A DNA stretch of 63,130 bases from Hydrogenophaga sp. (GTDB lineage: Bacteria; Pseudomonadota; Gammaproteobacteria; Burkholderiales; Burkholderiaceae_C), in the NCBI GenBank assembly GCA_016790705.1, contig JAEUOT010000048.1, forward strand, positions 1-63,130, written 5' to 3'. A program made the translations under genes and the position numbers. Positions within the stretch are counted from its first letter, which is position 1; each line of letters opens with the position of its first letter. Under the pieces are notes generated by a model that worked only from the letters and a program-made list of their open reading frames with translations, had not been told where the DNA came from and searched no databases. This document shows, piece after piece, positions 1 through 63,130 of the stretch.

Positions 1-1
1 G

Positions 2-718
2 CTGCACGACCCGAGCAACGTGGCGGCCGTGATCGTCGAGCCGGTCGCCGGCAGCGCGGGCTGGTACATCCCGCCGCAGGGGTATTTGAAGCGCCTGCGC
101 GAGATCTGCGACAAGCACGGCATCCTGCTGATCTTCGACGAGGTCATCACCGGCTTTGGCCGCCTGGGCACACCCTTCGGTGCCGACTTCTACGGCGTGG
201 TGCCCGACATGATCAACTTCGCCAAGTGCGTGACCAACGGCGTCATCCCCATGGGCGGCGTGATCTGCAGCGACCGGATCTATGACGCCATGATGGGCGC
301 CCACGGCAGCGCGCCCGACCACGCCATCGAGTTCTTCCACGGCTACACCTACTCCGGCCACCCGGTGGCCTGCGCTGCGGCGATCGCCACACTGGAGCTG
401 TTCCAGCAGGAAAACCTGTTCGCCCGCGCGGGCGAGATGGGCAAGCTCCTCGGCGACGCGGCCCACAGCGCGATCAAGGGGCTGCCCAACGTGATCAGCA
501 TCCGCAGCCTGGGCCTGGCGGTGGGCGTCGAGCTCGCCTCGATCCCCGGCCTACCCGGCAAGCGCGCCTACGACATCTTCCTGGACTGCTACCACCGGGG
601 CGTTCTCGTGCGCAATGCGGGAGAAAACTTGGTGTTTGCCCCACCCTACATCGTGGAGCGCGAACAAATTGATACGATGATCAATGTTCTGGCCGACGCC
701 ATCCGGCGCCACGCCTGA
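2..718 (+). CDS. Class-III (PLP) aminotransferase, 3' part only
   Basis: The reading frame is open from the left edge, so the N-terminus lies outside the window; about 238 residues are visible. It belongs to the class-III pyridoxal-phosphate aminotransferases (omega-amino acid:pyruvate or beta-alanine:pyruvate type), which move an amino group from an omega-amino donor to a keto acid. The visible part contains the family signature LLIFDEVITGFGR, in which Asp holds the PLP ring nitrogen, followed by the probable PLP-binding lysine in FAKCVTNGVIPMGG (codon at 224-226). It also has the YSGHPVACAAA segment and the C-terminal small domain. Substrate cannot be decided from this fragment. It is followed after 45 bases by the SPFH gene on the same strand, with no evidence of a shared function. 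Confidence 0.9.
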   Translation: MHDPSNVAAVIVEPVAGSAGWYIPPQGYLKRLREICDKHGILLIFDEVITGFGRLGTPFGADFYGVVPDMINFAKCVTNGVIPMGGVICSDRIYDAMMGAHGSAPDHAIEFFHGYTYSGHPVACAAAIATLELFQQENLFARAGEMGKLLGDAAHSAIKGLPNVISIRSLGLAVGVELASIPGLPGKRAYDIFLDCYHRGVLVRNAGENLVFAPPYIVEREQIDTMINVLADAIRRHA

Positions 719-763
719 CGACCGTCCCTTTCGACGAACCACCCCGCTGCACGGAGGCATCCC

Positions 764-1843
764 ATGGCCATCTTGGATTTCCTGAATCGCCAGTTCATCG
801 ACGTCATCGAATGGACCGACGACTCGCGCGACACGCTGTCCTACCGTTACCCCGACGACGACAAGCAGATCAAGAACGAGGCCCAGCTCATCGTGCGCGA
901 AAGCCAGATCGCGCAGTTCGTCTACGTCGGCCAGTTCGCCGACACCCTTGGGCCCGGCAAGCACACGCTCAAGACCGAGAACATCCCGATCCTGTCGGAC
1001 CTGCTGGGCTGGAAGTACAAGTTCCAGACCCCGTTCAAGGCGGACGTCTATTACGTCGTCACCCGTGTCTTCACCGGCAACAAGTGGGGCACCTCCAACC
1101 CGGTGATGATGCGCGACGCCGACTTCGGCGTGGTGCGCATGCGCGCCTTCGGCACCTACGACTTCAAGATCGTCGACCCGGTCAAGTTCCTCAAGGAAGT
1201 CGCCGGCACCGACCAGCACTTCCGGCTGGACGAGTTCAATGACGTGATGCGTTCGCGCCTGGTGAGCGTGTTCAGCGAGACCCTGGCCAAGGCCAAGGTG
1301 CCGGCGCTGGACGTCGCCACCCGCTATGGCGAGCTGGGCGAAGCCCTGCTGCCCGGCATCAACGACGCCACCCGCGACAAGTACGGCATCGAGCTGACCA
1401 CCTTCGTGGTCGAAAACGTGTCCGTGCCGCCGGAGCTGGAGGCAGCGATCGACAAGCGCGGCGCCATGACCGCGATCGGCAATCTCAACGACTTCGTCAA
1501 ATACAACATGGGCACCGCGCTGGCCGAAGGCAAGGCGGGCACGGCTGGCATCGGCGCCGAGCTGGCCGCCGGTCTGGCCATGGGCCAGTCCATGATGCAG
1601 GGCATGGGCGGGGCCGCCCAGGCGCCTTCGCAACAAGGCATGGTGCCCCCGGCGCCGACCCCTGCTGCCGCGCCGGCGGCCGCACCGGTGGCGCTGCTGA
1701 CGCCCGAACAGGTGGCGCAGGCGCTGGGTGTGAGCCCGGCCGACGTGCAGCAGGAACTGGAAGCGGGCAACCTCAAGGGCCGCAAGATCGGCAGCCAGTG
1801 GCGCGTGCCGCAAGCCGCGCTGGACGAATTCCTCAAAGGCTGA
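764..1843 (+). CDS. SPFH/band-7 protein with C-terminal helix-turn-helix
   Basis: A 359-residue protein of the SPFH (virion-core-protein-like, YdjI-type) family. Residues about 1-270 carry the SPFH fold, including a conserved stretch around TRVFTGNKWGTSNPVMMRD and the helical AIDKRGAMTAIGNLNDFVKY region. A glycine/methionine-rich then alanine/proline-rich linker (about 270-310) leads to a 50-residue end, LLTPEQVAQALGVSPADVQ to the stop, that reads as an excisionase/MerR-type helix-turn-helix. SPFH proteins form membrane-associated scaffolds. Relatives often carry a zinc ribbon at this end; here the zinc ribbons are encoded by the next gene 12 bases downstream, so the two probably act together. 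The role is inferred only. The ATG follows a GGAGG-like site (acggaggcatccc). Confidence 0.85.
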   Translation: MAILDFLNRQFIDVIEWTDDSRDTLSYRYPDDDKQIKNEAQLIVRESQIAQFVYVGQFADTLGPGKHTLKTENIPILSDLLGWKYKFQTPFKADVYYVVTRVFTGNKWGTSNPVMMRDADFGVVRMRAFGTYDFKIVDPVKFLKEVAGTDQHFRLDEFNDVMRSRLVSVFSETLAKAKVPALDVATRYGELGEALLPGINDATRDKYGIELTTFVVENVSVPPELEAAIDKRGAMTAIGNLNDFVKYNMGTALAEGKAGTAGIGAELAAGLAMGQSMMQGMGGAAQAPSQQGMVPPAPTPAAAPAAAPVALLTPEQVAQALGVSPADVQQELEAGNLKGRKIGSQWRVPQAALDEFLKG

Positions 1844-1855
1844 CGACCACCCGCC

Positions 1856-2923
1856 ATGCAGCTGAGCGAACTCACCGCAAGCAAGAAGCTGGCTTGTCCC
1901 GCCTGCGGCGGTGAGGCCCAGTGGAATCCGGCCAAGAAGGCGCTGATCTGCGCCTTCTGCGGCACCGAATCACCCTACGAGGTCAAGACCAGCGGCGAGA
2001 TCGTGGAACACGATCTCGTGGCGGCGCTCAAGGCCATTCCCAAAGACGCGCGCGGCTGGCAGGATGAGCGGCGCTCGGTGCGCTGCCAGCACTGTCAGGC
2101 CATCAGCACCTTCACCGCAGCGCAGCAGGGCAAGGCCTGCGACTTCTGCGGCTCGACCTCGCTGGTGCCGTTCGAAGAGACGGGCGACATCATCCGGCCC
2201 GAAAGCCTGCTGCCGTTCGAGATCAACGAGCCGGCGGCCCGCGACAAGCTGCGCCAGTGGTACAAGTCGCGCTTCTGGGCGCCCAACAACCTGGGCGGCA
2301 AGGCGCTGACCGACACCGTCAAGGGCGTCTATCTGCCGTACTGGACCTTCGACGCCGACGTCAACGCCAGCTACACGGCCGAGGGCGGCGAGTACTACCA
2401 GAACCAGAAAGGCGAGCGCGAGGTGCGCTGGTTCCCGGTCAGCGGCCAGGTGCAGCATTTTTTCGACGACACCCTGGTCTGCGGCTCAAAGGGTGTGCAC
2501 CCTTCGCTGGTCGAAGCGGTCGAGCCCTTCCCGACCACCTCCGAGCGGCTCAAGCCCTACGACCCCGGCTATCTCAGCGGCTGGACCGTCGAGCGTTACC
2601 AGCTCGATCTCGTGGCCGGCGCGCAGCGCGGCCGCGAGCGCATGACCGACGCGATCCGCCAGATGTGCGCCAGCGACATCCGCGCCGACACCCATCGCAA
2701 CCTGCAGGTCTCGCCCGATTTCGCCCGCCAGACCTTCAAGCATGTGCTGCTGCCGATCTGGATGGTGGGCTACAACTATGGCGCCAAGGACTACCAGGTG
2801 GTGGTCAACGGCGCCACCGGACAGGTCGCGGGCGAGTACCCCAAGAGCTGGGTCAAGATCACGCTCGCCGTGATCGCTGCGCTGATCGTTGTCTACCTGC
2901 TGGCCAAGTACGGGGGCGGTTGA
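1856..2923 (+). CDS. Membrane-anchored double zinc-ribbon protein
   Basis: 355 residues. Two N-terminal zinc ribbons are visible: C14-x2-C17 with C32-x2-C35, and C77-x2-C80 with C95-x2-C98. A middle domain of about 200 residues is rich in aromatic residues (WYKSRFWAPNNL, GVYLPYWTFDAD), and a single C-terminal membrane helix sits near residues 333-350. Similar proteins are often labelled primosomal protein N'-like because of the zinc ribbon, but there are no helicase motifs here and that name should not be used. It starts 12 bases after the SPFH gene and is almost certainly cotranscribed with it. Probable function: zinc-ribbon partner of the SPFH scaffold at the membrane (inference). Confidence 0.8.
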   Translation: MQLSELTASKKLACPACGGEAQWNPAKKALICAFCGTESPYEVKTSGEIVEHDLVAALKAIPKDARGWQDERRSVRCQHCQAISTFTAAQQGKACDFCGSTSLVPFEETGDIIRPESLLPFEINEPAARDKLRQWYKSRFWAPNNLGGKALTDTVKGVYLPYWTFDADVNASYTAEGGEYYQNQKGEREVRWFPVSGQVQHFFDDTLVCGSKGVHPSLVEAVEPFPTTSERLKPYDPGYLSGWTVERYQLDLVAGAQRGRERMTDAIRQMCASDIRADTHRNLQVSPDFARQTFKHVLLPIWMVGYNYGAKDYQVVVNGATGQVAGEYPKSWVKITLAVIAALIVVYLLAKYGGG

Positions 2924-2931
2924 TCCGGCGA

Positions 2932-2953
2932 CCCCGGTTCAGCCCGGGGTTTT
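2932..2953 (+). terminator. Rho-independent terminator after the zinc-ribbon gene
   Basis: A perfect CCCCGG / CCGGGG stem (2932-2937 with 2944-2949) with a six-base loop is followed by TTTT, nine bases after the stop at 2923. It overlaps the 3' end of the convergent ChaN-like gene and may serve both strands in part. Confidence 0.6.
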
Positions 2954-3763
2954 CTGCCGCAGTTCGGCGCACGGGTCGCGTGGCGGACGGGCGGAGGTGA
3001 CCCAGATGCGGTCGGCCTGCGTCGGCGACAAGGCCGAACCTGCATCCTCGGACAGCGCGGCGACCACGCGGAACGCCTGCCCCGGGGGCAGGTGCCGAGG
3101 CACGCCGATGTCGCGCAGCACGTGGCCGTTGCCCGCCACCAGCAGCACGGTGCGGCCGGGCTGGAGCACATCGATCGCCGTTTGTGCCATGGCGCGGTCG
3201 CGGGCCAACTGGATCCGGGTCATGGGTGCGATCTGGGTTTCCGGCAGCAGGCCGCAGTGGCCGTTGCGGATCGCCTCGCGCTGGCGTTCCAGTTCCGGCG
3301 GTGACAGCAGCGCGTCCAGAGTCGTCTCCTGCATCACCTCGCGCATGCGCTCGCGTGGCAGGTTGCCGCCGAACACCGGCACACCGCTGTGCACGGCGGC
3401 CATCACCACCGGTCCGTAGACCGACCAGGGCCAAGCGCCCGTGTTGATGTCGTCGCGCCAGTCCAGCGCCGCGCGGACCTCGGCTTCGGTGACGTCCGGA
3501 CCGGTCCGGCTGACCCGCCGACCCTGTTCCACCATCTCCAGCACCAGCGCGGCCAGTTCGCCGCGTCGGGCCAGTTGCTGCACGGTGTCGCGCTGCAGTG
3601 CCTGGTGTTCCGGCGCGTCATGCAACTCCCCGACCAGCAGCAGCGGGGTGGGCAACAGATCCCCCAGGTCGGCCGGCGCCGGCCGCAGGCTGGAGCAGCC
3701 GGCCAGCAGTGCGGCCATCGCCATCGTGGCGACTGCCGCGGTGACAGCGGTTCGACAGTTCAT
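2939..3763 (-). CDS. ChaN-like lipoprotein (haem-binding/Tiki-like family)
   Basis: 274 residues. A lipoprotein signal peptide with lipobox LAGC places the acylated cysteine at residue 23, so the mature protein is expected at the outer membrane or periplasm. The mature part starts with LLLVGELHDAPEHQALQRD, the conserved GE-x-H motif of the ChaN/DUF399 family, and later has LVLEMVEQGRR, a WPWSVYGPVV segment, GGNLPRE and LLVAGNGHVLRDIGVPRHL. ChaN of Campylobacter binds haem and is iron-regulated; related domains resemble the Tiki metalloprotease fold. Substrate here is unknown. It is a single gene, divergent from the AbrB-like gene. Confidence 0.85.
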   Translation of the reverse strand: MNCRTAVTAAVATMAMAALLAGCSSLRPAPADLGDLLPTPLLLVGELHDAPEHQALQRDTVQQLARRGELAALVLEMVEQGRRVSRTGPDVTEAEVRAALDWRDDINTGAWPWSVYGPVVMAAVHSGVPVFGGNLPRERMREVMQETTLDALLSPPELERQREAIRNGHCGLLPETQIAPMTRIQLARDRAMAQTAIDVLQPGRTVLLVAGNGHVLRDIGVPRHLPPGQAFRVVAALSEDAGSALSPTQADRIWVTSARPPRDPCAELRQKTPG

Positions 3764-3825
3764 GGCCTGATACTACGCGCCTCCTGTGTGTTCCCTGTGC
3801 GCCGCCGTCCGGCGGTGTCCTGCCT

Positions 3826-4944
3826 GTGTCTGTCCCTCCCTTCGCCGATTCCGACCCGGAGGCCTCTGCGCCCCGAGGCCCCGCTTTCCCGCTTCGTGTT
3901 GCGCTGACGCTGGTGCTGGCGCTGTCTGCGGCCAGCCTGTGCGTGTGGCTGAAGACGCCGATCCCCTGGATGATGGGACCGCTGGTCGCGACGGCGCTGG
4001 TGTCGGTGCTGGGTGCGCCGACCGCAAGCTGGACCCCGCTGCGCAACGCCGGTCAGTGGGTGATCGCCACCGCACTGGGCCTGTATTTCACGCCGGTCGT
4101 GGGGGCGGCCGTGGTCGGCCTGGGCTGGGCCATCGCCCTCGGAATTGCCTGGGCGTTGGCGCTGGGTTTTGGTTTCGGCGCCTGGTTGCGCCGGGTGCAC
4201 GCCGGCCAACTGGAGGCGCTCAGTCCGGCCCAGCTGCGCAGCACCACCTATTTCGCCGGCGCCATCGGCGGCGCCTCCGAGATGACGCTGATCGCCGAGC
4301 GCCACGGCGCCCGCACCGATCTGGTCGCGGCCGCGCACAGCCTGCGCGTGCTGCTGGTCACGGTGACGATTCCGTTTGCCATGCAGGCCTGGGGCGTGTC
4401 GGGGCTGGATGCGACGGCGCCGGGGACGCGCGAATTCAGCGCGGGCGGGCTGGCGTGGCTGGGACTGTTGACCCTGGCCGGCGTGCTGGCGATGCGACGT
4501 CTGGGGCGGGCCAATCCCTGGTTCATGGGGGCGTTGGTGGTGACCATGGTCCTGACCCTTTCGGGGGTCACGCTGTCGGCGGTTCCGCCTGCGCTGAGCG
4601 CGGCGGCGCAACTGGTCATCGGGGTCAGTCTGGGCGTGCGCTTCACGCCGGCGTTCGTGCACACCGCGCCTCGCTGGCTGGGCTCGGTGGCGGTCGCCAG
4701 CCTGTTCATGATGGGGATCTGTGCGGGTTTTGCGTGGCTGCTGTCCCGTCTGACAGGGCTGCATCCGGCCACCCTGGTGCTGGGCACGTCGCCCGGCGGC
4801 ATTGCCGAGATGTCGATCACGGCGAAAGTGCTGCAACTGGGGGTGCCGATGGTGACGGCGTTCCAGGTGTGTCGCCTGGTGGCGGTGCTGATCCTCGCCG
4901 AGCCGGTGTTCCGCTGGTGGGACACCCGGCAGTCCGCTCAATGA
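3826..4944 (+). CDS. AbrB-type membrane protein (putative transporter)
   Basis: 372 residues with about ten hydrophobic segments arranged as two repeats, as in the membrane AbrB family (often mis-annotated as ammonia monooxygenase). The hallmarks TPIPWMMGPLVA, GQWVIATALG, ATYF-type FAGAIGGASEMTLIAERHG and LVLGTSPGGIAEMSITAKVL are present, the last two being the internally duplicated GGxxEM motif. Function in the family is not settled; transport or regulator roles have been proposed. A GTG start is used at 3826; the first 20 residues are hydrophilic. The 3' end overlaps the convergent substrate-binding-protein gene by seven bases. Confidence 0.85.
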   Translation: MSVPPFADSDPEASAPRGPAFPLRVALTLVLALSAASLCVWLKTPIPWMMGPLVATALVSVLGAPTASWTPLRNAGQWVIATALGLYFTPVVGAAVVGLGWAIALGIAWALALGFGFGAWLRRVHAGQLEALSPAQLRSTTYFAGAIGGASEMTLIAERHGARTDLVAAAHSLRVLLVTVTIPFAMQAWGVSGLDATAPGTREFSAGGLAWLGLLTLAGVLAMRRLGRANPWFMGALVVTMVLTLSGVTLSAVPPALSAAAQLVIGVSLGVRFTPAFVHTAPRWLGSVAVASLFMMGICAGFAWLLSRLTGLHPATLVLGTSPGGIAEMSITAKVLQLGVPMVTAFQVCRLVAVLILAEPVFRWWDTRQSAQ

Positions 4945-6080
4945 CGGAAGCGTCCTTCTCGGGTGACCAGGGCCAGGTCAACCAGTGACAGGCCGGTGTG
5001 GGCGTTGTCCTTGTAGGCGATCTTCATCCCTTCCACGTCCAGTTCGGCATTGCGCAGCCCCGCCACGAACGACTCGCGCGTGGGGTTCGGGCCGGCCCGC
5101 TTGAGGGCCTCGATCAGGGCGCGCGTGGTCAGATAGCCCTCCAGGCTGCCGTAGGAAAACGGCTGTCCCGGCTTCTCCTTCGAAAAGGCGTCCTGGTAGG
5201 CCCGGGTGAGCGCGGTCTTGCGCTCCCAGGGGCTGGGCATCACCTGCGAGAACACCATTCCGTGGGCGAGGTCGCCCAGGTGGGCGGCCAGTTGGGAGGA
5301 CCCCGAGTTCACGCCGAAGAACATGGCCTTGCTGCCCACGCTGCGCGCTTGCCGGATCAGCTTTTCGTACATGCCGGCCCCGCCGTGGTTGAACACCACC
5401 TGGGCGCCGCTGGTCCCGATCTGCTGGGTCATCGCGGCGATCTGGGCATCGCTGATGTCCGACTTGAAGGGCAGGTCGGTGACCGAGTCGATGCCGATGT
5501 CCTTGGCCAGACGCTGGACGTTGGCCAGGTGCTGCTGTCCGGTGTCGGAGTCCGAGCGGACAAAGGCGATCCGCGTCATGCCCAGGCTCTTCGCATGCTT
5601 CATGAGCGCCCGGAATTCTTCCTTGTGTTCGGCGCGGACCGGAAACACCAGCGGCTGGTGCGGCTCGCGCAGCGTCGGTGACCCGGCCATGGGGCCGAAC
5701 AATGGGACCTTGAGGTCGACCGCCGCCTTCATGACGGCCGTCGACGGACCACCCTCGATCGGGCCGAACAGCAGGAACACCTTGTCCTGTGTCACCAACT
5801 GGCGGGCGTTGGCTTCGGCCTGGGCCGGCTTGTTGTCGTCGTCCAGCACTTTGAGCATCAGCTTGCGCCCGCCCACGCCGCCGTTGCGGTTAACCTGTTC
5901 GATGGCGGTCTGCACGCCCGCCTGCACGGCGGCGCCATAGTCGTTCTTGCCGCCCTGCAGGGTCAGGGTCTGGCCGATGAGGACCTGTCCGGGAGAGATG
6001 CCGTCGGCGGCGCGGGCGGCGGGCAGCAGGACCAGACTCAGTCCGGCCAGCAGGGCGTAGATCGGGCGGTGGAGGTTCAT
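4938..6080 (-). CDS. ABC transporter substrate-binding protein, branched-chain amino acid type
   Basis: About 380 residues. A Sec signal peptide (MNLHRPIYALLAGLSLVLLP, cleavage after ARA near residue 24) is followed by a type-I periplasmic binding fold of the LivJ-like family: ISPGQVLIGQTLTLQG, VNRNGGVGGRKLMLKVLDDD, FLLFGPIEGGPSTAVM. Such proteins capture amino acids or small acids in the periplasm for an ABC importer. An alternative start three codons upstream at 6089 is equally possible and lies closer to a GGGA sequence. No permease or ATPase genes for this family are nearby, so the protein is an orphan receptor or is served by a transporter encoded elsewhere. Ligand unknown. Confidence 0.9.
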   Translation of the reverse strand: MNLHRPIYALLAGLSLVLLPAARAADGISPGQVLIGQTLTLQGGKNDYGAAVQAGVQTAIEQVNRNGGVGGRKLMLKVLDDDNKPAQAEANARQLVTQDKVFLLFGPIEGGPSTAVMKAAVDLKVPLFGPMAGSPTLREPHQPLVFPVRAEHKEEFRALMKHAKSLGMTRIAFVRSDSDTGQQHLANVQRLAKDIGIDSVTDLPFKSDISDAQIAAMTQQIGTSGAQVVFNHGGAGMYEKLIRQARSVGSKAMFFGVNSGSSQLAAHLGDLAHGMVFSQVMPSPWERKTALTRAYQDAFSKEKPGQPFSYGSLEGYLTTRALIEALKRAGPNPTRESFVAGLRNAELDVEGMKIAYKDNAHTGLSLVDLALVTREGRFRH

Positions 6081-6130
6081 GCGAGACATATCCCGTACCG
6101 ATGAAGGGCTGATCCAAGCATTGTCGGGCA

Positions 6131-6156
6131 ATAAAAAAGCCGGTGCGGGCACCGGC
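6131..6156 (-). terminator. Strong Rho-independent terminator
   Basis: Reading the minus strand, GCCGGTGC pairs with GCACCGGC across a two-base loop (6139-6156) and is followed at once by TTTTTTAT. It ends the DUF3567 transcript 25 bases after its stop codon, so that gene and the substrate-binding protein gene are probably separate units. Confidence 0.85.
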
Positions 6157-6180
6157 TTCGGATTGGGGCAGGGTGTTGCG

Positions 6181-6465
6181 TCAGTGCACCACCACCGGCA
6201 TCTGTGCCAGTGTGGCGTAGCCCTCCAGCGTGTCCTCGACTTCCTCCTGCGAGGGCGTGTTCTGCTGCCAAGCGGAGATCTGTTGCTGGAACATCTCGGC
6301 CCAGGAGCCGTCCAGGTAGACCTCCTTGCCCGAGCGTTTGTCCACGATCTCAAAACCGTGGCGCGGGATCTGGGGGCCATCGAAGCGCTCGATCTCACCG
6401 TCCACCGGCGCGTTCGCCAGGATGTGGACGACGGCAAAAGCGTCCGAGTCATAGAGCATGTGCAT
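6181..6465 (-). CDS. DUF3567 family protein
   Basis: 94 residues beginning MHMLYDSDAFAVVHI. The arrangement of an N-terminal MxMLYDSD, a central PRHGFEIVDKRSGKEVYLDG and a C-terminal YATLAQMPVVVH matches the DUF3567 family, which I know as a small protein of beta-proteobacteria with no assigned function. The start is chosen at the first methionine of this conserved opening, with AAGGA located 10-14 bases upstream; the longer frame upstream does not look like protein of this family. A strong terminator follows. Monocistronic. Confidence 0.8.
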   Translation of the reverse strand: MHMLYDSDAFAVVHILANAPVDGEIERFDGPQIPRHGFEIVDKRSGKEVYLDGSWAEMFQQQISAWQQNTPSQEEVEDTLEGYATLAQMPVVVH

Positions 6466-6528
6466 GTCTGAATGTCCTTCCTCAGGCAACTCACTGCGCC
6501 TGTTGAGACTTATATCGGCAATTCGTCG

Positions 6529-6544
6529 CCGGGCTTCAGCCCGG
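6529..6544. repeat. Short GC-rich hairpin between DUF3567 and DUF3108 genes
   Basis: A perfect CCGGGC / GCCCGG inverted repeat with loop TTCA lies in the 148-base gap. It lacks a T-tract on either strand, so it is not a clear intrinsic terminator; it may stabilise the end of the DUF3108 message. Confidence 0.4.
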
Positions 6545-6613
6545 ATGCACATTTAGATGGGCGAGGGGTCTTAAGTTTCAAGATGCGTGGGTTTTTCGGC
6601 ACATTTCCACGGA

Positions 6614-7843
6614 TCAGGGGACCGGGGCGGACGTCGAGAGGTTTTGGGGGAAGGACTCGAGTTTCATGTCCAAGGTATTGCCGTTGGGTTCGGTGATGCG
6701 AATGTGGCCCGGGACATGGGCGTAACCGGGCAGCAGCCACACCTCGACCTTGCGGTCGTACTCCTTGCGCGGGCTGCGGGTGAGCTTGCGGGCGGGTGCC
6801 GTACCGGCCGGCAGGGTCTCCGTGCTGACCGGCCCGACCTGGAACAGCCAGATCTCGCTGGCGTCGACGCTGGCCACCGGCAGGCGCAGCATCTGGCCCT
6901 CGGCGTAGGCGTCCGGACGCGCGTTGAACAGCCCGGACAGTTGCAGAAGGACGGAGAGGCGGTCCTGGGTGCCGGGCAGCAGCTTCGCGTCGGGGGCGTT
7001 GTTGCTGAACCGGATCCTCTGTCCGTCGCGGTCGAAGTGGGTGGCGCGCTCGCTGCTGCGCCGCTTGTCCGAGAAGCGGTCGGGGAACAGCCCCTTCTCG
7101 CCGATGCGTCCGGCGCTGGTCTGCTCCAGCACGGTGAAGAACAACACCCGGGTGGACAGCTGGGCCTCGTAGGTCTGACCGCCGTTGCGCCACTCAAGGG
7201 TGCCGGACCCGGCATAAGGCGCATCCTTCACCATGGCGGATGCCTCGTACTTCAACGAGACACTGGGTGGCAGCATGGCCGGCGGCAGGCCGGCCTCACC
7301 CGCGCCAAGGCCGGTACCGACCACGGTGCCCGCGGCCAGTTCGGTGCCGGGCTGCAGGTCGGAGGCGGGCGCCGAAGGCTGCGCGTCAGCAGGCTCGGGG
7401 ACCGGCGCCGGCGGGGTGATCGCGGCGACCTCGACCGGGGGCGGCGGCGGGTCGGCCGCGACCGGTGGTTCGATGGGCGGCGGCGGGGGCTCGGGCGCGG
7501 GCGGAGGAGGTGGGGGCGGTGGCTTCTTGGGTTCGGGCGGGCGTGGGGCGGCGACGGGTTCGGGCGCTTTGGCCACGATCCAGCGCACGCGGCTGGTGCG
7601 CACCGGCGGCGGCAGATCCTCGGAGGCGGTCGCCACCGGGTCCGGGGCGTTGGAGGGCGGGATGGCCGCCACGGTCGGGAGGTCCTGCCGCCCGGACGCC
7701 ACGAACATGTCCAGCGAGAGGCCGGAGAACCCGCCACTGAGCAGGCCCAGATGCGTCACCAGCACACCGGTGCCGAGGCCCAGCAGCACCCTTGCGCGGG
7801 GTGTCGCGCGATCCGTGGGCGGGAGGGCAGAGACAGCCGTCAT
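6614..7843 (-). CDS. DUF3108 domain protein with proline-rich, TonB-like spacer
   Basis: 409 residues. An N-terminal membrane anchor (about 18-45) is followed by a long spacer (about 75-150) of alternating prolines and charged residues, including runs of eight and five prolines, resembling the periplasm-spanning arm of TonB. The C-terminal 230 residues (from LKYEASAMVKDAPYAGSGTL) read as a DUF3108 beta-sandwich, a periplasmic domain with lipocalin-like or outer-membrane-associated relatives: VLFFTVLEQTSAGRIGEKGL, RIRFSNNAPDAKLLPGTQDR, VEVWLLPGYAHVPGHIRI. The start codon overlaps the stop of the IclR gene in ATGA, so the two are translationally coupled. Function unknown; the architecture suggests an inner-membrane protein reaching across the periplasm. 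Confidence 0.8.
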   Translation of the reverse strand: MTAVSALPPTDRATPRARVLLGLGTGVLVTHLGLLSGGFSGLSLDMFVASGRQDLPTVAAIPPSNAPDPVATASEDLPPPVRTSRVRWIVAKAPEPVAAPRPPEPKKPPPPPPPPAPEPPPPPIEPPVAADPPPPPVEVAAITPPAPVPEPADAQPSAPASDLQPGTELAAGTVVGTGLGAGEAGLPPAMLPPSVSLKYEASAMVKDAPYAGSGTLEWRNGGQTYEAQLSTRVLFFTVLEQTSAGRIGEKGLFPDRFSDKRRSSERATHFDRDGQRIRFSNNAPDAKLLPGTQDRLSVLLQLSGLFNARPDAYAEGQMLRLPVASVDASEIWLFQVGPVSTETLPAGTAPARKLTRSPRKEYDRKVEVWLLPGYAHVPGHIRITEPNGNTLDMKLESFPQNLSTSAPVP

Positions 7844-8718
7844 GCGGTTTCGCGGTAGCCCAGATCGGCACTCAGCCGCGCGGCAGCCAGACGCAGCGCT
7901 GTGGCGGCGGTGCTGTGCCAGCCGGTGTCCAGTGTCGCCACCGAGCCCAGCACCACCAGACCCAGTGCCAGCCGGCCCTGGGCATCGAACACCGGCGCGC
8001 AGAAACCGCCCACGCCGGGCAGCAGGCTGTGCACCACCCGCCCGAGCCCCTGCGCCCGGGTTTCTTCCAGCAGCTTCTGCACGTCCTGCGGCGATTGGGG
8101 CACGTCCACCAGCGGAGCGCCGCTGTGCGGCAGCTTCTTCACCCGCGCCAGCTCCTCCCGGATCATCGGCCCGATGCGCTGCGCGTCCGGGCCGTCCTGC
8201 CCCATGAAGGCGGCAAAGCAGCGGCCGGTGGCCGAGGTCAGCAAGGGCATCACATCACCCAGGCGCAAGGTCACGGGCACGGTCTGTGGCGCTTCCGCCC
8301 AGTGCACCATGGTCGGTCCCTGGTTGCCCCAGACCGCAATCGCCAGCGTGTGACCGGTCTCCTGCAGCAGGGCCGGGATGCGGTCGCGCGCCAGCTTGAC
8401 GGCGTCCAGCCGGCTGAGGCTGGCCAGCCCGAGGCGCAACGCCGCCGGACCCAGGTCGTAGCGCGTGCTCACCGGGTCCTGCATCACCAGACCCATGCGC
8501 TGGAAGCTCACCAGGTAGCGGTGGGCCTTGGCCGCGCTCATGCCGGCGGCGGCGGCCAAGTCGCGCAGCATCAGCGCGCCGCTGGCCCGCGACAGGGCGT
8601 TGAGCAGTTCGAAGCCGACCTCGACCGACTGGATACCGGCGCGCAAAGGCTCGGCGTCCGGCTCGGCAGCCTCACGTCGGTCGTTCGGCGATGGGGCGGA
8701 AGTTTTCGCGGCGGGCAT
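7840..8718 (-). CDS. IclR family transcriptional regulator
   Basis: About 292 residues from the methionine at 8718. An N-terminal winged helix-turn-helix (LRAGIQSVEVGFELLNALSR, then LMLRDLAAAAGMSAAKAHRY as the recognition region) is followed by the IclR effector-binding domain, with TSATGRCFAAFMG and a C-terminal CAPVFDAQGRLALGLVVLGS. IclR proteins bind a small aromatic or organic acid and control divergent catabolic genes. It is divergent from the fumarylacetoacetate-hydrolase-family gene, with two inverted repeats between, so that gene is its likely target. A longer start at 8772 is possible but would run into the probable operator. Its stop overlaps the next gene by ATGA. Confidence 0.9.
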   Translation of the reverse strand: MPAAKTSAPSPNDRREAAEPDAEPLRAGIQSVEVGFELLNALSRASGALMLRDLAAAAGMSAAKAHRYLVSFQRMGLVMQDPVSTRYDLGPAALRLGLASLSRLDAVKLARDRIPALLQETGHTLAIAVWGNQGPTMVHWAEAPQTVPVTLRLGDVMPLLTSATGRCFAAFMGQDGPDAQRIGPMIREELARVKKLPHSGAPLVDVPQSPQDVQKLLEETRAQGLGRVVHSLLPGVGGFCAPVFDAQGRLALGLVVLGSVATLDTGWHSTAATALRLAAARLSADLGYRETA

Positions 8719-8758
8719 CGGGCGACGGTCTGAAAGCGCGGGTGATCGCGGGGGATTC

Positions 8759-8779
8759 ACACACCGCGGCACGGTGTGT
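8759..8779. promoter_or_regulatory. Candidate IclR operator: 8-bp inverted repeat
   Basis: ACACACCG and CGGTGTGT form perfect arms separated by five bases. The sequence TAGAAT, a plausible -10 element reading toward the hydrolase gene, lies two bases downstream at 8782-8787. Position between an IclR gene and a divergent catabolic gene makes an operator likely. A second dyad lies at 8808-8825. Confidence 0.45.
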
Positions 8780-8807
8780 TCTAGAATGCGGTTTTACGCA
8801 TAGGTTA

Positions 8808-8825
8808 ACGAATTTCACTATTCGT
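8808..8825. promoter_or_regulatory. Second inverted repeat upstream of the hydrolase gene
   Basis: ACGAAT and ATTCGT are separated by TTCACT in an A/T-rich leader, 35 bases before the hydrolase start. It could be a second regulator site or part of the leader RNA. Confidence 0.3.
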
Positions 8826-8860
8826 AATCAAGTCGCCCACAAATTGCACAGGAGACTCGC

Positions 8861-9874
8861 ATGAAACTCGCCACCTACAAGGACGGCTCGCGTGACGGAC
8901 AACTGGTGGTCGTCTCGCGCGACCTGTCGACCGCCCATTATGCGACGGGCATCGCCACGAAGCTGCAGCAGGTGCTGGACGACTGGAACTTCCTGGCGCC
9001 TCAGCTGCAGGACCTGTATGTGACCCTCAACCAGGGCAAGGCGCGCCATGCGTTCCCGTTCGACCCGGCCCTGTGCATGGCGCCGCTGCCGCGCGCCTAC
9101 CAGTGGGCCGACGGCTCCGCCTACATCAACCACGTCGAGCTGGTGCGCGCCGCCCGCAACTCCGAGGTGCCTGCCAGCTTCTACGAAGACCCGCTGATGT
9201 ACCAGGGCGGCAGCGACGACTTCATCGGCCCGCGCGACGACGTGGTCGTGCCCAGCGAGGACTACGGCATCGACTTCGAGGCCGAGATCGCGGTCATCAC
9301 CGGCGACGTGCCGATGTGCACCCCGGCGGAGCAGGCGATCGAAGGCATCCGCCTGCTGATGCTGGCCAACGACGTCAGCCTGCGCAACCTGATCCCGGCC
9401 GAGCTGGCCAAGGGCTTCGGCTTCTTCCAGAGCAAGCCCGCCACCGCCTTCAGCCCGGTCGCCGTGACGCCCGACGAGCTGGGCGACGCCTGGCAGGGCG
9501 GGCGCGTGCACCTGACCCTGCAGAGCACCTGGAACGGCCGCAAGGTCGGCATGTGCGAGGCCGGCCCCGACATGACCTTCCACTTCGGCCAGCTGATCGC
9601 CCACATCGGCAAGACGCGCAACGTGCGCGCCGGCTCCATCGTGGGCTCCGGCACGGTCAGCAACCGCGGCGTCGAGGTCGACGGCAAGAAGGACTGGCCC
9701 AAGGGCTATTCCTGCATCGCCGAGAAGCGCGCCATCGAGACCATCGTGGACGGCAAGCCCTCGACCGAATTCATGAAGTTCGGCGACACCATCCGCATCG
9801 AGATGAAGGGCAAGGACGGCCAGAGCATCTTCGGCGCCATCGAGCAGAAGATCGCTCCCCTGACCAAGGACTGA
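8861..9874 (+). CDS. Fumarylacetoacetate hydrolase (FAH) family protein
   Basis: 337 residues. An N-terminal FAA_hydrolase_N-like portion (MKLATYKDGSRDGQLVVVSR) precedes the FAH catalytic fold. The metal-binding acidic set of the family appears in EDYGIDFEAEIAVITGDVP (E-x-E) and the later ANDVSLRN segment, with GSGTVSNRG near the C-terminus. Family members hydrolyse C-C bonds in beta-diketones such as fumarylacetoacetate or fumarylpyruvate, or act as decarboxylases. The length fits the fumarylacetoacetase-like group better than the short NagK-type fumarylpyruvate hydrolases. A clear AGGAG lies 7 bases before the ATG. Probably regulated by the divergent IclR protein. Exact substrate undecided. 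Confidence 0.88.
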   Translation: MKLATYKDGSRDGQLVVVSRDLSTAHYATGIATKLQQVLDDWNFLAPQLQDLYVTLNQGKARHAFPFDPALCMAPLPRAYQWADGSAYINHVELVRAARNSEVPASFYEDPLMYQGGSDDFIGPRDDVVVPSEDYGIDFEAEIAVITGDVPMCTPAEQAIEGIRLLMLANDVSLRNLIPAELAKGFGFFQSKPATAFSPVAVTPDELGDAWQGGRVHLTLQSTWNGRKVGMCEAGPDMTFHFGQLIAHIGKTRNVRAGSIVGSGTVSNRGVEVDGKKDWPKGYSCIAEKRAIETIVDGKPSTEFMKFGDTIRIEMKGKDGQSIFGAIEQKIAPLTKD

Positions 9875-9964
9875 GTTCCCGCGGCGCCTTTATGATCGGT
9901 CGCACCATGTCCACGGTGCGACCCTCCTTCCGCCCACGCCCGCCAATCCGCCAGGGAGCGGCTC

Positions 9965-11458
9965 GTGGCTGAGGGCACGCAACGCCGCTACGAAGCGCCC
10001 TGTCCCGGCTGCGGCGCGCCGGTCGCCTTCCAGAGCGCGCAGTCGACCCACGCGGTCTGCGGCTACTGCCACTCCAGCGTCGTGCGCACCGCCGACGCGC
10101 TGGCCCGGCTGGGCCGCATCGCCGACGAATTCACCGACTACAGCCCGCTCAAGATCGGCGCCACCGGCCAGTGGAAAGGCCAGGCCTTCACGCTGGTGGG
10201 GCGGCTGCAACTGGGCAATGCCCAGGCCCGCTGGACCGACTGGCAGGCGGTGTTCGACGACCAGAGTCTGGGCAGCCTGAGCGAAGACAACGGCAGCTTT
10301 GTCTTCAGCACGCCGGTGCCAAAAGCCGTCAGCGTCCCCGCGTTCAAGGACTGGCGCCTGGGCCTGCGGCGCCCGCTGGGTGGCAAGACCTTCGCCGTCA
10401 GCGCGATCACCGAAGTCTCGGTGCTGGCCGCACAGGGTGAACTGGGCCACCTGCCCGCGGCCGGCCAGCCGTTCGGCGTGGTCGAGTTGCGCAGCGACAG
10501 CGGCGAGGTCTGCAGCATCGATTACGCCAGTGTGCCGCCCGCGGTCTGGCTGGGCAGCGAGGTCCGGCTCGACGACCTGAAGCTGACCGGCCTGGCCGGT
10601 GACGCGGTGCGCAAGGACCAGGGGCGCCATTTCAACTGCCCGAACTGCGCGGCGCGGCTGGAGGTCAAGCTCGAAACGACCAAGAGCATGAGCTGCCCGT
10701 CGTGCAACACGCTGATCGACCTGTCGGCGGGCATCGGCGGCGAGCTCAAGCACGCGATCCAGGACGAACCGGTGCGGCCGCTGATTCCGCTGGGCACCAC
10801 CGGCCAGTTGCGCGGCATCGACTGGCAGGTGGTGGGCTACCAGCACCGCTCGGGCACCGAGCCCGGCGAGGACGAGGTCTTCGGCTGGCAGGAGTACCTG
10901 CTCTACAACCGCAAGGCGGGCTTCCAGTTCCTGGTCGACGCCGAGGACGGCTGGAGCCTGGTCAAGCCCGCCACGGGCGCACCCCAGGTGATGGCCGGGG
11001 GCAAGGCCGCCACCTACCTGGGCACGCGCTACGCGCTGCAATACAGCTACCGCGCCGAGACGCAGTACGTGGCCGGCGAGTTTTACTGGAAGGTCGAACG
11101 CGGACAGGTCACCGAGAACTCGGACTACGGCGCCGGCCGGCATCTGCTGTCGCTCGAAAAATCGAAAGACGAGTGGACCTGGTCGGTGGGTGAGCGGCTG
11201 GAGAGCGCCGCGGTGGCCAAGGCCTTCAAGCTCGACCAGAAGACCGAGCTGTTCAAACGCACCGACGCCGCGCCACTGAGCGATTCGTCGCGGGAGGTGA
11301 TCAAGGTGATCGCCATCGTGGTGCTGTTCTTCATCGTGGCGATGCTGATGCGCGCCTGTGACGACTGCGACCCGCAGGTGGAAAACTGCAGTTCGACCTC
11401 GGGACGCTGGGGCGGCGGCTCCTTCGGCGGCAGTTCCAGCGGTGGCTGGCACAAATGA
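9965..11458 (+). CDS. DUF4178 zinc-ribbon membrane protein
   Basis: 497 residues from a GTG start with AGGGAG upstream. Two zinc ribbons bracket two DUF4178 repeats: C13-x2-C16 with C32-x2-C35 at the start, and a second CPNC/CPSC pair near residues 223-246. The DUF4178 units begin near KIGATGQWKGQAFTLVGRLQ and PLGTTGQLRGIDWQVVGYQH, with the typical W-x-EYLLYN motif in the second. A membrane helix near residues 440-460 (VIKVIAIVVLFFIVAMLMRA) is followed by a Gly/Ser-rich tail, GGGSFGGSSSGGWHK. Function is unknown. It opens a run with DUF350, a spermidine-synthase-like protein and a flavin enzyme, which suggests a part in polyamine or membrane metabolism (inference from context). Confidence 0.82.
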   Translation: MAEGTQRRYEAPCPGCGAPVAFQSAQSTHAVCGYCHSSVVRTADALARLGRIADEFTDYSPLKIGATGQWKGQAFTLVGRLQLGNAQARWTDWQAVFDDQSLGSLSEDNGSFVFSTPVPKAVSVPAFKDWRLGLRRPLGGKTFAVSAITEVSVLAAQGELGHLPAAGQPFGVVELRSDSGEVCSIDYASVPPAVWLGSEVRLDDLKLTGLAGDAVRKDQGRHFNCPNCAARLEVKLETTKSMSCPSCNTLIDLSAGIGGELKHAIQDEPVRPLIPLGTTGQLRGIDWQVVGYQHRSGTEPGEDEVFGWQEYLLYNRKAGFQFLVDAEDGWSLVKPATGAPQVMAGGKAATYLGTRYALQYSYRAETQYVAGEFYWKVERGQVTENSDYGAGRHLLSLEKSKDEWTWSVGERLESAAVAKAFKLDQKTELFKRTDAAPLSDSSREVIKVIAIVVLFFIVAMLMRACDDCDPQVENCSSTSGRWGGGSFGGSSSGGWHK

Positions 11459-11511
11459 TTCCTGATCTTCCGGGACCGGCCCGGTCAACCAAACCCTGAG
11501 AGGAGAAACTG

Positions 11512-11733
11512 ATGGACATCGAATGGCTCAGGCCCGCAGCCTTCCTGGGATCGATCCTGTTCGCGCTGATCGGCGTGGTGGTGTTCTGGATCGCGTTCAT
11601 CGTGATCGACAAGCTCACGCCCTATGACCTCTGGAAGGAGCTGGTCGAGAATCGCAACAACGCCCTGGGCATGGTGGTCGCGGCGATGTGTCTGGGCATC
11701 TCCATCATCGTGGCCGCCGCGATTCACGGGTGA
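11512..11733 (+). CDS. DUF350 small membrane protein
   Basis: 73 residues with two membrane helices (about 10-34 and 50-70) and the central motif FIVIDKLTPYDLWKELVENR-NNALG, the signature of DUF350 (YjfL-like) proteins. Preceded by GAGAGGAGAAA, an excellent ribosome-binding site. Its stop overlaps the GTG start of the spermidine-synthase-like gene (GTGA), so the two are coupled. In other bacteria YjfL-like genes lie with PspA-type and glutathionylspermidine-synthase-type genes, which agrees with a membrane-stress or polyamine role. Confidence 0.85.
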   Translation: MDIEWLRPAAFLGSILFALIGVVVFWIAFIVIDKLTPYDLWKELVENRNNALGMVVAAMCLGISIIVAAAIHG

Positions 11734-13283
11734 CGCCCGTCGAACCAAAACGCGCCACGCCCGGGCCGGTGGAAATCGCGCTGCTGGCCAGCGTGTTTCT
11801 GGTGGCCGCCTGCGGGCTGGTGTACGAGCTGGCGGCGGCGGCGCTGGCGTCCTATCTGCTGGGCGATTCGGTCCTGCAGTTCTCCACCGTGATCGGCGCC
11901 TACCTGTTTGCGATGGGTGTGGGCAGTTGGCTTTCACGGCACCTGGAGCGCCAGTTGCCAGCGCAGTTCCTGCGCATCGAGCTGCTGATCGCCCTGGTCG
12001 GCGGCACCATGCCGACCCTGCTGCTGCTGTCCCACACCTTCGTCTCCGACGCCTTCCGGGGGCTGCTGTACGGCCTGGTGATGCTGGTCGGCACCCTGGT
12101 CGGTCTGGAAATCCCCCTGGTGATGCGCATGCTCAAGCGCCATGTGGCGCTCAAGGAGCTGGTGTCGCAGGTGCTGACCTTCGACTACCTGGGCGCGCTG
12201 GCGGTGTCGGTCGCGTTTCCTGTCTGGCTGGTGCCGCAACTGGGCCTGGCGCGCACCGGTCTGCTGTTCGGTCTGATGAACGCGGCGGTGGCGTTCTGGG
12301 CGCTGTGGCTGTTCCGTGACGAGATCCGGGCCCGCTCGGCGCACGGCCTGGCCGCCGGGCTCACGCTGGCGGTGCTGCTGGGCGCGTGGGTGCTGGCCGA
12401 CCGGATCACGACCCAGGCCGAAGACCGCTTCTATCAGGACAAGGCGGTGCTCACCGAGACCACCCCCTGGCAACGCATCGTCGTGACCCACGGGCGCAAC
12501 GGTCACCGCCTGTTCCTCAACGGCAATCTGCAGTTTGCGGAGAGCGACGAATACCGGTACCACGAAGCGCTGGTGCACCCCGTGATGTCGGCGTTTGCGG
12601 CCGCTGGCGGCTCGCCGCGGCGGGTGGCGGTGCTCGGTGGCGGCGATGGCATGGCGGTGCGCGAGATCCTGAAGTACCCGGGCGTCGAGCAGGTCACGCT
12701 GGTCGAGCTGGACCCCGCGATGACCCGGCTCTTTTCGCAGGACGAGCGGCTGCGGCGCCTCAACCACGACGCCTTGCGCTCGCCTAAGCTGCGGATCGTC
12801 AACACCGACGCCTTTCGCTGGCTCGACGAGGGCGAGGAAACCTTTGACATCGTGATCGTGGACTTCCCGGATCCGACCAATTTTTCGGTCGGCAAGCTCT
12901 ACACCCAGTCGTTCTACGCGCTGCTGGCCAGGCGGCTGGCGGCGGGTGGCTTTGCGGTGGTGCAGACCACATCGCCGCTGATCGCGCGCCAGAGTTACTG
13001 GACCGTCGCCACCACCATCGAGGCGGCCGGTCTTCGCACGGCCCCCTATCACGCCCACGTGCCCAGCTTTGGCGAGTGGGGCTTCATCGTTGCCAGCCAC
13101 CGCCCGTTCACTCCCGGCGCAGGCGCCTTGCCGGCCGGGCTGCGCTTCCTCACGCCCGACACGCTGAAGCTGATGTTCGACTTCCCGGCCGACATGCTGC
13201 GGGTCCCGGCCGAGGTCAACCGGCTCTCGAACCAGGTGCTGGTGCACACCTACGAGCGCGAGTGGGGCAAGGTCTCTCCATGA
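11730..13283 (+). CDS. Membrane spermidine synthase-like protein (polyamine aminopropyltransferase)
   Basis: 517 residues. The first 225 residues hold about seven membrane helices; the C-terminal half is a spermidine-synthase-type methyltransferase fold. It shows the aminopropyltransferase landmarks ESDEYRYHE (residues 272-280), the nucleotide-binding GGGDG at 303-307 with acidic VELD after it, and the DIVIVDFPDPTNFSVGKLY segment. Such enzymes transfer the aminopropyl group of decarboxylated S-adenosylmethionine to an amine. The GTG start at 11730 overlaps the DUF350 stop; an in-frame upstream start would run far into DUF350. A S-adenosylmethionine decarboxylase gene lies 1.6 kb downstream on the other strand. 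Acceptor unknown: putrescine, or something at the membrane. Confidence 0.87.
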   Translation: MTPVEPKRATPGPVEIALLASVFLVAACGLVYELAAAALASYLLGDSVLQFSTVIGAYLFAMGVGSWLSRHLERQLPAQFLRIELLIALVGGTMPTLLLLSHTFVSDAFRGLLYGLVMLVGTLVGLEIPLVMRMLKRHVALKELVSQVLTFDYLGALAVSVAFPVWLVPQLGLARTGLLFGLMNAAVAFWALWLFRDEIRARSAHGLAAGLTLAVLLGAWVLADRITTQAEDRFYQDKAVLTETTPWQRIVVTHGRNGHRLFLNGNLQFAESDEYRYHEALVHPVMSAFAAAGGSPRRVAVLGGGDGMAVREILKYPGVEQVTLVELDPAMTRLFSQDERLRRLNHDALRSPKLRIVNTDAFRWLDEGEETFDIVIVDFPDPTNFSVGKLYTQSFYALLARRLAAGGFAVVQTTSPLIARQSYWTVATTIEAAGLRTAPYHAHVPSFGEWGFIVASHRPFTPGAGALPAGLRFLTPDTLKLMFDFPADMLRVPAEVNRLSNQVLVHTYEREWGKVSP

Positions 13284-13296
13284 GCCGGGTGGACGC

Positions 13297-14871
13297 ATGG
13301 CGCTGACTCGGCGCGGCTGCCTGGGTCTGGGTGTGGCCCTGCCTTGGCTGAATGCCTGCCGCTTCGACGGGCACGAGGTCACAGGTGGCTTTACCGCGCC
13401 CGATCCAGCGCGGGGCCACCGCTGGCGCGATGCCTCGCCGGTCGCTGCGACGCGCGAGCGCCGGACCGGCGTGCTGGTGCTGGGCGGCGGGGTCGCGGGG
13501 CTGGCGGCGGCGCGGGCGCTGCGTCTGGACGGCGTCGAGGAGTTTGCGTTGCTGGAGCTGGAGGACTCGGCGGGGGGCAATGCGCGCGCCGGCAGCCTGG
13601 GCGGTCTTGCCTGCCCGCAGGGTGCGCACTACCTGCCCCTGCCGTCCGACGACGCCCCCGAGCTGCAGGACTGGCTGGAGGAGACGGGTCTGCGCCAGCG
13701 CGAGGCCGGCCGCTGGCGTTACGACGAACGCCACCTCTGCCACAGCCCGCAGGACCGGCTCTTCCTTCATGGCCACTGGCAGGACGGCCTGTTGCCGCTG
13801 GAGGGGGTGGGCGCCGCGACCCTGGAGCAGTACCGACGGCTGAGCCGGCTGATCGCGCAGGCCCGACGCGAGGAGCGCTTTGTCATGCCGGGTGTGCGCG
13901 TGCCGTTGACGCCGGGCACGCGTGCGCTGTGGGCCATCCCGTTCGCGCAGTGGCTGGACGGCCACGGGCTGGACGATGCCTACCTGCGCTGGTACCTGGA
14001 CTACGCCTGCCGCGACGACTATGGCGCGGGGCTCACGCGTGTCTCGGCCTGGGCCGGCATCCACTACTTCGCCAGCCGCCACGGCTTCCCGGCGCCGGGT
14101 GAGGCGGCGGATGAGGAGCCCTTGCTGACCTGGCCGGAGGGCAATGCCTGGCTGGTGCGTCGGCTCGCGCAGCCGCTGGGCGATCGGCTGCGCACCGGAC
14201 AGGGCGTGCAGCGCCTGCGTGTCGAGCGCCAGGGCGTGGTGGCCGACGTGCTGGACCTGGCCGACGGGACGGTGACGCGTTGGCGTGCGCAGGCGGCGGT
14301 GGTGGCGCTGCCGGTGCATGTGGCGCGGCGGGTGGTGGACCCGGTGCCGGCCATTCTGTCGGCGCGTGCGGCGGGGCTCGGACAGGCGCCCTGGGTGGTG
14401 GTGAACCTGCTGCTGGACGGGCCGCTGAAGGACCGCGGCGGTGCCCACCCGAGCTGGGACAACGTGCTGTACGGCAGCCCCGCCTTGGGCTACGTCGATG
14501 CCAGCCACCAGTCGCTGGCGCCCGTGGTGGGGCCCCGGGTGCTGACCTGGTACCAGGCGCTTGGCGACGAACCCCAGGGGCGCAGTCTGCTGCTGCAGCA
14601 GCCGTGGACCTTCTGGCGCGACCGCGTGGTGCAGGACCTCATGGCGCCGCACCCCGATCTTGTGGAGCGCCTGCAGCAGGTCGCGGTGACGCGGCATGGC
14701 CATGCGATGGCGGTACCGGCCCCCGGTTCGGCCTACGACGGCCCCTGGCACGACGGGCGGCTGGCGTTCGCCCACAGCGACTGGGCAGGTTATTCGGTGT
14801 TCGAGGAAGCGTTCACCCGCGGCCACCTGGCCGGCAGGCACGCCGCCGCCGTGCTGCGCTCAGGCGCCTGA
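13297..14871 (+). CDS. Exported FAD-dependent amine-oxidase-like oxidoreductase
   Basis: 524 residues. The N-terminus has a twin-arginine (TRRGCLGLG), a hydrophobic stretch and a lipobox-like LNAC with Cys21, suggesting Tat export as a lipoprotein. A Rossmann FAD site follows: VLVLGGGVAGLAAARAL (GGGVAG at 63-68) with the acidic end of strand two in LLELEDSAGG and NARAG. The C-terminal region FAHSDWAGYSVFEEAFTRGH is like the FAD-contacting GxxxEGA-type end of flavin amine oxidases. It starts 13 bases after the spermidine-synthase-like gene. Oxidation of polyamines or of the product of that enzyme is a reasonable inference, not shown. Its end overlaps the convergent decarboxylase gene by 12 bases. 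Confidence 0.8.
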   Translation: MALTRRGCLGLGVALPWLNACRFDGHEVTGGFTAPDPARGHRWRDASPVAATRERRTGVLVLGGGVAGLAAARALRLDGVEEFALLELEDSAGGNARAGSLGGLACPQGAHYLPLPSDDAPELQDWLEETGLRQREAGRWRYDERHLCHSPQDRLFLHGHWQDGLLPLEGVGAATLEQYRRLSRLIAQARREERFVMPGVRVPLTPGTRALWAIPFAQWLDGHGLDDAYLRWYLDYACRDDYGAGLTRVSAWAGIHYFASRHGFPAPGEAADEEPLLTWPEGNAWLVRRLAQPLGDRLRTGQGVQRLRVERQGVVADVLDLADGTVTRWRAQAAVVALPVHVARRVVDPVPAILSARAAGLGQAPWVVVNLLLDGPLKDRGGAHPSWDNVLYGSPALGYVDASHQSLAPVVGPRVLTWYQALGDEPQGRSLLLQQPWTFWRDRVVQDLMAPHPDLVERLQQVAVTRHGHAMAVPAPGSAYDGPWHDGRLAFAHSDWAGYSVFEEAFTRGHLAGRHAAAVLRSGA

Positions 14872-15246
14872 GGGCGCCGCACCGCGCACCAGCGCGTGCC
14901 GTTGCAGCGTCTGCGGATCAAACAGCGCCAGCAATCCCGCGAGCAGGCATTCGGCCTTGGCCGAGTGGTCGCCCCCGACGTTGCAGACGTAGACATCCAG
15001 GGTGACGTTGCCCGTCTCGGGCCAGGTGTGCACGCACAGGTGGGACTCGGCCAGCAGGACCGTCGCCGTGATGCCTCCGGGGCCGTGTGCGGTGTCGGGA
15101 AAACGGTGCGCCAGTTCGGCGACCGGCTGCAGGCCGGCGGCGCGCACCCGTTCGACGCAGGTCCGCAGCAGCGCATCCGCGTCGGTGAGCCAGCGCGCCT
15201 CACAGCGGCAAGCCCGCAGGTCAGCGGTCAGGTGCAGGCCGTTCAC
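14860..15246 (-). CDS. speH: S-adenosylmethionine decarboxylase proenzyme
   Basis: 128 residues, the size of the short prokaryotic AdoMetDC (SpeH/SpeD class 1b). The self-cleavage motif is clear: LLAESHLCVHTWPE with Ser68 as the pyruvoyl precursor, His73 and Cys88 (VYVCNVGG). Compared with the Thermotoga enzyme (Ser63, His68, Cys83) each residue is offset by exactly five. The enzyme supplies decarboxylated S-adenosylmethionine for aminopropyl transfer. It ends a minus-strand run with the VOC gene four bases upstream, yet it is functionally paired with the convergent spermidine-synthase-like gene. Confidence 0.93.
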   Translation of the reverse strand: MNGLHLTADLRACRCEARWLTDADALLRTCVERVRAAGLQPVAELAHRFPDTAHGPGGITATVLLAESHLCVHTWPETGNVTLDVYVCNVGGDHSAKAECLLAGLLALFDPQTLQRHALVRGAAPSGA

Positions 15247-15250
15247 GGGG

Positions 15251-15685
15251 TCAACTGGCGAAGATGGCTTCGGTGGAGGCGAAGCCCTTGACCTCGATCG
15301 GGTTGCCGAAGGGGTCGCAGAAAAACATGGTCCATTGCTCGCCGGGCTGGCCTTCGAAGCGCAACTGCGGCGGCAGCACGAAGTCCACGCCGGCGGCCGT
15401 CAGGCGCTCGGCCAGCGCACGCCAGGCCGGCAGCAGCAGGACCAGACCGAAGTGCGGCATCGGCACCATGTGGTCGCCGACCTTGCCCGTGCGGGTGGTC
15501 CTGAAGGGCTCGCCCAGATGCAGCGAGATCTGGTGGCTGAAGAAATCGAAGTCGACCCAGGTGTCGGTGCTGCGACCTTCGGTGCAGCCGAGCACGCCGC
15601 CGTAGAAGCGCCGTGCCTCGTCCAGGTCGGTGACATGGAAGGCGAGGTGGAACAGGCTTCTGGACGGCAGCGTGGTCTGGGTCAT
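15251..15685 (-). CDS. VOC (glyoxalase-like) family protein
   Basis: 144 residues with the vicinal-oxygen-chelate fold: LFHLAFHVTDLDEARRFYGG at the start gives the first metal-binding histidine, and the C-terminal FFCDPFGNPIEVKGF carries the usual D-P-x-G-N-x-(I/L)-E end with the glutamate ligand. The central SHQISLHLGEP supplies another histidine. VOC proteins include glyoxalases, dioxygenases and resistance proteins; a substrate cannot be chosen. It sits 12 bases downstream of the Dom34-like gene and four bases before the decarboxylase gene, in one probable operon. Confidence 0.87.
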   Translation of the reverse strand: MTQTTLPSRSLFHLAFHVTDLDEARRFYGGVLGCTEGRSTDTWVDFDFFSHQISLHLGEPFRTTRTGKVGDHMVPMPHFGLVLLLPAWRALAERLTAAGVDFVLPPQLRFEGQPGEQWTMFFCDPFGNPIEVKGFASTEAIFAS

Positions 15686-15697
15686 CCGCGCAGGATA

Positions 15698-16075
15698 TCA
15701 GCGCTGGGTCGGGTCGGCGCCCTTCTGGTCGTACTTGAGGAAGTACTCGCGCGCCATCGCGACCAGTTGGGCGTCGCTGGGGTGGTCGGTGTTGACCACG
15801 TCGACGACGGCCTTGTCGACCGCATGGGCGTTGTGCTTGCAGAAGTCGCGGAACTCGATCTTGGCGTTGGCCGGGCCGGTCAGCAGCACTTCGGTCACGC
15901 CTTCGAGCGAGGTTGCGATGGACTTGAAGAAGTCCTTGTCGGCGCCGACGTGGCCGTGCTTGGGCGTGTGCTGGTGGCGTGCCTTCACACGCTGCGCTTC
16001 AACGTGCTCCTTGTCGAACATCAGCACGTGGGCTTGGCTGTGGTCCATCCAGACGACGGCGTGGAATGTGGTCAT
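15698..16075 (-). CDS. Small eRF1/Dom34-like protein (labelled translational machinery protein)
   Basis: 125 residues beginning MTTFHAVVWMDHSQAHVLMF. The VVWMDHSxA opening, the basic HQHTPKHGHVGADKDFFKSI segment, and EVLLTGPANAKIEFRDFCKH resemble a single eRF1/Pelota-type domain also seen in host-attachment-like small proteins. Databases commonly call this beta-proteobacterial family a translational machinery protein. The histidine-rich KARHQHTPKHGH stretch suggests nucleic acid or metal binding. It lies downstream of a DksA/TraR-like gene, consistent with a stress-response operon. Function not established. Confidence 0.7.
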   Translation of the reverse strand: MTTFHAVVWMDHSQAHVLMFDKEHVEAQRVKARHQHTPKHGHVGADKDFFKSIATSLEGVTEVLLTGPANAKIEFRDFCKHNAHAVDKAVVDVVNTDHPSDAQLVAMAREYFLKYDQKGADPTQR

Positions 16076-16117
16076 GCAAAGGTCTCCTGAAAAAAGAAAG
16101 GAAGTGGAAAAAGGAAA

Positions 16118-16504
16118 TCAGTAGCCTGCCGGCTTGGTGGCGCCGCTGGCGTGTTCGGCCTTGTCCTGGCAGCCCAGGCAGCGCATGGCCACCGGATTGG
16201 CGTGCAGGCGGGCAGCGGCGATGGATTCGCCGCAGTCGAGGCACAGCCCGTAGCTGCCGTCGGCCACGCGCTTGAGCGCATCGTCGATGGCGACCAGCTC
16301 GGCCGATTCGCGCTCTTCCAGCGCAAAGGCCAGATCGCGTTCGGCGTCGGCCTGTGCCCAGTCGTCGCTCTCGGTTTCGCGGGCGTTGGCGGCCGCTTCG
16401 GCGCGGCCGATCTTGCCGCCGCGCTGTGCCCGCAACTGGGCCAGCACGTCGGCGCGCATCTCCTGCAACTGCCGGGTGAAGGTGTCGGACATCGGGGTGT
16501 TCAT
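16118..16504 (-). CDS. TraR/DksA family zinc-finger protein
   Basis: 128 residues. An N-terminal alpha-helical coiled coil (about 8-80) is followed by a four-cysteine zinc finger, C88-x2-C91 and C109-x2-C112, in the typical YGLCLDCGESI setting. DksA-like proteins enter the RNA polymerase secondary channel and modify the stringent response. The coiled-coil tip does not show the DxxDxA motif in the usual place as far as I can tell, so this is a paralogue rather than DksA itself. It is the first gene of a minus-strand run with the Dom34-like, VOC and decarboxylase genes. GAGGAGAA precedes the start. Confidence 0.87.
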   Translation of the reverse strand: MNTPMSDTFTRQLQEMRADVLAQLRAQRGGKIGRAEAAANARETESDDWAQADAERDLAFALEERESAELVAIDDALKRVADGSYGLCLDCGESIAAARLHANPVAMRCLGCQDKAEHASGATKPAGY

Positions 16505-16712
16505 GGGTTCTCCTCTGGATTCGGATCTGACGTTCTCGGGTCCCTGGGGACCACGACTTCATGGTGCGCCTGCCTCCGCGCACGTGCATTGATCGGCGTC
16601 AAGCCCCGCCCGCAACCCGCGGGAAGCTAAGGGCAAATCCCCGTCGGATTTCCGCCTGTTTCCCCGCAGAATCGGACGCCTCAAACACCCGAAATTGCGA
16701 GGAGAAACAACG

Positions 16713-17552
<840 letters not shown>

Positions 17553-17581
17553 TGCCTGTTGCAACAACCCAGGAGACAGCG

Positions 17582-18595
17582 ATGAGCGACACCAGCGGAT
17601 TCGGCAAGTTCGTACCCGGTTTCGAGTTCCTGCAGAACCTCGCGGGGCAGGCCGCCGGCGGTGTCGCGCAAGGCCTGGGCAAGAGCCTGCCGCACATGCC
17701 CAACCTGGGCCACTGGGTGGCGCCCACCTTCAACGTCGAGGACCTCGAAAAGCGCATCGAGGAGCTCAAGGCGGTGCAGTTCTGGCTCGACCAGAACGCC
17801 AAGGCGCTGGCAGCGACCATCCAGGCGCTGGAGGTCCAGAAGATGTCGCTGGCGACCCTCAAGGCGATGAACTTCAGTCTGGGCGACGTGGCCAACGCGA
17901 TCAAGGCCAAGGCGGCCGACACGGTGTCGGGCTTTGCCACCGCCGGCAAGGTGCCCACGCAGTTCGCCGGTCTGGAGATTCCGCCGCGCACCTATGGCAC
18001 GCCCGAGCCCGCAGCCGAGGCGCCCAAGCCGGCGCCGGTCGCCCCCAAGAAGCCGCGCAAGACGCCCGCCAAGGATGTGTCCGCCTCGGGGGCGGGCGCC
18101 GGCGTGGTCGATCCGATGGCCTGGTGGGGCGCGTTGTCGCAACAGTTCCAGCAGATCGCCAGCACCGCGATGAAGGACATGGCCAAGCAGGGCGCGCTGG
18201 ACGCGACGCGTCATGTGGCCAGCGAGCTGACAGGGCAGGCCGTCAAGACGGCGACCGACATGGCGACCAAGGCCGGCCGATCGGTGGGCGACACGGTGGG
18301 CCGCGCGGCGGGCATGGGCTCTGCGGCGGTGCGTGCCGTGACCGCTCCGGCGCGCGCGCCCGCCACCCGCAAGCCGACCACGCCGGCGCCCGCCCCGAAA
18401 GCCAAGGCCGCACCCCGCCGCAAGACCGCGCCCAAGGCGTCTGCGGCAGTGGCGCCGCCGCAGACGCTCGGGGCCGGTGACTGGCCGCTGCCGACCGCGT
18501 TCTTCCCGGGCTTTGCCGCGCCGGCCAAGCGGGCCGCCGCCAAGGCACCCGTCGCAAGGAAGGCGGCGCCGGTCCGCAAAACCGGTCGCCGTTGA
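17582..18595 (+). CDS. phaM: PhaM-type polyhydroxyalkanoate granule regulatory protein
   Basis: 337 residues. The N-terminal 110 residues (GFGKFVPGFEFLQNL, HWVAPTFNVEDLEKRIEELK, VQFWLDQNAKALAATIQALE) match the PhaM domain that binds PHA synthase and the granule. The middle has a PMAWWGALSQQFQQIASTAM helix. The C-terminal 100 residues are Ala/Pro/Lys-rich with histone H1-like repeats (PARAPATRKPTTPAPAP, KAKAAPRRKTAPKA), which in Ralstonia PhaM bind DNA and tether granules to the nucleoid. Its presence implies that the organism stores PHA. The ATG at 17582 follows AGGAGACAGCG. Confidence 0.88.
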   Translation: MSDTSGFGKFVPGFEFLQNLAGQAAGGVAQGLGKSLPHMPNLGHWVAPTFNVEDLEKRIEELKAVQFWLDQNAKALAATIQALEVQKMSLATLKAMNFSLGDVANAIKAKAADTVSGFATAGKVPTQFAGLEIPPRTYGTPEPAAEAPKPAPVAPKKPRKTPAKDVSASGAGAGVVDPMAWWGALSQQFQQIASTAMKDMAKQGALDATRHVASELTGQAVKTATDMATKAGRSVGDTVGRAAGMGSAAVRAVTAPARAPATRKPTTPAPAPKAKAAPRRKTAPKASAAVAPPQTLGAGDWPLPTAFFPGFAAPAKRAAAKAPVARKAAPVRKTGRR

Positions 18596-18599
18596 TGCG

Positions 18600-19880
18600 A
18601 TGAAGCTGTTCCCCTACGCGCACGCCACCCATCCCCAGTGGCGGATGGCGGCGGCCCTGGTGCTGGCGCAGTTGCGCGCCCACATGGCCTTGCCAGGCTA
18701 CGCCGCGGCGCCGTCGCTGGGACTGCTCTACATCACCGACCACTACGCGCCGCATGCACAGGCCATCCTCGATCACATCAGCGCCGAGCTGCCCGAGGTC
18801 ACCGACTGGTCCGGCACCGTGGGTGTCGGCATCGCGGCCAATAACGTGGAGTACTTCGACGAGCCGGCGCTGGCGGTCATGCTGTGCGACCTCAGCCCCG
18901 ACCAGTACCGCGTCTTCAGCGGTGTCGCACCGTTGCCACCCGGTGGCAGCGATGTGAGCGGCTTCGTGGCGCATACCGCGTTGCTGCACGCCGATCCCGG
19001 CGCCCACGATCTGGGGGAGCTGATCGCCGAGCTTGCCGATCGCACCCGCTCCGGCTACGTCTTTGGCGGGCTGGTGGGCAGCCGCACGACCAGCGCGCAG
19101 TTCGCGCTGAGCAGCGCCGGCCACCTGCGTGGACAGGGTGCGGTCGGCGGGGTGTTCACCGGGGGTATCAGCGGTGTCGCATTCGGTCCCGACGTCGAAC
19201 TGTTGTCACGCGTCACCCAGGGCGCGCAGCCGATTCACGGCGAGCACACCATCACGGCGGTCGACGGCAACCTCGTGCTCGAACTCGACCGGGAGCCGGC
19301 ACTGGACGTGCTGCTGCGGGAGCTCGGGGTCTCCCTCGGGCAGCCGCAGCAGGCCATGGAACGCCTGCGTCGCACGCTCGTCGGCCTCACGCTGCCGCAG
19401 CACCGCGCGGTGGACATTCCCCTGCTGGCCCCGGCGCGCGGGCAGTTCGGTCCGGAGGTGATGGTGCGCCACATCATCGGCCTGGACCCGGCGCGCCGTG
19501 GGGTCGCGATTGCCGAGCGGCCGCCGGTGGGCGCCCAACTGGCGTTTTGCGAGCGGCATGCCCAGGCCGCGCGGGCGGACCTTGTGCGCGTGTGTACCGA
19601 GATTCGCGAGGAGCTGGCGCCCGAAGCCGTCGGCATGGGCAGCAGCATGGTCGCGGCCGAGGCGGAACCCGCGCCCGCACGGCGCATCACCGGCGCGGTG
19701 TACGTGAGCTGCTCGGGGCGCGGCGGGCTGCACTTCGGTGCCCCGAGCGCCGAACTGCAGATCGTGCGCAGGGCGCTGGGCGACGTGCCGCTGGTGGGCT
19801 TCTTCGCCGGCGGCGAGATCGCGCACCAGCAGCTCTACGGCTACACCGGCGTGCTGACGGTGTTCACCGCCGCAGCATAG
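18600..19880 (+). CDS. FIST domain signal-sensing protein
   Basis: 426 residues comprising a FIST_N domain (about 25-215, with LGLLYITDHYAPHAQAILDH and a glycine-rich GYVFGGLVGSRTTS) and a FIST_C domain (about 220-400, ending GRGGLHFGAPSAELQIVRRA, PLVGFFAGGEIAHQQLYGYT). FIST proteins are small-ligand sensors, often linked to histidine kinases or chemotaxis. This one stands alone without an output domain. The start overlaps the region just after the phaM stop (four bases between). Its end overlaps the convergent XRE regulator by 17 bases. Confidence 0.87.
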   Translation: MKLFPYAHATHPQWRMAAALVLAQLRAHMALPGYAAAPSLGLLYITDHYAPHAQAILDHISAELPEVTDWSGTVGVGIAANNVEYFDEPALAVMLCDLSPDQYRVFSGVAPLPPGGSDVSGFVAHTALLHADPGAHDLGELIAELADRTRSGYVFGGLVGSRTTSAQFALSSAGHLRGQGAVGGVFTGGISGVAFGPDVELLSRVTQGAQPIHGEHTITAVDGNLVLELDREPALDVLLRELGVSLGQPQQAMERLRRTLVGLTLPQHRAVDIPLLAPARGQFGPEVMVRHIIGLDPARRGVAIAERPPVGAQLAFCERHAQAARADLVRVCTEIREELAPEAVGMGSSMVAAEAEPAPARRITGAVYVSCSGRGGLHFGAPSAELQIVRRALGDVPLVGFFAGGEIAHQQLYGYTGVLTVFTAAA

Positions 19881-20595
19881 AAAACGCCTCGAACTCCCAG
19901 CTCCGCATCGCCAGCACCAGCGTGTAGCCCTCGCGATCTTTCTCGGCCAGCTTCTGGTCGGTCTGGTGCTGCTGCGCGAAGTCCTGCGCGACGCGCTGCA
20001 GCCGCTCCAGGAACACCGGCGCCAGCGCGCGGCTGACCGAGCCGTGGACCAGCATCAGGCCTTCGCCGCTGCCGTCGAAACCGCCCGCGAAGTAGTCCAG
20101 CAGGGCGTGCTCGCGGAAGTAGTTCATCACCGGCCCATGCGGCCGCCAGCGGAAGGTCTTGGCCAGCTTGAGGCGGTAGCGGTTGAGCGGACGCAGCTCG
20201 ATGATGCCGATCCGGTCGAGCTGCGCGAGGTACTTCACGCACTCGGCTTCGGTCAGCCGGTAGGCCGCGGTCATTTGCTCCAGCGTCCACTGGCTGAGCA
20301 CGCAGATCGCCACCAGCAGCAGCTTCTTGTCGGCCACCACCGCGCGCTCCTGCTCGGCCGTCATCTCCTTGAGCAAGGGCTGTGCGTCGGCGACGCGGCG
20401 CGCCAGTTCCGCGAAGTCGATCTTGAGCGCGCGGCAGATCTCGTCCACCCGGGTCAAGGACATGTCGCCCTTGGCCAGCATGCGTTTGACGCTGGACTCC
20501 GCCATGCCCAGTGCCTGCGCCAGGTCGGCGTAGGTCATCTGCGCGGCCTTGAGTTCCTTCTTGATGGTGGCGACGAGATCGAGGGTGGTGCTCAT
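19864..20595 (-). CDS. XRE-family helix-turn-helix regulator
   Basis: 243 residues. The first 65 form a Cro/C1-type helix-turn-helix: MTYADLAQALGMAESSVKRM followed by LTRVDEICRALKIDFAELAR. The remaining 180 residues form a second, mostly helical domain of unknown function with FRWRPHGPVMNYFREHALLD, possibly ligand- or partner-binding. Proteins of this build occur widely in Burkholderiales as stand-alone regulators. It is divergent from the ceramidase-like gene. A longer start at 20658 is possible but the conserved domain begins at 20595. Confidence 0.82.
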   Translation of the reverse strand: MSTTLDLVATIKKELKAAQMTYADLAQALGMAESSVKRMLAKGDMSLTRVDEICRALKIDFAELARRVADAQPLLKEMTAEQERAVVADKKLLLVAICVLSQWTLEQMTAAYRLTEAECVKYLAQLDRIGIIELRPLNRYRLKLAKTFRWRPHGPVMNYFREHALLDYFAGGFDGSGEGLMLVHGSVSRALAPVFLERLQRVAQDFAQQHQTDQKLAEKDREGYTLVLAMRSWEFEAFSMLRR

Positions 20596-20708
20596 GGTGT
20601 CCGGGTACCAGATTGCGATACCGGTGGTGAAAGATTGATCCACTGTATCGCATGGCAATCCTTGTCGAGGTGGCGCTTCGGGACACTGCGCCCGTCGTTC
20701 ACCACCGG

Positions 20709-21533
20709 ATGCTCCCGATGAAAACCACTCACATCACCACCACGCAACGCTGGCTGCCCGCGCTCTCTGCGCTGTGGCTGCTGTCCCTTGTCTTCGGCCC
20801 CGCGCTCATCGGGTTCCTGGGGTTGAACCTGAACCCGCACGGCCACACCCACCTCTATGCCCATGGCCACCCGTTCGTCGACGCCCGAACCCTGTGGGGC
20901 ATTCCCAATGCGATGGATGTGCTCAGCAACCTGCCGATGGCTTTGGCCGGGTTCTGGGGCTGGCGCCTGCTCGCGGATGGGCGCCACTTGCCGACAGCGA
21001 CCGCTCGGGCGGCGCGTGTTTTCTTCATCGGATTGGTGCTCACCGGCATCGGCTCCACGATCTATCACTGGGCGCCCGACGCGTCCTCCCTGGTGCTGGA
21101 CCGGCTGGGCATGGCGGTGAGCTTCGCCGGCGCGCTGTCGCTGGCATTGGCCGAGCGCGCCGGGCAGGTCGCCGCGCGCGCCGCGCTGGGCTGGGTGCTG
21201 GCCGCCGCGCTGCTGTCTGCCGTGCTGCCCGCCGCAAACGACAACACATTGCCTTGGGCGGTGGTGCAGTTTGGCGGGTTGACCCTGATCGTGCGGCTGG
21301 CCCTGCTGCCCGCTGCCGAGGGCGCGGTCGGCGTGCGCCTGGGCGGGGTGATCGGACTGTACGCATTGGCCAAAGCGCTGGAGCTGGGCGATGAGGCCAT
21401 GTTCCAGGCCACGGCGGGCCAGCTCTCGGGGCACAGCCTCAAACACCTGGCGGCGGCACTGGCGGCCTGGCCGGTGATCGTCGCCGTGACGAACCGCGGC
21501 CTGCGGCAGAATGCTGCGGCCCGCGTCGCGTGA
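20709..21533 (+). CDS. Ceramidase-like multi-pass membrane protein
   Basis: 274 residues (271 if the second ATG at 20718 is used) with about seven hydrophobic segments. Features that recall alkaline ceramidase-like membrane hydrolases (CREST fold) are the HGHTHLYAHGHPFVD loop after helix one, GIGSTIYHWAPDASSLVLDR with S-x3-H and D, and a late SGHSLKHLAAALAAW with histidines. In that superfamily a Ser and three His with Asp bind zinc. The assignment is by these motifs only; substrate unknown. No strong ribosome-binding site is seen. Confidence 0.6.
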   Translation: MLPMKTTHITTTQRWLPALSALWLLSLVFGPALIGFLGLNLNPHGHTHLYAHGHPFVDARTLWGIPNAMDVLSNLPMALAGFWGWRLLADGRHLPTATARAARVFFIGLVLTGIGSTIYHWAPDASSLVLDRLGMAVSFAGALSLALAERAGQVAARAALGWVLAAALLSAVLPAANDNTLPWAVVQFGGLTLIVRLALLPAAEGAVGVRLGGVIGLYALAKALELGDEAMFQATAGQLSGHSLKHLAAALAAWPVIVAVTNRGLRQNAAARVA

Positions 21534-21568
21534 ACCCCACCCGCAGGACCCCACAGGAGGAGACCCGA

Positions 21569-23518
21569 ATGTCCAGCACACAAGCCGCGATGACCGCTGA
21601 CGCGCACGCCGCCCACAGCAACCAGTTCGCCCTGCTCACCCAGCGCCGCTTCGGCCCCTTCTTCTGGGTGCAGTTCCTGGGTGCCGGCAACGACAACGTC
21701 TTCAAGTTCGCGTTCACCGTGCTGGTGACCTACCAGCTGCAGGTGCAGTGGCTGCCGGCGTCGATGGCCGGACTGGTGATCGGCGCGCTGTTCATCCTGC
21801 CCTTCCTGCTGTTCTCGGCCACCAGCGGGCAGCTCAGCGACAAGTTCCCCAAGGAGCGCATGATCCGCTTCGTCAAGGACCTGGAGATCGTGGTCATGCT
21901 GCTCGCCGGCTGGGGCTTCATGCAGCAGAACGTGCCGGTGCTGCTGGGCTGCGTGTTTCTCATGGGTCTGCACTCGACGCTGTTCGGCCCGGTCAAGTTC
22001 GCCTACCTGCCGCAGCACCTGTCCGAGCGTGAGCTCACCGGCGGCAACGGCATGGTCGAGATGGGCACCTTCGTCGCGATCCTGCTGGGCAACGTCGCGG
22101 GGGGTCTGCTGATCGCGCTGCCCCTGGTCGGGCCGAGCTACGTGGCCGCCGCCTGCGTGCTGCTGGCCATGCTGGGCCGGGCCCTGGCGCAGGCCGTGCC
22201 GGTCTCGCCGGCGACCGATCCGGCACTGAAGATCAACTGGAACCCGTTCACCGAAACCTGGCGCAACCTCAAGCTCGCGCACGCCAACATCGTCGTGTTC
22301 CGTTCGCTGCTGGGCATCAGCTGGATGTGGTTCTTCGGCGCCGTGTTCCTCGCCAACTTCCCCGCATTCGCGCACGACACGCTGCACGGCAACGAACAGG
22401 TCGCCTCGCTGCTGCTGGTGGTGTTCTCGGTCGGCATCGGCGCGGGCGCGCTGCTGTGCGAGATCCTCAGCCGCCGCCACGTCGAGATCGGTCTGGTGCC
22501 GATGGGCGCGATCGGCATGACGGTGTTCTCGGTCGACCTCTACTTCGCCTCGCACGCGCTGCCCGCACACACCATCGCGCTCACCCTTGGCCAGTTCATG
22601 TCCGAGCCGGCGCACTGGCGCGTACTCGCCGACCTCGCGCTGCTGTCGCTGTTCGCCGGCATCTACAGCGTGCCGATGTACGCGCTGATCCAGATGCGCA
22701 GCCAGCCCACGCACCGCGCCCGCATCATCGCGGCCAACAACATCCTCAACGCGCTGTTCATGATCGCCAGCTCGCTGCTGGCCGGCGCCCTGCTCAGTGC
22801 GGGCTTCACCATCAGCGAACTGTTCCTGATCATCGGTCTGGCCAACGCCGTGGTCGCGGCCTACATCTTCCTGCTGGTGCCCGAGTACCTGCTGCGCTTC
22901 GTGGCCTGGATCGCCTCGCGCTTCGTCTACCGCTTCGACGTGAAGGGCGACCTGAACATCCCGACCGAGGGCGCGGCCGTGCTGGCCTGCAACCACGTCA
23001 GCTTCGTCGACGCGGTGCTGCTGATGGCGGCCAGCCCGCGCCCGATCCGCTTCGTGATGGACCACCGCATCTTCAAAGTGCCGGTGCTGGGCTGGCTGTT
23101 CAAGCTCGCCAAGGCGATCCCGATCGCGCCACAGAAGGAAGACCCCGCCACCTACGAAGCCGCGTTCCGCGAGGCCGCGAAGGTGCTGCGCGAAGGCGAC
23201 CTGCTGGGCATCTTCCCCGAGGGCGGCATCACGCGGGACGGCCAGCTCCAGCCGTTCAAGGGCGGGATCATGAAGATCCTCGAACAGGCCAAGGCCGACG
23301 GCGTGCAGGACGTCAGCGTGATCCCCATGGCGCTGACCAATCTCTGGGGCTCGTACTTCAGCCGCATCGAGCTCAGCGACGGCCAGCCAACCGCGATGGT
23401 CAAGCCGTTCCGGCGCGGGTTGTTCAACCGGGTGGGGCTGACTGTGGGGGAGCCGGTCGCTGCGGATGCGGTGACGCCGGAGGGCTTGCGGGAGCGGGTG
23501 GCGGGGTTGATGGGTTGA
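21569..23518 (+). CDS. MFS transporter fused to 1-acylglycerol-phosphate acyltransferase (LplT-PlsC type)
   Basis: 649 residues. Residues about 15-430 form a twelve-helix major-facilitator domain like the lysophospholipid flippase LplT. Residues about 440-645 form a PlsC acyltransferase domain with NHVSFVDAVLL (catalytic H-x4-D, His475/Asp480) and the substrate-phosphate motif GIFPEGGITRDG. The fusion is expected to flip lysophospholipids inward and re-acylate them, that is, membrane phospholipid repair. In enterobacteria the acyltransferase is on Aas together with an acyl-ACP synthetase, which is absent here. Good ribosome-binding site AGGAGGAGA before the ATG at 21569. Confidence 0.88.
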   Translation: MSSTQAAMTADAHAAHSNQFALLTQRRFGPFFWVQFLGAGNDNVFKFAFTVLVTYQLQVQWLPASMAGLVIGALFILPFLLFSATSGQLSDKFPKERMIRFVKDLEIVVMLLAGWGFMQQNVPVLLGCVFLMGLHSTLFGPVKFAYLPQHLSERELTGGNGMVEMGTFVAILLGNVAGGLLIALPLVGPSYVAAACVLLAMLGRALAQAVPVSPATDPALKINWNPFTETWRNLKLAHANIVVFRSLLGISWMWFFGAVFLANFPAFAHDTLHGNEQVASLLLVVFSVGIGAGALLCEILSRRHVEIGLVPMGAIGMTVFSVDLYFASHALPAHTIALTLGQFMSEPAHWRVLADLALLSLFAGIYSVPMYALIQMRSQPTHRARIIAANNILNALFMIASSLLAGALLSAGFTISELFLIIGLANAVVAAYIFLLVPEYLLRFVAWIASRFVYRFDVKGDLNIPTEGAAVLACNHVSFVDAVLLMAASPRPIRFVMDHRIFKVPVLGWLFKLAKAIPIAPQKEDPATYEAAFREAAKVLREGDLLGIFPEGGITRDGQLQPFKGGIMKILEQAKADGVQDVSVIPMALTNLWGSYFSRIELSDGQPTAMVKPFRRGLFNRVGLTVGEPVAADAVTPEGLRERVAGLMG

Positions 23519-23542
23519 CGCATACTTCAATGCAATTCGTCT

Positions 23543-23719
23543 ATGAAGCCTACAGTTCTACATTCGTCGATCCACAAGCCGTCCGAATTCTTGCGTCGTG
23601 CAATCGACTCGATCCGCGAAACACAGCGCACCGGCACCGGAGCTCCTGCTTTGGTGGTTGTCGCCCGTCTGGAGGCGAGTCTGGGTGCAGCTCGGCATTG
23701 GAAGAGGCAATGCCGTTAA
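23543..23719 (+). CDS. Possible small protein at the left end of the A/T-rich island
   Basis: An open frame of 58 codons from ATG (MKPTVLHSSIHKPSEFLRRA) to TAA. No family is recognised. The composition is basic and Ser/Arg-rich. No clear ribosome-binding site precedes it. It may be a genuine small gene, or a remnant left by the event that brought in the next two genes. Reported mainly because the 287-base gap between the acyltransferase fusion and the next gene otherwise holds nothing I can name. Confidence 0.2.
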   Translation: MKPTVLHSSIHKPSEFLRRAIDSIRETQRTGTGAPALVVVARLEASLGAARHWKRQCR

Positions 23720-23805
23720 TTGCAGCGGCGAAGGGCAATCGACTCACTGACTACGGTAAGAGGACCTGGTGTAGCTAAATCGGCCTGGCTTGGAGGGAGG
23801 TTTGC

Positions 23806-24258
23806 ATGAAAGAAGAAACGCCACTCTGGAAGGTGGTAGTGGGCGTCGCGGGCGGCGTGTTGCTGGCTGGTGCCATTGGTTGGGCCTTACGGCTCTGGCT
23901 TGTCGCCCAAGCGGTGAAAGAAATCACAGAGTCAGCAAATCAGGCCGCGCAACAGATCCTAGAAAGCTCCCAGCGGCAAATGCAGGTCATTCAGCAGAGA
24001 GAGGCTGACCGACAGGAGGCAGTGGCCAAGGTCCGGCAGGAAGAGCGGTTGCGCATTGCCATGGAGCAGCGGTTGAAGGCGCAACAGCAGATGGTCCAAT
24101 ATGCGTTAGAAGCGGCCAAGGAAGAAGCTTGGAAGCGCTATTACAAGCGTCCGGTGCATTGCGGCGACGCAGTGGGCGAAGCGTTCGTGGAATGTGGCAA
24201 TCACCACATACGGGCAAAGCGAAAGTTTGAAGAGCTGTACGCGGCTGGGAAGCTGTGA
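23806..24258 (+). CDS. Membrane-anchored coiled-coil protein, unknown
   Basis: 150 residues. One membrane helix near the N-terminus (about 8-32, VVVGVAGGVLLAGAIGWALR) is followed by a long charged helix (about 33-118) rich in Gln, Glu, Lys and Ala that reads as a coiled coil, and a short C-terminal part with two cysteines (HCGDAVGEAFVECGNHHIRA). A good GGAGG lies upstream. No family is recognised. The region is visibly richer in A/T than its surroundings and precedes a DUF1780 gene by three bases, so the two probably form one transferred unit. Confidence 0.65.
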   Translation: MKEETPLWKVVVGVAGGVLLAGAIGWALRLWLVAQAVKEITESANQAAQQILESSQRQMQVIQQREADRQEAVAKVRQEERLRIAMEQRLKAQQQMVQYALEAAKEEAWKRYYKRPVHCGDAVGEAFVECGNHHIRAKRKFEELYAAGKL

Positions 24259-24261
24259 GCC

Positions 24262-24876
24262 GTGACAGTCAAACCAGGCTACGTTCCTGACCCTCCATCA
24301 GAGGATGACGACAGGTTCTCGAGAGCATTCAAGGCATGGCGAGAGTGGAACGTCGGGGTTCAGTTCTTGACGAATTTGCATTTTGGCGTTGATGACGCAA
24401 ACGTGTTTTGTGTTGACTCTGATCCGCCGGATGTTGTATTCGCTGATGCGAGATTTGAAGTCAAGGAAATACTGGATGAAGGACGACGGCGACACGACGA
24501 AGTCAAAGCGGATCGCGCGCGGTCTATGCAAAGCCCAGGGAAGCTGAACTTAGTCAGCTACACGCCAAAGGATCTGTTTCCAGAAGACGTGGGGTCACTT
24601 GTTTTGACCGATCTGCAACGACTCCAGAAAAAACGGCGCTACACGCCAGATCTGCGAAAGAACTTGGATCTGCTTTTCTACGTCAACAAGCTCAAGCACT
24701 GGTTTGACAACGGGGCTGTACCCGACTCAGCGCTTTTTGCGCCTTATGGATGGCGGTCTGTATCTGCGTTGATTAACTCCCAAACGAGCATCGTGTTCAT
24801 GGCTGATGACAGTGCTCCTTGCTTTCTCAGAGAGAACGTTGGCCGTGTACGTGAGCGGTGGGAGCCTTTGGACTGA
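24262..24876 (+). CDS. DUF1780 family protein, putative endonuclease
   Basis: 204 residues from a GTG start three bases after the previous stop. The segment DPPDVVFADARFEVKEILDE followed by GRRRHDE matches the DUF1780 family as I remember it from Pseudomonas (PPDVLFRDANFEV, VLDEGRR). Here the PD at 56-57 and the E-V-K at 66-68 together satisfy the PD-(D/E)xK nuclease pattern, including the lysine. The C-terminal YGWRSVSALINSQTSIVFMA also matches the family. Activity is inferred from the motif only. A/T-rich composition unlike flanking genes suggests horizontal transfer. Confidence 0.7.
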   Translation: MTVKPGYVPDPPSEDDDRFSRAFKAWREWNVGVQFLTNLHFGVDDANVFCVDSDPPDVVFADARFEVKEILDEGRRRHDEVKADRARSMQSPGKLNLVSYTPKDLFPEDVGSLVLTDLQRLQKKRRYTPDLRKNLDLLFYVNKLKHWFDNGAVPDSALFAPYGWRSVSALINSQTSIVFMADDSAPCFLRENVGRVRERWEPLD

Positions 24877-25014
24877 CTGTTCTACGTGTCAGCTAAGTAT
24901 CGAAATTCGAGACTTATAGGGTAGTTCAACGACGTCGTCTCAGATTGCAGCCGGTTTTCGTGCTACCAGGCCCCCACCATCCGCCCCATGTTCAACAACC
25001 CACCGAGGTTTCAC

Positions 25015-25485
25015 ATGGCAAGCGGTTCCCGTTCCCCCCTCATCGTGATGCGCGACACCCGCGCCTGGCAGCTCCAGGTCTGGGTCTCGTTCGGCATCGC
25101 CGTCTTTCTCTGCGCCACCGGGCTGGCCTGGCTGCCCGGTCAGGACCTGGACCGTGCGTTCATGGTCATGGGCTATGTGTTCTGTCTGTCGACGGTGTTC
25201 GTGCTGGCCAAGGCCGTGCGTGACCAGCAGAAGGCGCAGCTCTCGGGTGAGGCCGAGACGCCGATGTGGCGTTTCGTGGTCTGGGGCGGCTTCGCCGTGG
25301 CGATGGGGCTGACGGCCTGGGGCCTGCTGCGCATGGAGATCAACGAGACCTACAAAGCCTATCTGGGCGTGAGCTGGCTCTACCTCGTGACCTCGGCGTT
25401 CACGCTGGCCAAGACGCTTCGCGACCGTCACGAGGCCGACCTGATCGACCACCACCGCCGTCAAGCCCAAGTGCAGGAGCAATGA
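25015..25485 (+). CDS. YiaA/YiaB-type inner membrane protein
   Basis: 156 residues with four membrane helices in two pairs. Each pair ends in a similar VFVLAKAVRDQQKA or AFTLAKTLRDRHEA, the duplicated two-helix YiaAB domain. The first half has WQLQVWVSFGIAVFLCATGL, the second FVVWGGFAVAMGLTAWGLL. Function is unknown; E. coli YiaA has been linked to membrane stress. The ATG at 25015 has GAGG seven bases upstream and is preferred over 24988. It begins a same-strand run of four envelope-related genes. Confidence 0.82.
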   Translation: MASGSRSPLIVMRDTRAWQLQVWVSFGIAVFLCATGLAWLPGQDLDRAFMVMGYVFCLSTVFVLAKAVRDQQKAQLSGEAETPMWRFVVWGGFAVAMGLTAWGLLRMEINETYKAYLGVSWLYLVTSAFTLAKTLRDRHEADLIDHHRRQAQVQEQ

Positions 25486-25486
25486 C

Positions 25487-25957
25487 ATGAAGCACACATT
25501 CTTCAAACAGATGCTGTTGGCCGCGAGCCTGAGCGTGGCCCTTGTTTCCAGCCCGGCGCGGGCGCAGAGCGAGGCTTCGCTGGTGTTGTCGGCCTTGCCG
25601 GTGGCGTCGGTGGTGGGCGCGGGCTCGGCGGTGGCGGGCAGCGCGGCGACCGGCGCGGCGGCGGTGAGCGCGGTGCCGGCGGCGCTGGCGGTCAGTGGCG
25701 CGGTGCTGGTGGTGAAGACGGTCGAGGTGTCGGCGCGCGGCACGGTGATCGTGCTGGAGCGGGCGTCCGACGGCGCGCGGGCCAGTGTGGAGCTGACCGG
25801 GCGCGCAGCCTCCGGCCTGGTGACCGGTGTCGGCACGGCGGTGGCCGTGAGCGTGATCGGCGCGGGCGTGGTGTTGTCCGCGGCCGGCGAGGTGCTGTGC
25901 TTCATCCCGAACGAACTGGGGCGCGCGCTGTTGCACAACGAACGCCTGACCGACTGA
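25487..25957 (+). CDS. Secreted Ala/Val-rich hypothetical protein
   Basis: 156 residues. A Sec signal peptide (cleavage after ARA near residue 26) is followed by a very Ala/Val/Gly-rich, largely apolar body with alternating patterns (VVGAGSAVAGSAATGAAAV) and a C-terminal CFIPNELGRALLHNERLTD. No family is recognised. It begins one base after the previous stop with GGAGCA upstream and is nine bases from the DUF2145 gene, so it is part of the same operon. Confidence 0.7.
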   Translation: MKHTFFKQMLLAASLSVALVSSPARAQSEASLVLSALPVASVVGAGSAVAGSAATGAAAVSAVPAALAVSGAVLVVKTVEVSARGTVIVLERASDGARASVELTGRAASGLVTGVGTAVAVSVIGAGVVLSAAGEVLCFIPNELGRALLHNERLTD

Positions 25958-25966
25958 GGGCCGATC

Positions 25967-26776
25967 ATGAACAAGATGCTGAATGGCGTTCCTCATGCGC
26001 TGGCCATCGCTGTGCTGCTGCTCGGTGCCACCGCGGCTCACGCCGGCCGCTCCTGTGAGCAGCGCCCGCTGACGCCGCAGACGCTGACCCAGGGCCTGGC
26101 GCTGGCGCAGCGCACGGCGCAGGCGCTGGACGCCGAGTTCGCGCGCAGCGGCGCGCGGGTGGTGGTGCTGGGTCGGGCGGGGCAGGACCTGTCGAAGTAC
26201 CGGCTGCGCTACTCGCACCTGGGCTGGGCCTACAAGACGGCCGAAGGTCCGTGGCGCGTGCTGCACAAGCTCAACCAGTGCGGCACGGCGACCGGCTCGA
26301 TCTACCGCCAGGGCCTGGGCGATTTCTTCCTCGACGACCTCTGGCGCCATGAGGCGGTGTGGTCGGTGCCGGCGCCGCAGTTGCAGGCACCGCTGTATGC
26401 GCTTCTGAACGACCGGGGCCGCAGCCTGCGCCTGCACGAGCGCGACTACAACATGGTGGCCTATGCGTGGGGCACGCGCTACCAGCAGTCCAACCAGTGG
26501 GCCATCGAAACCATGGCCATGGCGGCCGAGCCCGGCGTCACGACCCGGTCCCAGGCGCAGGCATGGCTGGGCTTCAAGGGCTACCAGCCAAGCACGCTGC
26601 GCCTGGGGCCGCTGACCCGGCTGGGTGCGAGCACCACCTCGGCCCATATCCGTTTCGACGACCACCCGAACGAGAAACGCTTCTCCGACCGGATCGAAAC
26701 GGTCACGGTCGACTCCGTGCTCGACTGGCTCACACGCACCGGCCTGGGGTCGGCGCCGCAGTCGCTGGCCCTTTGA
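25967..26776 (+). CDS. DUF2145 domain protein, secreted
   Basis: 269 residues with a signal peptide ending AAHAG near residue 27. The mature protein contains SKYRLRYSHLGWAYKTAEGP, LNQCGTATGSIYRQGLGDFF, LHERDYNMVAYAWGTRYQQS and a late SAHIRFDDHPNEKRFSDRIE, typical of DUF2145. The SHLGW and NQCG elements make a papain-like (NlpC/P60-like YiiX) hydrolase relation possible, but I cannot confirm a catalytic set. Likely periplasmic. Cotranscribed with the preceding gene. Confidence 0.8.
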   Translation: MNKMLNGVPHALAIAVLLLGATAAHAGRSCEQRPLTPQTLTQGLALAQRTAQALDAEFARSGARVVVLGRAGQDLSKYRLRYSHLGWAYKTAEGPWRVLHKLNQCGTATGSIYRQGLGDFFLDDLWRHEAVWSVPAPQLQAPLYALLNDRGRSLRLHERDYNMVAYAWGTRYQQSNQWAIETMAMAAEPGVTTRSQAQAWLGFKGYQPSTLRLGPLTRLGASTTSAHIRFDDHPNEKRFSDRIETVTVDSVLDWLTRTGLGSAPQSLAL

Positions 26777-26822
26777 GCCCGGTCACAATCCTCCCGTTGC
26801 ATGAAAGTCAGAGGGAAATGAA

Positions 26823-27926
26823 ATGAGCAAATCCCTGCGCCTCTCCGAAAAATGGTTCCACCGCGGCCTGTGGCTGGTGGCTTTCCTGTTCGCCTGGTTC
26901 CTGACCGGCCTGGGCAGCACCATCGTCGGCGACCTGCCCAAGGTCGAACAGACCCGCTCGCTGGACGATTTCATGGATCCGCAGCGAACGCCGGCGCTCA
27001 AGGCGGCGATCAAGACCGCCGAGCAGGTTTCCGAGGAGGCCCAGGCGGCACTGGAGCAGGCGCAGCTCAAGTTGCAGACAGCGCGCGCCGACAACCGGGC
27101 CGCCCGCGAAACCTTCGACAACTGGCTGGCGACGCGCCGCGCGACCGAGCGTTCCGAACAGGACGAGGAGGTGCTCAAGCGCACGCGTGAACTCGACGGA
27201 CTGCGCAAGGCCGAGCGCGAAGCGTTCGCGGCGGTCGAGAAGCAGCAGCAGGTGGCGCTGGACGCCCGTCAGTCGCAGCAGCGCGCGCAGGCTGAGCTGG
27301 GTGCGCTGCGCGAGGCCGCCAGCGACGCGTTCGAGAAAGCCCGCCGGGCCCAGGAGCTCCGGGTGTTCGGGTACCGGCTGGCGCTGACCTTGCCGCTGCT
27401 GGTGGTGGCCGGGTACCTGTTCAGGAAGCACCGCCAGGGCGCGTCCTGGCCGTTCGTCTGGGGCTTCATCTTCTTCGCGCTGTTCGCGTTCTTTGTCGAG
27501 CTGGTGCCCTATCTGCCCAGTTACGGCGGCTATGTGCGCTACATCGTGGGCATCGTGCTGACGGTGATCGGCGGACGCTATGCGATCGGTGCGCTGCAGC
27601 GCTATCTGGAGAAGCAGAAGGCGGTCGAGGCCTTGCCGGACACGCAGCGGCGCAAGGAGATGGATTACGACCTGGCGCAGACGCGGCTGGGCAAGAACGT
27701 GTGCCCGGGCTGCGAACGCACGGTCGATCTCAAGGACGGCAAGACCGATTTCTGCCCGCACTGTGGCCTGTGTCTGTTCGATCGCTGCGGTCACTGCAGC
27801 ACCCGCAAGAGCGCGTTTGCGCGGTACTGTTTTTCCTGCGGCGCGACCGCCAGCGGCCCGTCGGTCGCGAACCCGGCGCCCGGGGCGGTCACCGCCCCGG
27901 CTCCCGACGCGCAGGGGGCGGTCTGA
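26823..27926 (+). CDS. Membrane coiled-coil protein with C-terminal double zinc ribbon
   Basis: 367 residues. A membrane helix at about 13-36 is followed by a coiled coil of about 110 residues rich in Ala, Glu, Gln and Arg (58-175), three or four further membrane helices (185-270), and a cytoplasmic C-terminal zinc-ribbon pair (about 294-340) built from CPGC, CPHCG, CGHC and CFSCG knuckles. Such proteins are sometimes labelled serine endopeptidase in Burkholderiales without visible support; no protease motif is seen here. The stop overlaps the ATG of the ketosynthase-like gene (ATGTGG within TGATG), so it may lead the biosynthetic cassette transcript. Confidence 0.7.
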   Translation: MSKSLRLSEKWFHRGLWLVAFLFAWFLTGLGSTIVGDLPKVEQTRSLDDFMDPQRTPALKAAIKTAEQVSEEAQAALEQAQLKLQTARADNRAARETFDNWLATRRATERSEQDEEVLKRTRELDGLRKAEREAFAAVEKQQQVALDARQSQQRAQAELGALREAASDAFEKARRAQELRVFGYRLALTLPLLVVAGYLFRKHRQGASWPFVWGFIFFALFAFFVELVPYLPSYGGYVRYIVGIVLTVIGGRYAIGALQRYLEKQKAVEALPDTQRRKEMDYDLAQTRLGKNVCPGCERTVDLKDGKTDFCPHCGLCLFDRCGHCSTRKSAFARYCFSCGATASGPSVANPAPGAVTAPAPDAQGAV

Positions 27927-28966
27927 TGTGGTCCGAACCTGTGGCGAGAGGGGCCACACCGCGTGCCGCGCCGGCCGCGCGCGCGGTCTGCCTGCTGGGA
28001 ACCGGTCATGCCGTGCCGTCCGGGGTGCTCAAGAGCGAGGCGGTGGATCACCGGCTGGGCCTGGCGCCGGGCGCCATCGAGCGGCTGTCCGGTGTGCGTC
28101 AGCGACCGGTGGCGTCCCGCACCGACACCGCGGCGCGGCTGGGTGCCCAGGCGGCGCGGTGTGCGCTGGAGGCCGCCGGTCTGGGCCTGGGTGACATCGA
28201 CTGCCTGGTCGCGGCCAGCGGCACCATGGACCAGGGCATGCCCAGCAATGCCGCGCTGATCCACCGTGAGCTGGGCTTGCGGGGCGTGCCGGGGTTCGAT
28301 GTCAACGCGAGCTGCCTGGGGTTCATCGCCGCGCTGGACACGCTGTCGTGGGCGGTGCAGGCCGGGCGGTACCGGCGGGTGCTGGTGGTGGCCGCCGACA
28401 TCGCCTCCTGCGGGCTGGACTGGAACCACCTGGAGGCCAGCGCAATCTTTGGCGACGGCGCGGCGGCGGCGGTGCTCGCGCCTTCGGGCGACGGCGTGGG
28501 CGGGCGCATTCTCGCGGCCGATCTGCTCACGATCTCCGAAGGGGCGCACCTGTGCCAGATCCCTGCCGGCGGATCGCGCCATCACCCCACGCGCATCGAC
28601 GGCGCGTTCGAGCCGCTGGCGCTGTTCCACATGGACGGCCCGCGGGTGTTCAAGCTGGCCACGCGCTACCTGCCCGACTTCCTGGACCGGTTGCTGGGCT
28701 CGGCCGGCGTGACGCTGCGGGACATCGACTGGGTGGTGCCGCACCAGGCCAGCCGGCTGGCCATGACGCACCTCAGCCGGCGTCTGGGGATGGGCGGTGA
28801 GCGTGTGGTCGACATCTTTTCGGACCACGGCAACCAGATCGCGGCGTCGCTGCCCACGGCGCTGGACACGGCGGTGCGCGACGGCCGCATCCGCCGCGGG
28901 CACCGCTTGTTGTTGCTGGGCACCGGCGCGGGGCTATCGCTCGGTGGCGTGGTGATGGAGTTCTGA
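27926..28966 (+). CDS. KAS III-like condensing enzyme (FabH/OleA-type thiolase fold)
   Basis: 346 residues. The beta-ketoacyl-ACP synthase III catalytic triad is intact: Cys130 in VNASCLGF, His273 in VPHQAS and Asn303 in DHGNQIAAS, with the glycine-rich GTGAGLSLGGVVMEF end. Such enzymes condense an acyl thioester with malonyl-ACP, or join two acyl-CoAs as OleA does. It is first in a run of seven genes joined by overlaps of 1-14 bases. The genome is expected to have a housekeeping FabH elsewhere near fabD, so this one is probably specialised. No acyl-carrier-protein gene is present in the cassette. Confidence 0.88.
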   Translation: MWSEPVARGATPRAAPAARAVCLLGTGHAVPSGVLKSEAVDHRLGLAPGAIERLSGVRQRPVASRTDTAARLGAQAARCALEAAGLGLGDIDCLVAASGTMDQGMPSNAALIHRELGLRGVPGFDVNASCLGFIAALDTLSWAVQAGRYRRVLVVAADIASCGLDWNHLEASAIFGDGAAAAVLAPSGDGVGGRILAADLLTISEGAHLCQIPAGGSRHHPTRIDGAFEPLALFHMDGPRVFKLATRYLPDFLDRLLGSAGVTLRDIDWVVPHQASRLAMTHLSRRLGMGGERVVDIFSDHGNQIAASLPTALDTAVRDGRIRRGHRLLLLGTGAGLSLGGVVMEF

Positions 28967-29973
28967 TGCGAATGAAGGTGGTGGTGACCGGCGGCACCGG
29001 TTTTCTGGGGCGCCATGTGGTGTGGCGGCTGGCGGCCGAGGGGGTGAACGTGGTGTTCACCGGGCGCAATCCGCAGGCGGCCCAGCAGGTCTGGGACGGC
29101 GCGGCGGCGAACGTGTCCTGGGTGCCGCTGGAACACGGCACGCCGACGTCGGCCGATACGCTGGCCGAGATCGCCTGCGGCGCCGATGCGGTGGTGCATT
29201 GCGCGGCCCTGTCCTCGCCGTGGGGGCGGCGGCGCGATTTCGAGCGCGCCAACCTCGACAGCACGGCGGAGGTGCTGGTGGCCTGCCAGCAGCAGCGCGT
29301 GCGACGGCTGGTCCATGTGTCCACGCCCAGCCTCTACTTCGGGTTCGCCGACCGGCGCGACCTGCGAGAGGACGCGCCGCTGCCGACGCCGGCCAACCAC
29401 TATGTGCGGACCAAGCGCGCGGCCGAGGAGCTGATCCGCGAGAACCCGCCGCCGGAGGTGGTGGTGCTGCGTCCGCGGGCCCTGTTCGGTCCCTGGGACC
29501 AGACGCTGGTGCCGCGCCTGCTGCGCGTGATGAAGAGCGGTCCGGTGCCGCTCATGCGGGGCGGGCAGGCGCTGGCCGACCTGACCTACATCGACAACGC
29601 CGTGCAGGCGGTCTGGCTGGCGCTGACGCAGCCGCTGGAGCGACCGTTCTCGGTCTACAACGTGACCAACGGCGAGCCGCGGCCGCTGGAGGAGCTGCTC
29701 GCGCTGATGGCCAGGGAGTTCCGCATCCCGTTGCGCACGCGAGCGGTGTCCTGGCCGCTGGTGTCGCTGGGCGCGCGCGCGATCGAGGCGGCCTACACGG
29801 TCGCGGGCGGCGGTCGCGAGCCGCCGATCACGCGCTACAGCGCCGGCGTGCTGGCCTTCGACCAGACGCTGGACATCGAGGCGCTGCGCACCGAGCTGGG
29901 CTACCGGCCGACGGTGGGTCTGGAGGAGGGCATCCGGCGCCACGCGCGCTGGTGGCGGGAGCAGCGCAGATGA
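28966..29973 (+). CDS. NAD(P)-dependent epimerase/3-beta-HSD-like reductase (SDR)
   Basis: 335 residues of the extended short-chain dehydrogenase family. The dinucleotide motif VTGGTGFLGRHVV is at residues 7-19, the active-site serine region at VHVSTPSLYF, and the catalytic Y146-x3-K150 in NHYVRTKRAAEELI. The DLTYIDNAVQAVWLAL segment is typical of NAD-dependent epimerases and 3-beta-hydroxysteroid dehydrogenases; OleD, which reduces the product of OleA, is in the same group. Pairing with a KAS III-like gene suggests reduction of a beta-keto product. The ATG overlaps the previous stop (TGATG). Confidence 0.85.
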   Translation: MRMKVVVTGGTGFLGRHVVWRLAAEGVNVVFTGRNPQAAQQVWDGAAANVSWVPLEHGTPTSADTLAEIACGADAVVHCAALSSPWGRRRDFERANLDSTAEVLVACQQQRVRRLVHVSTPSLYFGFADRRDLREDAPLPTPANHYVRTKRAAEELIRENPPPEVVVLRPRALFGPWDQTLVPRLLRVMKSGPVPLMRGGQALADLTYIDNAVQAVWLALTQPLERPFSVYNVTNGEPRPLEELLALMAREFRIPLRTRAVSWPLVSLGARAIEAAYTVAGGGREPPITRYSAGVLAFDQTLDIEALRTELGYRPTVGLEEGIRRHARWWREQRR

Positions 29974-30818
29974 GCGGCGTGCGGCTGCATCTGCTGCGGG
30001 TCGGGGCCTGTCGCCACCTGGCGTGCATGGCGGCGCGGGGGGACGCCTGGTCGGTGATCGACTTTCCGGCGCTGTGCGGGCTGATCCACCATCCGTCGCG
30101 GGGATGGCTGCTCTACGACACGGGCTACGCGTCGCATTTCATGGACGCGACGGCGTCGTGGCCGGAGCGGCTGTACCGCACCGTGCTGCCGGTGCACCTG
30201 CCGCCGTCCGAGGTGCTGGCGACGCAGCTCGCCGCGCTCGGGCTGTCGGCGTCCGATGTGTCGCATCTCGTGCTCTCGCATTTCCATGGCGACCATGTCG
30301 CCGGGCTGAAGGATTTTCCGGCGGCGGCGCTGTACGCCCTCGGCGCCGACGTCGAGCAGATTCAGGGCATGGCGGGGCATCGCTGGCGGGCCGCCGCCGC
30401 CGGCATGCTGCCGGGGCTGTTGCCGGCCGACTTCGGCCAGCGCCTGACCCGGGTGGACACGCTGTCGCGGCGTGCGTTGCCGGGCTGGATGGCGCCGCTG
30501 GCGGAGGGCTTCGACCTGTTCGGCGATGGCAGTGTGCTGGGGGTGCCGCTGCCCGGCCACAGCGCGGGACAACTGGGCCTGTTCCTGCCGGATGTGGACG
30601 GGCGGCCGGTGCTGCTGGCGGGCGATGCCTGCTGGTCGCTGCCGGCGCTGCGTGAAGGCCGATTGCCGGCCTGGCCCACGCTGGCGGTCACGCACGACCG
30701 GCGCCGTTACCGGGAGACCTTCGAGGGCCTGCGGCGGCTGGTGAACCGTGAGCCGGCGCTGAGCCTGCTGCCCTCGCACTGCACCCCGGCCTGGGAGGCG
30801 TACCGCGATGGGCGCTGA
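29970..30818 (+). CDS. MBL-fold metallo-hydrolase
   Basis: 282 residues with the metallo-beta-lactamase signature HFHGDH (His104, His106, Asp108, His109), a further GHSAGQLGLFL histidine, the bridging-type Asp in LLAGDACWSL, and a C-terminal LLPSHCTPAW histidine. This is the full dinuclear zinc set of lactonase-like and thioesterase-like members. In the cassette it could hydrolyse a thioester or lactone. The start overlaps the reductase stop in ATGA, showing coupled translation. Confidence 0.88.
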   Translation: MSGVRLHLLRVGACRHLACMAARGDAWSVIDFPALCGLIHHPSRGWLLYDTGYASHFMDATASWPERLYRTVLPVHLPPSEVLATQLAALGLSASDVSHLVLSHFHGDHVAGLKDFPAAALYALGADVEQIQGMAGHRWRAAAAGMLPGLLPADFGQRLTRVDTLSRRALPGWMAPLAEGFDLFGDGSVLGVPLPGHSAGQLGLFLPDVDGRPVLLAGDACWSLPALREGRLPAWPTLAVTHDRRRYRETFEGLRRLVNREPALSLLPSHCTPAWEAYRDGR

Positions 30819-32145
30819 AGCCTTGGCGATCGCGGCGCACTTTGCGCGCACCCGCTGGGGTTCCGCGCCAGGCAGCCGGGACGCCCTGGAGGCCCACCAG
30901 AGACGCGCGTTGCGGCGCTTCCTGCGCGAGGTGTTGCCGCGCGCGCCGATGTACCGTGATCGCCGGGTCCGTGACCTGACCGACCTGCCCGTGATGGACA
31001 AGTCGGCGCTGATGGGCGAGTTCGATGCGCGCAACACGCGCGGCATCCGGCTGGAGGACGCGATGGCGCTGGCGCTGCGGGCCGAGGCGTCGCGCGACTT
31101 CACGCCCACGATCAGCGACGTCACCGTCGGACTCTCCAGCGGCACCTCGGGCAACCGCGGGGTGTTCCTGGTCAGTGCGGCCGAGCGGCGGCGCTGGGCC
31201 GGCATCCTGCTGGCGCGGGCCCTGCCGCCCGCCCTGACGCCGCGCCTGCTCACGCCCTGGGCGCCTCCAATCCGCGTCGCCTTCTTCCTGCGCGCCAACA
31301 GCAATCTGTACGAAACCCTGGGCAGCCGGCGCATCCGCTTTGCCTTCTTCGATCTGCTGGCGGGTGTGGAGGCGGCGCTGCCCGCGTTGCGTGCCCTGCG
31401 ACCGGACGTGCTCGTCGGAACGCCCCAACTGCTGCGGGCACTGGCGGCCGAGCAGCGGGCCGGTCGGCTGGACATCCGGCCTTCGCACATTCTGTCGGTC
31501 GCCGAGGTGCTGGAGGCGCAGGATGCCGCGGCAGTGGAACAGGCCTTCGGGGTGCGCCCGCACCAGTTGTACCAGGCGACCGAGGGTTTCCTGGGCTACA
31601 CCTGCGCCCACGGAGGGCTGCACCTGAACGAGCGTTTCGTGCACATCGAGCCGCAGTGGCTGGATGAAGCGCGCACGCGCTTCCAGCCGGTCGTCACGGA
31701 CTTCACCCGCGAGACGCAACTGATCGTGCGCTACCGGCTCAACGATGTGCTGCGCCTGGCCGATGCACCCTGTGCGTGCGGCAGTCCGGAGCGCACGCTG
31801 GCCGCGATCGAGGGGCGCTGTGACGAGGTGCTCTGGCTGCCCGCGCGCGACAGCGCCCGGGCGGTGCCGGTGTTTCCGGACGCGGTGCGGCGCTGCATGG
31901 CCCTGGCCGGGCCGGCGGTCCGGGAGTTCGAGGTGGTGCAGCAAGGCATGCGCTGGCACGTGAGGCTGGCCGCGAGTCCGGGTGCGCAGGTCCTGGTCGT
32001 CAGGGCCATGGCCGAGCTGTGGGCACGGCTGGGCGTTCGTCCGCCCGAGCTGGTGTTCGGCGACTGGCAGGCGCAGGACCTGCACCTCAAGCGCCGACGG
32101 GTGAGGCTGGCGCAACTGCCGCAGGGGTTGTCATGCACGTTCTGA
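30808..32145 (+). CDS. Adenylate-forming enzyme, F390-synthetase-related
   Basis: 445 residues. The P-loop of AMP-forming enzymes is recognisable as GLSSGTSGNRG (109-118), with TPWAPPIRVAFFLR, LVGTPQLLRALAAEQ and the acceptor-loop region YQATEGFLGYTCAHGGLHLN, followed by IVRYRLNDVLRLADAPCACG. This pattern belongs to the clade related to coenzyme F390 synthetase and phenylacetate-CoA ligase, known as a putative adenylate-forming family (I recall TIGR02304). It activates a carboxylate as an acyl-adenylate; substrate unknown. It overlaps the MBL gene by 11 bases and the ATP-grasp gene by 13. Confidence 0.85.
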   Translation: MGAEALAIAAHFARTRWGSAPGSRDALEAHQRRALRRFLREVLPRAPMYRDRRVRDLTDLPVMDKSALMGEFDARNTRGIRLEDAMALALRAEASRDFTPTISDVTVGLSSGTSGNRGVFLVSAAERRRWAGILLARALPPALTPRLLTPWAPPIRVAFFLRANSNLYETLGSRRIRFAFFDLLAGVEAALPALRALRPDVLVGTPQLLRALAAEQRAGRLDIRPSHILSVAEVLEAQDAAAVEQAFGVRPHQLYQATEGFLGYTCAHGGLHLNERFVHIEPQWLDEARTRFQPVVTDFTRETQLIVRYRLNDVLRLADAPCACGSPERTLAAIEGRCDEVLWLPARDSARAVPVFPDAVRRCMALAGPAVREFEVVQQGMRWHVRLAASPGAQVLVVRAMAELWARLGVRPPELVFGDWQAQDLHLKRRRVRLAQLPQGLSCTF

Positions 32146-33278
32146 TTCTGGGTGCGCGCGCACCGGCCTGTCTGGAGTGGGCGAGGGTGTTCGATGCGGC
32201 CGGCTGGCGCGTCACGGTGGCCGACTCGCTGGCCTGGCCGCTGGCGCGTGCCAGCCGCGCGGCGCACGCCTTCCTGCGACTGCCGGAGCCGCGGCGTTCG
32301 CCCGCGCGCTGGATCGACGCGATCGCTGCGGCGGTGCGTCGCGAACACATCGACCTGGTGCTGCCCACCTGCGAGGAGGCGTTCTATCTCTCCTACGGCA
32401 AGGACCGCATTCCCTGCCGTGTGGCGACCAGCGACTTCGATCTGATGCACCGGCTGCACCACAAGGGATGGTTCGCCGACATGACCCGCGACTGGCCGGT
32501 GCAGGCGCCGCCGACGCGGCTGCTGCAATCGCCGGATGCGCTGACGCCGCTGCACGACAGCGCCCGTGACTGGGTGTTCAAGCCGGCCTACTCGCGGTTC
32601 GCGACGCAGACCCTGATCCGGCCCGAACCGCATCGCCTGGCCGAGGTGCGGCCGACCCCCGACCAGCCCTGGGTCGCCCAGCGCTTCGTGGCGGGGCGGG
32701 AGCACTGCAGCTACAGCCTGCTGGTCGACGGGCGCGTGACCGCGCACGCCTGCTATCACCCGCGCTACCGGGTCGGGGGAGGCTCCGGCATCTGGTTCGA
32801 GCCGACCGACCCGGCGCCGGTGCGTGCGCTGGTCGAGCGCCTGGGGCGTGACACCGGGTACACCGGGCAGGTCGCGTTCGATGTGATCGAGGACGATGAC
32901 GGACGCTGCCATGTGCTGGAGTGCAACCCGCGCGCGACCAGCGGCGTGCACCTGCTGGGCGCGCGGCCGGACGCGCTGGTGGCGGCGCTGCTGGGTGAGG
33001 GAGACGGGGTCCTGGCCAGCGATGGCGCGCCCCGTTCGGTGGCGCTGGCCATGCTGTTGTTTGCGGCGCCGCGCCACGGTTTCACGCGCCGCTTCTGGCG
33101 CGACTACGGGGTCGCCGCCGATGTGGTGACGCGACCCGGCGACCGGGCGCCGCTGCCGGCGCAGTGGCTGGGCCTGGTCGAGGTCGCCGGGCGGGCGCTG
33201 ACGCGCCGGGTCGGACTGCTGCCGGCGGCGACCGCGGACATCGAGTGGGACGGCCATCCGATGGAGTCGATGGCGTGA
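32133..33278 (+). CDS. ATP-grasp ligase-like protein
   Basis: 381 residues. An N-terminal Rossmann-like preATP-grasp domain (MHVLILGARAPACLEWARVF) is followed by the ATP-grasp: WVFKPAYSR (148-155) as the lysine strand, VAQRFVAGREHCSYSLLVDG, and the metal-binding HVLECNPRATSG with the E-x-N-P-R core at 263-267. ATP-grasp enzymes join a carboxylate to an amine or thiol through an acyl-phosphate. With an adenylating enzyme next door, this may add an amino acid or other amine to the product. Start overlaps the preceding stop. Confidence 0.85.
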   Translation: MHVLILGARAPACLEWARVFDAAGWRVTVADSLAWPLARASRAAHAFLRLPEPRRSPARWIDAIAAAVRREHIDLVLPTCEEAFYLSYGKDRIPCRVATSDFDLMHRLHHKGWFADMTRDWPVQAPPTRLLQSPDALTPLHDSARDWVFKPAYSRFATQTLIRPEPHRLAEVRPTPDQPWVAQRFVAGREHCSYSLLVDGRVTAHACYHPRYRVGGGSGIWFEPTDPAPVRALVERLGRDTGYTGQVAFDVIEDDDGRCHVLECNPRATSGVHLLGARPDALVAALLGEGDGVLASDGAPRSVALAMLLFAAPRHGFTRRFWRDYGVAADVVTRPGDRAPLPAQWLGLVEVAGRALTRRVGLLPAATADIEWDGHPMESMA

Positions 33279-34384
33279 GGTGGGCCGAGGCCGATCCGGT
33301 CGGCGATGGGGTCACGGCCTATGTCCGCGATGCGGCGCCCGACATCGCGAATGTGCGCACCCGCATGCGCGTGCTCGATACCGGGACCCGGCGCTGGCCG
33401 GTGAGCGTCAACGATGGCGACGATCCGCCCGGCAACGGCTACGTGGTCTCGCCGTGCACCGCCTACGCGCGGTATGCCGATGCAGAGATCGTTCGCCTGG
33501 GGCGTCCGGCGCTGACGTGGCCGTTGCGCGCGCTCGCCCGCGGACTCGGACTGTGGCTGGACCGGGCGGCGCTGGACCGGCTGGTCACGGTCAACAACTG
33601 GCTGCTCTCGACCAATGTCTACCCGGCCGGCTGGGATGGCAGCGACCTGCCGGCGATCACGCGCTTTCTGCTGGCCGAATACCCTGACCACGCGCTGGCC
33701 TGGCGATCGCTGAACCGGCAGGCCAACGGCGCGCTGATGGAGCGGCTGGCGTCCCTGGGCTATCTCGCGGTGCCGAGCCGGCAGGTGTATCTCTTCGACG
33801 GGCGCGACGGTCAGGACGCTGCGTTCCTGCGCCACCACAACACGCGGCTGGACGCCGCGCTGTGGCGCCACACGCCGTACCGCGTCGTCGACGGCCGCGC
33901 CCTGGACGCGGACGGGCTGCAGCGCGTGGTCGATCTGTACGGCCGGCTGTACCTGGACAAGTACTCGCGGCTGAACCCGCAGTACGGCGTGCGCTGGATG
34001 GCGTCGGGGGTTCGCGATGGCTGGCTCGACCTGCGGGCGCTGCAAGCCCCGGAGGGCAGGATCGACGGGGTGGTGGGCTGGTTCGGCAATGGCGACTGGC
34101 TGACCGCGCCGGTGGTGGGCTACGACACCGCGCTGCCGGCCTCGCTCGGGCTGTACCGGCTGATCACGCGGCTGTGCCTGCAGGAAACGGCGCAGCGCCG
34201 CTGCCGCCTGAACTTCAGTTCGGGCGCCGCCCACTTCAAGCGCCTGCGCGGCGGCGTGCCCGATATCGAATACACGATGGTGAAGGTGGATCACCTGCCC
34301 CCCGCGCGACAACGCGTCTGGCGCGTGCTGCGTGCGACGCTGGAGCGGGTGGCGGTGCCTCTGATGCAACGATGGAAGCTGTGA
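33275..34384 (+). CDS. GNAT/FemAB-like acyltransferase
   Basis: 369 residues from a GTG overlapping the ATP-grasp stop (GTGA). The C-terminal half carries a GNAT-like fold as judged from DLYGRLYLDKYSRLNPQYGV, GRIDGVVGWFGNGDWLTAPV, GYDTALPASLGLYRLITRLC and CRLNFSSGAAHFKRLRGGVP, similar to FemAB and peptidoglycan-bridge-type aminoacyltransferases. The N-terminal half is less clear. In FemAB enzymes the donor is aminoacyl-tRNA, but here the donor and acceptor are unknown. Coupled to both neighbours, hence part of the cassette. Family assignment is tentative. Confidence 0.65.
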   Translation: MRWAEADPVGDGVTAYVRDAAPDIANVRTRMRVLDTGTRRWPVSVNDGDDPPGNGYVVSPCTAYARYADAEIVRLGRPALTWPLRALARGLGLWLDRAALDRLVTVNNWLLSTNVYPAGWDGSDLPAITRFLLAEYPDHALAWRSLNRQANGALMERLASLGYLAVPSRQVYLFDGRDGQDAAFLRHHNTRLDAALWRHTPYRVVDGRALDADGLQRVVDLYGRLYLDKYSRLNPQYGVRWMASGVRDGWLDLRALQAPEGRIDGVVGWFGNGDWLTAPVVGYDTALPASLGLYRLITRLCLQETAQRRCRLNFSSGAAHFKRLRGGVPDIEYTMVKVDHLPPARQRVWRVLRATLERVAVPLMQRWKL

Positions 34385-35415
34385 ACAACGAAACAAACCC
34401 GGGTGCGCCGGACCCGCAGTCGGCCTGGTGGCCGCTGGCGCTGAGCCGGGAGCTGGTGCCCGGGCGTCCGCTCGCGCGGCGCCTGCACGGCCTGCCGCTG
34501 GTGCTGTTCCGCGATGCGGCGGGGCGTGCCGCTGCCCTGCACGACCGCTGTCCGCACCGCCACGCGCCGCTGTCGGCGGGGCGGGTCTGCGCGGGCGAGC
34601 TGCAGTGCCCCTACCACGGCTGGCGCTTTGACGCCGCAGGGCGCTGCACTGCGGTGCCGGGGTTGGCGTCGCACCGCCCGGGTCAGACGCCGCTGCTGGC
34701 GGCGCCGGCGACGCAGGAGGTGCATGGACTGGTCTGGGTCTGCCGGGGCACACCGGTGGCCGGTCACGGGCCGGTGGCGCCGTCGGTGACCGAGGGCGTG
34801 GACAGCTTTTTCATGACCGAGCGGGTGCGCTGCGGCGTGGCCGAGGCGGCGGAGAACTTCCTGGACGGCTTCCACACGCACTTTGTCCACGCCGGCTGGA
34901 TCCGCCGCGACGCGCGTCGGCAGACCGTGCAGGCGACGGTGCGCCGGCTGCCGGATGGCATCGAGGCGCGGTACGGCAACGAAGGACTGCAGTCCGGCGT
35001 GATCTCGCGCTGGCTCGAAGGCAGCCGCAGCGAGAGCATGGGGCGGTTTCGCTGGCCGGGGGTGGCCGAGATCGAATACCGGGGCGCGCGCGGGCTGAAC
35101 CTGCTGATCACCGCATGGCTCACGCCGGAAGACGACGGGATGCTGCGGGTCCATGCGCGCGTGGCGACGCGGCGCGGCTGGCTGCCCGCCGCCGTCAAGC
35201 GCGCCGCGCTGCGTCGGCTGTTTGGCGTCATCCTGCGGCAGGACAAGGCCATCCTGGAACAGGCCAGCGCCAACGCCGCCGTGTTCGCGGTCCGGGGCGC
35301 GCTGCCGCCGGAGCTGCACTCGCCGCTGGACCTGCTCGGCCCGTCGATCAGGGGCATGCTCGACGGCCGCTGGCCCGAGGCCTCGGTCGAGCGCGAGTGC
35401 ACGGTGCAGCTGTGA
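34372..35415 (+). CDS. Rieske non-haem iron oxygenase (cassette oxygenase)
   Basis: 347 residues. The [2Fe-2S] Rieske ligands are Cys60-x-His62 and Cys79-x2-His82 (CPHRHAP, CPYHGW). The mononuclear iron site is D165-x2-H168-x4-H173 (NFLDGFHTHFVHAGW). This is a single-component-type oxygenase like those of the VanA/PaO group; electron donors must come from elsewhere. It could hydroxylate, desaturate or demethylate the cassette product. An alternative GTG start at 34381 would overlap the previous stop in GTGA, the pattern seen one gene upstream. Last gene of the cassette, nine bases from the convergent MFS gene. Confidence 0.88.
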   Translation: MEAVNNETNPGAPDPQSAWWPLALSRELVPGRPLARRLHGLPLVLFRDAAGRAAALHDRCPHRHAPLSAGRVCAGELQCPYHGWRFDAAGRCTAVPGLASHRPGQTPLLAAPATQEVHGLVWVCRGTPVAGHGPVAPSVTEGVDSFFMTERVRCGVAEAAENFLDGFHTHFVHAGWIRRDARRQTVQATVRRLPDGIEARYGNEGLQSGVISRWLEGSRSESMGRFRWPGVAEIEYRGARGLNLLITAWLTPEDDGMLRVHARVATRRGWLPAAVKRAALRRLFGVILRQDKAILEQASANAAVFAVRGALPPELHSPLDLLGPSIRGMLDGRWPEASVERECTVQL

Positions 35416-35424
35416 CGCGCAGGC

Positions 35425-36597
35425 TCAGGCCCGCTCGCGCACCAGCCGCCACAACGCCCACAGCCCCAGCGCAGGGCCGAGCGCCAGCCCGGTGAGCAGC
35501 CAGCCCAGCGCGACCGCGCGCGTGAGCTCGACGAACAGCAGGATGCTGGCGATGCTGATGCCAAAGCCGATGCTGTTGGTCAGCGTGAGCACGCTGCCCA
35601 CCGCCTGCGGCGGGGCGTTGCGCGCGGTCAGGGCCGAGAACTGCGGCGAGTCGCCCGAGACGGTGATGCCCCAGAGCAGCAGCCAGCCGTAGAACAGCGC
35701 ATCGGGTGCATGCATCAGCGCCGGCGAGAGCAGGCAGCACAGGCCGCTGGTGGCCAACTGCGCGCCGGCCACGCGGGCGCTGCCGAATCGCGGCACCAGC
35801 CAGCCGCCACCCACACAGCCCAGCGCGCCGGCCCCCAGCAGCACGAAGGCCGCCCAGGACAGGGCGGTGCCCTCAAGCCGAGTGGCCAGGATCAGCGGCA
35901 TCAGCACCCACAGCGTGTAGAGCTCCCACATGTGGCCGAAATAGCCAAGAACCGAACTGCGCACGCGGGCGTCGGTGACCAGGGTCGCCAGGGCGCGCAA
36001 CTGAAGGGTGGTCACGCGCGCCACCGCGCCGGGGGGCTCCGGCAGCAGCACGAACAGCAAGATGCCGCCCGCCGCCGCCAGCGCCGCGACGCCCAGCATC
36101 AGCGTGGGCCAGGGCAGCGCGTCGCCCATGGCCCGCAGCGCATGCGCGCTGGCCGAGCCGATCACCAGCGCGCCGATCAGGTAGCCCAGGGCCGGCCCGA
36201 GCCCGCGCGGGAACCACTGCGCGGCGATCTTCATGCCGACCGGGTAGATGCCCGCAAGGAAGAAGCCGGTGGCGAAGCGCCAGGCCAGCAGCGCGCCGAA
36301 TTCCGACACCATGGCCCAGGCGCCCACCGTGCAGCCGGCGCCGGCGAGCGCGCAGATCAGGAACACGCGGCGCGGCGGGAAACGGTCGGCGATCGCCAGC
36401 AGGGCGAACACCAGGGTGCCGACGATGAAGCCGAACTGCAGCGACGACGTCAGGGTGCCGACCGCGGTGGCCGGCCAGCCGAACGCCCGCTGCAGGTCCG
36501 GCATCACCGCATTGACCGCGAACCACAGCGAGGTGCCCAGAAACTGGGCCAGCACCAGCACGGGCAGGACGTGGCGAGGCGCAGCGAGTGTGTTCAC
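35425..36597 (-). CDS. MFS transporter
   Basis: 390 residues, twelve membrane helices. The start GTG at 36597 gives MNTLAAPRHVLPVLVLAQFL. Typical major-facilitator loop motifs appear as ADRFPPRRVFLICALAGAG (loop 2-3) and AWRFATGFFLAGIYPVGMKI (helix 4). No long N-terminal soluble domain is needed. It converges on the biosynthetic cassette and may export its product or be unrelated; the substrate cannot be told. Its GTG overlaps the stop of the upstream membrane-protein gene (GTGA), so these two are cotranscribed. Confidence 0.87.
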   Translation of the reverse strand: MNTLAAPRHVLPVLVLAQFLGTSLWFAVNAVMPDLQRAFGWPATAVGTLTSSLQFGFIVGTLVFALLAIADRFPPRRVFLICALAGAGCTVGAWAMVSEFGALLAWRFATGFFLAGIYPVGMKIAAQWFPRGLGPALGYLIGALVIGSASAHALRAMGDALPWPTLMLGVAALAAAGGILLFVLLPEPPGAVARVTTLQLRALATLVTDARVRSSVLGYFGHMWELYTLWVLMPLILATRLEGTALSWAAFVLLGAGALGCVGGGWLVPRFGSARVAGAQLATSGLCCLLSPALMHAPDALFYGWLLLWGITVSGDSPQFSALTARNAPPQAVGSVLTLTNSIGFGISIASILLFVELTRAVALGWLLTGLALGPALGLWALWRLVRERA

Positions 36598-37088
36598 TGG
36601 TCGCTCCAGCGGGACACGCGCTGGCGCCAGCGGCGCTTGAGCACGCGGCCCGCGCGCCAGGGCCAGGAGGCGCGCACCTGCGCCAGCAGCGCGTCCTTCC
36701 AGCCGGTCCAGGCGGCGTAGACCCGCGCGAACCAGGCCAGGCGCATCAGCGCCGGCTGCGTCAGGCTGAACAGGTGGGCCACGACGGCCGTGCCCACCAG
36801 CTTGGCGGCCACGATCAGCGCCACGCCCCAGGCCGCATGACCCTGCTGCAGCAGCCACAGGGCGCCGAGCTTGATCGGCAGCAGCGCCAGCGCCGGCACG
36901 CCGAGCACGGCCAGCGCCGCGTAGGGCGGCAGGCGGCGGATCACCGCATCCAGCCAGCGGAAACCCGGCCAGCCGGCGATGCGGGCCAGCACCCGCCGCA
37001 GCGGCTCCCAGCCCCATTCCTCGAACAGGATCAGCAGCGCCAGCAGCCACTTGAGGGGCCAGAGCAGGGCGCGCAGCAGGGGTTTCAT
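36594..37088 (-). CDS. Hypothetical multi-pass membrane protein
   Basis: 164 residues with a hydrophobic N-terminal region (LLRALLWPLKWLLALLILFE), two or three further helices in the middle (YAALAVLGVPALALLPIKLG, WGVALIVAAKLVGTAVVAHL) and a basic C-terminus. No domain is recognised. It is translationally coupled to the downstream MFS gene and lies 20 bases after tgt, so it may be cotranscribed with tgt. Confidence 0.75.
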   Translation of the reverse strand: MKPLLRALLWPLKWLLALLILFEEWGWEPLRRVLARIAGWPGFRWLDAVIRRLPPYAALAVLGVPALALLPIKLGALWLLQQGHAAWGVALIVAAKLVGTAVVAHLFSLTQPALMRLAWFARVYAAWTGWKDALLAQVRASWPWRAGRVLKRRWRQRVSRWSDQ

Positions 37089-37108
37089 GGCGCCCTGTCG
37101 GAAACGGC

Positions 37109-38738
<1,630 letters not shown>

Positions 38739-38873
38739 GGAAGACTCCTTCGATGGATTTCGGGAATGTCCTCACGCTATCAGGGGTGCCCGGGGCCGGA
38801 TTGATCTCCGTCAAACCGGGGACCCTGCGTCTCAGGTTGAGACGCCGCTTGGCGGGCGCGCCACAGGCGGGCG

Positions 38874-40133
38874 TCAGGGCGCCAGCGGCGCGACCACCAG
38901 CACGGTGCGGTTGCGATCCTCGACGATCCACAGGCGCCCCTGGCTGTCCAGCGTGATGCCCGCCGGCGTGCCCTGGGGCCGCAGGCCCGGCATGCCCAGC
39001 CAGCCGGCGACGACGTTTTCCACCTTGCCGCCCGGCCTGCCGTCTTGGCCGACCTGCCAGGCCACGATGCGGTGACCCTTGGTCCGGTAGCCATGCCACA
39101 CCGCCAGCAGCTTGCCGTCCCAGGGCCGCGCCGGCTGGGTGGCGGCCGTCGGCGGCACGGCGAGCAACTGCAGCGGCGCGACGTGCGCCGGCCAGGCCAT
39201 GAACGGCGGGCGTCGGGATGGGGCGGTGCAGCGTGCGCGCCGTTCGTATCCTCGCGCCACCACGCTGCGCCCCTTGGTGTCGCTGACGCAGTAGGGCCAA
39301 CCGTAGTGGCCGCCGTGCTCGATCTCGTTGAGTTCCTCGGCGGGGGCGTCGGCGTCGGTGTAGTCGACCGAGTTCTCGGCCTGCCAGATGCGCTCGCCAC
39401 CGTTGAGCCGGTCCTGTGTCACCGCCAGTGCCAGCGAGTTGCGCAGACCGGTCGCCAGCGGACGCAATGCGTGCGGCTTCAGCTCGGCGCCCTGCAGGGC
39501 ACCCTCGTACACCGCCGCGCGCGGCTGGGCGCCCTCGTTTTCCGGACAGGGGACCGGCTGCTGCTGCTCGTCGTTGCGGCAGGCATCGGTGGCCGAGCCG
39601 ACGTTGATCAGCAGGTGCCCGCGGGGGCCGAACACCAGCTCCTTCAGGGGATGGGCGCCGTCGTCGGGCAGGTCGCGCCAGAGCTCTTCGCGCTCCAGGG
39701 TGTCGACCGGCGTGCGCCAGATGACACCCGCCTCGCCCACATAGACCTTGCCATCCGGGCCCAGCGCCAGTCCGTGCGGCCGGTCCAGTCCCTGGGCCAG
39801 CACCCGGACCCGGCCGGGATCGCCGGGCTGACCCCGGACATCGAGCTCCAGCAGGCGGCCGCGGTGCGGCTCCCAACTGCCCATGTCGGTGATCCAGAAA
39901 CGGCCCGGTGCGACCTCCACCAGGCGGCGGGGCATGCGCAGCTCGTCCCTGCCGTCGGCCACCAGACCGACGCACCAGCCCTTGGGGGTTGTCAGCGCAA
40001 TCCGGGGGTAGCCGGCGCATTGGCCGCGGGTCGCATAGCGGGAGGCTTCATTGGCCGCAGTCGCTGCACATGGCAGGAGCAGCAGCGCCGCTGCGAGTGC
40101 CAGCGGCAGAGGTCGGGATCGATCAGCGCACAT
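38874..40133 (-). CDS. PQQ-dependent sugar dehydrogenase-like beta-propeller protein
   Basis: 419 residues from MCADRSRPLPLALAAALLLL with signal-peptide cleavage near ATA (residue 26). The mature protein is a six-bladed propeller of the soluble glucose dehydrogenase/GSDH type: RPHGLALGPDGKVYVGEAGV, HLLINVGSATDAC, TGLRNSLALAV, EIEHGGHYGWPYC and GTPAGITLDSQGRLWIVEDR. Members oxidise sugars with PQQ in the periplasm, but many relatives have no known substrate. Cysteines in CRNDEQQQPVPC may form a disulfide. Lies 135 bases upstream of the cytochrome gene on the same strand. Confidence 0.82.
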   Translation of the reverse strand: MCADRSRPLPLALAAALLLLPCAATAANEASRYATRGQCAGYPRIALTTPKGWCVGLVADGRDELRMPRRLVEVAPGRFWITDMGSWEPHRGRLLELDVRGQPGDPGRVRVLAQGLDRPHGLALGPDGKVYVGEAGVIWRTPVDTLEREELWRDLPDDGAHPLKELVFGPRGHLLINVGSATDACRNDEQQQPVPCPENEGAQPRAAVYEGALQGAELKPHALRPLATGLRNSLALAVTQDRLNGGERIWQAENSVDYTDADAPAEELNEIEHGGHYGWPYCVSDTKGRSVVARGYERRARCTAPSRRPPFMAWPAHVAPLQLLAVPPTAATQPARPWDGKLLAVWHGYRTKGHRIVAWQVGQDGRPGGKVENVVAGWLGMPGLRPQGTPAGITLDSQGRLWIVEDRNRTVLVVAPLAP

Positions 40134-40179
40134 CCGGGGATTGTGACCGGTGGCGGCGGCCGGGGACCGCGCGGGGCGG

Positions 40180-40335
40180 TCAGCGCTGCAGGACGGGCGC
40201 GATCGTCTCACCGGTGGCGGGCAGATCCGCTTGGGCGGTCCGTTCGTCCGAACTGAACCACCCCCAGGCAAGCAGCAGGGCCAGGGTCACGGACAGCAGC
40301 AGGGCAAAGCCCAGTCGGAACAGCACTTCGATCAC
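40180..40335 (-). CDS. Possible small membrane protein, 51 residues
   Basis: Reading from a GTG at 40335, the frame gives VIEVLFRLGFALLLSVTLAL, continues as one strong membrane helix to about residue 27, and ends with a short polar tail to TGA. AAGAGAG lies 7-13 bases upstream of the GTG. Such size and layout fit a small inner-membrane protein. No family is recognised. It partly fills the 363-base gap between the propeller gene and the LysR gene; the rest of that gap (40336-40496) shows no gene or clear signal. Confidence 0.4.
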   Translation of the reverse strand: MIEVLFRLGFALLLSVTLALLLAWGWFSSDERTAQADLPATGETIAPVLQR

Positions 40336-40496
40336 GGACGCTCTCTTGTTGGCATAACACTGGGCGGTATTGTGCCCGCTGCGGTTGGCGCCTCCCGGGC
40401 GTCATTGGTCCCTAGGTACTCAAAAGTCACAAAATCCCGGTCGGTTGTAGCGCTTATGTATCGAACGATGGCCTGTTGGAAACAAACTTTTTCCAG

Positions 40497-41429
40497 CTAG
40501 GCAAGGGTGCTTGCCGTGGGGGAGGTGCCAAAGCGCGCCGCCACCAGGGCCCGCAGCCACTGGTGGCCGGGGTCGCGGTGCAGGTGGGCGTGCCAGAGCT
40601 GGGCAATCGTGCTGGCCGGCAGGCGCAGGGTCAGCGGGCGGGCGACCAGCGCGTGCGGGCCGGCCAGCCGTTCGGCCAGCCGCTCGGGCACGGTCGCCAC
40701 CAGGTCGGTGCTGCCCAGCACCTGGCCCAGCGCCACGTAGTGCGGCACGGTCAGTTGCACCTGTCGCGCCACGCCCAGGCGCTGCAGGGCCTCGTCCACC
40801 TGGCCGTGGCCGGTGCCGGCGGAGACCACGCGCACATGGGCTGCCTGCCGGTACTGGGTGGCGTTCAGCGGCGTGTCGCCCGCCGCCAGCGGGTGGCCGG
40901 CGCGCATCAGCGCCACGTAGCGCTGGCGGAACAGCGCCTGCTGGAAGAAGCCGGCCTGCAACTGCGGCAGCGAACCTAGCGCGAGATCGACCCGGCCGGC
41001 GGCCATGTCCTCGCGCAGCGCCGCGTCCGCCACGGGCACGCAGCGCAGCGTCACACCCGGCGCCTCGCGCGCCAACGCGTCCATCAGCACCGGCAGGAAA
41101 TAGATCTCGCCTACATCGGTCATTGCCAGCGTGAAACAGCGGTCGCTGCGCCCCGGGTCGAAACTGGCGCGAACGTTCAGCGCGCCCTGCAGCCCCCGCA
41201 GCGCCTGCGCCACGGGTTCGGCAAGCTGCTGCGCGTAGGGTGTGGGCGCCATGCCGCCCGGCGTGCGCAGGAACAGCTCGTCGTCCAGCAGGTCGCGCAG
41301 CCGCCGCAGTGCGTTGCTCACCGCCGGCTGGCTCAGGCCCAGCGACTCGGCCACGCGCGAGACCCGGCCGTCCTGCACCAGGCGGTCGAACACCACCAGC
41401 AGATTGAGGTCGATGTCGGTGAGCTTCAC
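40497..41429 (-). CDS. LysR-type regulator of the NahR/NagR kind
   Basis: 310 residues from a GTG at 41429. The helix-turn-helix is LTDIDLNLLVVFDRLVQDGR ... SRVAESLGLSQPAVSNALRR, very like NahR and NagR, which activate naphthalene and salicylate genes with salicylate as inducer. The C-terminal effector domain contains SDRCFTLAMTDVGEIYFLPV and LGSLPQLQAGFFQQALFRQR. It is divergent from the salicylate 5-hydroxylase genes, with a NahR-type box between them. Predicted role: salicylate-responsive activator. Confidence 0.9.
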   Translation of the reverse strand: MKLTDIDLNLLVVFDRLVQDGRVSRVAESLGLSQPAVSNALRRLRDLLDDELFLRTPGGMAPTPYAQQLAEPVAQALRGLQGALNVRASFDPGRSDRCFTLAMTDVGEIYFLPVLMDALAREAPGVTLRCVPVADAALREDMAAGRVDLALGSLPQLQAGFFQQALFRQRYVALMRAGHPLAAGDTPLNATQYRQAAHVRVVSAGTGHGQVDEALQRLGVARQVQLTVPHYVALGQVLGSTDLVATVPERLAERLAGPHALVARPLTLRLPASTIAQLWHAHLHRDPGHQWLRALVAARFGTSPTASTLA

Positions 41430-41441
41430 GGGTTCTTTGAC

Positions 41442-41456
41442 ATTCAGATCGTGAAT
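41442..41456. promoter_or_regulatory. NahR/NagR-type operator
   Basis: ATTCAGATCGTGAAT is a 15-bp inverted repeat (ATTCA, five bases, TGAAT) with the T-N11-A core of LysR sites. It is close to the NahR consensus as I recall it, ATTCACGCT-N2-TGAT. It lies between the divergent LysR and nagG-like genes, 83 bases upstream of nagG. Confidence 0.65.
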
Positions 41457-41539
41457 ACAGCGTATCACGCCGATTCGCTTGCCGGATGGCCGGCGCTTGC
41501 CGATCATGCGTCCCACAAGAACACCCACGGAGACAAGCC

Positions 41540-42838
41540 ATGTCCGTATCCCCCGACGCCCTGCACTGGGAGGGCGGCGGCACCAGCCGCATTCCTTTTG
41601 CCGTCTACACCGACGAGGACCGCCACCGGCGCGAACTCGACCGCTTCTTCTACCAGGGCCACTGGTGCTATGTGGGCCTCGAAGCCGAGATCCCGAACGC
41701 TGGCGACTTCAAGCGCACGGTGGTCGGCGAGCGCTCGGTCATCATGACCCGCTCGGCCGACGGCCAGATCCACGTGGTGGAGAACGTCTGCGCGCACCGC
41801 GGCATGCGCTTCTGCCGCGAGCGGCACGGCAACAAGAAGGAGTTCGTCTGCCCCTACCACCAGTGGAGCTACACGCCCGACGGCGCGTTGCAGGGCGTGC
41901 CGTTCCGGCGCGGTGTGCGGCAGGACGGCAAGGTCAACGGCGGCATGCCGGCGGACTTCGACCCCAAGGAACACGGCCTGACGCGGCTGAAGGTCGCGGT
42001 GCGGGGCGGCGTGGTGTTCGCCAGCTTCGACCACGACGTCGAGTCGCTCGAAGACTACATGGGGCCGACCATCCTGCGGTACTTCGATCGCCTGTTCAAC
42101 GGCCGCAAGCTGACGATCCTGGGCTACAACCGCCAGCGCATTCCGGGCAACTGGAAGCTGATGCAGGAAAACATCAAGGACCCGTACCACCCCGGTCTGC
42201 TGCACACCTGGTTCGTGACCTTCGGGCTCTGGCGCGCCGACAACAAGAGCGAGCTGCGCATGGACGCCCACCACCGTCATGCGGCCATGATCTCGACCCG
42301 CGGCAGCATGGGGCAGGCGACCGGGCAGGCGGCGCAGGTCACGCAGGTGTCGAGCTTCAAGGCCGCGATGGAACTGGAGGACAAGCGCTTCCTGGACATC
42401 GTGCCCGAGCCCTGGTGGCAGCTCGAAGACAAGATGCCGACGGCGGTGATGACGACCCTGTTCCCCAGCGTCATCTTCCAGCAGCAGGTCAACAGCGTGA
42501 GCACGCGCCACATCCAGCCCGACGGCCACGGCGCCTTCGACTTCGTCTGGACCCACTTCGGCTTCGAGGACGACACGCCCGAGATGAAACAGCGCCGCCT
42601 GCGCCAGGCCAACCTGTTCGGCCCCGCCGGTTTCGTCAGCGCCGACGACGGCGAGGTGATCGAGTTCTCGCAGCAGGCCTTTGACAGCAAGCCGCAGCAC
42701 CGGGCGCTGGCCGAGCTGGGCGGGCGCGAGGTGGGCGAGACCGACCACATGGTGACGGAGACGCTGATCCGCGGGATGTACGAATACTGGCGCAAGGTGA
42801 TGGAGGCCCCTGAGAAGAACGAGGGAGGTGCCGCATGA
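41540..42838 (+). CDS. nagG: Salicylate 5-hydroxylase, large oxygenase subunit
   Basis: 432 residues. Rieske ligands are Cys84-x-His86 and Cys104-x2-His107 (CAHRGMRFC, CPYHQW); the mononuclear iron site is D214-x2-H217-x4-H222 in NIKDPYHPGLLH. Long stretches such as YVGLEAEIPNAGDFKRTVVG, GVPFRRGVRQDGKVNGGMP and TETLIRGMYEYWRKVMEAP agree with what I know of NagG from Ralstonia, which hydroxylates salicylate to gentisate. Small-subunit and ferredoxin genes follow. Anthranilate-type activity cannot be excluded. The long frame's upstream start at 41486 is rejected because NagG proteins start near 41540. Confidence 0.93.
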   Translation: MSVSPDALHWEGGGTSRIPFAVYTDEDRHRRELDRFFYQGHWCYVGLEAEIPNAGDFKRTVVGERSVIMTRSADGQIHVVENVCAHRGMRFCRERHGNKKEFVCPYHQWSYTPDGALQGVPFRRGVRQDGKVNGGMPADFDPKEHGLTRLKVAVRGGVVFASFDHDVESLEDYMGPTILRYFDRLFNGRKLTILGYNRQRIPGNWKLMQENIKDPYHPGLLHTWFVTFGLWRADNKSELRMDAHHRHAAMISTRGSMGQATGQAAQVTQVSSFKAAMELEDKRFLDIVPEPWWQLEDKMPTAVMTTLFPSVIFQQQVNSVSTRHIQPDGHGAFDFVWTHFGFEDDTPEMKQRRLRQANLFGPAGFVSADDGEVIEFSQQAFDSKPQHRALAELGGREVGETDHMVTETLIRGMYEYWRKVMEAPEKNEGGAA

Positions 42839-43317
42839 GCGCACTCGACTTCGACACCTTCCAGGCGCTGCAGGCGCTCTACAGCGACTACGCCTCGGCC
42901 GTCGACAGCGGCGACTGGGACCTGTGGCCGACCTTCTTCACGGCCGACTGCGTCTACAAGCTGCAGCCGCGCGAGAACCATGAGCGAGGCTTTCCGCTCT
43001 CGACCCTGGCCTTCGACAGCCAGGCCATGCTGCGCGACCGCGTCTACGGCATCAAGGAAACACTGTTCCACGACCCGTATTACCAGCGCCACGTGGTGGG
43101 CGCGCCGGTGCTGCGCCGGATCGACGAACAGGGCCGGCTGCACTGCGAGGCCAACTACGCGGTGTTCCGCACCAAGTTCGACGGCCCCAGCACCGTGTTC
43201 AACGTCGGCCGCTACCTCGACATCGTGGCGAAGACGCCCGACGGCCTGAAGTTCGCGCAACGTCTCTGTGTCTACGACAGCGAGATGATTCCGAATTCGA
43301 TCATTTACCCCATCTGA
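42835..43317 (+). CDS. nagH: Salicylate 5-hydroxylase, small oxygenase subunit
   Basis: 160 residues of the ring-hydroxylating dioxygenase beta-subunit (NTF2-like cone) family: LQALYSDYASAVDSGDWDLW, FFTADCVYKLQPRENHERGF and FNVGRYLDIVAKTPDGLKF are typical. It forms the alpha-3-beta-3 oxygenase with NagG; the beta subunit is structural. Start overlaps the nagG stop in ATGA. The end is 14 bases before the ferredoxin gene. Confidence 0.92.
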   Translation: MSALDFDTFQALQALYSDYASAVDSGDWDLWPTFFTADCVYKLQPRENHERGFPLSTLAFDSQAMLRDRVYGIKETLFHDPYYQRHVVGAPVLRRIDEQGRLHCEANYAVFRTKFDGPSTVFNVGRYLDIVAKTPDGLKFAQRLCVYDSEMIPNSIIYPI

Positions 43318-43331
43318 ACAGGACGGCACTC

Positions 43332-43646
43332 ATGAGCAACTGGACCGACGTGGCCGCCGAGGCCGATCTGTTTGAGGGCGCGGGCATTCCGGTCGCGCCG
43401 GGCGGGCGCGACATCGCGCTGTTCTCGGTGGATGGCGAAGTGTTCGCGACCGACAACCTCTGCACCCATGGCAACGCCAAACTCTGCGACGGTTTTGTGG
43501 AAGGACACGAGATCGAGTGCCCGTTTCACCAGGGGCGCTTCGATCTGCGCAGCGGTGCGCCGACTTTCGCCCCCTGCACCGAGGCCATCAAGGTCTGGCC
43601 AGTCAAGGTCGAAGGCGGACGGGTCTTTCTGGATCTCGGCGCCTGA
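43332..43646 (+). CDS. nagAb: Rieske ferredoxin of the hydroxylase system
   Basis: 104 residues with a Rieske [2Fe-2S] site: Cys44-x-His46 (CTHG) and Cys63-x2-His66 (CPFHQG). Size and position after nagGH identify it as the ferredoxin that carries electrons to NagG, like NagAb. The matching ferredoxin reductase (NagAa) is not found in this window, so it must be encoded elsewhere or supplied by another reductase. Its stop is three bases from the convergent queA end. Confidence 0.9.
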   Translation: MSNWTDVAAEADLFEGAGIPVAPGGRDIALFSVDGEVFATDNLCTHGNAKLCDGFVEGHEIECPFHQGRFDLRSGAPTFAPCTEAIKVWPVKVEGGRVFLDLGA

Positions 43647-43649
43647 TCC

Positions 43650-44756
43650 TCAGGCGCTGCGTCGCTGCAGCAGCATCGCGTCGCCGTAGCTGAAGAAGCG
43701 GTAGCCCTGCGCGACCGCGTGGCGGTACAGCGCCATCACGTGTTCGTACCCGGCGAAGGCGCTGACCAGCATCATCAGCGTGCTCTTGGGCAGGTGGAAG
43801 TTGGTGACCAGCACATCGACCACGCGGAAGTCGAAACCCGGCGTGATGAAGATGTTGGTGTCGCCCTGCAGCTCTCCGCTGCGGGCCCAGCTCTCCAGCG
43901 TGCGCACCGTGGTCGTGCCCACCGCGACCACGCGGCCGCCGCGCGCACGGCAGGCTTCGATCGCCTGAACCGTGGCGGCCGGCACGGCGTAACGCTCGTG
44001 GTGCATCACGTGCTCCTCGATGCGCTCGGTCTTCATCGGCGCGAAGGTGCCGGCGCCCACGTGCAACGTGACGTTGGCGCGTTGCACGCCACGCGCTTCC
44101 AGCGCGGCCAGCACGCCCTCGTCGAAGTGCAGCGCAGCCGTCGGCGCGGCCACCGCGCCGGGCACGCGCGCGAACACGGTCTGGTAGCGCCGCTCGTCCT
44201 CGGCGTCGTCGCCGTGCGTGATGTAGGGCGGCAGTGGCACATGGCCGTGGCGCGCCATCAGGGTGTACGGGTCTTCGCCCGTCGGGCCTTCGAGCCGCAG
44301 GCGGAACAACTGGCCCAGTTCGTCCGGCCAGCGGCCAACGAACACCGCATCGAAGCCGCCGCCTTTCAGGCCACCCGCCAGGTGCAGGCGGCCACCGGGC
44401 AAGGGCTTCTTGCTCACGCGCAGGTGGCCGACGATCTCGTTGGCCGAGCCGTCCAGCGCCTCGTGCGGCAGCAGCACGCGCTCGATCAGCAGCTCCAGCT
44501 TGCCGCCGCTGGCCTTCTCCCCAAAGAGGCGCGCCTTGACCACCTGGGTGTCGTTGAACACCAGCAGGTCGCCCGGCTGCAGCAGATCGGGCAGCGCGCG
44601 GAAGATGCGGTCCACCGCTTGTGGCCCGGTGCCGTCAAGCAGGCGCGAGGCGCTGCGTTCGGCGGCAGGGTGCTGGGCGATCAGCGCGTCGGGGAGGGTG
44701 AAATCGAAGTCGGCGACGGTGAAGGGGCGTGCCGACGGGGAGGAGGTTTCAGACAT
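43650..44756 (-). CDS. queA: S-adenosylmethionine:tRNA ribosyltransferase-isomerase
   Basis: 368 residues. QueA transfers the ribosyl part of S-adenosylmethionine to preQ1-34 in tRNA, making epoxyqueuosine. Recognised segments: [98 protein letters not shown] and [15 protein letters not shown]. Length is normal. The start follows GGAGGTTTCAG. It is divergent from recG. Confidence 0.97.
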
Positions 44757-44825
44757 GCTGCTTGAGGGCCGGACAAGGCCCGTTCCAAGTGGGAATATGG
44801 ATGGAAGTACAGGCAGAATTGTCCC

Positions 44826-46937
44826 ATGCCCGACGCCCCGTCCACCGCCCCGCGCAAGGAGCTGTCCGCCCCACAGAAGGCGATGCACAAGCTCGGGCTG
44901 GTGCGCGACATCGACCTGGCGCTGCACCTGCCGCTGCGCTACGAGGACGAGACCCGCATCGTGCGGCTGCACGACGCGCGCGACGGCGAGGTGGTGCAGG
45001 TCGAGGGCGTGGTCACGAAACAGGACATCCAGTATCGGCCGCGCCGCCAGTTGCTGGTAACCTTCGACGACGGCAGCGACACCTGCACCCTGCGCTTCTT
45101 CAGCTTCTACCCCGCGCACCAGAAGACCCTGGCGGTGGGCGCGCGGGTGCGGGTGCGGGGCGAGGTGCGCGGCGGCTTCATGGGCAAAACCATGATGCAC
45201 CCGGCCTTCCACGCGGCCGGCGGCGAATTGCCCGACGCCCTGACGCCGGTCTACCCGACCAGCGCCCAGTTGCCGCAGGCCTACCTGCGCAAGGCGGTGG
45301 TCGGTGGCCTCAAACGCGCCGACCTCGGCGAGACCCTGCCGCAGCCGGTGCTGACCTCGCTGCAGGACACGTTGCGCGGCCTGCGCGCACCGCTGATGTC
45401 GCTGCGCCAGGCGCTGGAATACCTGCACCACCCGGGCCCGGACGTCTCGATGGGCGCGCTGGAAGACCGCAGCCACCCGGCCTGGCAACGCCTCAAGGCC
45501 GAGGAGCTGTTGGCGCAACAGCTCTCGCAACTGCAGGCCAAGCGCGAGCGCGACGCCTTGCGTGCGCCGTCCTTGAAGACGTCGACCGGCGGCCTGCATG
45601 AGCAGTTGCTGGCTGTGCTGCCGTTCGTGCTGACGGCGGCGCAGCGCCGGGTCGGAGAAGAGATCGCGCGCGACCTGCTGCGACAGGTGCCGATGCACCG
45701 GCTGCTGCAAGGTGACGTGGGCTCGGGCAAGACCGTGGTGGCGGCGCTGGCGGCGGCGATTGCCATCGACAGCGGCTGGCAGTGCGCACTGATGGCGCCG
45801 ACCGAGATCCTGGCCGAGCAGCATTTCGCCAAACTGATCGGCTGGCTGGAACCGCTGCTCGCGCCGTTGGGCAAGCGCGTGGCCTGGCTCACCGGCAGCC
45901 AGAAGAAAAAGCAGCGCACCGAGATGCTCGAACTCATCGCCAGCGGAGAGGCCGCGCTGGTGGTCGGCACCCACGCGGTGATCCAGGACCAGGTGCAGTT
46001 CAAGAACCTGGCGCTGGCCATCATCGACGAGCAGCACCGCTTCGGCGTGGCGCAACGGCTGGCGCTGCGGTCGAAGATGGGGGGCGCCGAGCTGGGCGCG
46101 GGCGAACCGCACCTGCTGATGATGAGCGCGACCCCGATTCCGAGAACGCTGGCGATGAGCTACTACGCCGATCTGGACGTCTCGACCATCGACGAGCTGC
46201 CGCCGGGCCGCACGCCGATCGTGACCAAGGTGTTGTCCGACAGCCGCCGCCACGACGTGATCGAGCGCATCCACGCCCAGGTGACGGAGGGGCGACAGGT
46301 CTACTGGGTCTGCCCGCTGATCGAGGAGAGCGAGGCGATCGACCTGTCGAACGCCACCGAGACCCACGCCGAGCTGTCGCAACTGCTGCCCGGCGTGCTG
46401 GTCGGCCTGCTGCATTCGCGCATGCCGGTGGCCGAGAAGAAGGCGGTGATGTCGCTGTTCAGTGGCGGGCAGATGGGCGTGCTGGTCTCGACCACGGTGA
46501 TCGAGGTCGGTGTCGATGTGCCCAATGCCTCGCTGATGGTGATCGAACATGCCGAACGCTTCGGCCTCAGCCAGTTGCACCAGTTGCGCGGCCGGGTCGG
46601 GCGTGGTGCAGCGGCCTCGGCCTGCGTGCTGATGTTTACGCCCAACGAAGGCGGTCGCCTGGGCGAGACTGCGCGCGAGCGGCTCAAGGCCATGGCCGAG
46701 ACCAACGATGGCTTCGAGATCGCACGGCGCGACCTGGAGATCCGCGGGCCGGGCGAGTTTCTTGGCGCGCGCCAGTCGGGTGCGCCGCTGCTGCGTTTTG
46801 CCGATCTCGCGACCGACACCCACTTGCTGGAATGGGCGCGCGCCGCGGCCGCCGAGATGCTGACCCGCTTCCCCGAAGCGGCCGAGCGGCATGTGGGCCG
46901 CTGGCTCGGGACAAAGGCCGAGTACCTGAAGGCTTGA
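44826..46937 (+). CDS. recG: ATP-dependent DNA helicase RecG
   Basis: 703 residues. An N-terminal wedge/OB-fold domain ([33 protein letters not shown]-like region) binds branched DNA. The superfamily-2 motor shows motif I GDVGSGKT, motif II DEQH ([14 protein letters not shown], the DEQH variant usual in RecG), motif [15 protein letters not shown], motif [11 protein letters not shown]. RecG remodels stalled forks and Holliday junctions. It is followed after 37 bases by oxyR on the same strand, an arrangement I know from other beta-proteobacteria. Confidence 0.97.
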
Positions 46938-46974
46938 ATGGAATTCCTATCGATGTCGGGCGCAAAATAGCGGC

Positions 46975-47934
46975 ATGACATTGACGGAACTGAAATACAT
47001 CGTGGCAGTGGCCCGTGAGCGCCACTTCGGCAAGGCCGCCGAGGCCTGTTTCGTGTCCCAGCCCACGCTGTCCGTGGCGATCAAGAAGCTGGAAGAGGAG
47101 CTGGAGCTCAAGATTTTCGAACGCAACGCCAGCGAGATCGCGGTCACCCCGCTCGGTGAGCAGATCGTCCGTCAGGCGCAGACCGTGCTCGAACAGGCGG
47201 CGTCGATCAAGGAGATCGCCAAGCGCGGCAAGGACCCGCTGGCCGGCCCACTCAAGCTGGGCGTGATCTACACCATCGGCCCCTACATCCTGCCGTCGCT
47301 GGTGCGTCAGGTGATCGACCGCACACCGCAGATGCCGCTGATGCTGCAGGAGAACTTCACCGTCAAGCTGCTGGAGCAACTGCGCCTGGGCGAGATCGAC
47401 TGCGCCATCCTGGCCGAGCCGTTCCCGGACACCAACCTGGCCATTGCGCCGCTGTACGACGAACCCTTCATGGCGGCCGTGCCGACCAGCCACCCGCTGG
47501 CCAAGCGCAAGGCCATCACCACCGACGAAATCAAGAACGAGACCATGCTGCTGCTGGGCACGGGACACTGCTTCCGCGACCACGTGCTGGAGGTCTGTCC
47601 CGAGTTCGCGCGCTTCTCCAGCGACACCGAGGGCATCCGCAAGAGCTTCGAGGGCTCGTCGCTGGAGACCATCAAGCACATGGTCGCCGCCGGCATGGGC
47701 GTGACCTTGGTGCCGCGCCTGTCGGTGCCGCGTTCGGCCCTGGACGGCTCGGCCGACCGGCTGCAGGCGTCGGACGACGCACCGTTCGTTCGCTATCTGC
47801 CGTTCGACGGCGATCCGCCATCGCGGCGCGTGGTGCTGGCCTGGCGGCGCAGCTTCACCCGTTACGAGGCCATCGCCGAGTTGCGCAACGCGATCTATGC
47901 CTGTGAGCTGCCGGGCGTGAAGAGGCTGTCATGA
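46975..47934 (+). CDS. oxyR: Hydrogen peroxide sensor-regulator OxyR
   Basis: 319 residues of the LysR family. The helix-turn-helix is at [20 protein letters not shown]. The redox cysteines are Cys199 and Cys208 in [16 protein letters not shown], at the same numbers as in E. coli OxyR, which forms the activating disulfide with peroxide. The effector domain has the threonine-bearing [11 protein letters not shown]. It is coupled to ubiA by an ATGA overlap and lies just after recG. Confidence 0.95.
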
Positions 47935-48809
47935 GTTCGGCCGCCTTGCCCGAACCGCGCCCGTCCAGGCTGTCGCTCTACCTCGACCTGATCCGCTGGA
48001 ACCGGCCGGCCGGCTGGCTGCTGCTGCTCTGGCCGTCTCTCTCGGCGCTGTGGATTGCGGCGCAGGGCTTTCCGGGGCTGCACCTGCTGGCGGTGTTTGT
48101 CGCCGGCACGGTCCTGATGCGCAGCGCCGGCTGTTGCGTCAACGATGTGGCCGACCGCGAGTTCGACAAACACGTCAAGCGCACCGCGCAACGTCCCGTG
48201 ACCAGCGGGCGCGTGGGCGTGAAGGAGGCGCTGGCGGTCGGTGGCGCGCTGGCCTTTGTCGCCTTCCTGCTGGTGCTGACCACCAACACCGCGACGATCG
48301 CCTGGTCGGTGCTGGGCCTGGTGCTGTCGCTGATCTATCCGTATGCCAAGCGCCATGTGTCGATGCCGCAGGCGGTGCTGGGCGTGGCGTTCAGCTTCGG
48401 CATCCCGATGGCGTTCGCCGCGGTGACCGAGGTCGTGCCCTGGCAGGCCTGGGCGCTGATGGCGGGCAACCTGTTCTGGGTGCTGGCCTACGACACCGAG
48501 TACGCGATGGTCGACCGCGACGACGACCTGAAGATCGGCATGAAGACCTCGGCCATCACGCTGGGCGACGCCGACGTGCCGGCCATTACCGCGTTCTATC
48601 TGGTGTTCCTCGGCATCTGGACCGCCGTGCTCTGGGGCCGGGTGAACCCCATCGTCTGGGGCGCCATGCTGGTGGTGGCGCTGGCCCAGGTGGTCTGGCA
48701 CTGGCGCCTGATCAAGGACCGTACGCGCGACGGCTGCTTCAAGGCCTTCCGCCTGAACCACTGGCTGGGGTTCACGGTGTTTGTGGGGGTCGTGCTCGGG
48801 CTGGTTTGA
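47931..48809 (+). CDS. ubiA: 4-hydroxybenzoate polyprenyltransferase
   Basis: 292 residues with eight or nine membrane helices. The first Asp-rich motif is N71-D-V-A-D-R-E-F-D79 and the second is [13 protein letters not shown] near residue 190; both bind magnesium and the prenyl diphosphate. The enzyme attaches the polyprenyl tail to 4-hydroxybenzoate in ubiquinone synthesis, in the inner membrane. Start overlaps the oxyR stop in ATGA. Confidence 0.96.
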
Positions 48810-48855
48810 GCACTGGCGGTGTTGGGTGGGGCGCTGCTTCAGCCTGCGCAAGCGG

Positions 48856-48918
48856 CGCGCTCTGCTCCGCGGCTGTCCTCCGGACGGCTGCGCCGTCCTC
48901 CCCCTTTATGCCGCTGCT
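48856..48918. repeat. Palindromic repeat, left copy (inverted relative to 50006-50065)
   Basis: About 60 bases whose reverse complement matches 50006-50065 closely: GCAGCGGCATAAAG at one end and GACAGCCGCGGAGCAGAGCG at the other, with a variable inner hairpin (GGACGGCTGCGCCGTCC here). It lies 47 bases after ubiA. The rest of the gap to the next gene (48919-49007) shows nothing I can name. Confidence 0.75.
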
Positions 48919-49007
48919 ACGACTTCACAGCCGCGTAGTCGGATTGATCGACGGGTGGCAATTGATTTAGCGGAGGTACAGGTCCAGCCCAGAGAATTCG
49001 GCATGGT

Positions 49008-49889
49008 TCAATAAGGACCGCGAACTTCCAACGGTGGAATATCAGGTTCTGGCCAGCCGCGCTCAGTTCGCATAGCCCTTGTGAATGCCCGCACCAACTC
49101 GTGCGCTAAGCCCCAGTCAGACAGCAGTTGTGGGTGTAGATACACCAGTGGATTCGCATCCTCTCCTGTGACGGAGAGGCCAAACATGATGCTATTGCGA
49201 CCGAGGGTGTGCTTTTCTTCCTCTAGCTTTTCGTGGCGAGCAAGCAGTTCATTTGCGCCCTCGTGGGCTCCAAAGATGCATGTCTCAGTAAGCAACCGTA
49301 TTGACTCGGCGTGAAGCTCTTTCCAACGACTCACCTCGTCAGGCGTTAGAACACGGGGCGGAAGGTAGGGGGGAATTCGGTGGGCTGTCGAGTCACGATA
49401 CATCTTTCCGTACTCGTAGAACCACTTTTTCACTCTAGGCTCGGCAAGATAGGCTCGAAGGCCTGTAGGAATCACTGCCTGGCATTGCCGTTTAAACAGG
49501 CCAACATGCTCGGGCGCGATCTCCAGCCTCGCTTCCAGCGCGCAGACCCAGGCGATGTTGTCGAACAACGCATAGGCGTTAATTGCGAAGGCGTGAAGCT
49601 GAATGGCAATGTCAGCGTTCTCGTCCGATTCAATGAATTTGCGGCGTTCAGGTGGATAGATTCGAAAGACATTCAGAACCACTCGCTCGACAACTTGTAG
49701 TCGACGACCAAGCGCCTCATTCGCAAAGGTCTTGGCACGTGGGATGGTGAGTTGTTCGGCCAGGTGTGCCAGATCAAGCCGGACTCCAGGCTGCGCATCC
49801 CGCAATTCCAACAACCTGTTTGTTAGTTCACTCGCCTGCGCTGCGGTGTAACAGAGATTGCCATGCTCACCGTTTTGATGGAGTTCCAT
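49008..49889 (-). CDS. HEPN-like hypothetical protein, isolated gene of foreign composition
   Basis: 293 residues, mainly helical. The segment FAINAYALFDNIAWVCALEA followed later by GKMYRDSTAHRIPPY resembles HEPN domains. R165-x4-H170 fits the Rx4-6H motif of HEPN ribonucleases, although that motif alone is weak evidence. The C-terminal part has LVYLHPQLLSDWGLAHELVR. No partner toxin, antitoxin or nucleotidyltransferase gene is adjacent. The gene is clearly less GC-rich than its surroundings and is bracketed by two inverted copies of a palindromic repeat, which suggests acquisition. Function unknown; defence or RNA metabolism is possible. Confidence 0.55.
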   Translation of the reverse strand: MELHQNGEHGNLCYTAAQASELTNRLLELRDAQPGVRLDLAHLAEQLTIPRAKTFANEALGRRLQVVERVVLNVFRIYPPERRKFIESDENADIAIQLHAFAINAYALFDNIAWVCALEARLEIAPEHVGLFKRQCQAVIPTGLRAYLAEPRVKKWFYEYGKMYRDSTAHRIPPYLPPRVLTPDEVSRWKELHAESIRLLTETCIFGAHEGANELLARHEKLEEEKHTLGRNSIMFGLSVTGEDANPLVYLHPQLLSDWGLAHELVRAFTRAMRTERGWPEPDIPPLEVRGPY

Positions 49890-49981
49890 GCTGCTCAGTC
49901 TATCGGTAGAGGAGCGGTCATTTGCTATGTATCACTGAAGCTTCCGCAACGGCTCGATTCCGGCCCTCGCTCACCACTCCC

Positions 49982-50080
49982 GCTCGCGGACGCAGTGTGC
50001 TTTGCGCAGCGGCATAAAGGAGGAGGCGGCTCCAGCCGCCGGGGGACAGCCGCGGAGCAGAGCGCACTGCGTCCGCGAGC
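49982..50080. repeat. Long palindrome containing the right repeat copy
   Basis: GCTCGCGGACGCAGTG (49982-49997) and CACTGCGTCCGCGAGC (50065-50080) are perfect 16-bp arms. Between them at 50006-50065 is the inverted copy of the element at 48856-48918, with its own inner GGCGGC/GCCGCC hairpin. It ends 11 bases before the 3' end of proC and probably also terminates that transcript. Confidence 0.75.
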
Positions 50081-50090
50081 CGCGCGAAGA

Positions 50091-50918
50091 CTACTTGCCG
50101 AACTCCCGCCCCAGCTCGGCGGCGCGTGTCTGCGCCGCGACCAGCGCCTTCTCGAACAGCGCCTTCATGTCCGACGCCTCCATCGAGGTGAGGGCCGCAT
50201 ACGTCGTCCCGCCCTTGGAGGTCACGCGCTCGCGCAGCACCTGCGGCGGGTCTTCCGAGCGCTGGGCCAGCGTGGCCGCGCCGACGAAGGTGCCGACGGC
50301 CAACTGGTAGGCCACCTCGGGCGCCAGCCCCATGCGGGCCCCGGCGTCGCGCATGGCTTCGAGGAAATAGAACACGTAGGCCGGGCCGGACCCCGAGAGC
50401 GCAGTCACGGCGTCGAGATCAGCCTCGACCTTCACCCAGACCAGCTCGCCCGTGGTGCGCACCACGCGCTCGACCAGCGCCTTGTCGTCGGCGCTCACGG
50501 CGGCGCGCGCCATCAGCCCAGTCATGCCCAGGCCGACCAATGCCGGCGTGTTCGGCATGGCGCGCACGATGCGCTCGGTGCCGAGCCAGCGGGCGATGCT
50601 GTCGCTGGTGATCCCGGCGGCCACGCTCAGGTGCAGGGCGCCCTCAACGAAAGGACGGGTCGCCGCCGCGGCGTCCTTGAAGGTCTGGGGCTTGACCGCC
50701 CAGACCACCAGGTCAGAGGGCTGCAACTCGGCGCTGGCGGCCGGCAGCACGACCATGCCAGGGAACTGCTGCGTCAGCTTCGCGCGCTGCTCGTCCCAGG
50801 GCTCGACCACCTGCAGGCGGCTGGCCGGGTGGCCCTGGCGGACCAGGCCGCCGATGATGGCGCTGGCCATGTTGCCGCCGCCGATGAAGGTGATGAGGGG
50901 GGAGTGGGTCGTGTTCAT
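50091..50918 (-). CDS. proC: Pyrroline-5-carboxylate reductase
   Basis: 275 residues. The N-terminal NADPH-binding motif is ITFIGGGNMASAIIGGLVRQ; the C-terminal dimerisation domain has VTALSGSGPAYVFYFLEAM and SKGGTTYAALTSME, the family signature. The enzyme makes proline from 1-pyrroline-5-carboxylate in the cytoplasm. It lies 41 bases after glpK on the same strand, so read-through from the glycerol operon is possible although the functions differ. Confidence 0.96.
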   Translation of the reverse strand: MNTTHSPLITFIGGGNMASAIIGGLVRQGHPASRLQVVEPWDEQRAKLTQQFPGMVVLPAASAELQPSDLVVWAVKPQTFKDAAAATRPFVEGALHLSVAAGITSDSIARWLGTERIVRAMPNTPALVGLGMTGLMARAAVSADDKALVERVVRTTGELVWVKVEADLDAVTALSGSGPAYVFYFLEAMRDAGARMGLAPEVAYQLAVGTFVGAATLAQRSEDPPQVLRERVTSKGGTTYAALTSMEASDMKALFEKALVAAQTRAAELGREFGK

Positions 50919-50959
50919 GGCGCGATTGTCGCTGCGCCGGCCGGGCCCAGCGGCGGGGA

Positions 50960-52453
<1,494 letters not shown>

Positions 52454-52472
52454 GGGTGGGACCTCTGCGGGC

Positions 52473-53249
52473 TCAGGGCGGTGGGGCGGCGGCGACCACG
52501 CACTCCACATCGCCCTGCGCCATCAGGTCGTCGAAGGGCGGCGGGGGCGGGGCGTCGGTGAACAGCACATCGACCGCGTCGATGCGCGCGAGCTCGACCA
52601 TGGCCGGGCGGTTGAATTTGCTGTGGTCGGCCGCGAGCCAGACCTCGCGCGACTGGCCGATGATGCTGCGCGCCACCCGCACTTCGCGGTAGTCGTAGTC
52701 GCGCAGCGTGCCGTCGGCCTCGATGCCGCTGATGCCGATGAGGCCGATGTCGACCCTGAACTGGCGCATGAAGTCCACCGTCGCCTCGCCGACGATGGCC
52801 TGGTCGGCCGGTCGCACCTGGCCGCCAGCGACGATGACCTCGCAGTCGGGGTTGCTGCTGAGCAGCGCCGCCACGTGCAGGTTGTTGGTGATCACGCGCA
52901 GGCCGCGGTGGTGGCGCAGTTCGCGTGCCACGGCTTCGATGGTGGTGCCGATGTTGAGGATCAGCGAGCAGCCGTCGGGCACCCGCGCCGCGATGGCGCG
53001 AGCGATCGCGGTCTTGGCCTGCGACCGCATGCCCTGGCGCTGGCGATAGGCGATGTTTTCGGTGGTGGAGCCGGGCAGTCGCACGCCGCCGTGAAAGCGC
53101 GCCAGCAGACCCGCATCGGCCAGGCGCTGCACGTCGCGGCGCACCGTCTGCAGGGTCACGCCGCACCGCTCGGCCAGGGCCTCGATGGTCTGCGGACCCT
53201 GGGCCTGGACGAGGTCGACGATCTGGCTGTGGCGGGGAAGCAGGGTCAT
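52473..53249 (-). CDS. glpR: DeoR-family glycerol-3-phosphate regulon repressor
   Basis: 258 residues. The N-terminal DeoR helix-turn-helix is at [20 protein letters not shown] with [20 protein letters not shown]. The sensor domain shows [19 protein letters not shown] and [20 protein letters not shown], the sugar-phosphate-binding part. Context (glpK beside it, ugp and glpD divergent) marks it as GlpR, released by glycerol-3-phosphate. The C-terminus is rich in proline ([10 protein letters not shown]). Probably autoregulated through sites in the 160-base divergent region. Confidence 0.92.
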
Positions 53250-53310
53250 GGCGGCGGCTGTCGGTGATGCTAGGACAGCTTCGAATTCGTTCGTTCAAGG
53301 GTTTTCATCG

Positions 53311-53336
53311 ATTTGAAACGAAAAAAAACGAAAAAC
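53311..53336. promoter_or_regulatory. Candidate GlpR operator
   Basis: ACGAAAA occurs twice as direct repeats exactly ten bases apart (53318 and 53328) within an A-rich run, one helical turn apart. Repeats containing TTTTCGT are typical of DeoR/GlpR operators. A further TTCGTTCGTTC lies just upstream at 53286-53296. It sits between glpR and ugpB, 75-100 bases before the ugpB start. Confidence 0.5.
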
Positions 53337-53409
53337 AATGGGCGTTTCCGGAAGGTCGCACCGGCAGCCGGTCGGCGGCGCAACCCTTTTCAATTTCCAG
53401 GAGCACACG

Positions 53410-54726
53410 ATGGCATTTCAACGAACGACCCTTGGCGCCGCGCTGGCGTTGACCCTGATGGCTGCCGCGCCCGCCCACGCACAGACCGAAATCCAGTGGT
53501 GGCACTCGATGGGCGGTGCCCTGGGCGAATGGGTCAATGACCTGGCCAAGGACTTCAACGCCAGCCAGAAGGACTACCGCATCGTCCCGACTTTCAAGGG
53601 CAGCTATGACGAGTCGATGACGGCCGCCATTGCCGCCTTCCGGGCCGGCAACGCGCCGCACATCCTGCAGGTGTTCGAGGTCGGCACGGCGACCATGATG
53701 GCCAGCAAGGGCGCCATCGTGCCGGTGGGCGAGGTCATGAAGAAGGCGGGCGTCTCCTTCGATCCCAATGCCTACGTGCCGGCGGTGTCCGGCTACTACA
53801 CCGCGCCCAACGGCCAGATGCTGAGCTTCCCGTTCAACAGCTCGACCCCGGTGTTCCACTACAACAAGGACGCCTTCAAGGCCGCTGGCCTGGACCCGGA
53901 TAAGCCGCCGACCACCTGGCCCGAGGTGGCGTTGGCCGCCGGCAAGCTCAAGGCCTCCGGCCACAAGTGCCCCTTCACCACGAGCTGGATCAGCTGGACG
54001 CAGCTCGAGAGCTTCTCGGCCTGGCACAACGTGCTGTTCGCGACCAAGAACAACGGCTTCGGTGGCCTGGACACGCGTCTGGCGATGAACACGCCGCTGC
54101 ACGTGCGTCACATCGAGAACCTCGCCAACATGGCCAGGAGCGGTCTGTTCGTCTACAAGGGCCGGGGCAACGCGGCCGATGCCACCTTCGTCTCCGGCGA
54201 GTGCGCCATGATCACCGGCTCCTCGGCGCTCTACGGCAACGTCACCCGCAACGGCAAGTTCGGCTACGGCATCGGCACCTTGCCGTATTACCCCGATGTG
54301 CCGGGTGCGCCGCAGAACACCGTGATCGGTGGCGCCAGCCTCTGGGTGATGAGCGGCAAGAAGGCCGAGGAGTACAAGGGCGTGGCCCAGTTCTTCGCCC
54401 ACCTGTCCAAGCCCGAGGTGGCGGCCGCCAGCCACCAGCGCACCGGCTATCTGCCGGTGACCAAGGCCTCGTTCGAGCTGAGCGACAAGTCCGGTTTCTA
54501 CAAGAAGAACCCGGGCACCGATGTCTCGGTCACGCAGATGATCCGCAAGACCACGGACAAGTCGCGCGGGGTGCGTCTGGGCAACTTCGTGCAGATCCGC
54601 ACCATCATCGACGAGGAGCTCGAAGGCGTGTGGGCCGGCAAGAAGGCGCCCAAGGACGCGCTGGACAACATCGTCAAGCGTGGCAACGAGCAGCTCGAAC
54701 GCTTCGAGAAAGCCAACAAGAGCTGA
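53410..54726 (+). CDS. ugpB: Glycerol-3-phosphate ABC transporter substrate-binding protein
   Basis: 438 residues. A signal peptide (ending AHAQ near residue 25) is followed by TEIQWWHSMGGALGEWVNDL, the UgpB opening. PFNSSTPVFHYNKDAFKAAG, CPFTTSWISWTQLESFSAWH, GECAMITGSSALYGNV and RTGYLPVTKASFEL are strongly conserved in UgpB. It binds glycerol-3-phosphate and its diesters in the periplasm. First gene of the divergent ugp-glpD run; ribosome-binding site CAGGAG. Confidence 0.96.
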   Translation: MAFQRTTLGAALALTLMAAAPAHAQTEIQWWHSMGGALGEWVNDLAKDFNASQKDYRIVPTFKGSYDESMTAAIAAFRAGNAPHILQVFEVGTATMMASKGAIVPVGEVMKKAGVSFDPNAYVPAVSGYYTAPNGQMLSFPFNSSTPVFHYNKDAFKAAGLDPDKPPTTWPEVALAAGKLKASGHKCPFTTSWISWTQLESFSAWHNVLFATKNNGFGGLDTRLAMNTPLHVRHIENLANMARSGLFVYKGRGNAADATFVSGECAMITGSSALYGNVTRNGKFGYGIGTLPYYPDVPGAPQNTVIGGASLWVMSGKKAEEYKGVAQFFAHLSKPEVAAASHQRTGYLPVTKASFELSDKSGFYKKNPGTDVSVTQMIRKTTDKSRGVRLGNFVQIRTIIDEELEGVWAGKKAPKDALDNIVKRGNEQLERFEKANKS

Positions 54727-54756
54727 TGGCGGCCTGAGTCCCTGCCGAAGGCATCC

Positions 54757-55638
54757 ATGGAAAAGCGGGTCCGCTTCCAGTCACGCTGGCTGCCCTGGCT
54801 GCTGGTCACGCCGCAGCTCGCCATCGTGCTGGTGTTCTTTTTCTGGCCGGCGGCGCAGGCGCTCTATCAGAGCCTGCTGACCCAGGATGCGTTCGGCACC
54901 TCGACCGAGTTCGTCGGGCTGGAGAACTTTCGCCGGCTGTTCGACGACGAGAGCTATCTGGAGTCGTTCAAGACCACGGCCCTCTTCTCGGCGCTGGTGG
55001 CGGGGTCCGGGCTGGTCATCGCGCTGCTGCTGGCGGTGATGGCCAACCGGGTGGTTCGCGGGGCTTCGGTCTACAAGACGCTGCTGATCTGGCCGTATGC
55101 GGTGGCGCCGGTGGTGGCGGGCGTGCTGTGGCTGATGATGTTTGCCTCGCCCTACGGCGTGGTCGCGCATGCCTTGCGCACGCTCGGCCTGCCGTGGGAC
55201 CACCTGCTCAACCCGAACCACGCGATGGCGCTGATCGTGATGGCGGCGGTGTGGAAGCAGATCTCCTACAACTTCCTGTTCTTCCTGGCCGGTTTGCAGT
55301 CGATTCCGCAGTCGCTGATCGAGGCCGCCACCATCGACGGGGCTTCTCCCTGGTACCGCTTCTGGACCATCGTGTTCCCGTTGCTCTCGCCCACCACCTT
55401 CTTCCTGGCGGTGATCAATGTGGTCTACGCGTTCTTCGACACCTTCGCCATCGTCGATGCCGCCACCCATGGCGGTCCCGGCAAGGAGACCGCGATCCTG
55501 GTCTACAAGGTCTATTACGACGGCTTCAAGGCGCTGGACATGGGCGGTTCGGCGGCCCAGTCGGTGATCCTGATGCTGATCGTTGTCGCCCTGACGGTGG
55601 TGCAGTTCCGTTTCGTGGAAAAGAAAGTCCAGTACTGA
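54757..55638 (+). CDS. ugpA: Glycerol-3-phosphate ABC transporter permease UgpA
   Basis: 293 residues, six membrane helices, MalF/UgpA-like permease. The cytoplasmic EAA loop is [20 protein letters not shown], which docks UgpC. The end FVEKKVQY is typical of UgpA. It begins 30 bases after ugpB. After its stop the expected tight junction with ugpE is interrupted by about 90 bases of repeat. Confidence 0.95.
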
Positions 55639-55729
55639 TGTCTTGCCTCCACGCTCTTCGCTGTCGCGTGATCGCTGCCCTCCGAGGGGGCTCGGACCTC
55701 CCTTGGGGTGGCCGGGCGGGAGGGGCCCG
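55639..55729. repeat. GC-rich intergenic repeat between ugpA and ugpE
   Basis: The stretch includes CGCTGCCCTCCGAGGGGGCTCGG and CCTTGGGGTGGCCGGGCGGGAGG, very similar to short intergenic repeats I know from Comamonadaceae genomes. It separates two genes whose homologues usually abut. CTCCGAGGGGG can form a hairpin that may reduce or tune downstream expression. The GGGAGGGG at its end serves as the ugpE ribosome-binding site. Confidence 0.6.
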
Positions 55730-56584
55730 ATGATCGAACGCCGCCCAGGCCTCACGGTGCTGTCGCACCTCATCCTGATCCTCGGGGTGATGGTGATCGT
55801 GTTTCCGGTCTACATCACCTTCATCGGCTCGACCCAGACCGCCGAGCAGGTCGCGACCAGCAACCCGCTGTCGCTGTGGCCCGGCGGGCACTTCATCGAG
55901 ACCTACCGCCTGGCCTTGTTCGGCGGCAAGACCAGCGGGGGTTCCACCATCGCGCCGGTGGCACCCATGCTCTGGGTCAGCTTCGTCAGTGCCATGGTGA
56001 TCGCCATCGGCAAGATCGCGATTTCGCTGCTGTCGGCGTTTGCCATCGTCTATTTCCGCTTCCCGGCGCGCGGTCTGGTGTTCTGGATGATCTTCGTGAC
56101 CCTGATGCTGCCGGTGGAGGTGCGCATCGGGCCCACCTACCAGGTGGTGTCCGATCTGGGCATGCTCAACACCTACGCCGGCCTCACGGTGCCGCTGATC
56201 GCATCGGCCACCGCCACCTTCCTCTTCCGGCAGTTTTTCCTGACCGTGCCCGACGAGCTGGTCGAGGCGGCGCGCATCGACGGCGCCGGCCCGATGCGCT
56301 TTTTCCGCGACGTGTTGCTGCCGCTGTCGCGCACATCGATCGCGGCGCTCTTCGTCATCCAGTTCATCTACGGCTGGAACCAGTATCTCTGGCCGCTGCT
56401 GGTGACCACCAGCGAGGACATGTACCCGGTCGTGCTCGGCATCAAGCGCGCCATCTTCGGCGAGGTCTATGTCGAGTGGAACGTGGTCATGGCCACGGCG
56501 ATCCTGGCCATGATTCCGCCGGCGCTGGTGGTGATCCTGATGCAGAAGTGGTTCGTCAAGGGCCTGGTCGATACCGAAAAGTAG
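55730..56584 (+). CDS. ugpE: Glycerol-3-phosphate ABC transporter permease UgpE
   Basis: 284 residues, six membrane helices, MalG/UgpE-like. [20 protein letters not shown] at the first helix and the EAA loop [20 protein letters not shown] near residue 180 are clear. [20 protein letters not shown] and [13 protein letters not shown] match UgpE. An upstream in-frame start at 55643 would encode the repeat and is rejected. Ends ten bases before ugpC. Confidence 0.95.
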
Positions 56585-56594
56585 AACGCACAAC

Positions 56595-57599
56595 ATGGCA
56601 TCCATTTCGCTGCGCAATGTCGTCAAGCGCTACGGCCACGGTAAGCAGGCCGTCCCGGTCATTCACGGTGTCAGCGCCGACATCGCGGACGGCGAGTTTG
56701 TCGTCATCGTCGGCCCATCGGGTTGCGGCAAATCCACCTTGCTGCGCATGGTGGCCGGGCTGGAGGAGATCAGCGAGGGCGAGATCGCCATCGGTGATCG
56801 GGTGGTCAACCGGCTGGAGCCCGCCGAGCGCGACATCGCCATGGTGTTCCAGAACTACGCGCTCTATCCGCACATGAGCGTGTTCGACAACATGGCCTAC
56901 GGCCTGAAGATCGCCAAGGTGCCCAAGGCCGAGATCCAGACCCGTGTCGACAAGGCCGCGCGCATCCTGGAGTTGTCGCACCTGCTGGACCGCAAGCCGC
57001 GGCAACTGTCGGGGGGGCAGCGCCAGCGGGTGGCCATGGGCCGCGCGATCGTGCGCCAGCCGCAGGTCTTCCTGTTCGATGAACCGCTGTCCAATCTGGA
57101 TGCCAAGCTGCGCGCGCAGACGCGGCTGGAGATTCAGACCCTGCACCGCGACATCGGCGTGACCTCGCTCTTTGTCACGCACGACCAGGTGGAGGCCATG
57201 ACGCTGGCGCACCGCATGATCGTGATGAATGGTGGGCGCATGGAACAGTTCGGCACGCCCGAAGAGGTCTACACCCGGCCCGCCACAACGTTTGTCGCCG
57301 GCTTCATCGGCTCGCCACCCATGAACCTGTTGCAGCACGCGCCCGGCGGGCGCGACGGCAGCCTGCTGGGCATCCGGCCCGAACACATCGACATCGGGGG
57401 CGAGGGCTGGACGCTGCGTGTGCAGACGGTCGAACTGCTGGGCGGCGAGCGCCTGATCCACGCCCGGCTCGGCGAGGAGCCGGTCGTCATCCGCATCCAC
57501 GAAGATCAGGGTGCGCCCGCGCCCGGCAGCGACATCCGCGCACGTCCGCGGGAGGACCGCCTGCACTGGTTCGACGCGAGGACCGGGCAGCGACAATGA
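56595..57599 (+). CDS. ugpC: Glycerol-3-phosphate ABC transporter ATPase UgpC
   Basis: 334 residues of the MsmX/MalK-type ATPases. Walker A is GPSGCGKST (40-48), signature [14 protein letters not shown], Walker [17 protein letters not shown], switch histidine in [14 protein letters not shown]. The C-terminal regulatory domain begins at SPPMNLLQ and has [15 protein letters not shown]. It drives UgpAE import of glycerol-3-phosphate. The C-terminal domain is somewhat short compared with E. coli UgpC (about 356 residues). Confidence 0.95.
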
Positions 57600-57627
57600 G
57601 CCGTGTGCCCAGGCGGGGATGTAGGCC

Positions 57628-59202
57628 ATGAACCGAAGCGAACGTTTTCACGCGCTGACCGAACAGCGGTCCTTTGACCTTGTGGTGGTCGGCGGAGGCG
57701 CCACCGGCTTGGGGGTGGCCCTCGATGCCGCGCTGAGGGGCTTTTCCGTGGCGCTGTTCGAGTCGCACGACTTTGCGGGCGGCACGTCGTCGCGGTCCAC
57801 CAAGTTGCTCCATGGCGGTGTGCGTTATCTGGCGCAGGGCGACATCTGTCTGGTGCGCGAGGCGCTGGCCGAGCGTGCCACGGTCATGCAGATCGCGCCG
57901 CATCTGGCGCAGCCGCTGCCTTTCGTGATGCCTTCCTACAGTTGGTGGCAGACGCCGTTTTACGGCTTCGGGCTCAAGCTCTACGACCTGATGGCAGGCC
58001 GCGCCGGGCTGGGACACACCGAGATCCTGAACCGGCAACGGACCGAAGCGGCGCTGCCAGGCGTGCGGACCCAGGGGCTGCGCGGTGGCGTGCGTTACTG
58101 GGACGGGCAGTTCGACGATGCGCGGCTGGCCCTGGCCCTGGCCCGGACGGCCGAGGCCGCGGGCGCCCTGGTGTTCAACCATGTGGAGGTGACCAAGCTG
58201 CAGCGTGAGCGCAACGGGTTTGATGTCCAGGTGACGGATGGCCCCACCGGTGCGGTCCGTCACTTGCGCGCCGCGTGCGTCATCAACGCGACCGGCGTGT
58301 GGGTGGACGCACTGCGAGACAAGGTGGACGGCCCGTCGGCGGGACAGATGCCTCACCGGCTGGTCACCCCCAGCCAGGGCGTGCACCTGGTGGTGGACCG
58401 GGATTTCATGCCCGGTGATTCGGCGTTGCTGGTGCCCAAGACGCGTGATGGCCGTGTCCTGTTTGCCGTGCCCTGGCTGGGCAAGCTGATTCTGGGGACG
58501 ACCGATACCCCGCGCGAGGACCTGCCCCGGGAGCCGCAAGCCTTTGCCGAAGAGCTGTCATTCATATTGAGTGAATCGGCCAAGGTCCTGGCGCGACCGG
58601 TGCGCCGGGAGGATGTTCGCAGCGTCTGGGTGGGACTGCGGCCCTTGGTCACGCCGCCGCGCTCGGAACGCGGCGGTACCCAGGTCATCTCGCGGGAACA
58701 TACGGTGGTGGTGGATCACTCCGGGCTGGTGACGGTCACCGGCGGGAAGTGGACCACCTACCGAGCAATGGCGGAGGATGTGCTGGAGCGCTGTTTTTCA
58801 GCCCGTCTGCTTCCGCGCCGGCCGGGCGGGCTCAGTGCCAACCACCGCCTGCTGGGTGCGCCCGAACCCGGTGTTCCGGCCGTCCCGATCCATTCAGCCC
58901 CCGGGCCACACCTGTATGGCAGCTGTGCGCCAGAGCTCACCCGTTGCCCGGGCGGCGGGGTGTCGTTGGGTATGGGGCTGACCGAAGCGATGGTTCGGTA
59001 TGCGATTCGAAGTGAGCACGCGCTGACGGTTGAAGACGTTCTGGCACGTCGCTGGCGAGCGCTGTTCCTGGACGCACAGGCCGCGGCACGCATGGCGCAG
59101 CGAGTGGCGGCCATCCTGGAGGAAGAGGGGTCGAGCGCCCCTGAATTGCCGTCGTTCCTCTCGTTGTGCGAGCACTATCTTCCAGGGCCAGTGGCCACCT
59201 GA
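57628..59202 (+). CDS. glpD: Aerobic glycerol-3-phosphate dehydrogenase
   Basis: 524 residues. The FAD motif is DLVVVGGGATGLGVALDAAL, followed by HDFAGGTSSRSTKLLHGGVR, the family signature. GGVRYWDGQFDDARLALALA, TPSQGVHLVVDRDFMPGDSA and VTVTGGKWTTYRAMAEDVLE are typical. The enzyme, at the inner membrane, oxidises glycerol-3-phosphate to dihydroxyacetone phosphate and passes electrons to ubiquinone. Starts 28 bases after ugpC. Its last 23 bases including the stop are tandemly duplicated just downstream. Confidence 0.96.
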   Translation: MNRSERFHALTEQRSFDLVVVGGGATGLGVALDAALRGFSVALFESHDFAGGTSSRSTKLLHGGVRYLAQGDICLVREALAERATVMQIAPHLAQPLPFVMPSYSWWQTPFYGFGLKLYDLMAGRAGLGHTEILNRQRTEAALPGVRTQGLRGGVRYWDGQFDDARLALALARTAEAAGALVFNHVEVTKLQRERNGFDVQVTDGPTGAVRHLRAACVINATGVWVDALRDKVDGPSAGQMPHRLVTPSQGVHLVVDRDFMPGDSALLVPKTRDGRVLFAVPWLGKLILGTTDTPREDLPREPQAFAEELSFILSESAKVLARPVRREDVRSVWVGLRPLVTPPRSERGGTQVISREHTVVVDHSGLVTVTGGKWTTYRAMAEDVLERCFSARLLPRRPGGLSANHRLLGAPEPGVPAVPIHSAPGPHLYGSCAPELTRCPGGGVSLGMGLTEAMVRYAIRSEHALTVEDVLARRWRALFLDAQAAARMAQRVAAILEEEGSSAPELPSFLSLCEHYLPGPVAT

Positions 59203-59225
59203 TTCCAGGGCCAGTGGCCACCTGA
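59180..59225. repeat. Exact 23-bp tandem duplication spanning the glpD stop codon
   Basis: Two adjacent identical copies (59180-59202 and 59203-59225) of a unit beginning TTCCAGGGCCAG and ending CACCTGA. The unit contains the palindrome GGCCAGTGGCC. The first copy encodes the last residues and the TGA of glpD; the second is non-coding. A run of six T follows at 59231-59236, so the hairpin may also act as a weak terminator. Confidence 0.9.
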
Positions 59226-59247
59226 ACGGCTTTTTTGAGGCGGGCTG

Positions 59248-59277
59248 TTGACAGGCGGTCCGAGGTCGTGTCAGAAT
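59248..59277 (+). promoter_or_regulatory. Probable spc operon promoter
   Basis: TTGACA (59248-59253), an 18-base spacer and CAGAAT (59272-59277) form a sigma-70-type promoter pointing at rplN. The leader to the rplN start is about 135 bases, with no gene in it that I can support. It explains how the ribosomal genes are expressed although preceded by glpD. Confidence 0.6.
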
Positions 59278-59420
59278 ATGCGGCTTCGCTGTCAAAGGCG
59301 AGGTATCTGCCCTGCGATGTCGGTTGGTCCATGTTCTGTGGATTGGCTGCTCCGACGGGCCCAAGACTGATCGCTTCTTGCCGTGGTGGCCGGAAGGATT
59401 CAAGTTGGGACTTAAATCAA

Positions 59421-59789
59421 ATGATCCAAACGCAATCTCGACTCGATGTTGCTGACAACACGGGTGCCAAGTCCGTGATGTGCATCAAGGTGCTCGGCGG
59501 CTCCAAGCGTCGCTACGCCAGCGTGGGCGACGTCATCAAAGTCAGCATCAAGGAAGCAGCGCCCCGTGGCCGCGTCAAAAAAGGCGAGGTGTACAACGCT
59601 GTGGTGGTTCGCACCGCCAAGGGCATCCGTCGTCAGGATGGCGCCCTGATCAAATTCGACGGCAATGCCGCCGTGCTGCTCAACGCCAAGCTGGAGCCCA
59701 TCGGCACCCGCATCTTCGGCCCGGTGACGCGTGAACTGCGTACCGAGAAGTTCATGAAGATCGTGTCCCTGGCCCCCGAGGTTCTCTGA
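59421..59789 (+). CDS. rplN: 50S ribosomal protein L14 (uL14)
   Basis: 122 residues, normal length, starting [40 protein letters not shown] and [16 protein letters not shown] are diagnostic. An in-frame upstream extension to 59235 is rejected: the protein family starts here. First gene of the spc operon in this genome; the S10-side genes that normally precede it (rpmC, rpsQ) are not upstream, where glpD lies instead. Confidence 0.98.
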
Positions 59790-59798
59790 GGATTCACC

Positions 59799-60119
59799 AT
59801 GAACAAGATTCGTAAGGGTGACGAAGTCATCGTCATAGCCGGTCGCGACAAAGGCAAGCGTGGCACGGTGCTCGAGCGCGCCAGCGAAGAGCGCGTTGTG
59901 GTCGAGGGCGTCAATATCGTCAAGAAGCACGCCAAGCCGAACCCCATGAAGGGCGTGACCGGTGGCATCGTGGACAAGACCATGTCCATCCACCAGTCCA
60001 ACGTGGCGATCTTCAATGCGGCCACCGGCAAGGCGGATCGCGTGGGTGTCAAGCTCCTGGCTGACGGCAAGAAAGTGCGCGTCTACAAGTCCAGCGGCGA
60101 AGAAATCAAGGTGGCATGA
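59799..60119 (+). CDS. rplX: 50S ribosomal protein L24 (uL24)
   Basis: 106 residues, normal length, with the KOW motif [20 protein letters not shown] and the [20 protein letters not shown] segment. L24 starts assembly of the large subunit. Its TGA overlaps the region just before the rplE start. Confidence 0.98.
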
Positions 60120-60121
60120 CC

Positions 60122-60661
60122 ATGGCACGCTTTCAAGAAATCTACCGCGACAAAGTCGCGCCTGAGCTGACCAAGAAGTTTGGTTACACCTCGCCGATGC
60201 AGGTGCCCCGCATCACGAAGATCACCCTGAACATGGGTGTGAGCGAAGCGGTTGCCGACAAGAAGGTCATGGACAACGCCGTGGGCGACCTGACCAAGAT
60301 TGCCGGCCAGAAGCCTGTCGTCACCAAGGCCAAGAAAGCCATCGCCGGTTTCAAGATTCGCGAGCAGCAGCCCATCGGCTGCATGGTGACCCTGCGTGGT
60401 GCCCAGATGTATGAATTCCTGGACCGTTTCGTCACCGTGGCTCTGCCGCGCGTGCGCGACTTCCGCGGGATTTCCGGTCGTTCCTTTGACGGTCGTGGCA
60501 ACTACAACATCGGTGTCAAAGAACAGATCATCTTCCCCGAGATCGAGTATGACAAGGTCGATGCCCTGCGCGGCCTGAACATCAGCATCACGACAACCGC
60601 CAAGACCGACGAAGAGTGCAAGGCTCTGCTGGCTGGTTTCCGTTTCCCGTTCAAGAACTGA
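60122..60661 (+). CDS. rplE: 50S ribosomal protein L5 (uL5)
   Basis: 179 residues, the canonical length, from [40 protein letters not shown] is the L5 signature. It binds 5S rRNA. An in-frame ATG two codons earlier (60116) overlaps the rplX stop and cannot be excluded. Confidence 0.98.
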
Positions 60662-60669
60662 GGTGGCGC

Positions 60670-60975
60670 GTGGCTAAACAAGCACTACTCCAACGTGAAC
60701 TCAAGCGCGAGAAGCTCGCCGCCAAGTTCGCCAAGAAATACGCTGAGCTGAAGGCGACCGCCAACGACGCCAAGCAAAGCGACGAGGCACGCGACGCTGC
60801 CCGTCTGGCCCTGCAGAAGCTGCCCCGCAACGCCAACCCGACCCGTCAGCGCAATCGCTGCGAGATCACCGGTCGTCCGCGTGGCACGTTCGCCTATTTC
60901 GGCCTGGGCCGTGCCAAGGTCCGTGAAATGGCCTTTGCCGGTGAGATCCCCGGCATCACCAAAGCCAGCTGGTAA
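60670..60975 (+). CDS. rpsN: 30S ribosomal protein S14 (uS14, zinc-free type)
   Basis: 101 residues from a GTG start (GTGGCTAAACAA) with GAGGTGG upstream. [20 protein letters not shown] is the S14 signature. The protein is the long form without the zinc-binding CxxC pairs. Confidence 0.97.
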
Positions 60976-60993
60976 GCCCTAGGAGAACCACAA

Positions 60994-61389
60994 ATGAGCA
61001 TGAGTGATCCTATCGCTGACATGTTGACCCGCATCCGCAACGCGCAGATGGTCGAAAAGGCCACCGTGTCGATGCCGGCGTCCAAAGTCAAGGCTGCCAT
61101 CGCCCAGGTCCTGAAGGACGAGGGCTATATCGACGGTTTCCAGGTCAAGACCGAAGACGGCAAGACCCAATTGGAAATCGCCCTGAAGTATTACGCCGGT
61201 CGCCCCGTGATCGAGCGCATCGAGCGTGTGAGCAAGCCCGGTTTGCGCATCTACCGCGGTCGTGATGCCCTGCCCCAGGTCCTGAACGGTCTGGGTGTGG
61301 CGATCGTCACCACCCCGAAGGGCGTGATGACCGACCGCAAGGCCCGCGCCACCGGTGTCGGCGGCGAAGTGCTGTGTTACGTCGCCTGA
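60994..61389 (+). CDS. rpsH: 30S ribosomal protein S8 (uS8)
   Basis: 131 residues, normal length. [20 protein letters not shown] at the N-terminus and GGEVLCYVA at the C-terminus are diagnostic. In E. coli S8 represses this operon by binding its mRNA near the L5 start; I did not identify that site here. Confidence 0.98.
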
Positions 61390-61413
61390 TGCGGGCATTG
61401 AGGAGAAACTGAA

Positions 61414-61965
61414 ATGTCGCGTATTGGTAAACAGCCGGTTGCCGTCCCCGCAGGGGTCGAGGTGGCCGTCAAGGAAGGCCTGATCAATGTCAAGGGTGCG
61501 CTGGGTGCCCTGGCACTGGCGCAGAACGCGCTCGTCAAGGTCGAAAACAACGCTGGCTCGCTGTCGTTCACCCCGGTGGACGAGTCGCGCGAAGCCAATG
61601 CCATGTCCGGCACCATGCGTCAGCTGGTGAACAACATGGTGACCGGTGTGAGCAAGGGTTTCGAGAAGAAGCTGACCCTGATCGGCGTGGGCTACAAGGC
61701 CCAGGCCCAAGGTGCCAAGCTGAACCTCAACGTTGGCTACTCGCACCCGGTGGAGATCGAGATGCCTGCTGGCATCAAGGTCGAAACCCCGTCGCCGACC
61801 GAAGTGGTCATCAAGGGCGCTGACCGTCAGCGCGTGGGCCAGATCGCCTCCGAAGTGCGCGCCGTGCGCCCTCCCGAGCCCTACAAGGGCAAGGGCATCC
61901 GTTATGCGGATGAGAAGGTCGTGATCAAGGAAACCAAGAAGAAATCAGGACCAGGATCATGTTGA
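61414..61965 (+). CDS. rplF: 50S ribosomal protein L6 (uL6), with extended C-terminus
   Basis: 183 residues. [18 protein letters not shown] and [17 protein letters not shown] are the L6 signatures. L6 normally ends near KETKKK (177 residues). Here the codon after the lysines is TCA instead of the TAA common at that position, and the frame runs six residues further (SGPGSC) to a TGA inside the start of rplR, overlapping it by seven bases. This looks like loss of the original stop by a single base change. Confidence 0.95.
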
Positions 61966-62324
61966 CCAAAAAAGAGCAACGTCTCCGCCGTGCCCGCCAG
62001 ACGCGTATCCGTATTGCGCAACAGGGTGCTGTCCGCCTGACCGTGAACCGCACGAACCTGCACATCTACGCCAACGTCATTTCTGGCGACGGCTCCAAAG
62101 TGCTGGCGTCTGCATCCACCGCCGAAGCCGAAGTGCGCAAGGAACTGGGCGCCTCCGGCAAAGGTGGCAACGCCGCCGCGGCGGCCCTGATCGGCAAGCG
62201 CATTGCCGAAAAGGCCAAGGCCGCAGGTATCGAGAAGGTCGCGTTCGACCGTTCCGGTTTTGCCTATCACGGCCGTGTCAAGGCCCTCGCCGATGCGGCT
62301 CGTGAAGCCGGTCTGCAGTTCTGA
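61959..62324 (+). CDS. rplR: 50S ribosomal protein L18 (uL18)
   Basis: 121 residues, normal length. [20 protein letters not shown] and [20 protein letters not shown] are typical. Binds 5S rRNA with L5. Its ATG lies within the last codons of the extended rplF frame, with CAGGA as the ribosome-binding site. Confidence 0.98.
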
Positions 62325-62342
62325 TCAGACGGGATACACCAA

Positions 62343-62861
62343 ATGGCTAAATTTCAGGCAAACGTGAAGAGCGAAGGCAACGACGACGGCTTGCGCGAAA
62401 AGATGATCGCGATCAACCGCGTGACCAAAGTGGTCAAGGGCGGTCGCATCCTCGGGTTCGCTGCGCTGACCGTGGTCGGTGATGGCGATGGTCGCATCGG
62501 CATGGGCAAGGGCAAGGCCCGCGAAGTGCCCGTGGCGGTGCAGAAGGCCATGGAGCAGGCTCGTCGCAACATGATCAAGGTCTCGCTCAAGAGCGGTTCG
62601 CTGCACCACGCAGTGAAAGGCGAGCACGGCGCGGCCAACGTCATGATGCTGCCGGCCACCAAGGGTACCGGCATCATTGCCGGTGGTCCGATGCGCGCCG
62701 TGTGCGAAGTGATCGGCATCACCGATGTGGTCGCCAAGAGCCATGGCTCGAGCAACCCGTACAACCTGGTGCGCGCCACGCTGGACGCACTGCAGAACTC
62801 GACCACTCCTGCCGAAGTGGCTGCCAAGCGCGGCAAGTCGGTGGAAGAGATCCTGGGCTGA
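62343..62861 (+). CDS. rpsE: 30S ribosomal protein S5 (uS5)
   Basis: 172 residues. [20 protein letters not shown] and [20 protein letters not shown] are the S5 signature. S5 contributes to decoding accuracy and mRNA unwinding. Confidence 0.98.
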
Positions 62862-62872
62862 TTGGAGCGATC

Positions 62873-63055
62873 ATGACCACTCAAAACACCATCAAGGTTC
62901 AACTGGTGCGCAGCCCGATCGGCACCAAGCAGGATCACCGTGCCACCGTGCGCGGTCTGGGACTGCGCAAGCTCAATAGCGTGAGCGAACTTCAGGATAC
63001 GCCCGCCGTGCGCGGCATGATCAACAAGATCGCCTACCTGGTGAAGGTGCTCTAA
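62873..63055 (+). CDS. rpmD: 50S ribosomal protein L30 (uL30)
   Basis: 60 residues, normal length. [20 protein letters not shown] and [20 protein letters not shown] are diagnostic. Eleven bases after rpsE, with TTGGAGCGATC before the ATG. Confidence 0.97.
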
Positions 63056-63083
63056 GCATCCGACCGAAGAGGACTCATTCGTC

Positions 63084-63130
63084 ATGGAACTCAACACCAT
63101 TCAACCCGCAGCGGGCGCCAAGCACGCCAA
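63084..63130 (+). CDS. rplO: 50S ribosomal protein L15 (uL15), 5' end only
   Basis: Fifteen codons are visible, MELNTIQPAAGAKHA, before the window ends. The MxLNxIxPAxGAKHA opening and position after rpmD identify L15. AGAGGA lies 10-15 bases upstream. Confidence 0.93.
   Translation, partial: MELNTIQPAAGAKHA

Follow-up and report, generated by a model that had tools for sequence, protein, structure and literature searches.

A portable two-part gene cassette in Hydrogenophaga sp. that may make an aminoacylated, fatty-acid-derived metabolite

What does a bacterium make with a ketosynthase whose gene is followed by those of a reductase, a hydrolase, three putative ligases and an oxygenase, and do these genes form a system at all? 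The question is raised by a locus of Hydrogenophaga sp. in the window analysed here, a 63,130-nucleotide stretch (contig JAEUOT010000048.1 of GenBank assembly GCA_016790705.1). The cassette consists of seven genes on the + strand at 27926-35415, and all six internal junctions overlap, by 1, 4, 11, 13, 4 and 13 bp in order from the KAS III to the Rieske gene. The initial annotation had described seven overlapping genes in one direction without an acyl carrier protein (ACP), which we confirm: the junctions are as described, and a search of the contig revealed no ACP gene, the PP-binding places of the whole genome being three, on contigs 63 and 2. The genes and their neighbours are as follows.

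26823..27926, + strand: zinc-ribbon gene bordering the cassette on the left; a gene of the site rather than of the cassette
27926..28966, + strand: KAS III ketosynthase of 346 aa; placed with MxnB/CorB; triad Cys130-His273-Asn303
28966..29973, + strand: reductase with SDR/epimerase fold, 335 aa; closest NCBIfam model OleD, below cut-off
29970..30818, + strand: MBL-fold hydrolase, 282 aa; lactonases nearest; metal ligands retained
30808..32145, + strand: adenylating enzyme related to F390 synthetase, 445 aa; TIGR02304, PaaK-like
32133..33278, + strand: ATP-grasp ligase, 381 aa; homologue of a MysC-position protein; PylC the closest solved fold
33275..34384, + strand: protein of 369 aa with a predicted tandem-GNAT fold like that of Fem, MprF and Sba18; starts with GTG
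34372..35415, + strand: Rieske non-heme iron oxygenase, 347 aa; closest solved structures SxtT and dicamba demethylase
35425..36597, - strand: MFS transporter bordering the cassette on the right but not part of it; congeners that lack the cassette have it at this position too

Neither edge gene travels with the cassette. The zinc-ribbon gene overlaps the KAS III gene by 1 bp and is present in 5 of 10 congeners searched, and it was found in none of the 85 other mapped loci, a sample that includes the best 80 of 578 relatives. The MFS gene at 35425-36597 had been proposed as the exporter of the product. We reject it as a part of the cassette, since the same gene lies at the site in four of the five congener regions read, with cassette genes found in none of the five, and since it was not detected at E<=1e-6 in those 85 other loci. 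A search of 39 further genomes of the genus found the cassette KAS III in none of them, and in four congeners the site is seen without the cassette; this genome apparently gained the cassette recently and laterally. None of the 19 families of direct repeats of at least 14 nt at 27600-35800 frames the cassette as the ends of a mobile element would. High G+C as a mark of foreign origin was set aside, the adjoining native genes being nearly as high.

The cassette is real, portable and conserved, and is kept together in very distant bacteria. All seven genes are present in 58 of 86 loci, the window included, across five phyla by record titles. Eighty of these loci come from genome contigs and are the best 80 of 578 confirmed relatives, many of them Mesorhizobium and Pseudomonas; "present" means above set score limits, some loci fall short of seven genes simply because their contig stops, and L041 and L042 were removed before counting as copies of L077 and L092. 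Within this sample, every pair compared lies on the same strand wherever both genes were found (KAS/SDR, 72 of 72 loci; SDR/MBL, 73 of 73; MBL/F390, 69 of 69; GNAT/Rieske, 65 of 65). The search for the gene order in other genomes thus bears out the idea of a conserved cassette put forward in the initial annotation, and homologues of its genes are indeed kept together elsewhere. When open reading frames of at least 80 aa were grouped in 43 hand-chosen loci of the 86, no other gene family occurred in more than 7 of the 43; the only further families above this number were alternative reading frames contained almost entirely within the seven genes. No conserved transporter gene adjoining the cassette was found in the mapped loci or in this count. 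The F390, GNAT and Rieske genes are each absent from some loci, suggesting that not every step is obligatory, whereas the SDR and MBL form one reading frame in two Planctomycetes loci, suggesting that their steps are tied. An apparent fusion of ATP-grasp and GNAT in L075 was set aside, as the frame crosses an assembly gap of X.

Searches of 398 genomes of the phylum give the same picture for the front of the cassette. TIGR02304 at E<=1e-40 was found in 10 genomes, and all 10 copies, our own included, lie within a KAS-SDR-MBL-F390 set. The KAS type at E<=1e-75 was found in 12 genomes, with an SDR homologue within the sequence fetched from all 12 (own included) and all four core genes in 10. A chance cluster is rejected. 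An ATP-grasp match at E<=1e-10 also occurs in 12 of 398 genomes, 6 of them (own included) with the cassette; the other 6 have no further cassette gene in the fetched stretch. The TIGR02304 and KAS searches used the same kind of 398-genome sample as the ATP-grasp search, and with shared hits the counts are not independent.

The cassette is made of two parts, a core (KAS III, SDR, MBL and F390 ligase) and a tailoring part (ATP-grasp, GNAT and Rieske). Core genes without the tailoring genes are found in E. coli, Paracoccus, Ketogulonicigenium and Fusobacterium. In E. coli, the core occurs in 672 of 5426 complete genomes searched, about one in eight, and comes with desaturase-type genes; it adjoins genes for PAP2, sterol-desaturase-family (matching OlsE weakly) and acyl-CoA-desaturase proteins, and none of the three tailoring genes adjoins this cluster. 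A sulfotransferase gene adjoins the core in Paracoccus and Ketogulonicigenium.

The KAS III is distinct from the FabH of the genome. Its Cys130, His273 and Asn303 are invariant in 27 rows; here, as for the conserved residues of the MBL, Rieske, ligase and ATP-grasp proteins, we presume catalytic roles from family knowledge. It scores 226.9 bits with the FabH model TIGR00747 (cut-off 292.1) and 119.3 bits with PRK09258 (cut-off 285), and even its best model, PRK07204 beta-ketoacyl-ACP synthase III (NF005541), gives 366.8 bits against a cut-off of 402 that none of the 398 phylum genomes passes. A second KAS III lies on contig 63, between frames taken on visual inspection for PlsX and FabD. Housekeeping FabH is therefore rejected as the identity of the cassette enzyme, which falls below TIGR00747, stands apart in the tree and is not the only KAS III of the genome. 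Among solved structures, the KAS profile scores highest with MxnB (4v2p, 339 bits) and CorB (4yuc, 327 bits), the ketosynthases of myxopyronin and corallopyronin, followed by the best FabH entry at 290, the PQS enzyme 3h76 at 187 and OleA (the entry group with 3s23) at 134.5. A tree with few reference rows groups cassette, core and MxnB/CorB sequences with support 98/96 against two FabH and two OleA-type rows, and places MxnB and CorB among the cassette rows with support 88/78 and 89/77.

The initial annotation had likened the KAS III and SDR to the OleA/OleD pair, and only the second half of this analogy holds. PMC4578411 describes the glutamate of OleA and PpyS as catalytic and reaching into the pocket of the partner subunit. 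At this position (E117 in OleA, E105 in PpyS), none of the 31 cassette and core KAS rows has glutamate; all 31 have M, I, L or V, and MxnB/CorB have V. The glutamate is present in both OleA-type rows, one of which lies above and the other below the PRK09258 cut-off. Together with the tree, this rejects OleA homology. The two top NCBIfam models of the SDR, by contrast, are OleD models (181 and 151 bits; the next model has 74), all below their cut-offs; the best of the 96 models, the 2-alkyl-3-oxoalkanoate reductase OleD model NF042422, has a cut-off of 580. A reducing SDR is a better fit to an OleA-type product than to a pyrone, and counts against the main reading given below.

The other two core enzymes also have invariant residues. 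The MBL protein has the metal-ligand pattern of AHL lactonases, HxHxDH...H...D...H, with H104, H106, D108, H109, H197, D219 and H270 invariant in 26 rows. Its profile is nearest lactonases (best match 9khq, 9.8e-29), although it stays below the cut-offs of the AttM and AiiA models (72 of 390 and 32 of 375 bits), and such a lactonase ancestry, read from sequence, would leave its reaction unfixed. In the ligase, G108/S110/G112/G115, E259, D313, R337 and K428 are invariant in 24 rows. Its assignment to a putative adenylate-forming family stands, as it passes the curated cut-off of TIGR02304 (405.2 bits against 251.9). This F390 synthetase-related family is uncharacterised, and the highest-scoring copy that we encountered (755 bits) is not in a set like the present one but in the E. 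coli core, next to desaturase-type genes and without any of the three tailoring genes beside it.

In the tailoring part, the ATP-grasp residues K150, E263 and N265 are invariant in 26 rows, and hhalign aligns the profile of the protein with a Nostoc MysC-position protein at probability 100 over 339 columns with 24% identity, the E-value not being database-scaled. The Nostoc cluster has the order DHQ-synthase/OMT/ATP-grasp/D-Ala-D-Ala-ligase and its ATP-grasp is called MysC only from these neighbours, so that the homology to MysC found here is to a reference named by gene neighbours alone. The cassette shares this ATP-grasp with the mycosporine-like amino acid pathway, represented by the mysABCD-like cluster, but has no gene for a DHQ/EEV synthase, an O-methyltransferase or MysD. 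Because a search of the PDB with the GNAT sequence gave nothing useful, its fold was predicted; the AF2 model (pLDDT 94.5) has a tandem GNAT fold, and its Foldseek neighbours include Sba18 (2.6e-8, TMq 0.47), MprF, A-PGS and L-PGS. The cassette GNAT thus resembles the Fem/MprF/Sba18-type aminoacyl-tRNA-dependent ligases in predicted fold, but has 8-17% identity to the 50 fold matches shown, and the TM-scores by query among these matches are modest (0.52 at best), so that use of aminoacyl-tRNA is uncertain. The proposal that an amine is joined by the ATP-grasp and/or GNAT enzymes is upheld insofar as both folds suit amide- or ester-forming ligation. In the Rieske protein, C60, H62, C79, H82, H168 and D291 are invariant and H173 is conserved in at least 90% of 25 rows, giving the CxH...CxxH cluster and the 2-His-1-carboxylate iron site; the iron ligands are presumed from the family pattern. 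An ATP-grasp ligase with a Rieske-type protein also occurs in operons predicted in PMC2922099; these are centred on an oxygenase-cupin protein, and the excerpted text of that source does not mention KAS III, SDR, MBL or F390 ligase.

We propose, with a probability of roughly 45%, that this laterally acquired two-part cassette makes a hydroxylated, aminoacylated, fatty-acid-derived lipid-like metabolite, its chemistry being inferred. The KAS III would take an acyl and a beta-ketoacyl (or malonyl-type) thioester from general fatty-acid metabolism and join the two chains in a glutamate-independent, MxnB/CorB-like Claisen step, after which the OleD-like SDR would reduce the 3-oxo group. The lactonase-type MBL may act on the same intermediate, a lactone or thioester, by hydrolysis or cyclisation, and the F390-like ligase would adenylate the resulting carboxyl for transfer. 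The MysC/PylC-like ATP-grasp would then attach an amine or an amino acid. Going by its modelled fold, the Fem/MprF-like GNAT may add a second aminoacyl group, with aminoacyl-tRNA as a possible donor, and hydroxylation would fall to the Rieske oxygenase. No published description of the seven-gene set was found in a literature whose coverage is incomplete, with subscription journals mostly outside it.

Other products have to be weighed against this pathway. The kinship with MxnB and CorB raises an alpha-pyrone or vinylogous-acid route, in which condensation of two beta-ketoacyl thioesters by the KAS III would give a 4-hydroxy-2-pyrone or a 1,3-dione, the MBL would open or close the lactone, and the MysC-like ATP-grasp would activate the enol and swap in an amine, as MysC does with glycine and 4-deoxygadusol. 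The profile scores of the KAS, the position of MxnB/CorB among the cassette rows, the lactonase-like MBL and the long ATP-grasp alignment are all consistent with this, as is the glycine addition by MysC described in PMC10510106. Yet we consider both the condensation and these later steps unlikely. Such a route needs no reductase, whereas a reductase adjoins the KAS in all 12 contexts, and the support for that position in the tree is limited to the values given above. Moreover, although MxnB and CorB share with the cassette enzyme the catalytic triad and the aliphatic residue at the OleA glutamate position, those two belong to myxobacterial PKS pathways and couple chains bound to carrier proteins (for MxnB, PMC5724707), whereas the cassette brings no ACP and continues with a reductase, an MBL and a ligase. 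The OleD-like SDR suggests instead that beta-lactones or olefins might be made along OleABCD lines, with the F390 ligase standing in for OleC and the MBL for OleB, and condensation, reduction, adenylation and a hydrolase are indeed found in one set. The KAS, however, lacks the OleA glutamate and reaches less than half of the PRK09258 cut-off, the adenylating enzyme is PaaK/F390-like and the hydrolase an MBL, families other than those of OleC and OleB, and no OleB or OleC model is among the listed matches of the two proteins; this route seems improbable.

The core could also make a new lipid anchor for the membrane, which the GNAT would aminoacylate as MprF does phosphatidylglycerol; its fold neighbours MprF, A-PGS and L-PGS and the lipid-type genes next to the E. 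coli core point in this direction. However, the 369-aa GNAT is filled by one tandem-GNAT fold and leaves no room for the membrane domain of MprF, which is too large for such a protein, nor does a conserved transporter gene adjoin the cassette, so we give membrane-lipid modification little credence. Finally, catabolism often employs Rieske oxygenases, MBL lactonases and PaaK-like ligases, as a degradative or detoxifying operon would have it. But KAS III, ATP-grasp and Fem-like GNAT families are mostly anabolic, and the count in 43 loci revealed no further recurring family, catabolic or not, making this reading very improbable.

The aminoacylated, fatty-acid-derived metabolite remains the reading we prefer, and the distribution of the core allows a wider, tentative proposal. 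The core may be the original module behind an unrecognised class of bacterial lipid-like metabolites with two chains, whose synthesis needs neither a dedicated ACP nor the OleA-glutamate mechanism; MxnB and CorB would be later recruits from its enzyme family. With similar reserve, we suggest that its tailoring modules are interchangeable: ATP-grasp, tRNA-dependent GNAT and Rieske here, desaturases in E. coli, and a sulfotransferase in Ketogulonicigenium and Paracoccus. A biosynthetic system thereby receives a tight gene boundary and a modular logic, and the uncharacterised TIGR02304 family gains a genomic context. Two tractable carriers are at hand, E. coli Nissle 1917 having the core and Pseudomonas protegens the full set, and the relationship of the ketosynthases offers a hint at the origin of the pyrone-forming enzymes behind the myxopyronin antibiotics.

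The cassette consists, as the initial annotation had it, of seven overlapping genes on one strand, whose six junctions overlap by 1, 4, 11, 13, 4, and 13 bp. The site reads as follows:

26823-27926, plus strand, zinc-ribbon gene at the left edge
27926-35415, plus strand, cassette: the core genes for KAS III, SDR, MBL, and F390-like ligase, then the tailoring genes for ATP-grasp, GNAT, and Rieske proteins
35425-36597, minus strand, MFS gene at the right edge

Pfam and NCBIfam models identified a KAS III, an epimerase-type SDR, an MBL hydrolase, an adenylating enzyme of the F390 synthetase-related family TIGR02304 (405 bits; cutoff, 252), an ATP-grasp protein (nearest model PRK06849, 366 of 406 and below the cutoff), and a Rieske oxygenase. 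On its own, the GNAT protein, sixth in the cassette, gave no family match in Pfam or NCBIfam; the GNAT model PF13480 was matched by 7 of its 26 aligned relatives at E≤0.1. The superfamily is known for every cassette protein, and one protein falls in a named but uncharacterized family. No gene for an acyl carrier protein was found anywhere on the contig, and the whole genome has three PP-binding places, on contigs 63 and 2. Two ACP-like places lie about 1.4 kb apart at 10926-12651 of contig 2, where another fatty-acid-type cluster is possible.

Using an ATP-grasp alignment to scan a species-level collection of genomes, we took the best 80 of 578 relatives, which together with five phylum-search loci and the window made 86 mapped loci. 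All seven genes are found in 58 of these at the set score limits, so the expectation that they stay together in other genomes was borne out. Carriers of the full cassette include Thiothrix, many Pseudomonas, many Mesorhizobium, Roseibium, Asticcacaulis, Paraburkholderia, a Bdellovibrionales MAG (L078), Cytophaga (L115), Paenibacillus (L123), and an Eremiobacterota MAG (L104). Of the remaining 28 loci, several are truncated at contig ends, and others are missing some genes where the DNA is intact. Among 43 loci picked to thin out rhizobia, the only families recurring in more than seven were the seven cassette genes and reading frames almost wholly within them, and the cassette edges are therefore sharp. 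Wherever both partners are present, KAS and SDR (72/72 loci), SDR and MBL (73/73), MBL and F390 (69/69), and GNAT and Rieske (65/65) share a strand; the ATP-grasp gene lies opposite F390 in 31 of 69 loci. SDR and MBL form a single reading frame (631 and 660 aa) in two Planctomycetes loci:

L116:8094-9986, single SDR-MBL frame
L120:8014-9993, single SDR-MBL frame

Paenibacillus chitinolyticus (L123:4632-14208) has a cassette with two ATP-grasp genes, which follow KAS and F390, respectively.

For a view less biased toward ATP-grasp, 398 genomes of the phylum were searched with TIGR02304 and the KAS III model PRK07204. TIGR02304 matched 10 genomes at E≤1e-40, including that of the window, all with the KAS-SDR-MBL-F390 arrangement, and 7 of them pass the family cutoff. 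PRK07204 at E≤1e-75 matched the same 10 and two more, none of the 12 passing the model's own cutoff; one of the extra genomes (L169) has SDR and MBL homologues near KAS and no F390, and the other (L170) has an SDR homologue followed by the contig end. Of the 14 named control genomes, Deinobacterium chartae alone matches both models at strict limits and is probably another carrier of the core. ATP-grasp matches at E≤1e-10 occurred in 12 phylum genomes including that of the window, 6 of them with the cassette; the other 6 had no further cassette gene in the fetched stretch (19 and 17 kb in two, about 4 kb in four), which counts against the cassette being the sole home of its families.

The cassette divides into two parts, the core and the tailoring part. 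In four genomes of one family, putative enterobacteria, the 13 to 19 kb read contain the four core genes without any of the tailoring genes, and the phylum search gave no ATP-grasp match; in the two of these loci viewed, membrane desaturase-like frames, identified by eye, follow the core. In Escherichia coli, the core lies between narI and tyrosine tRNA genes and is followed by annotated PAP2 phosphatase, sterol desaturase family, and acyl-CoA desaturase genes, a stretch matched in 672 of 5,426 complete genomes, Nissle 1917 included (671 with at least 80% of it). Against the model for the ornithine-lipid hydroxylase OlsE, the sterol-desaturase-family protein scores weakly (67 of 475 bits). Two runs of this type are:

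L172:6674-13555, E. coli Nissle 1917, seven-gene run of core plus PAP2, sterol-desaturase-family, and acyl-CoA-desaturase genes
L148:7191-14072, run of the same type

On Ketogulonicigenium and Paracoccus plasmids, the four core genes adjoin TetR and sulfotransferase genes, and Fusobacterium vincentii (L150:3123-10186) has all four in the order SDR-MBL-F390-KAS, preceded by a weak SDR match and a putative GT2 glycosyltransferase frame, the latter identified by eye. Conversely, the fetched DNA of a Deinococcus plasmid, Xanthocytophaga, and a Neisseriaceae MAG contains ATP-grasp and GNAT but not the core. Single genes are also absent: GNAT in three phylum loci, F390 in L076 and L101, and Rieske in the Pontibacillus and Paenibacillus urinalis plasmids. 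Cassette homologues are spaced out on large Pseudomonas plasmids (L132:7783-11371 and L151); pMPPla107 has F390 and ATP-grasp, and pBASL58 has KAS, SDR, MBL, F390, and ATP-grasp, with unknown genes between.

The genome apparently gained the cassette laterally, as judged from sequence comparison within the genus. KAS III had no match at E≤1e-60 in any of the 39 other genomes of the genus, and among 60 relatives, TIGR02304 is above its cutoff in this genome only (0 of 35 congeners). The tgt flank matches all 10 congeners searched, with 84 to 90% DNA identity in the best piece, and therefore the contig belongs to this genus. The zinc-ribbon gene is present in 5 of the 10, and no cassette genes were found in the five regions read; in four of these, the zinc-ribbon and MFS genes face each other with about 0.1 to 0.7 kb between aligned stretches, and in the fifth, MFS was not found. 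The cassette has about 72 to 73% G+C, compared with 63 to 70% in 4-kb windows away from it, which is weak evidence of lateral gain because native genes to its right are nearly as high. No repeats framing the insert were found. Between tgt and the gene next to it, a sequence of about 29 bp (38337-38365) recurs many times, both in this genome and in its congeners, in the manner of a dispersed intergenic repeat.

The initial annotation had compared KAS III and SDR to the OleA/OleD pair. This stands for the SDR, whose two best NCBIfam models are both for OleD (181 and 151 bits, cutoffs 580; next model, 74) and which shares 34% identity with a reductase of an OleA-type locus, but not for the KAS, since the position of OleA E117 and PpyS E105 holds M, I, L, or V in all 31 cassette and core rows. 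It is V in MxnB and CorB, as likewise reported by Kresovic and others (PMC4578411), F in two FabH, and E in two OleA-type proteins, one of which passes the PRK09258 (OleA) cutoff and one of which fails it; according to the same source, PpyS E105A loses the product. The KAS family profile scores highest against MxnB (4v2p, 339 bits) and CorB (4yuc, 327), followed by the best FabH (290), the PQS enzyme 3h76 (187), and the OleA entry group holding 3s23 (134.5). In a 37-row tree, in which FabH and OleA types were represented by only two references each, cassette and core KAS group with MxnB/CorB (support 98/96) and not with housekeeping FabH; Kresovic and others describe a FabH clade that contains MxnB/CorB (PMC4578411), and the MxnB mechanism is treated in PMC5724707. 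MxnB/CorB are placed among the cassette rows, nearest Planctomycetes, with moderate support (88/78 and 89/77) and a long-branch row adjoining. The second KAS III of the genome, on contig 63 (39% identity), is flanked by frames identified by eye as PlsX and FabD.

Profiles of the other enzymes lie closest to AHL lactonases for MBL, with 4-pyridoxolactonase lower in the list, to PaaK-type CoA ligases for the F390-like ligase, and to SxtT and dicamba demethylase for Rieske. For ATP-grasp, no solved structure is close by sequence; the profile aligns over 339 columns with a Nostoc gene in the MysC position of a cluster of DHQ-synthase, O-methyltransferase, ATP-grasp, and D-Ala-D-Ala ligase genes, and the predicted model of the cassette protein (pLDDT 95) is nearest PylC. 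The best matches listed for the GNAT model (pLDDT 94.5) include Sba18/Sbb17, MprF, A-PGS/L-PGS, and FemX, as well as ordinary acetyltransferases, with TM-scores of at most 0.52 by query. Our literature search, of mostly open-access coverage, found no description of the seven-gene set or the core among the papers listed, and an earlier one is possible. From the parts list, the conserved active-site residues, and the linkage, which are all that is observed, we infer the substrates, step order, and product: the substrates would be drawn from fatty-acid metabolism, and, going by enzyme families, the pathway would comprise a condensation, a reduction, processing of a lactone or thioester, activation of a carboxyl group, two transfers of an amine or aminoacyl group, and one hydroxylation.
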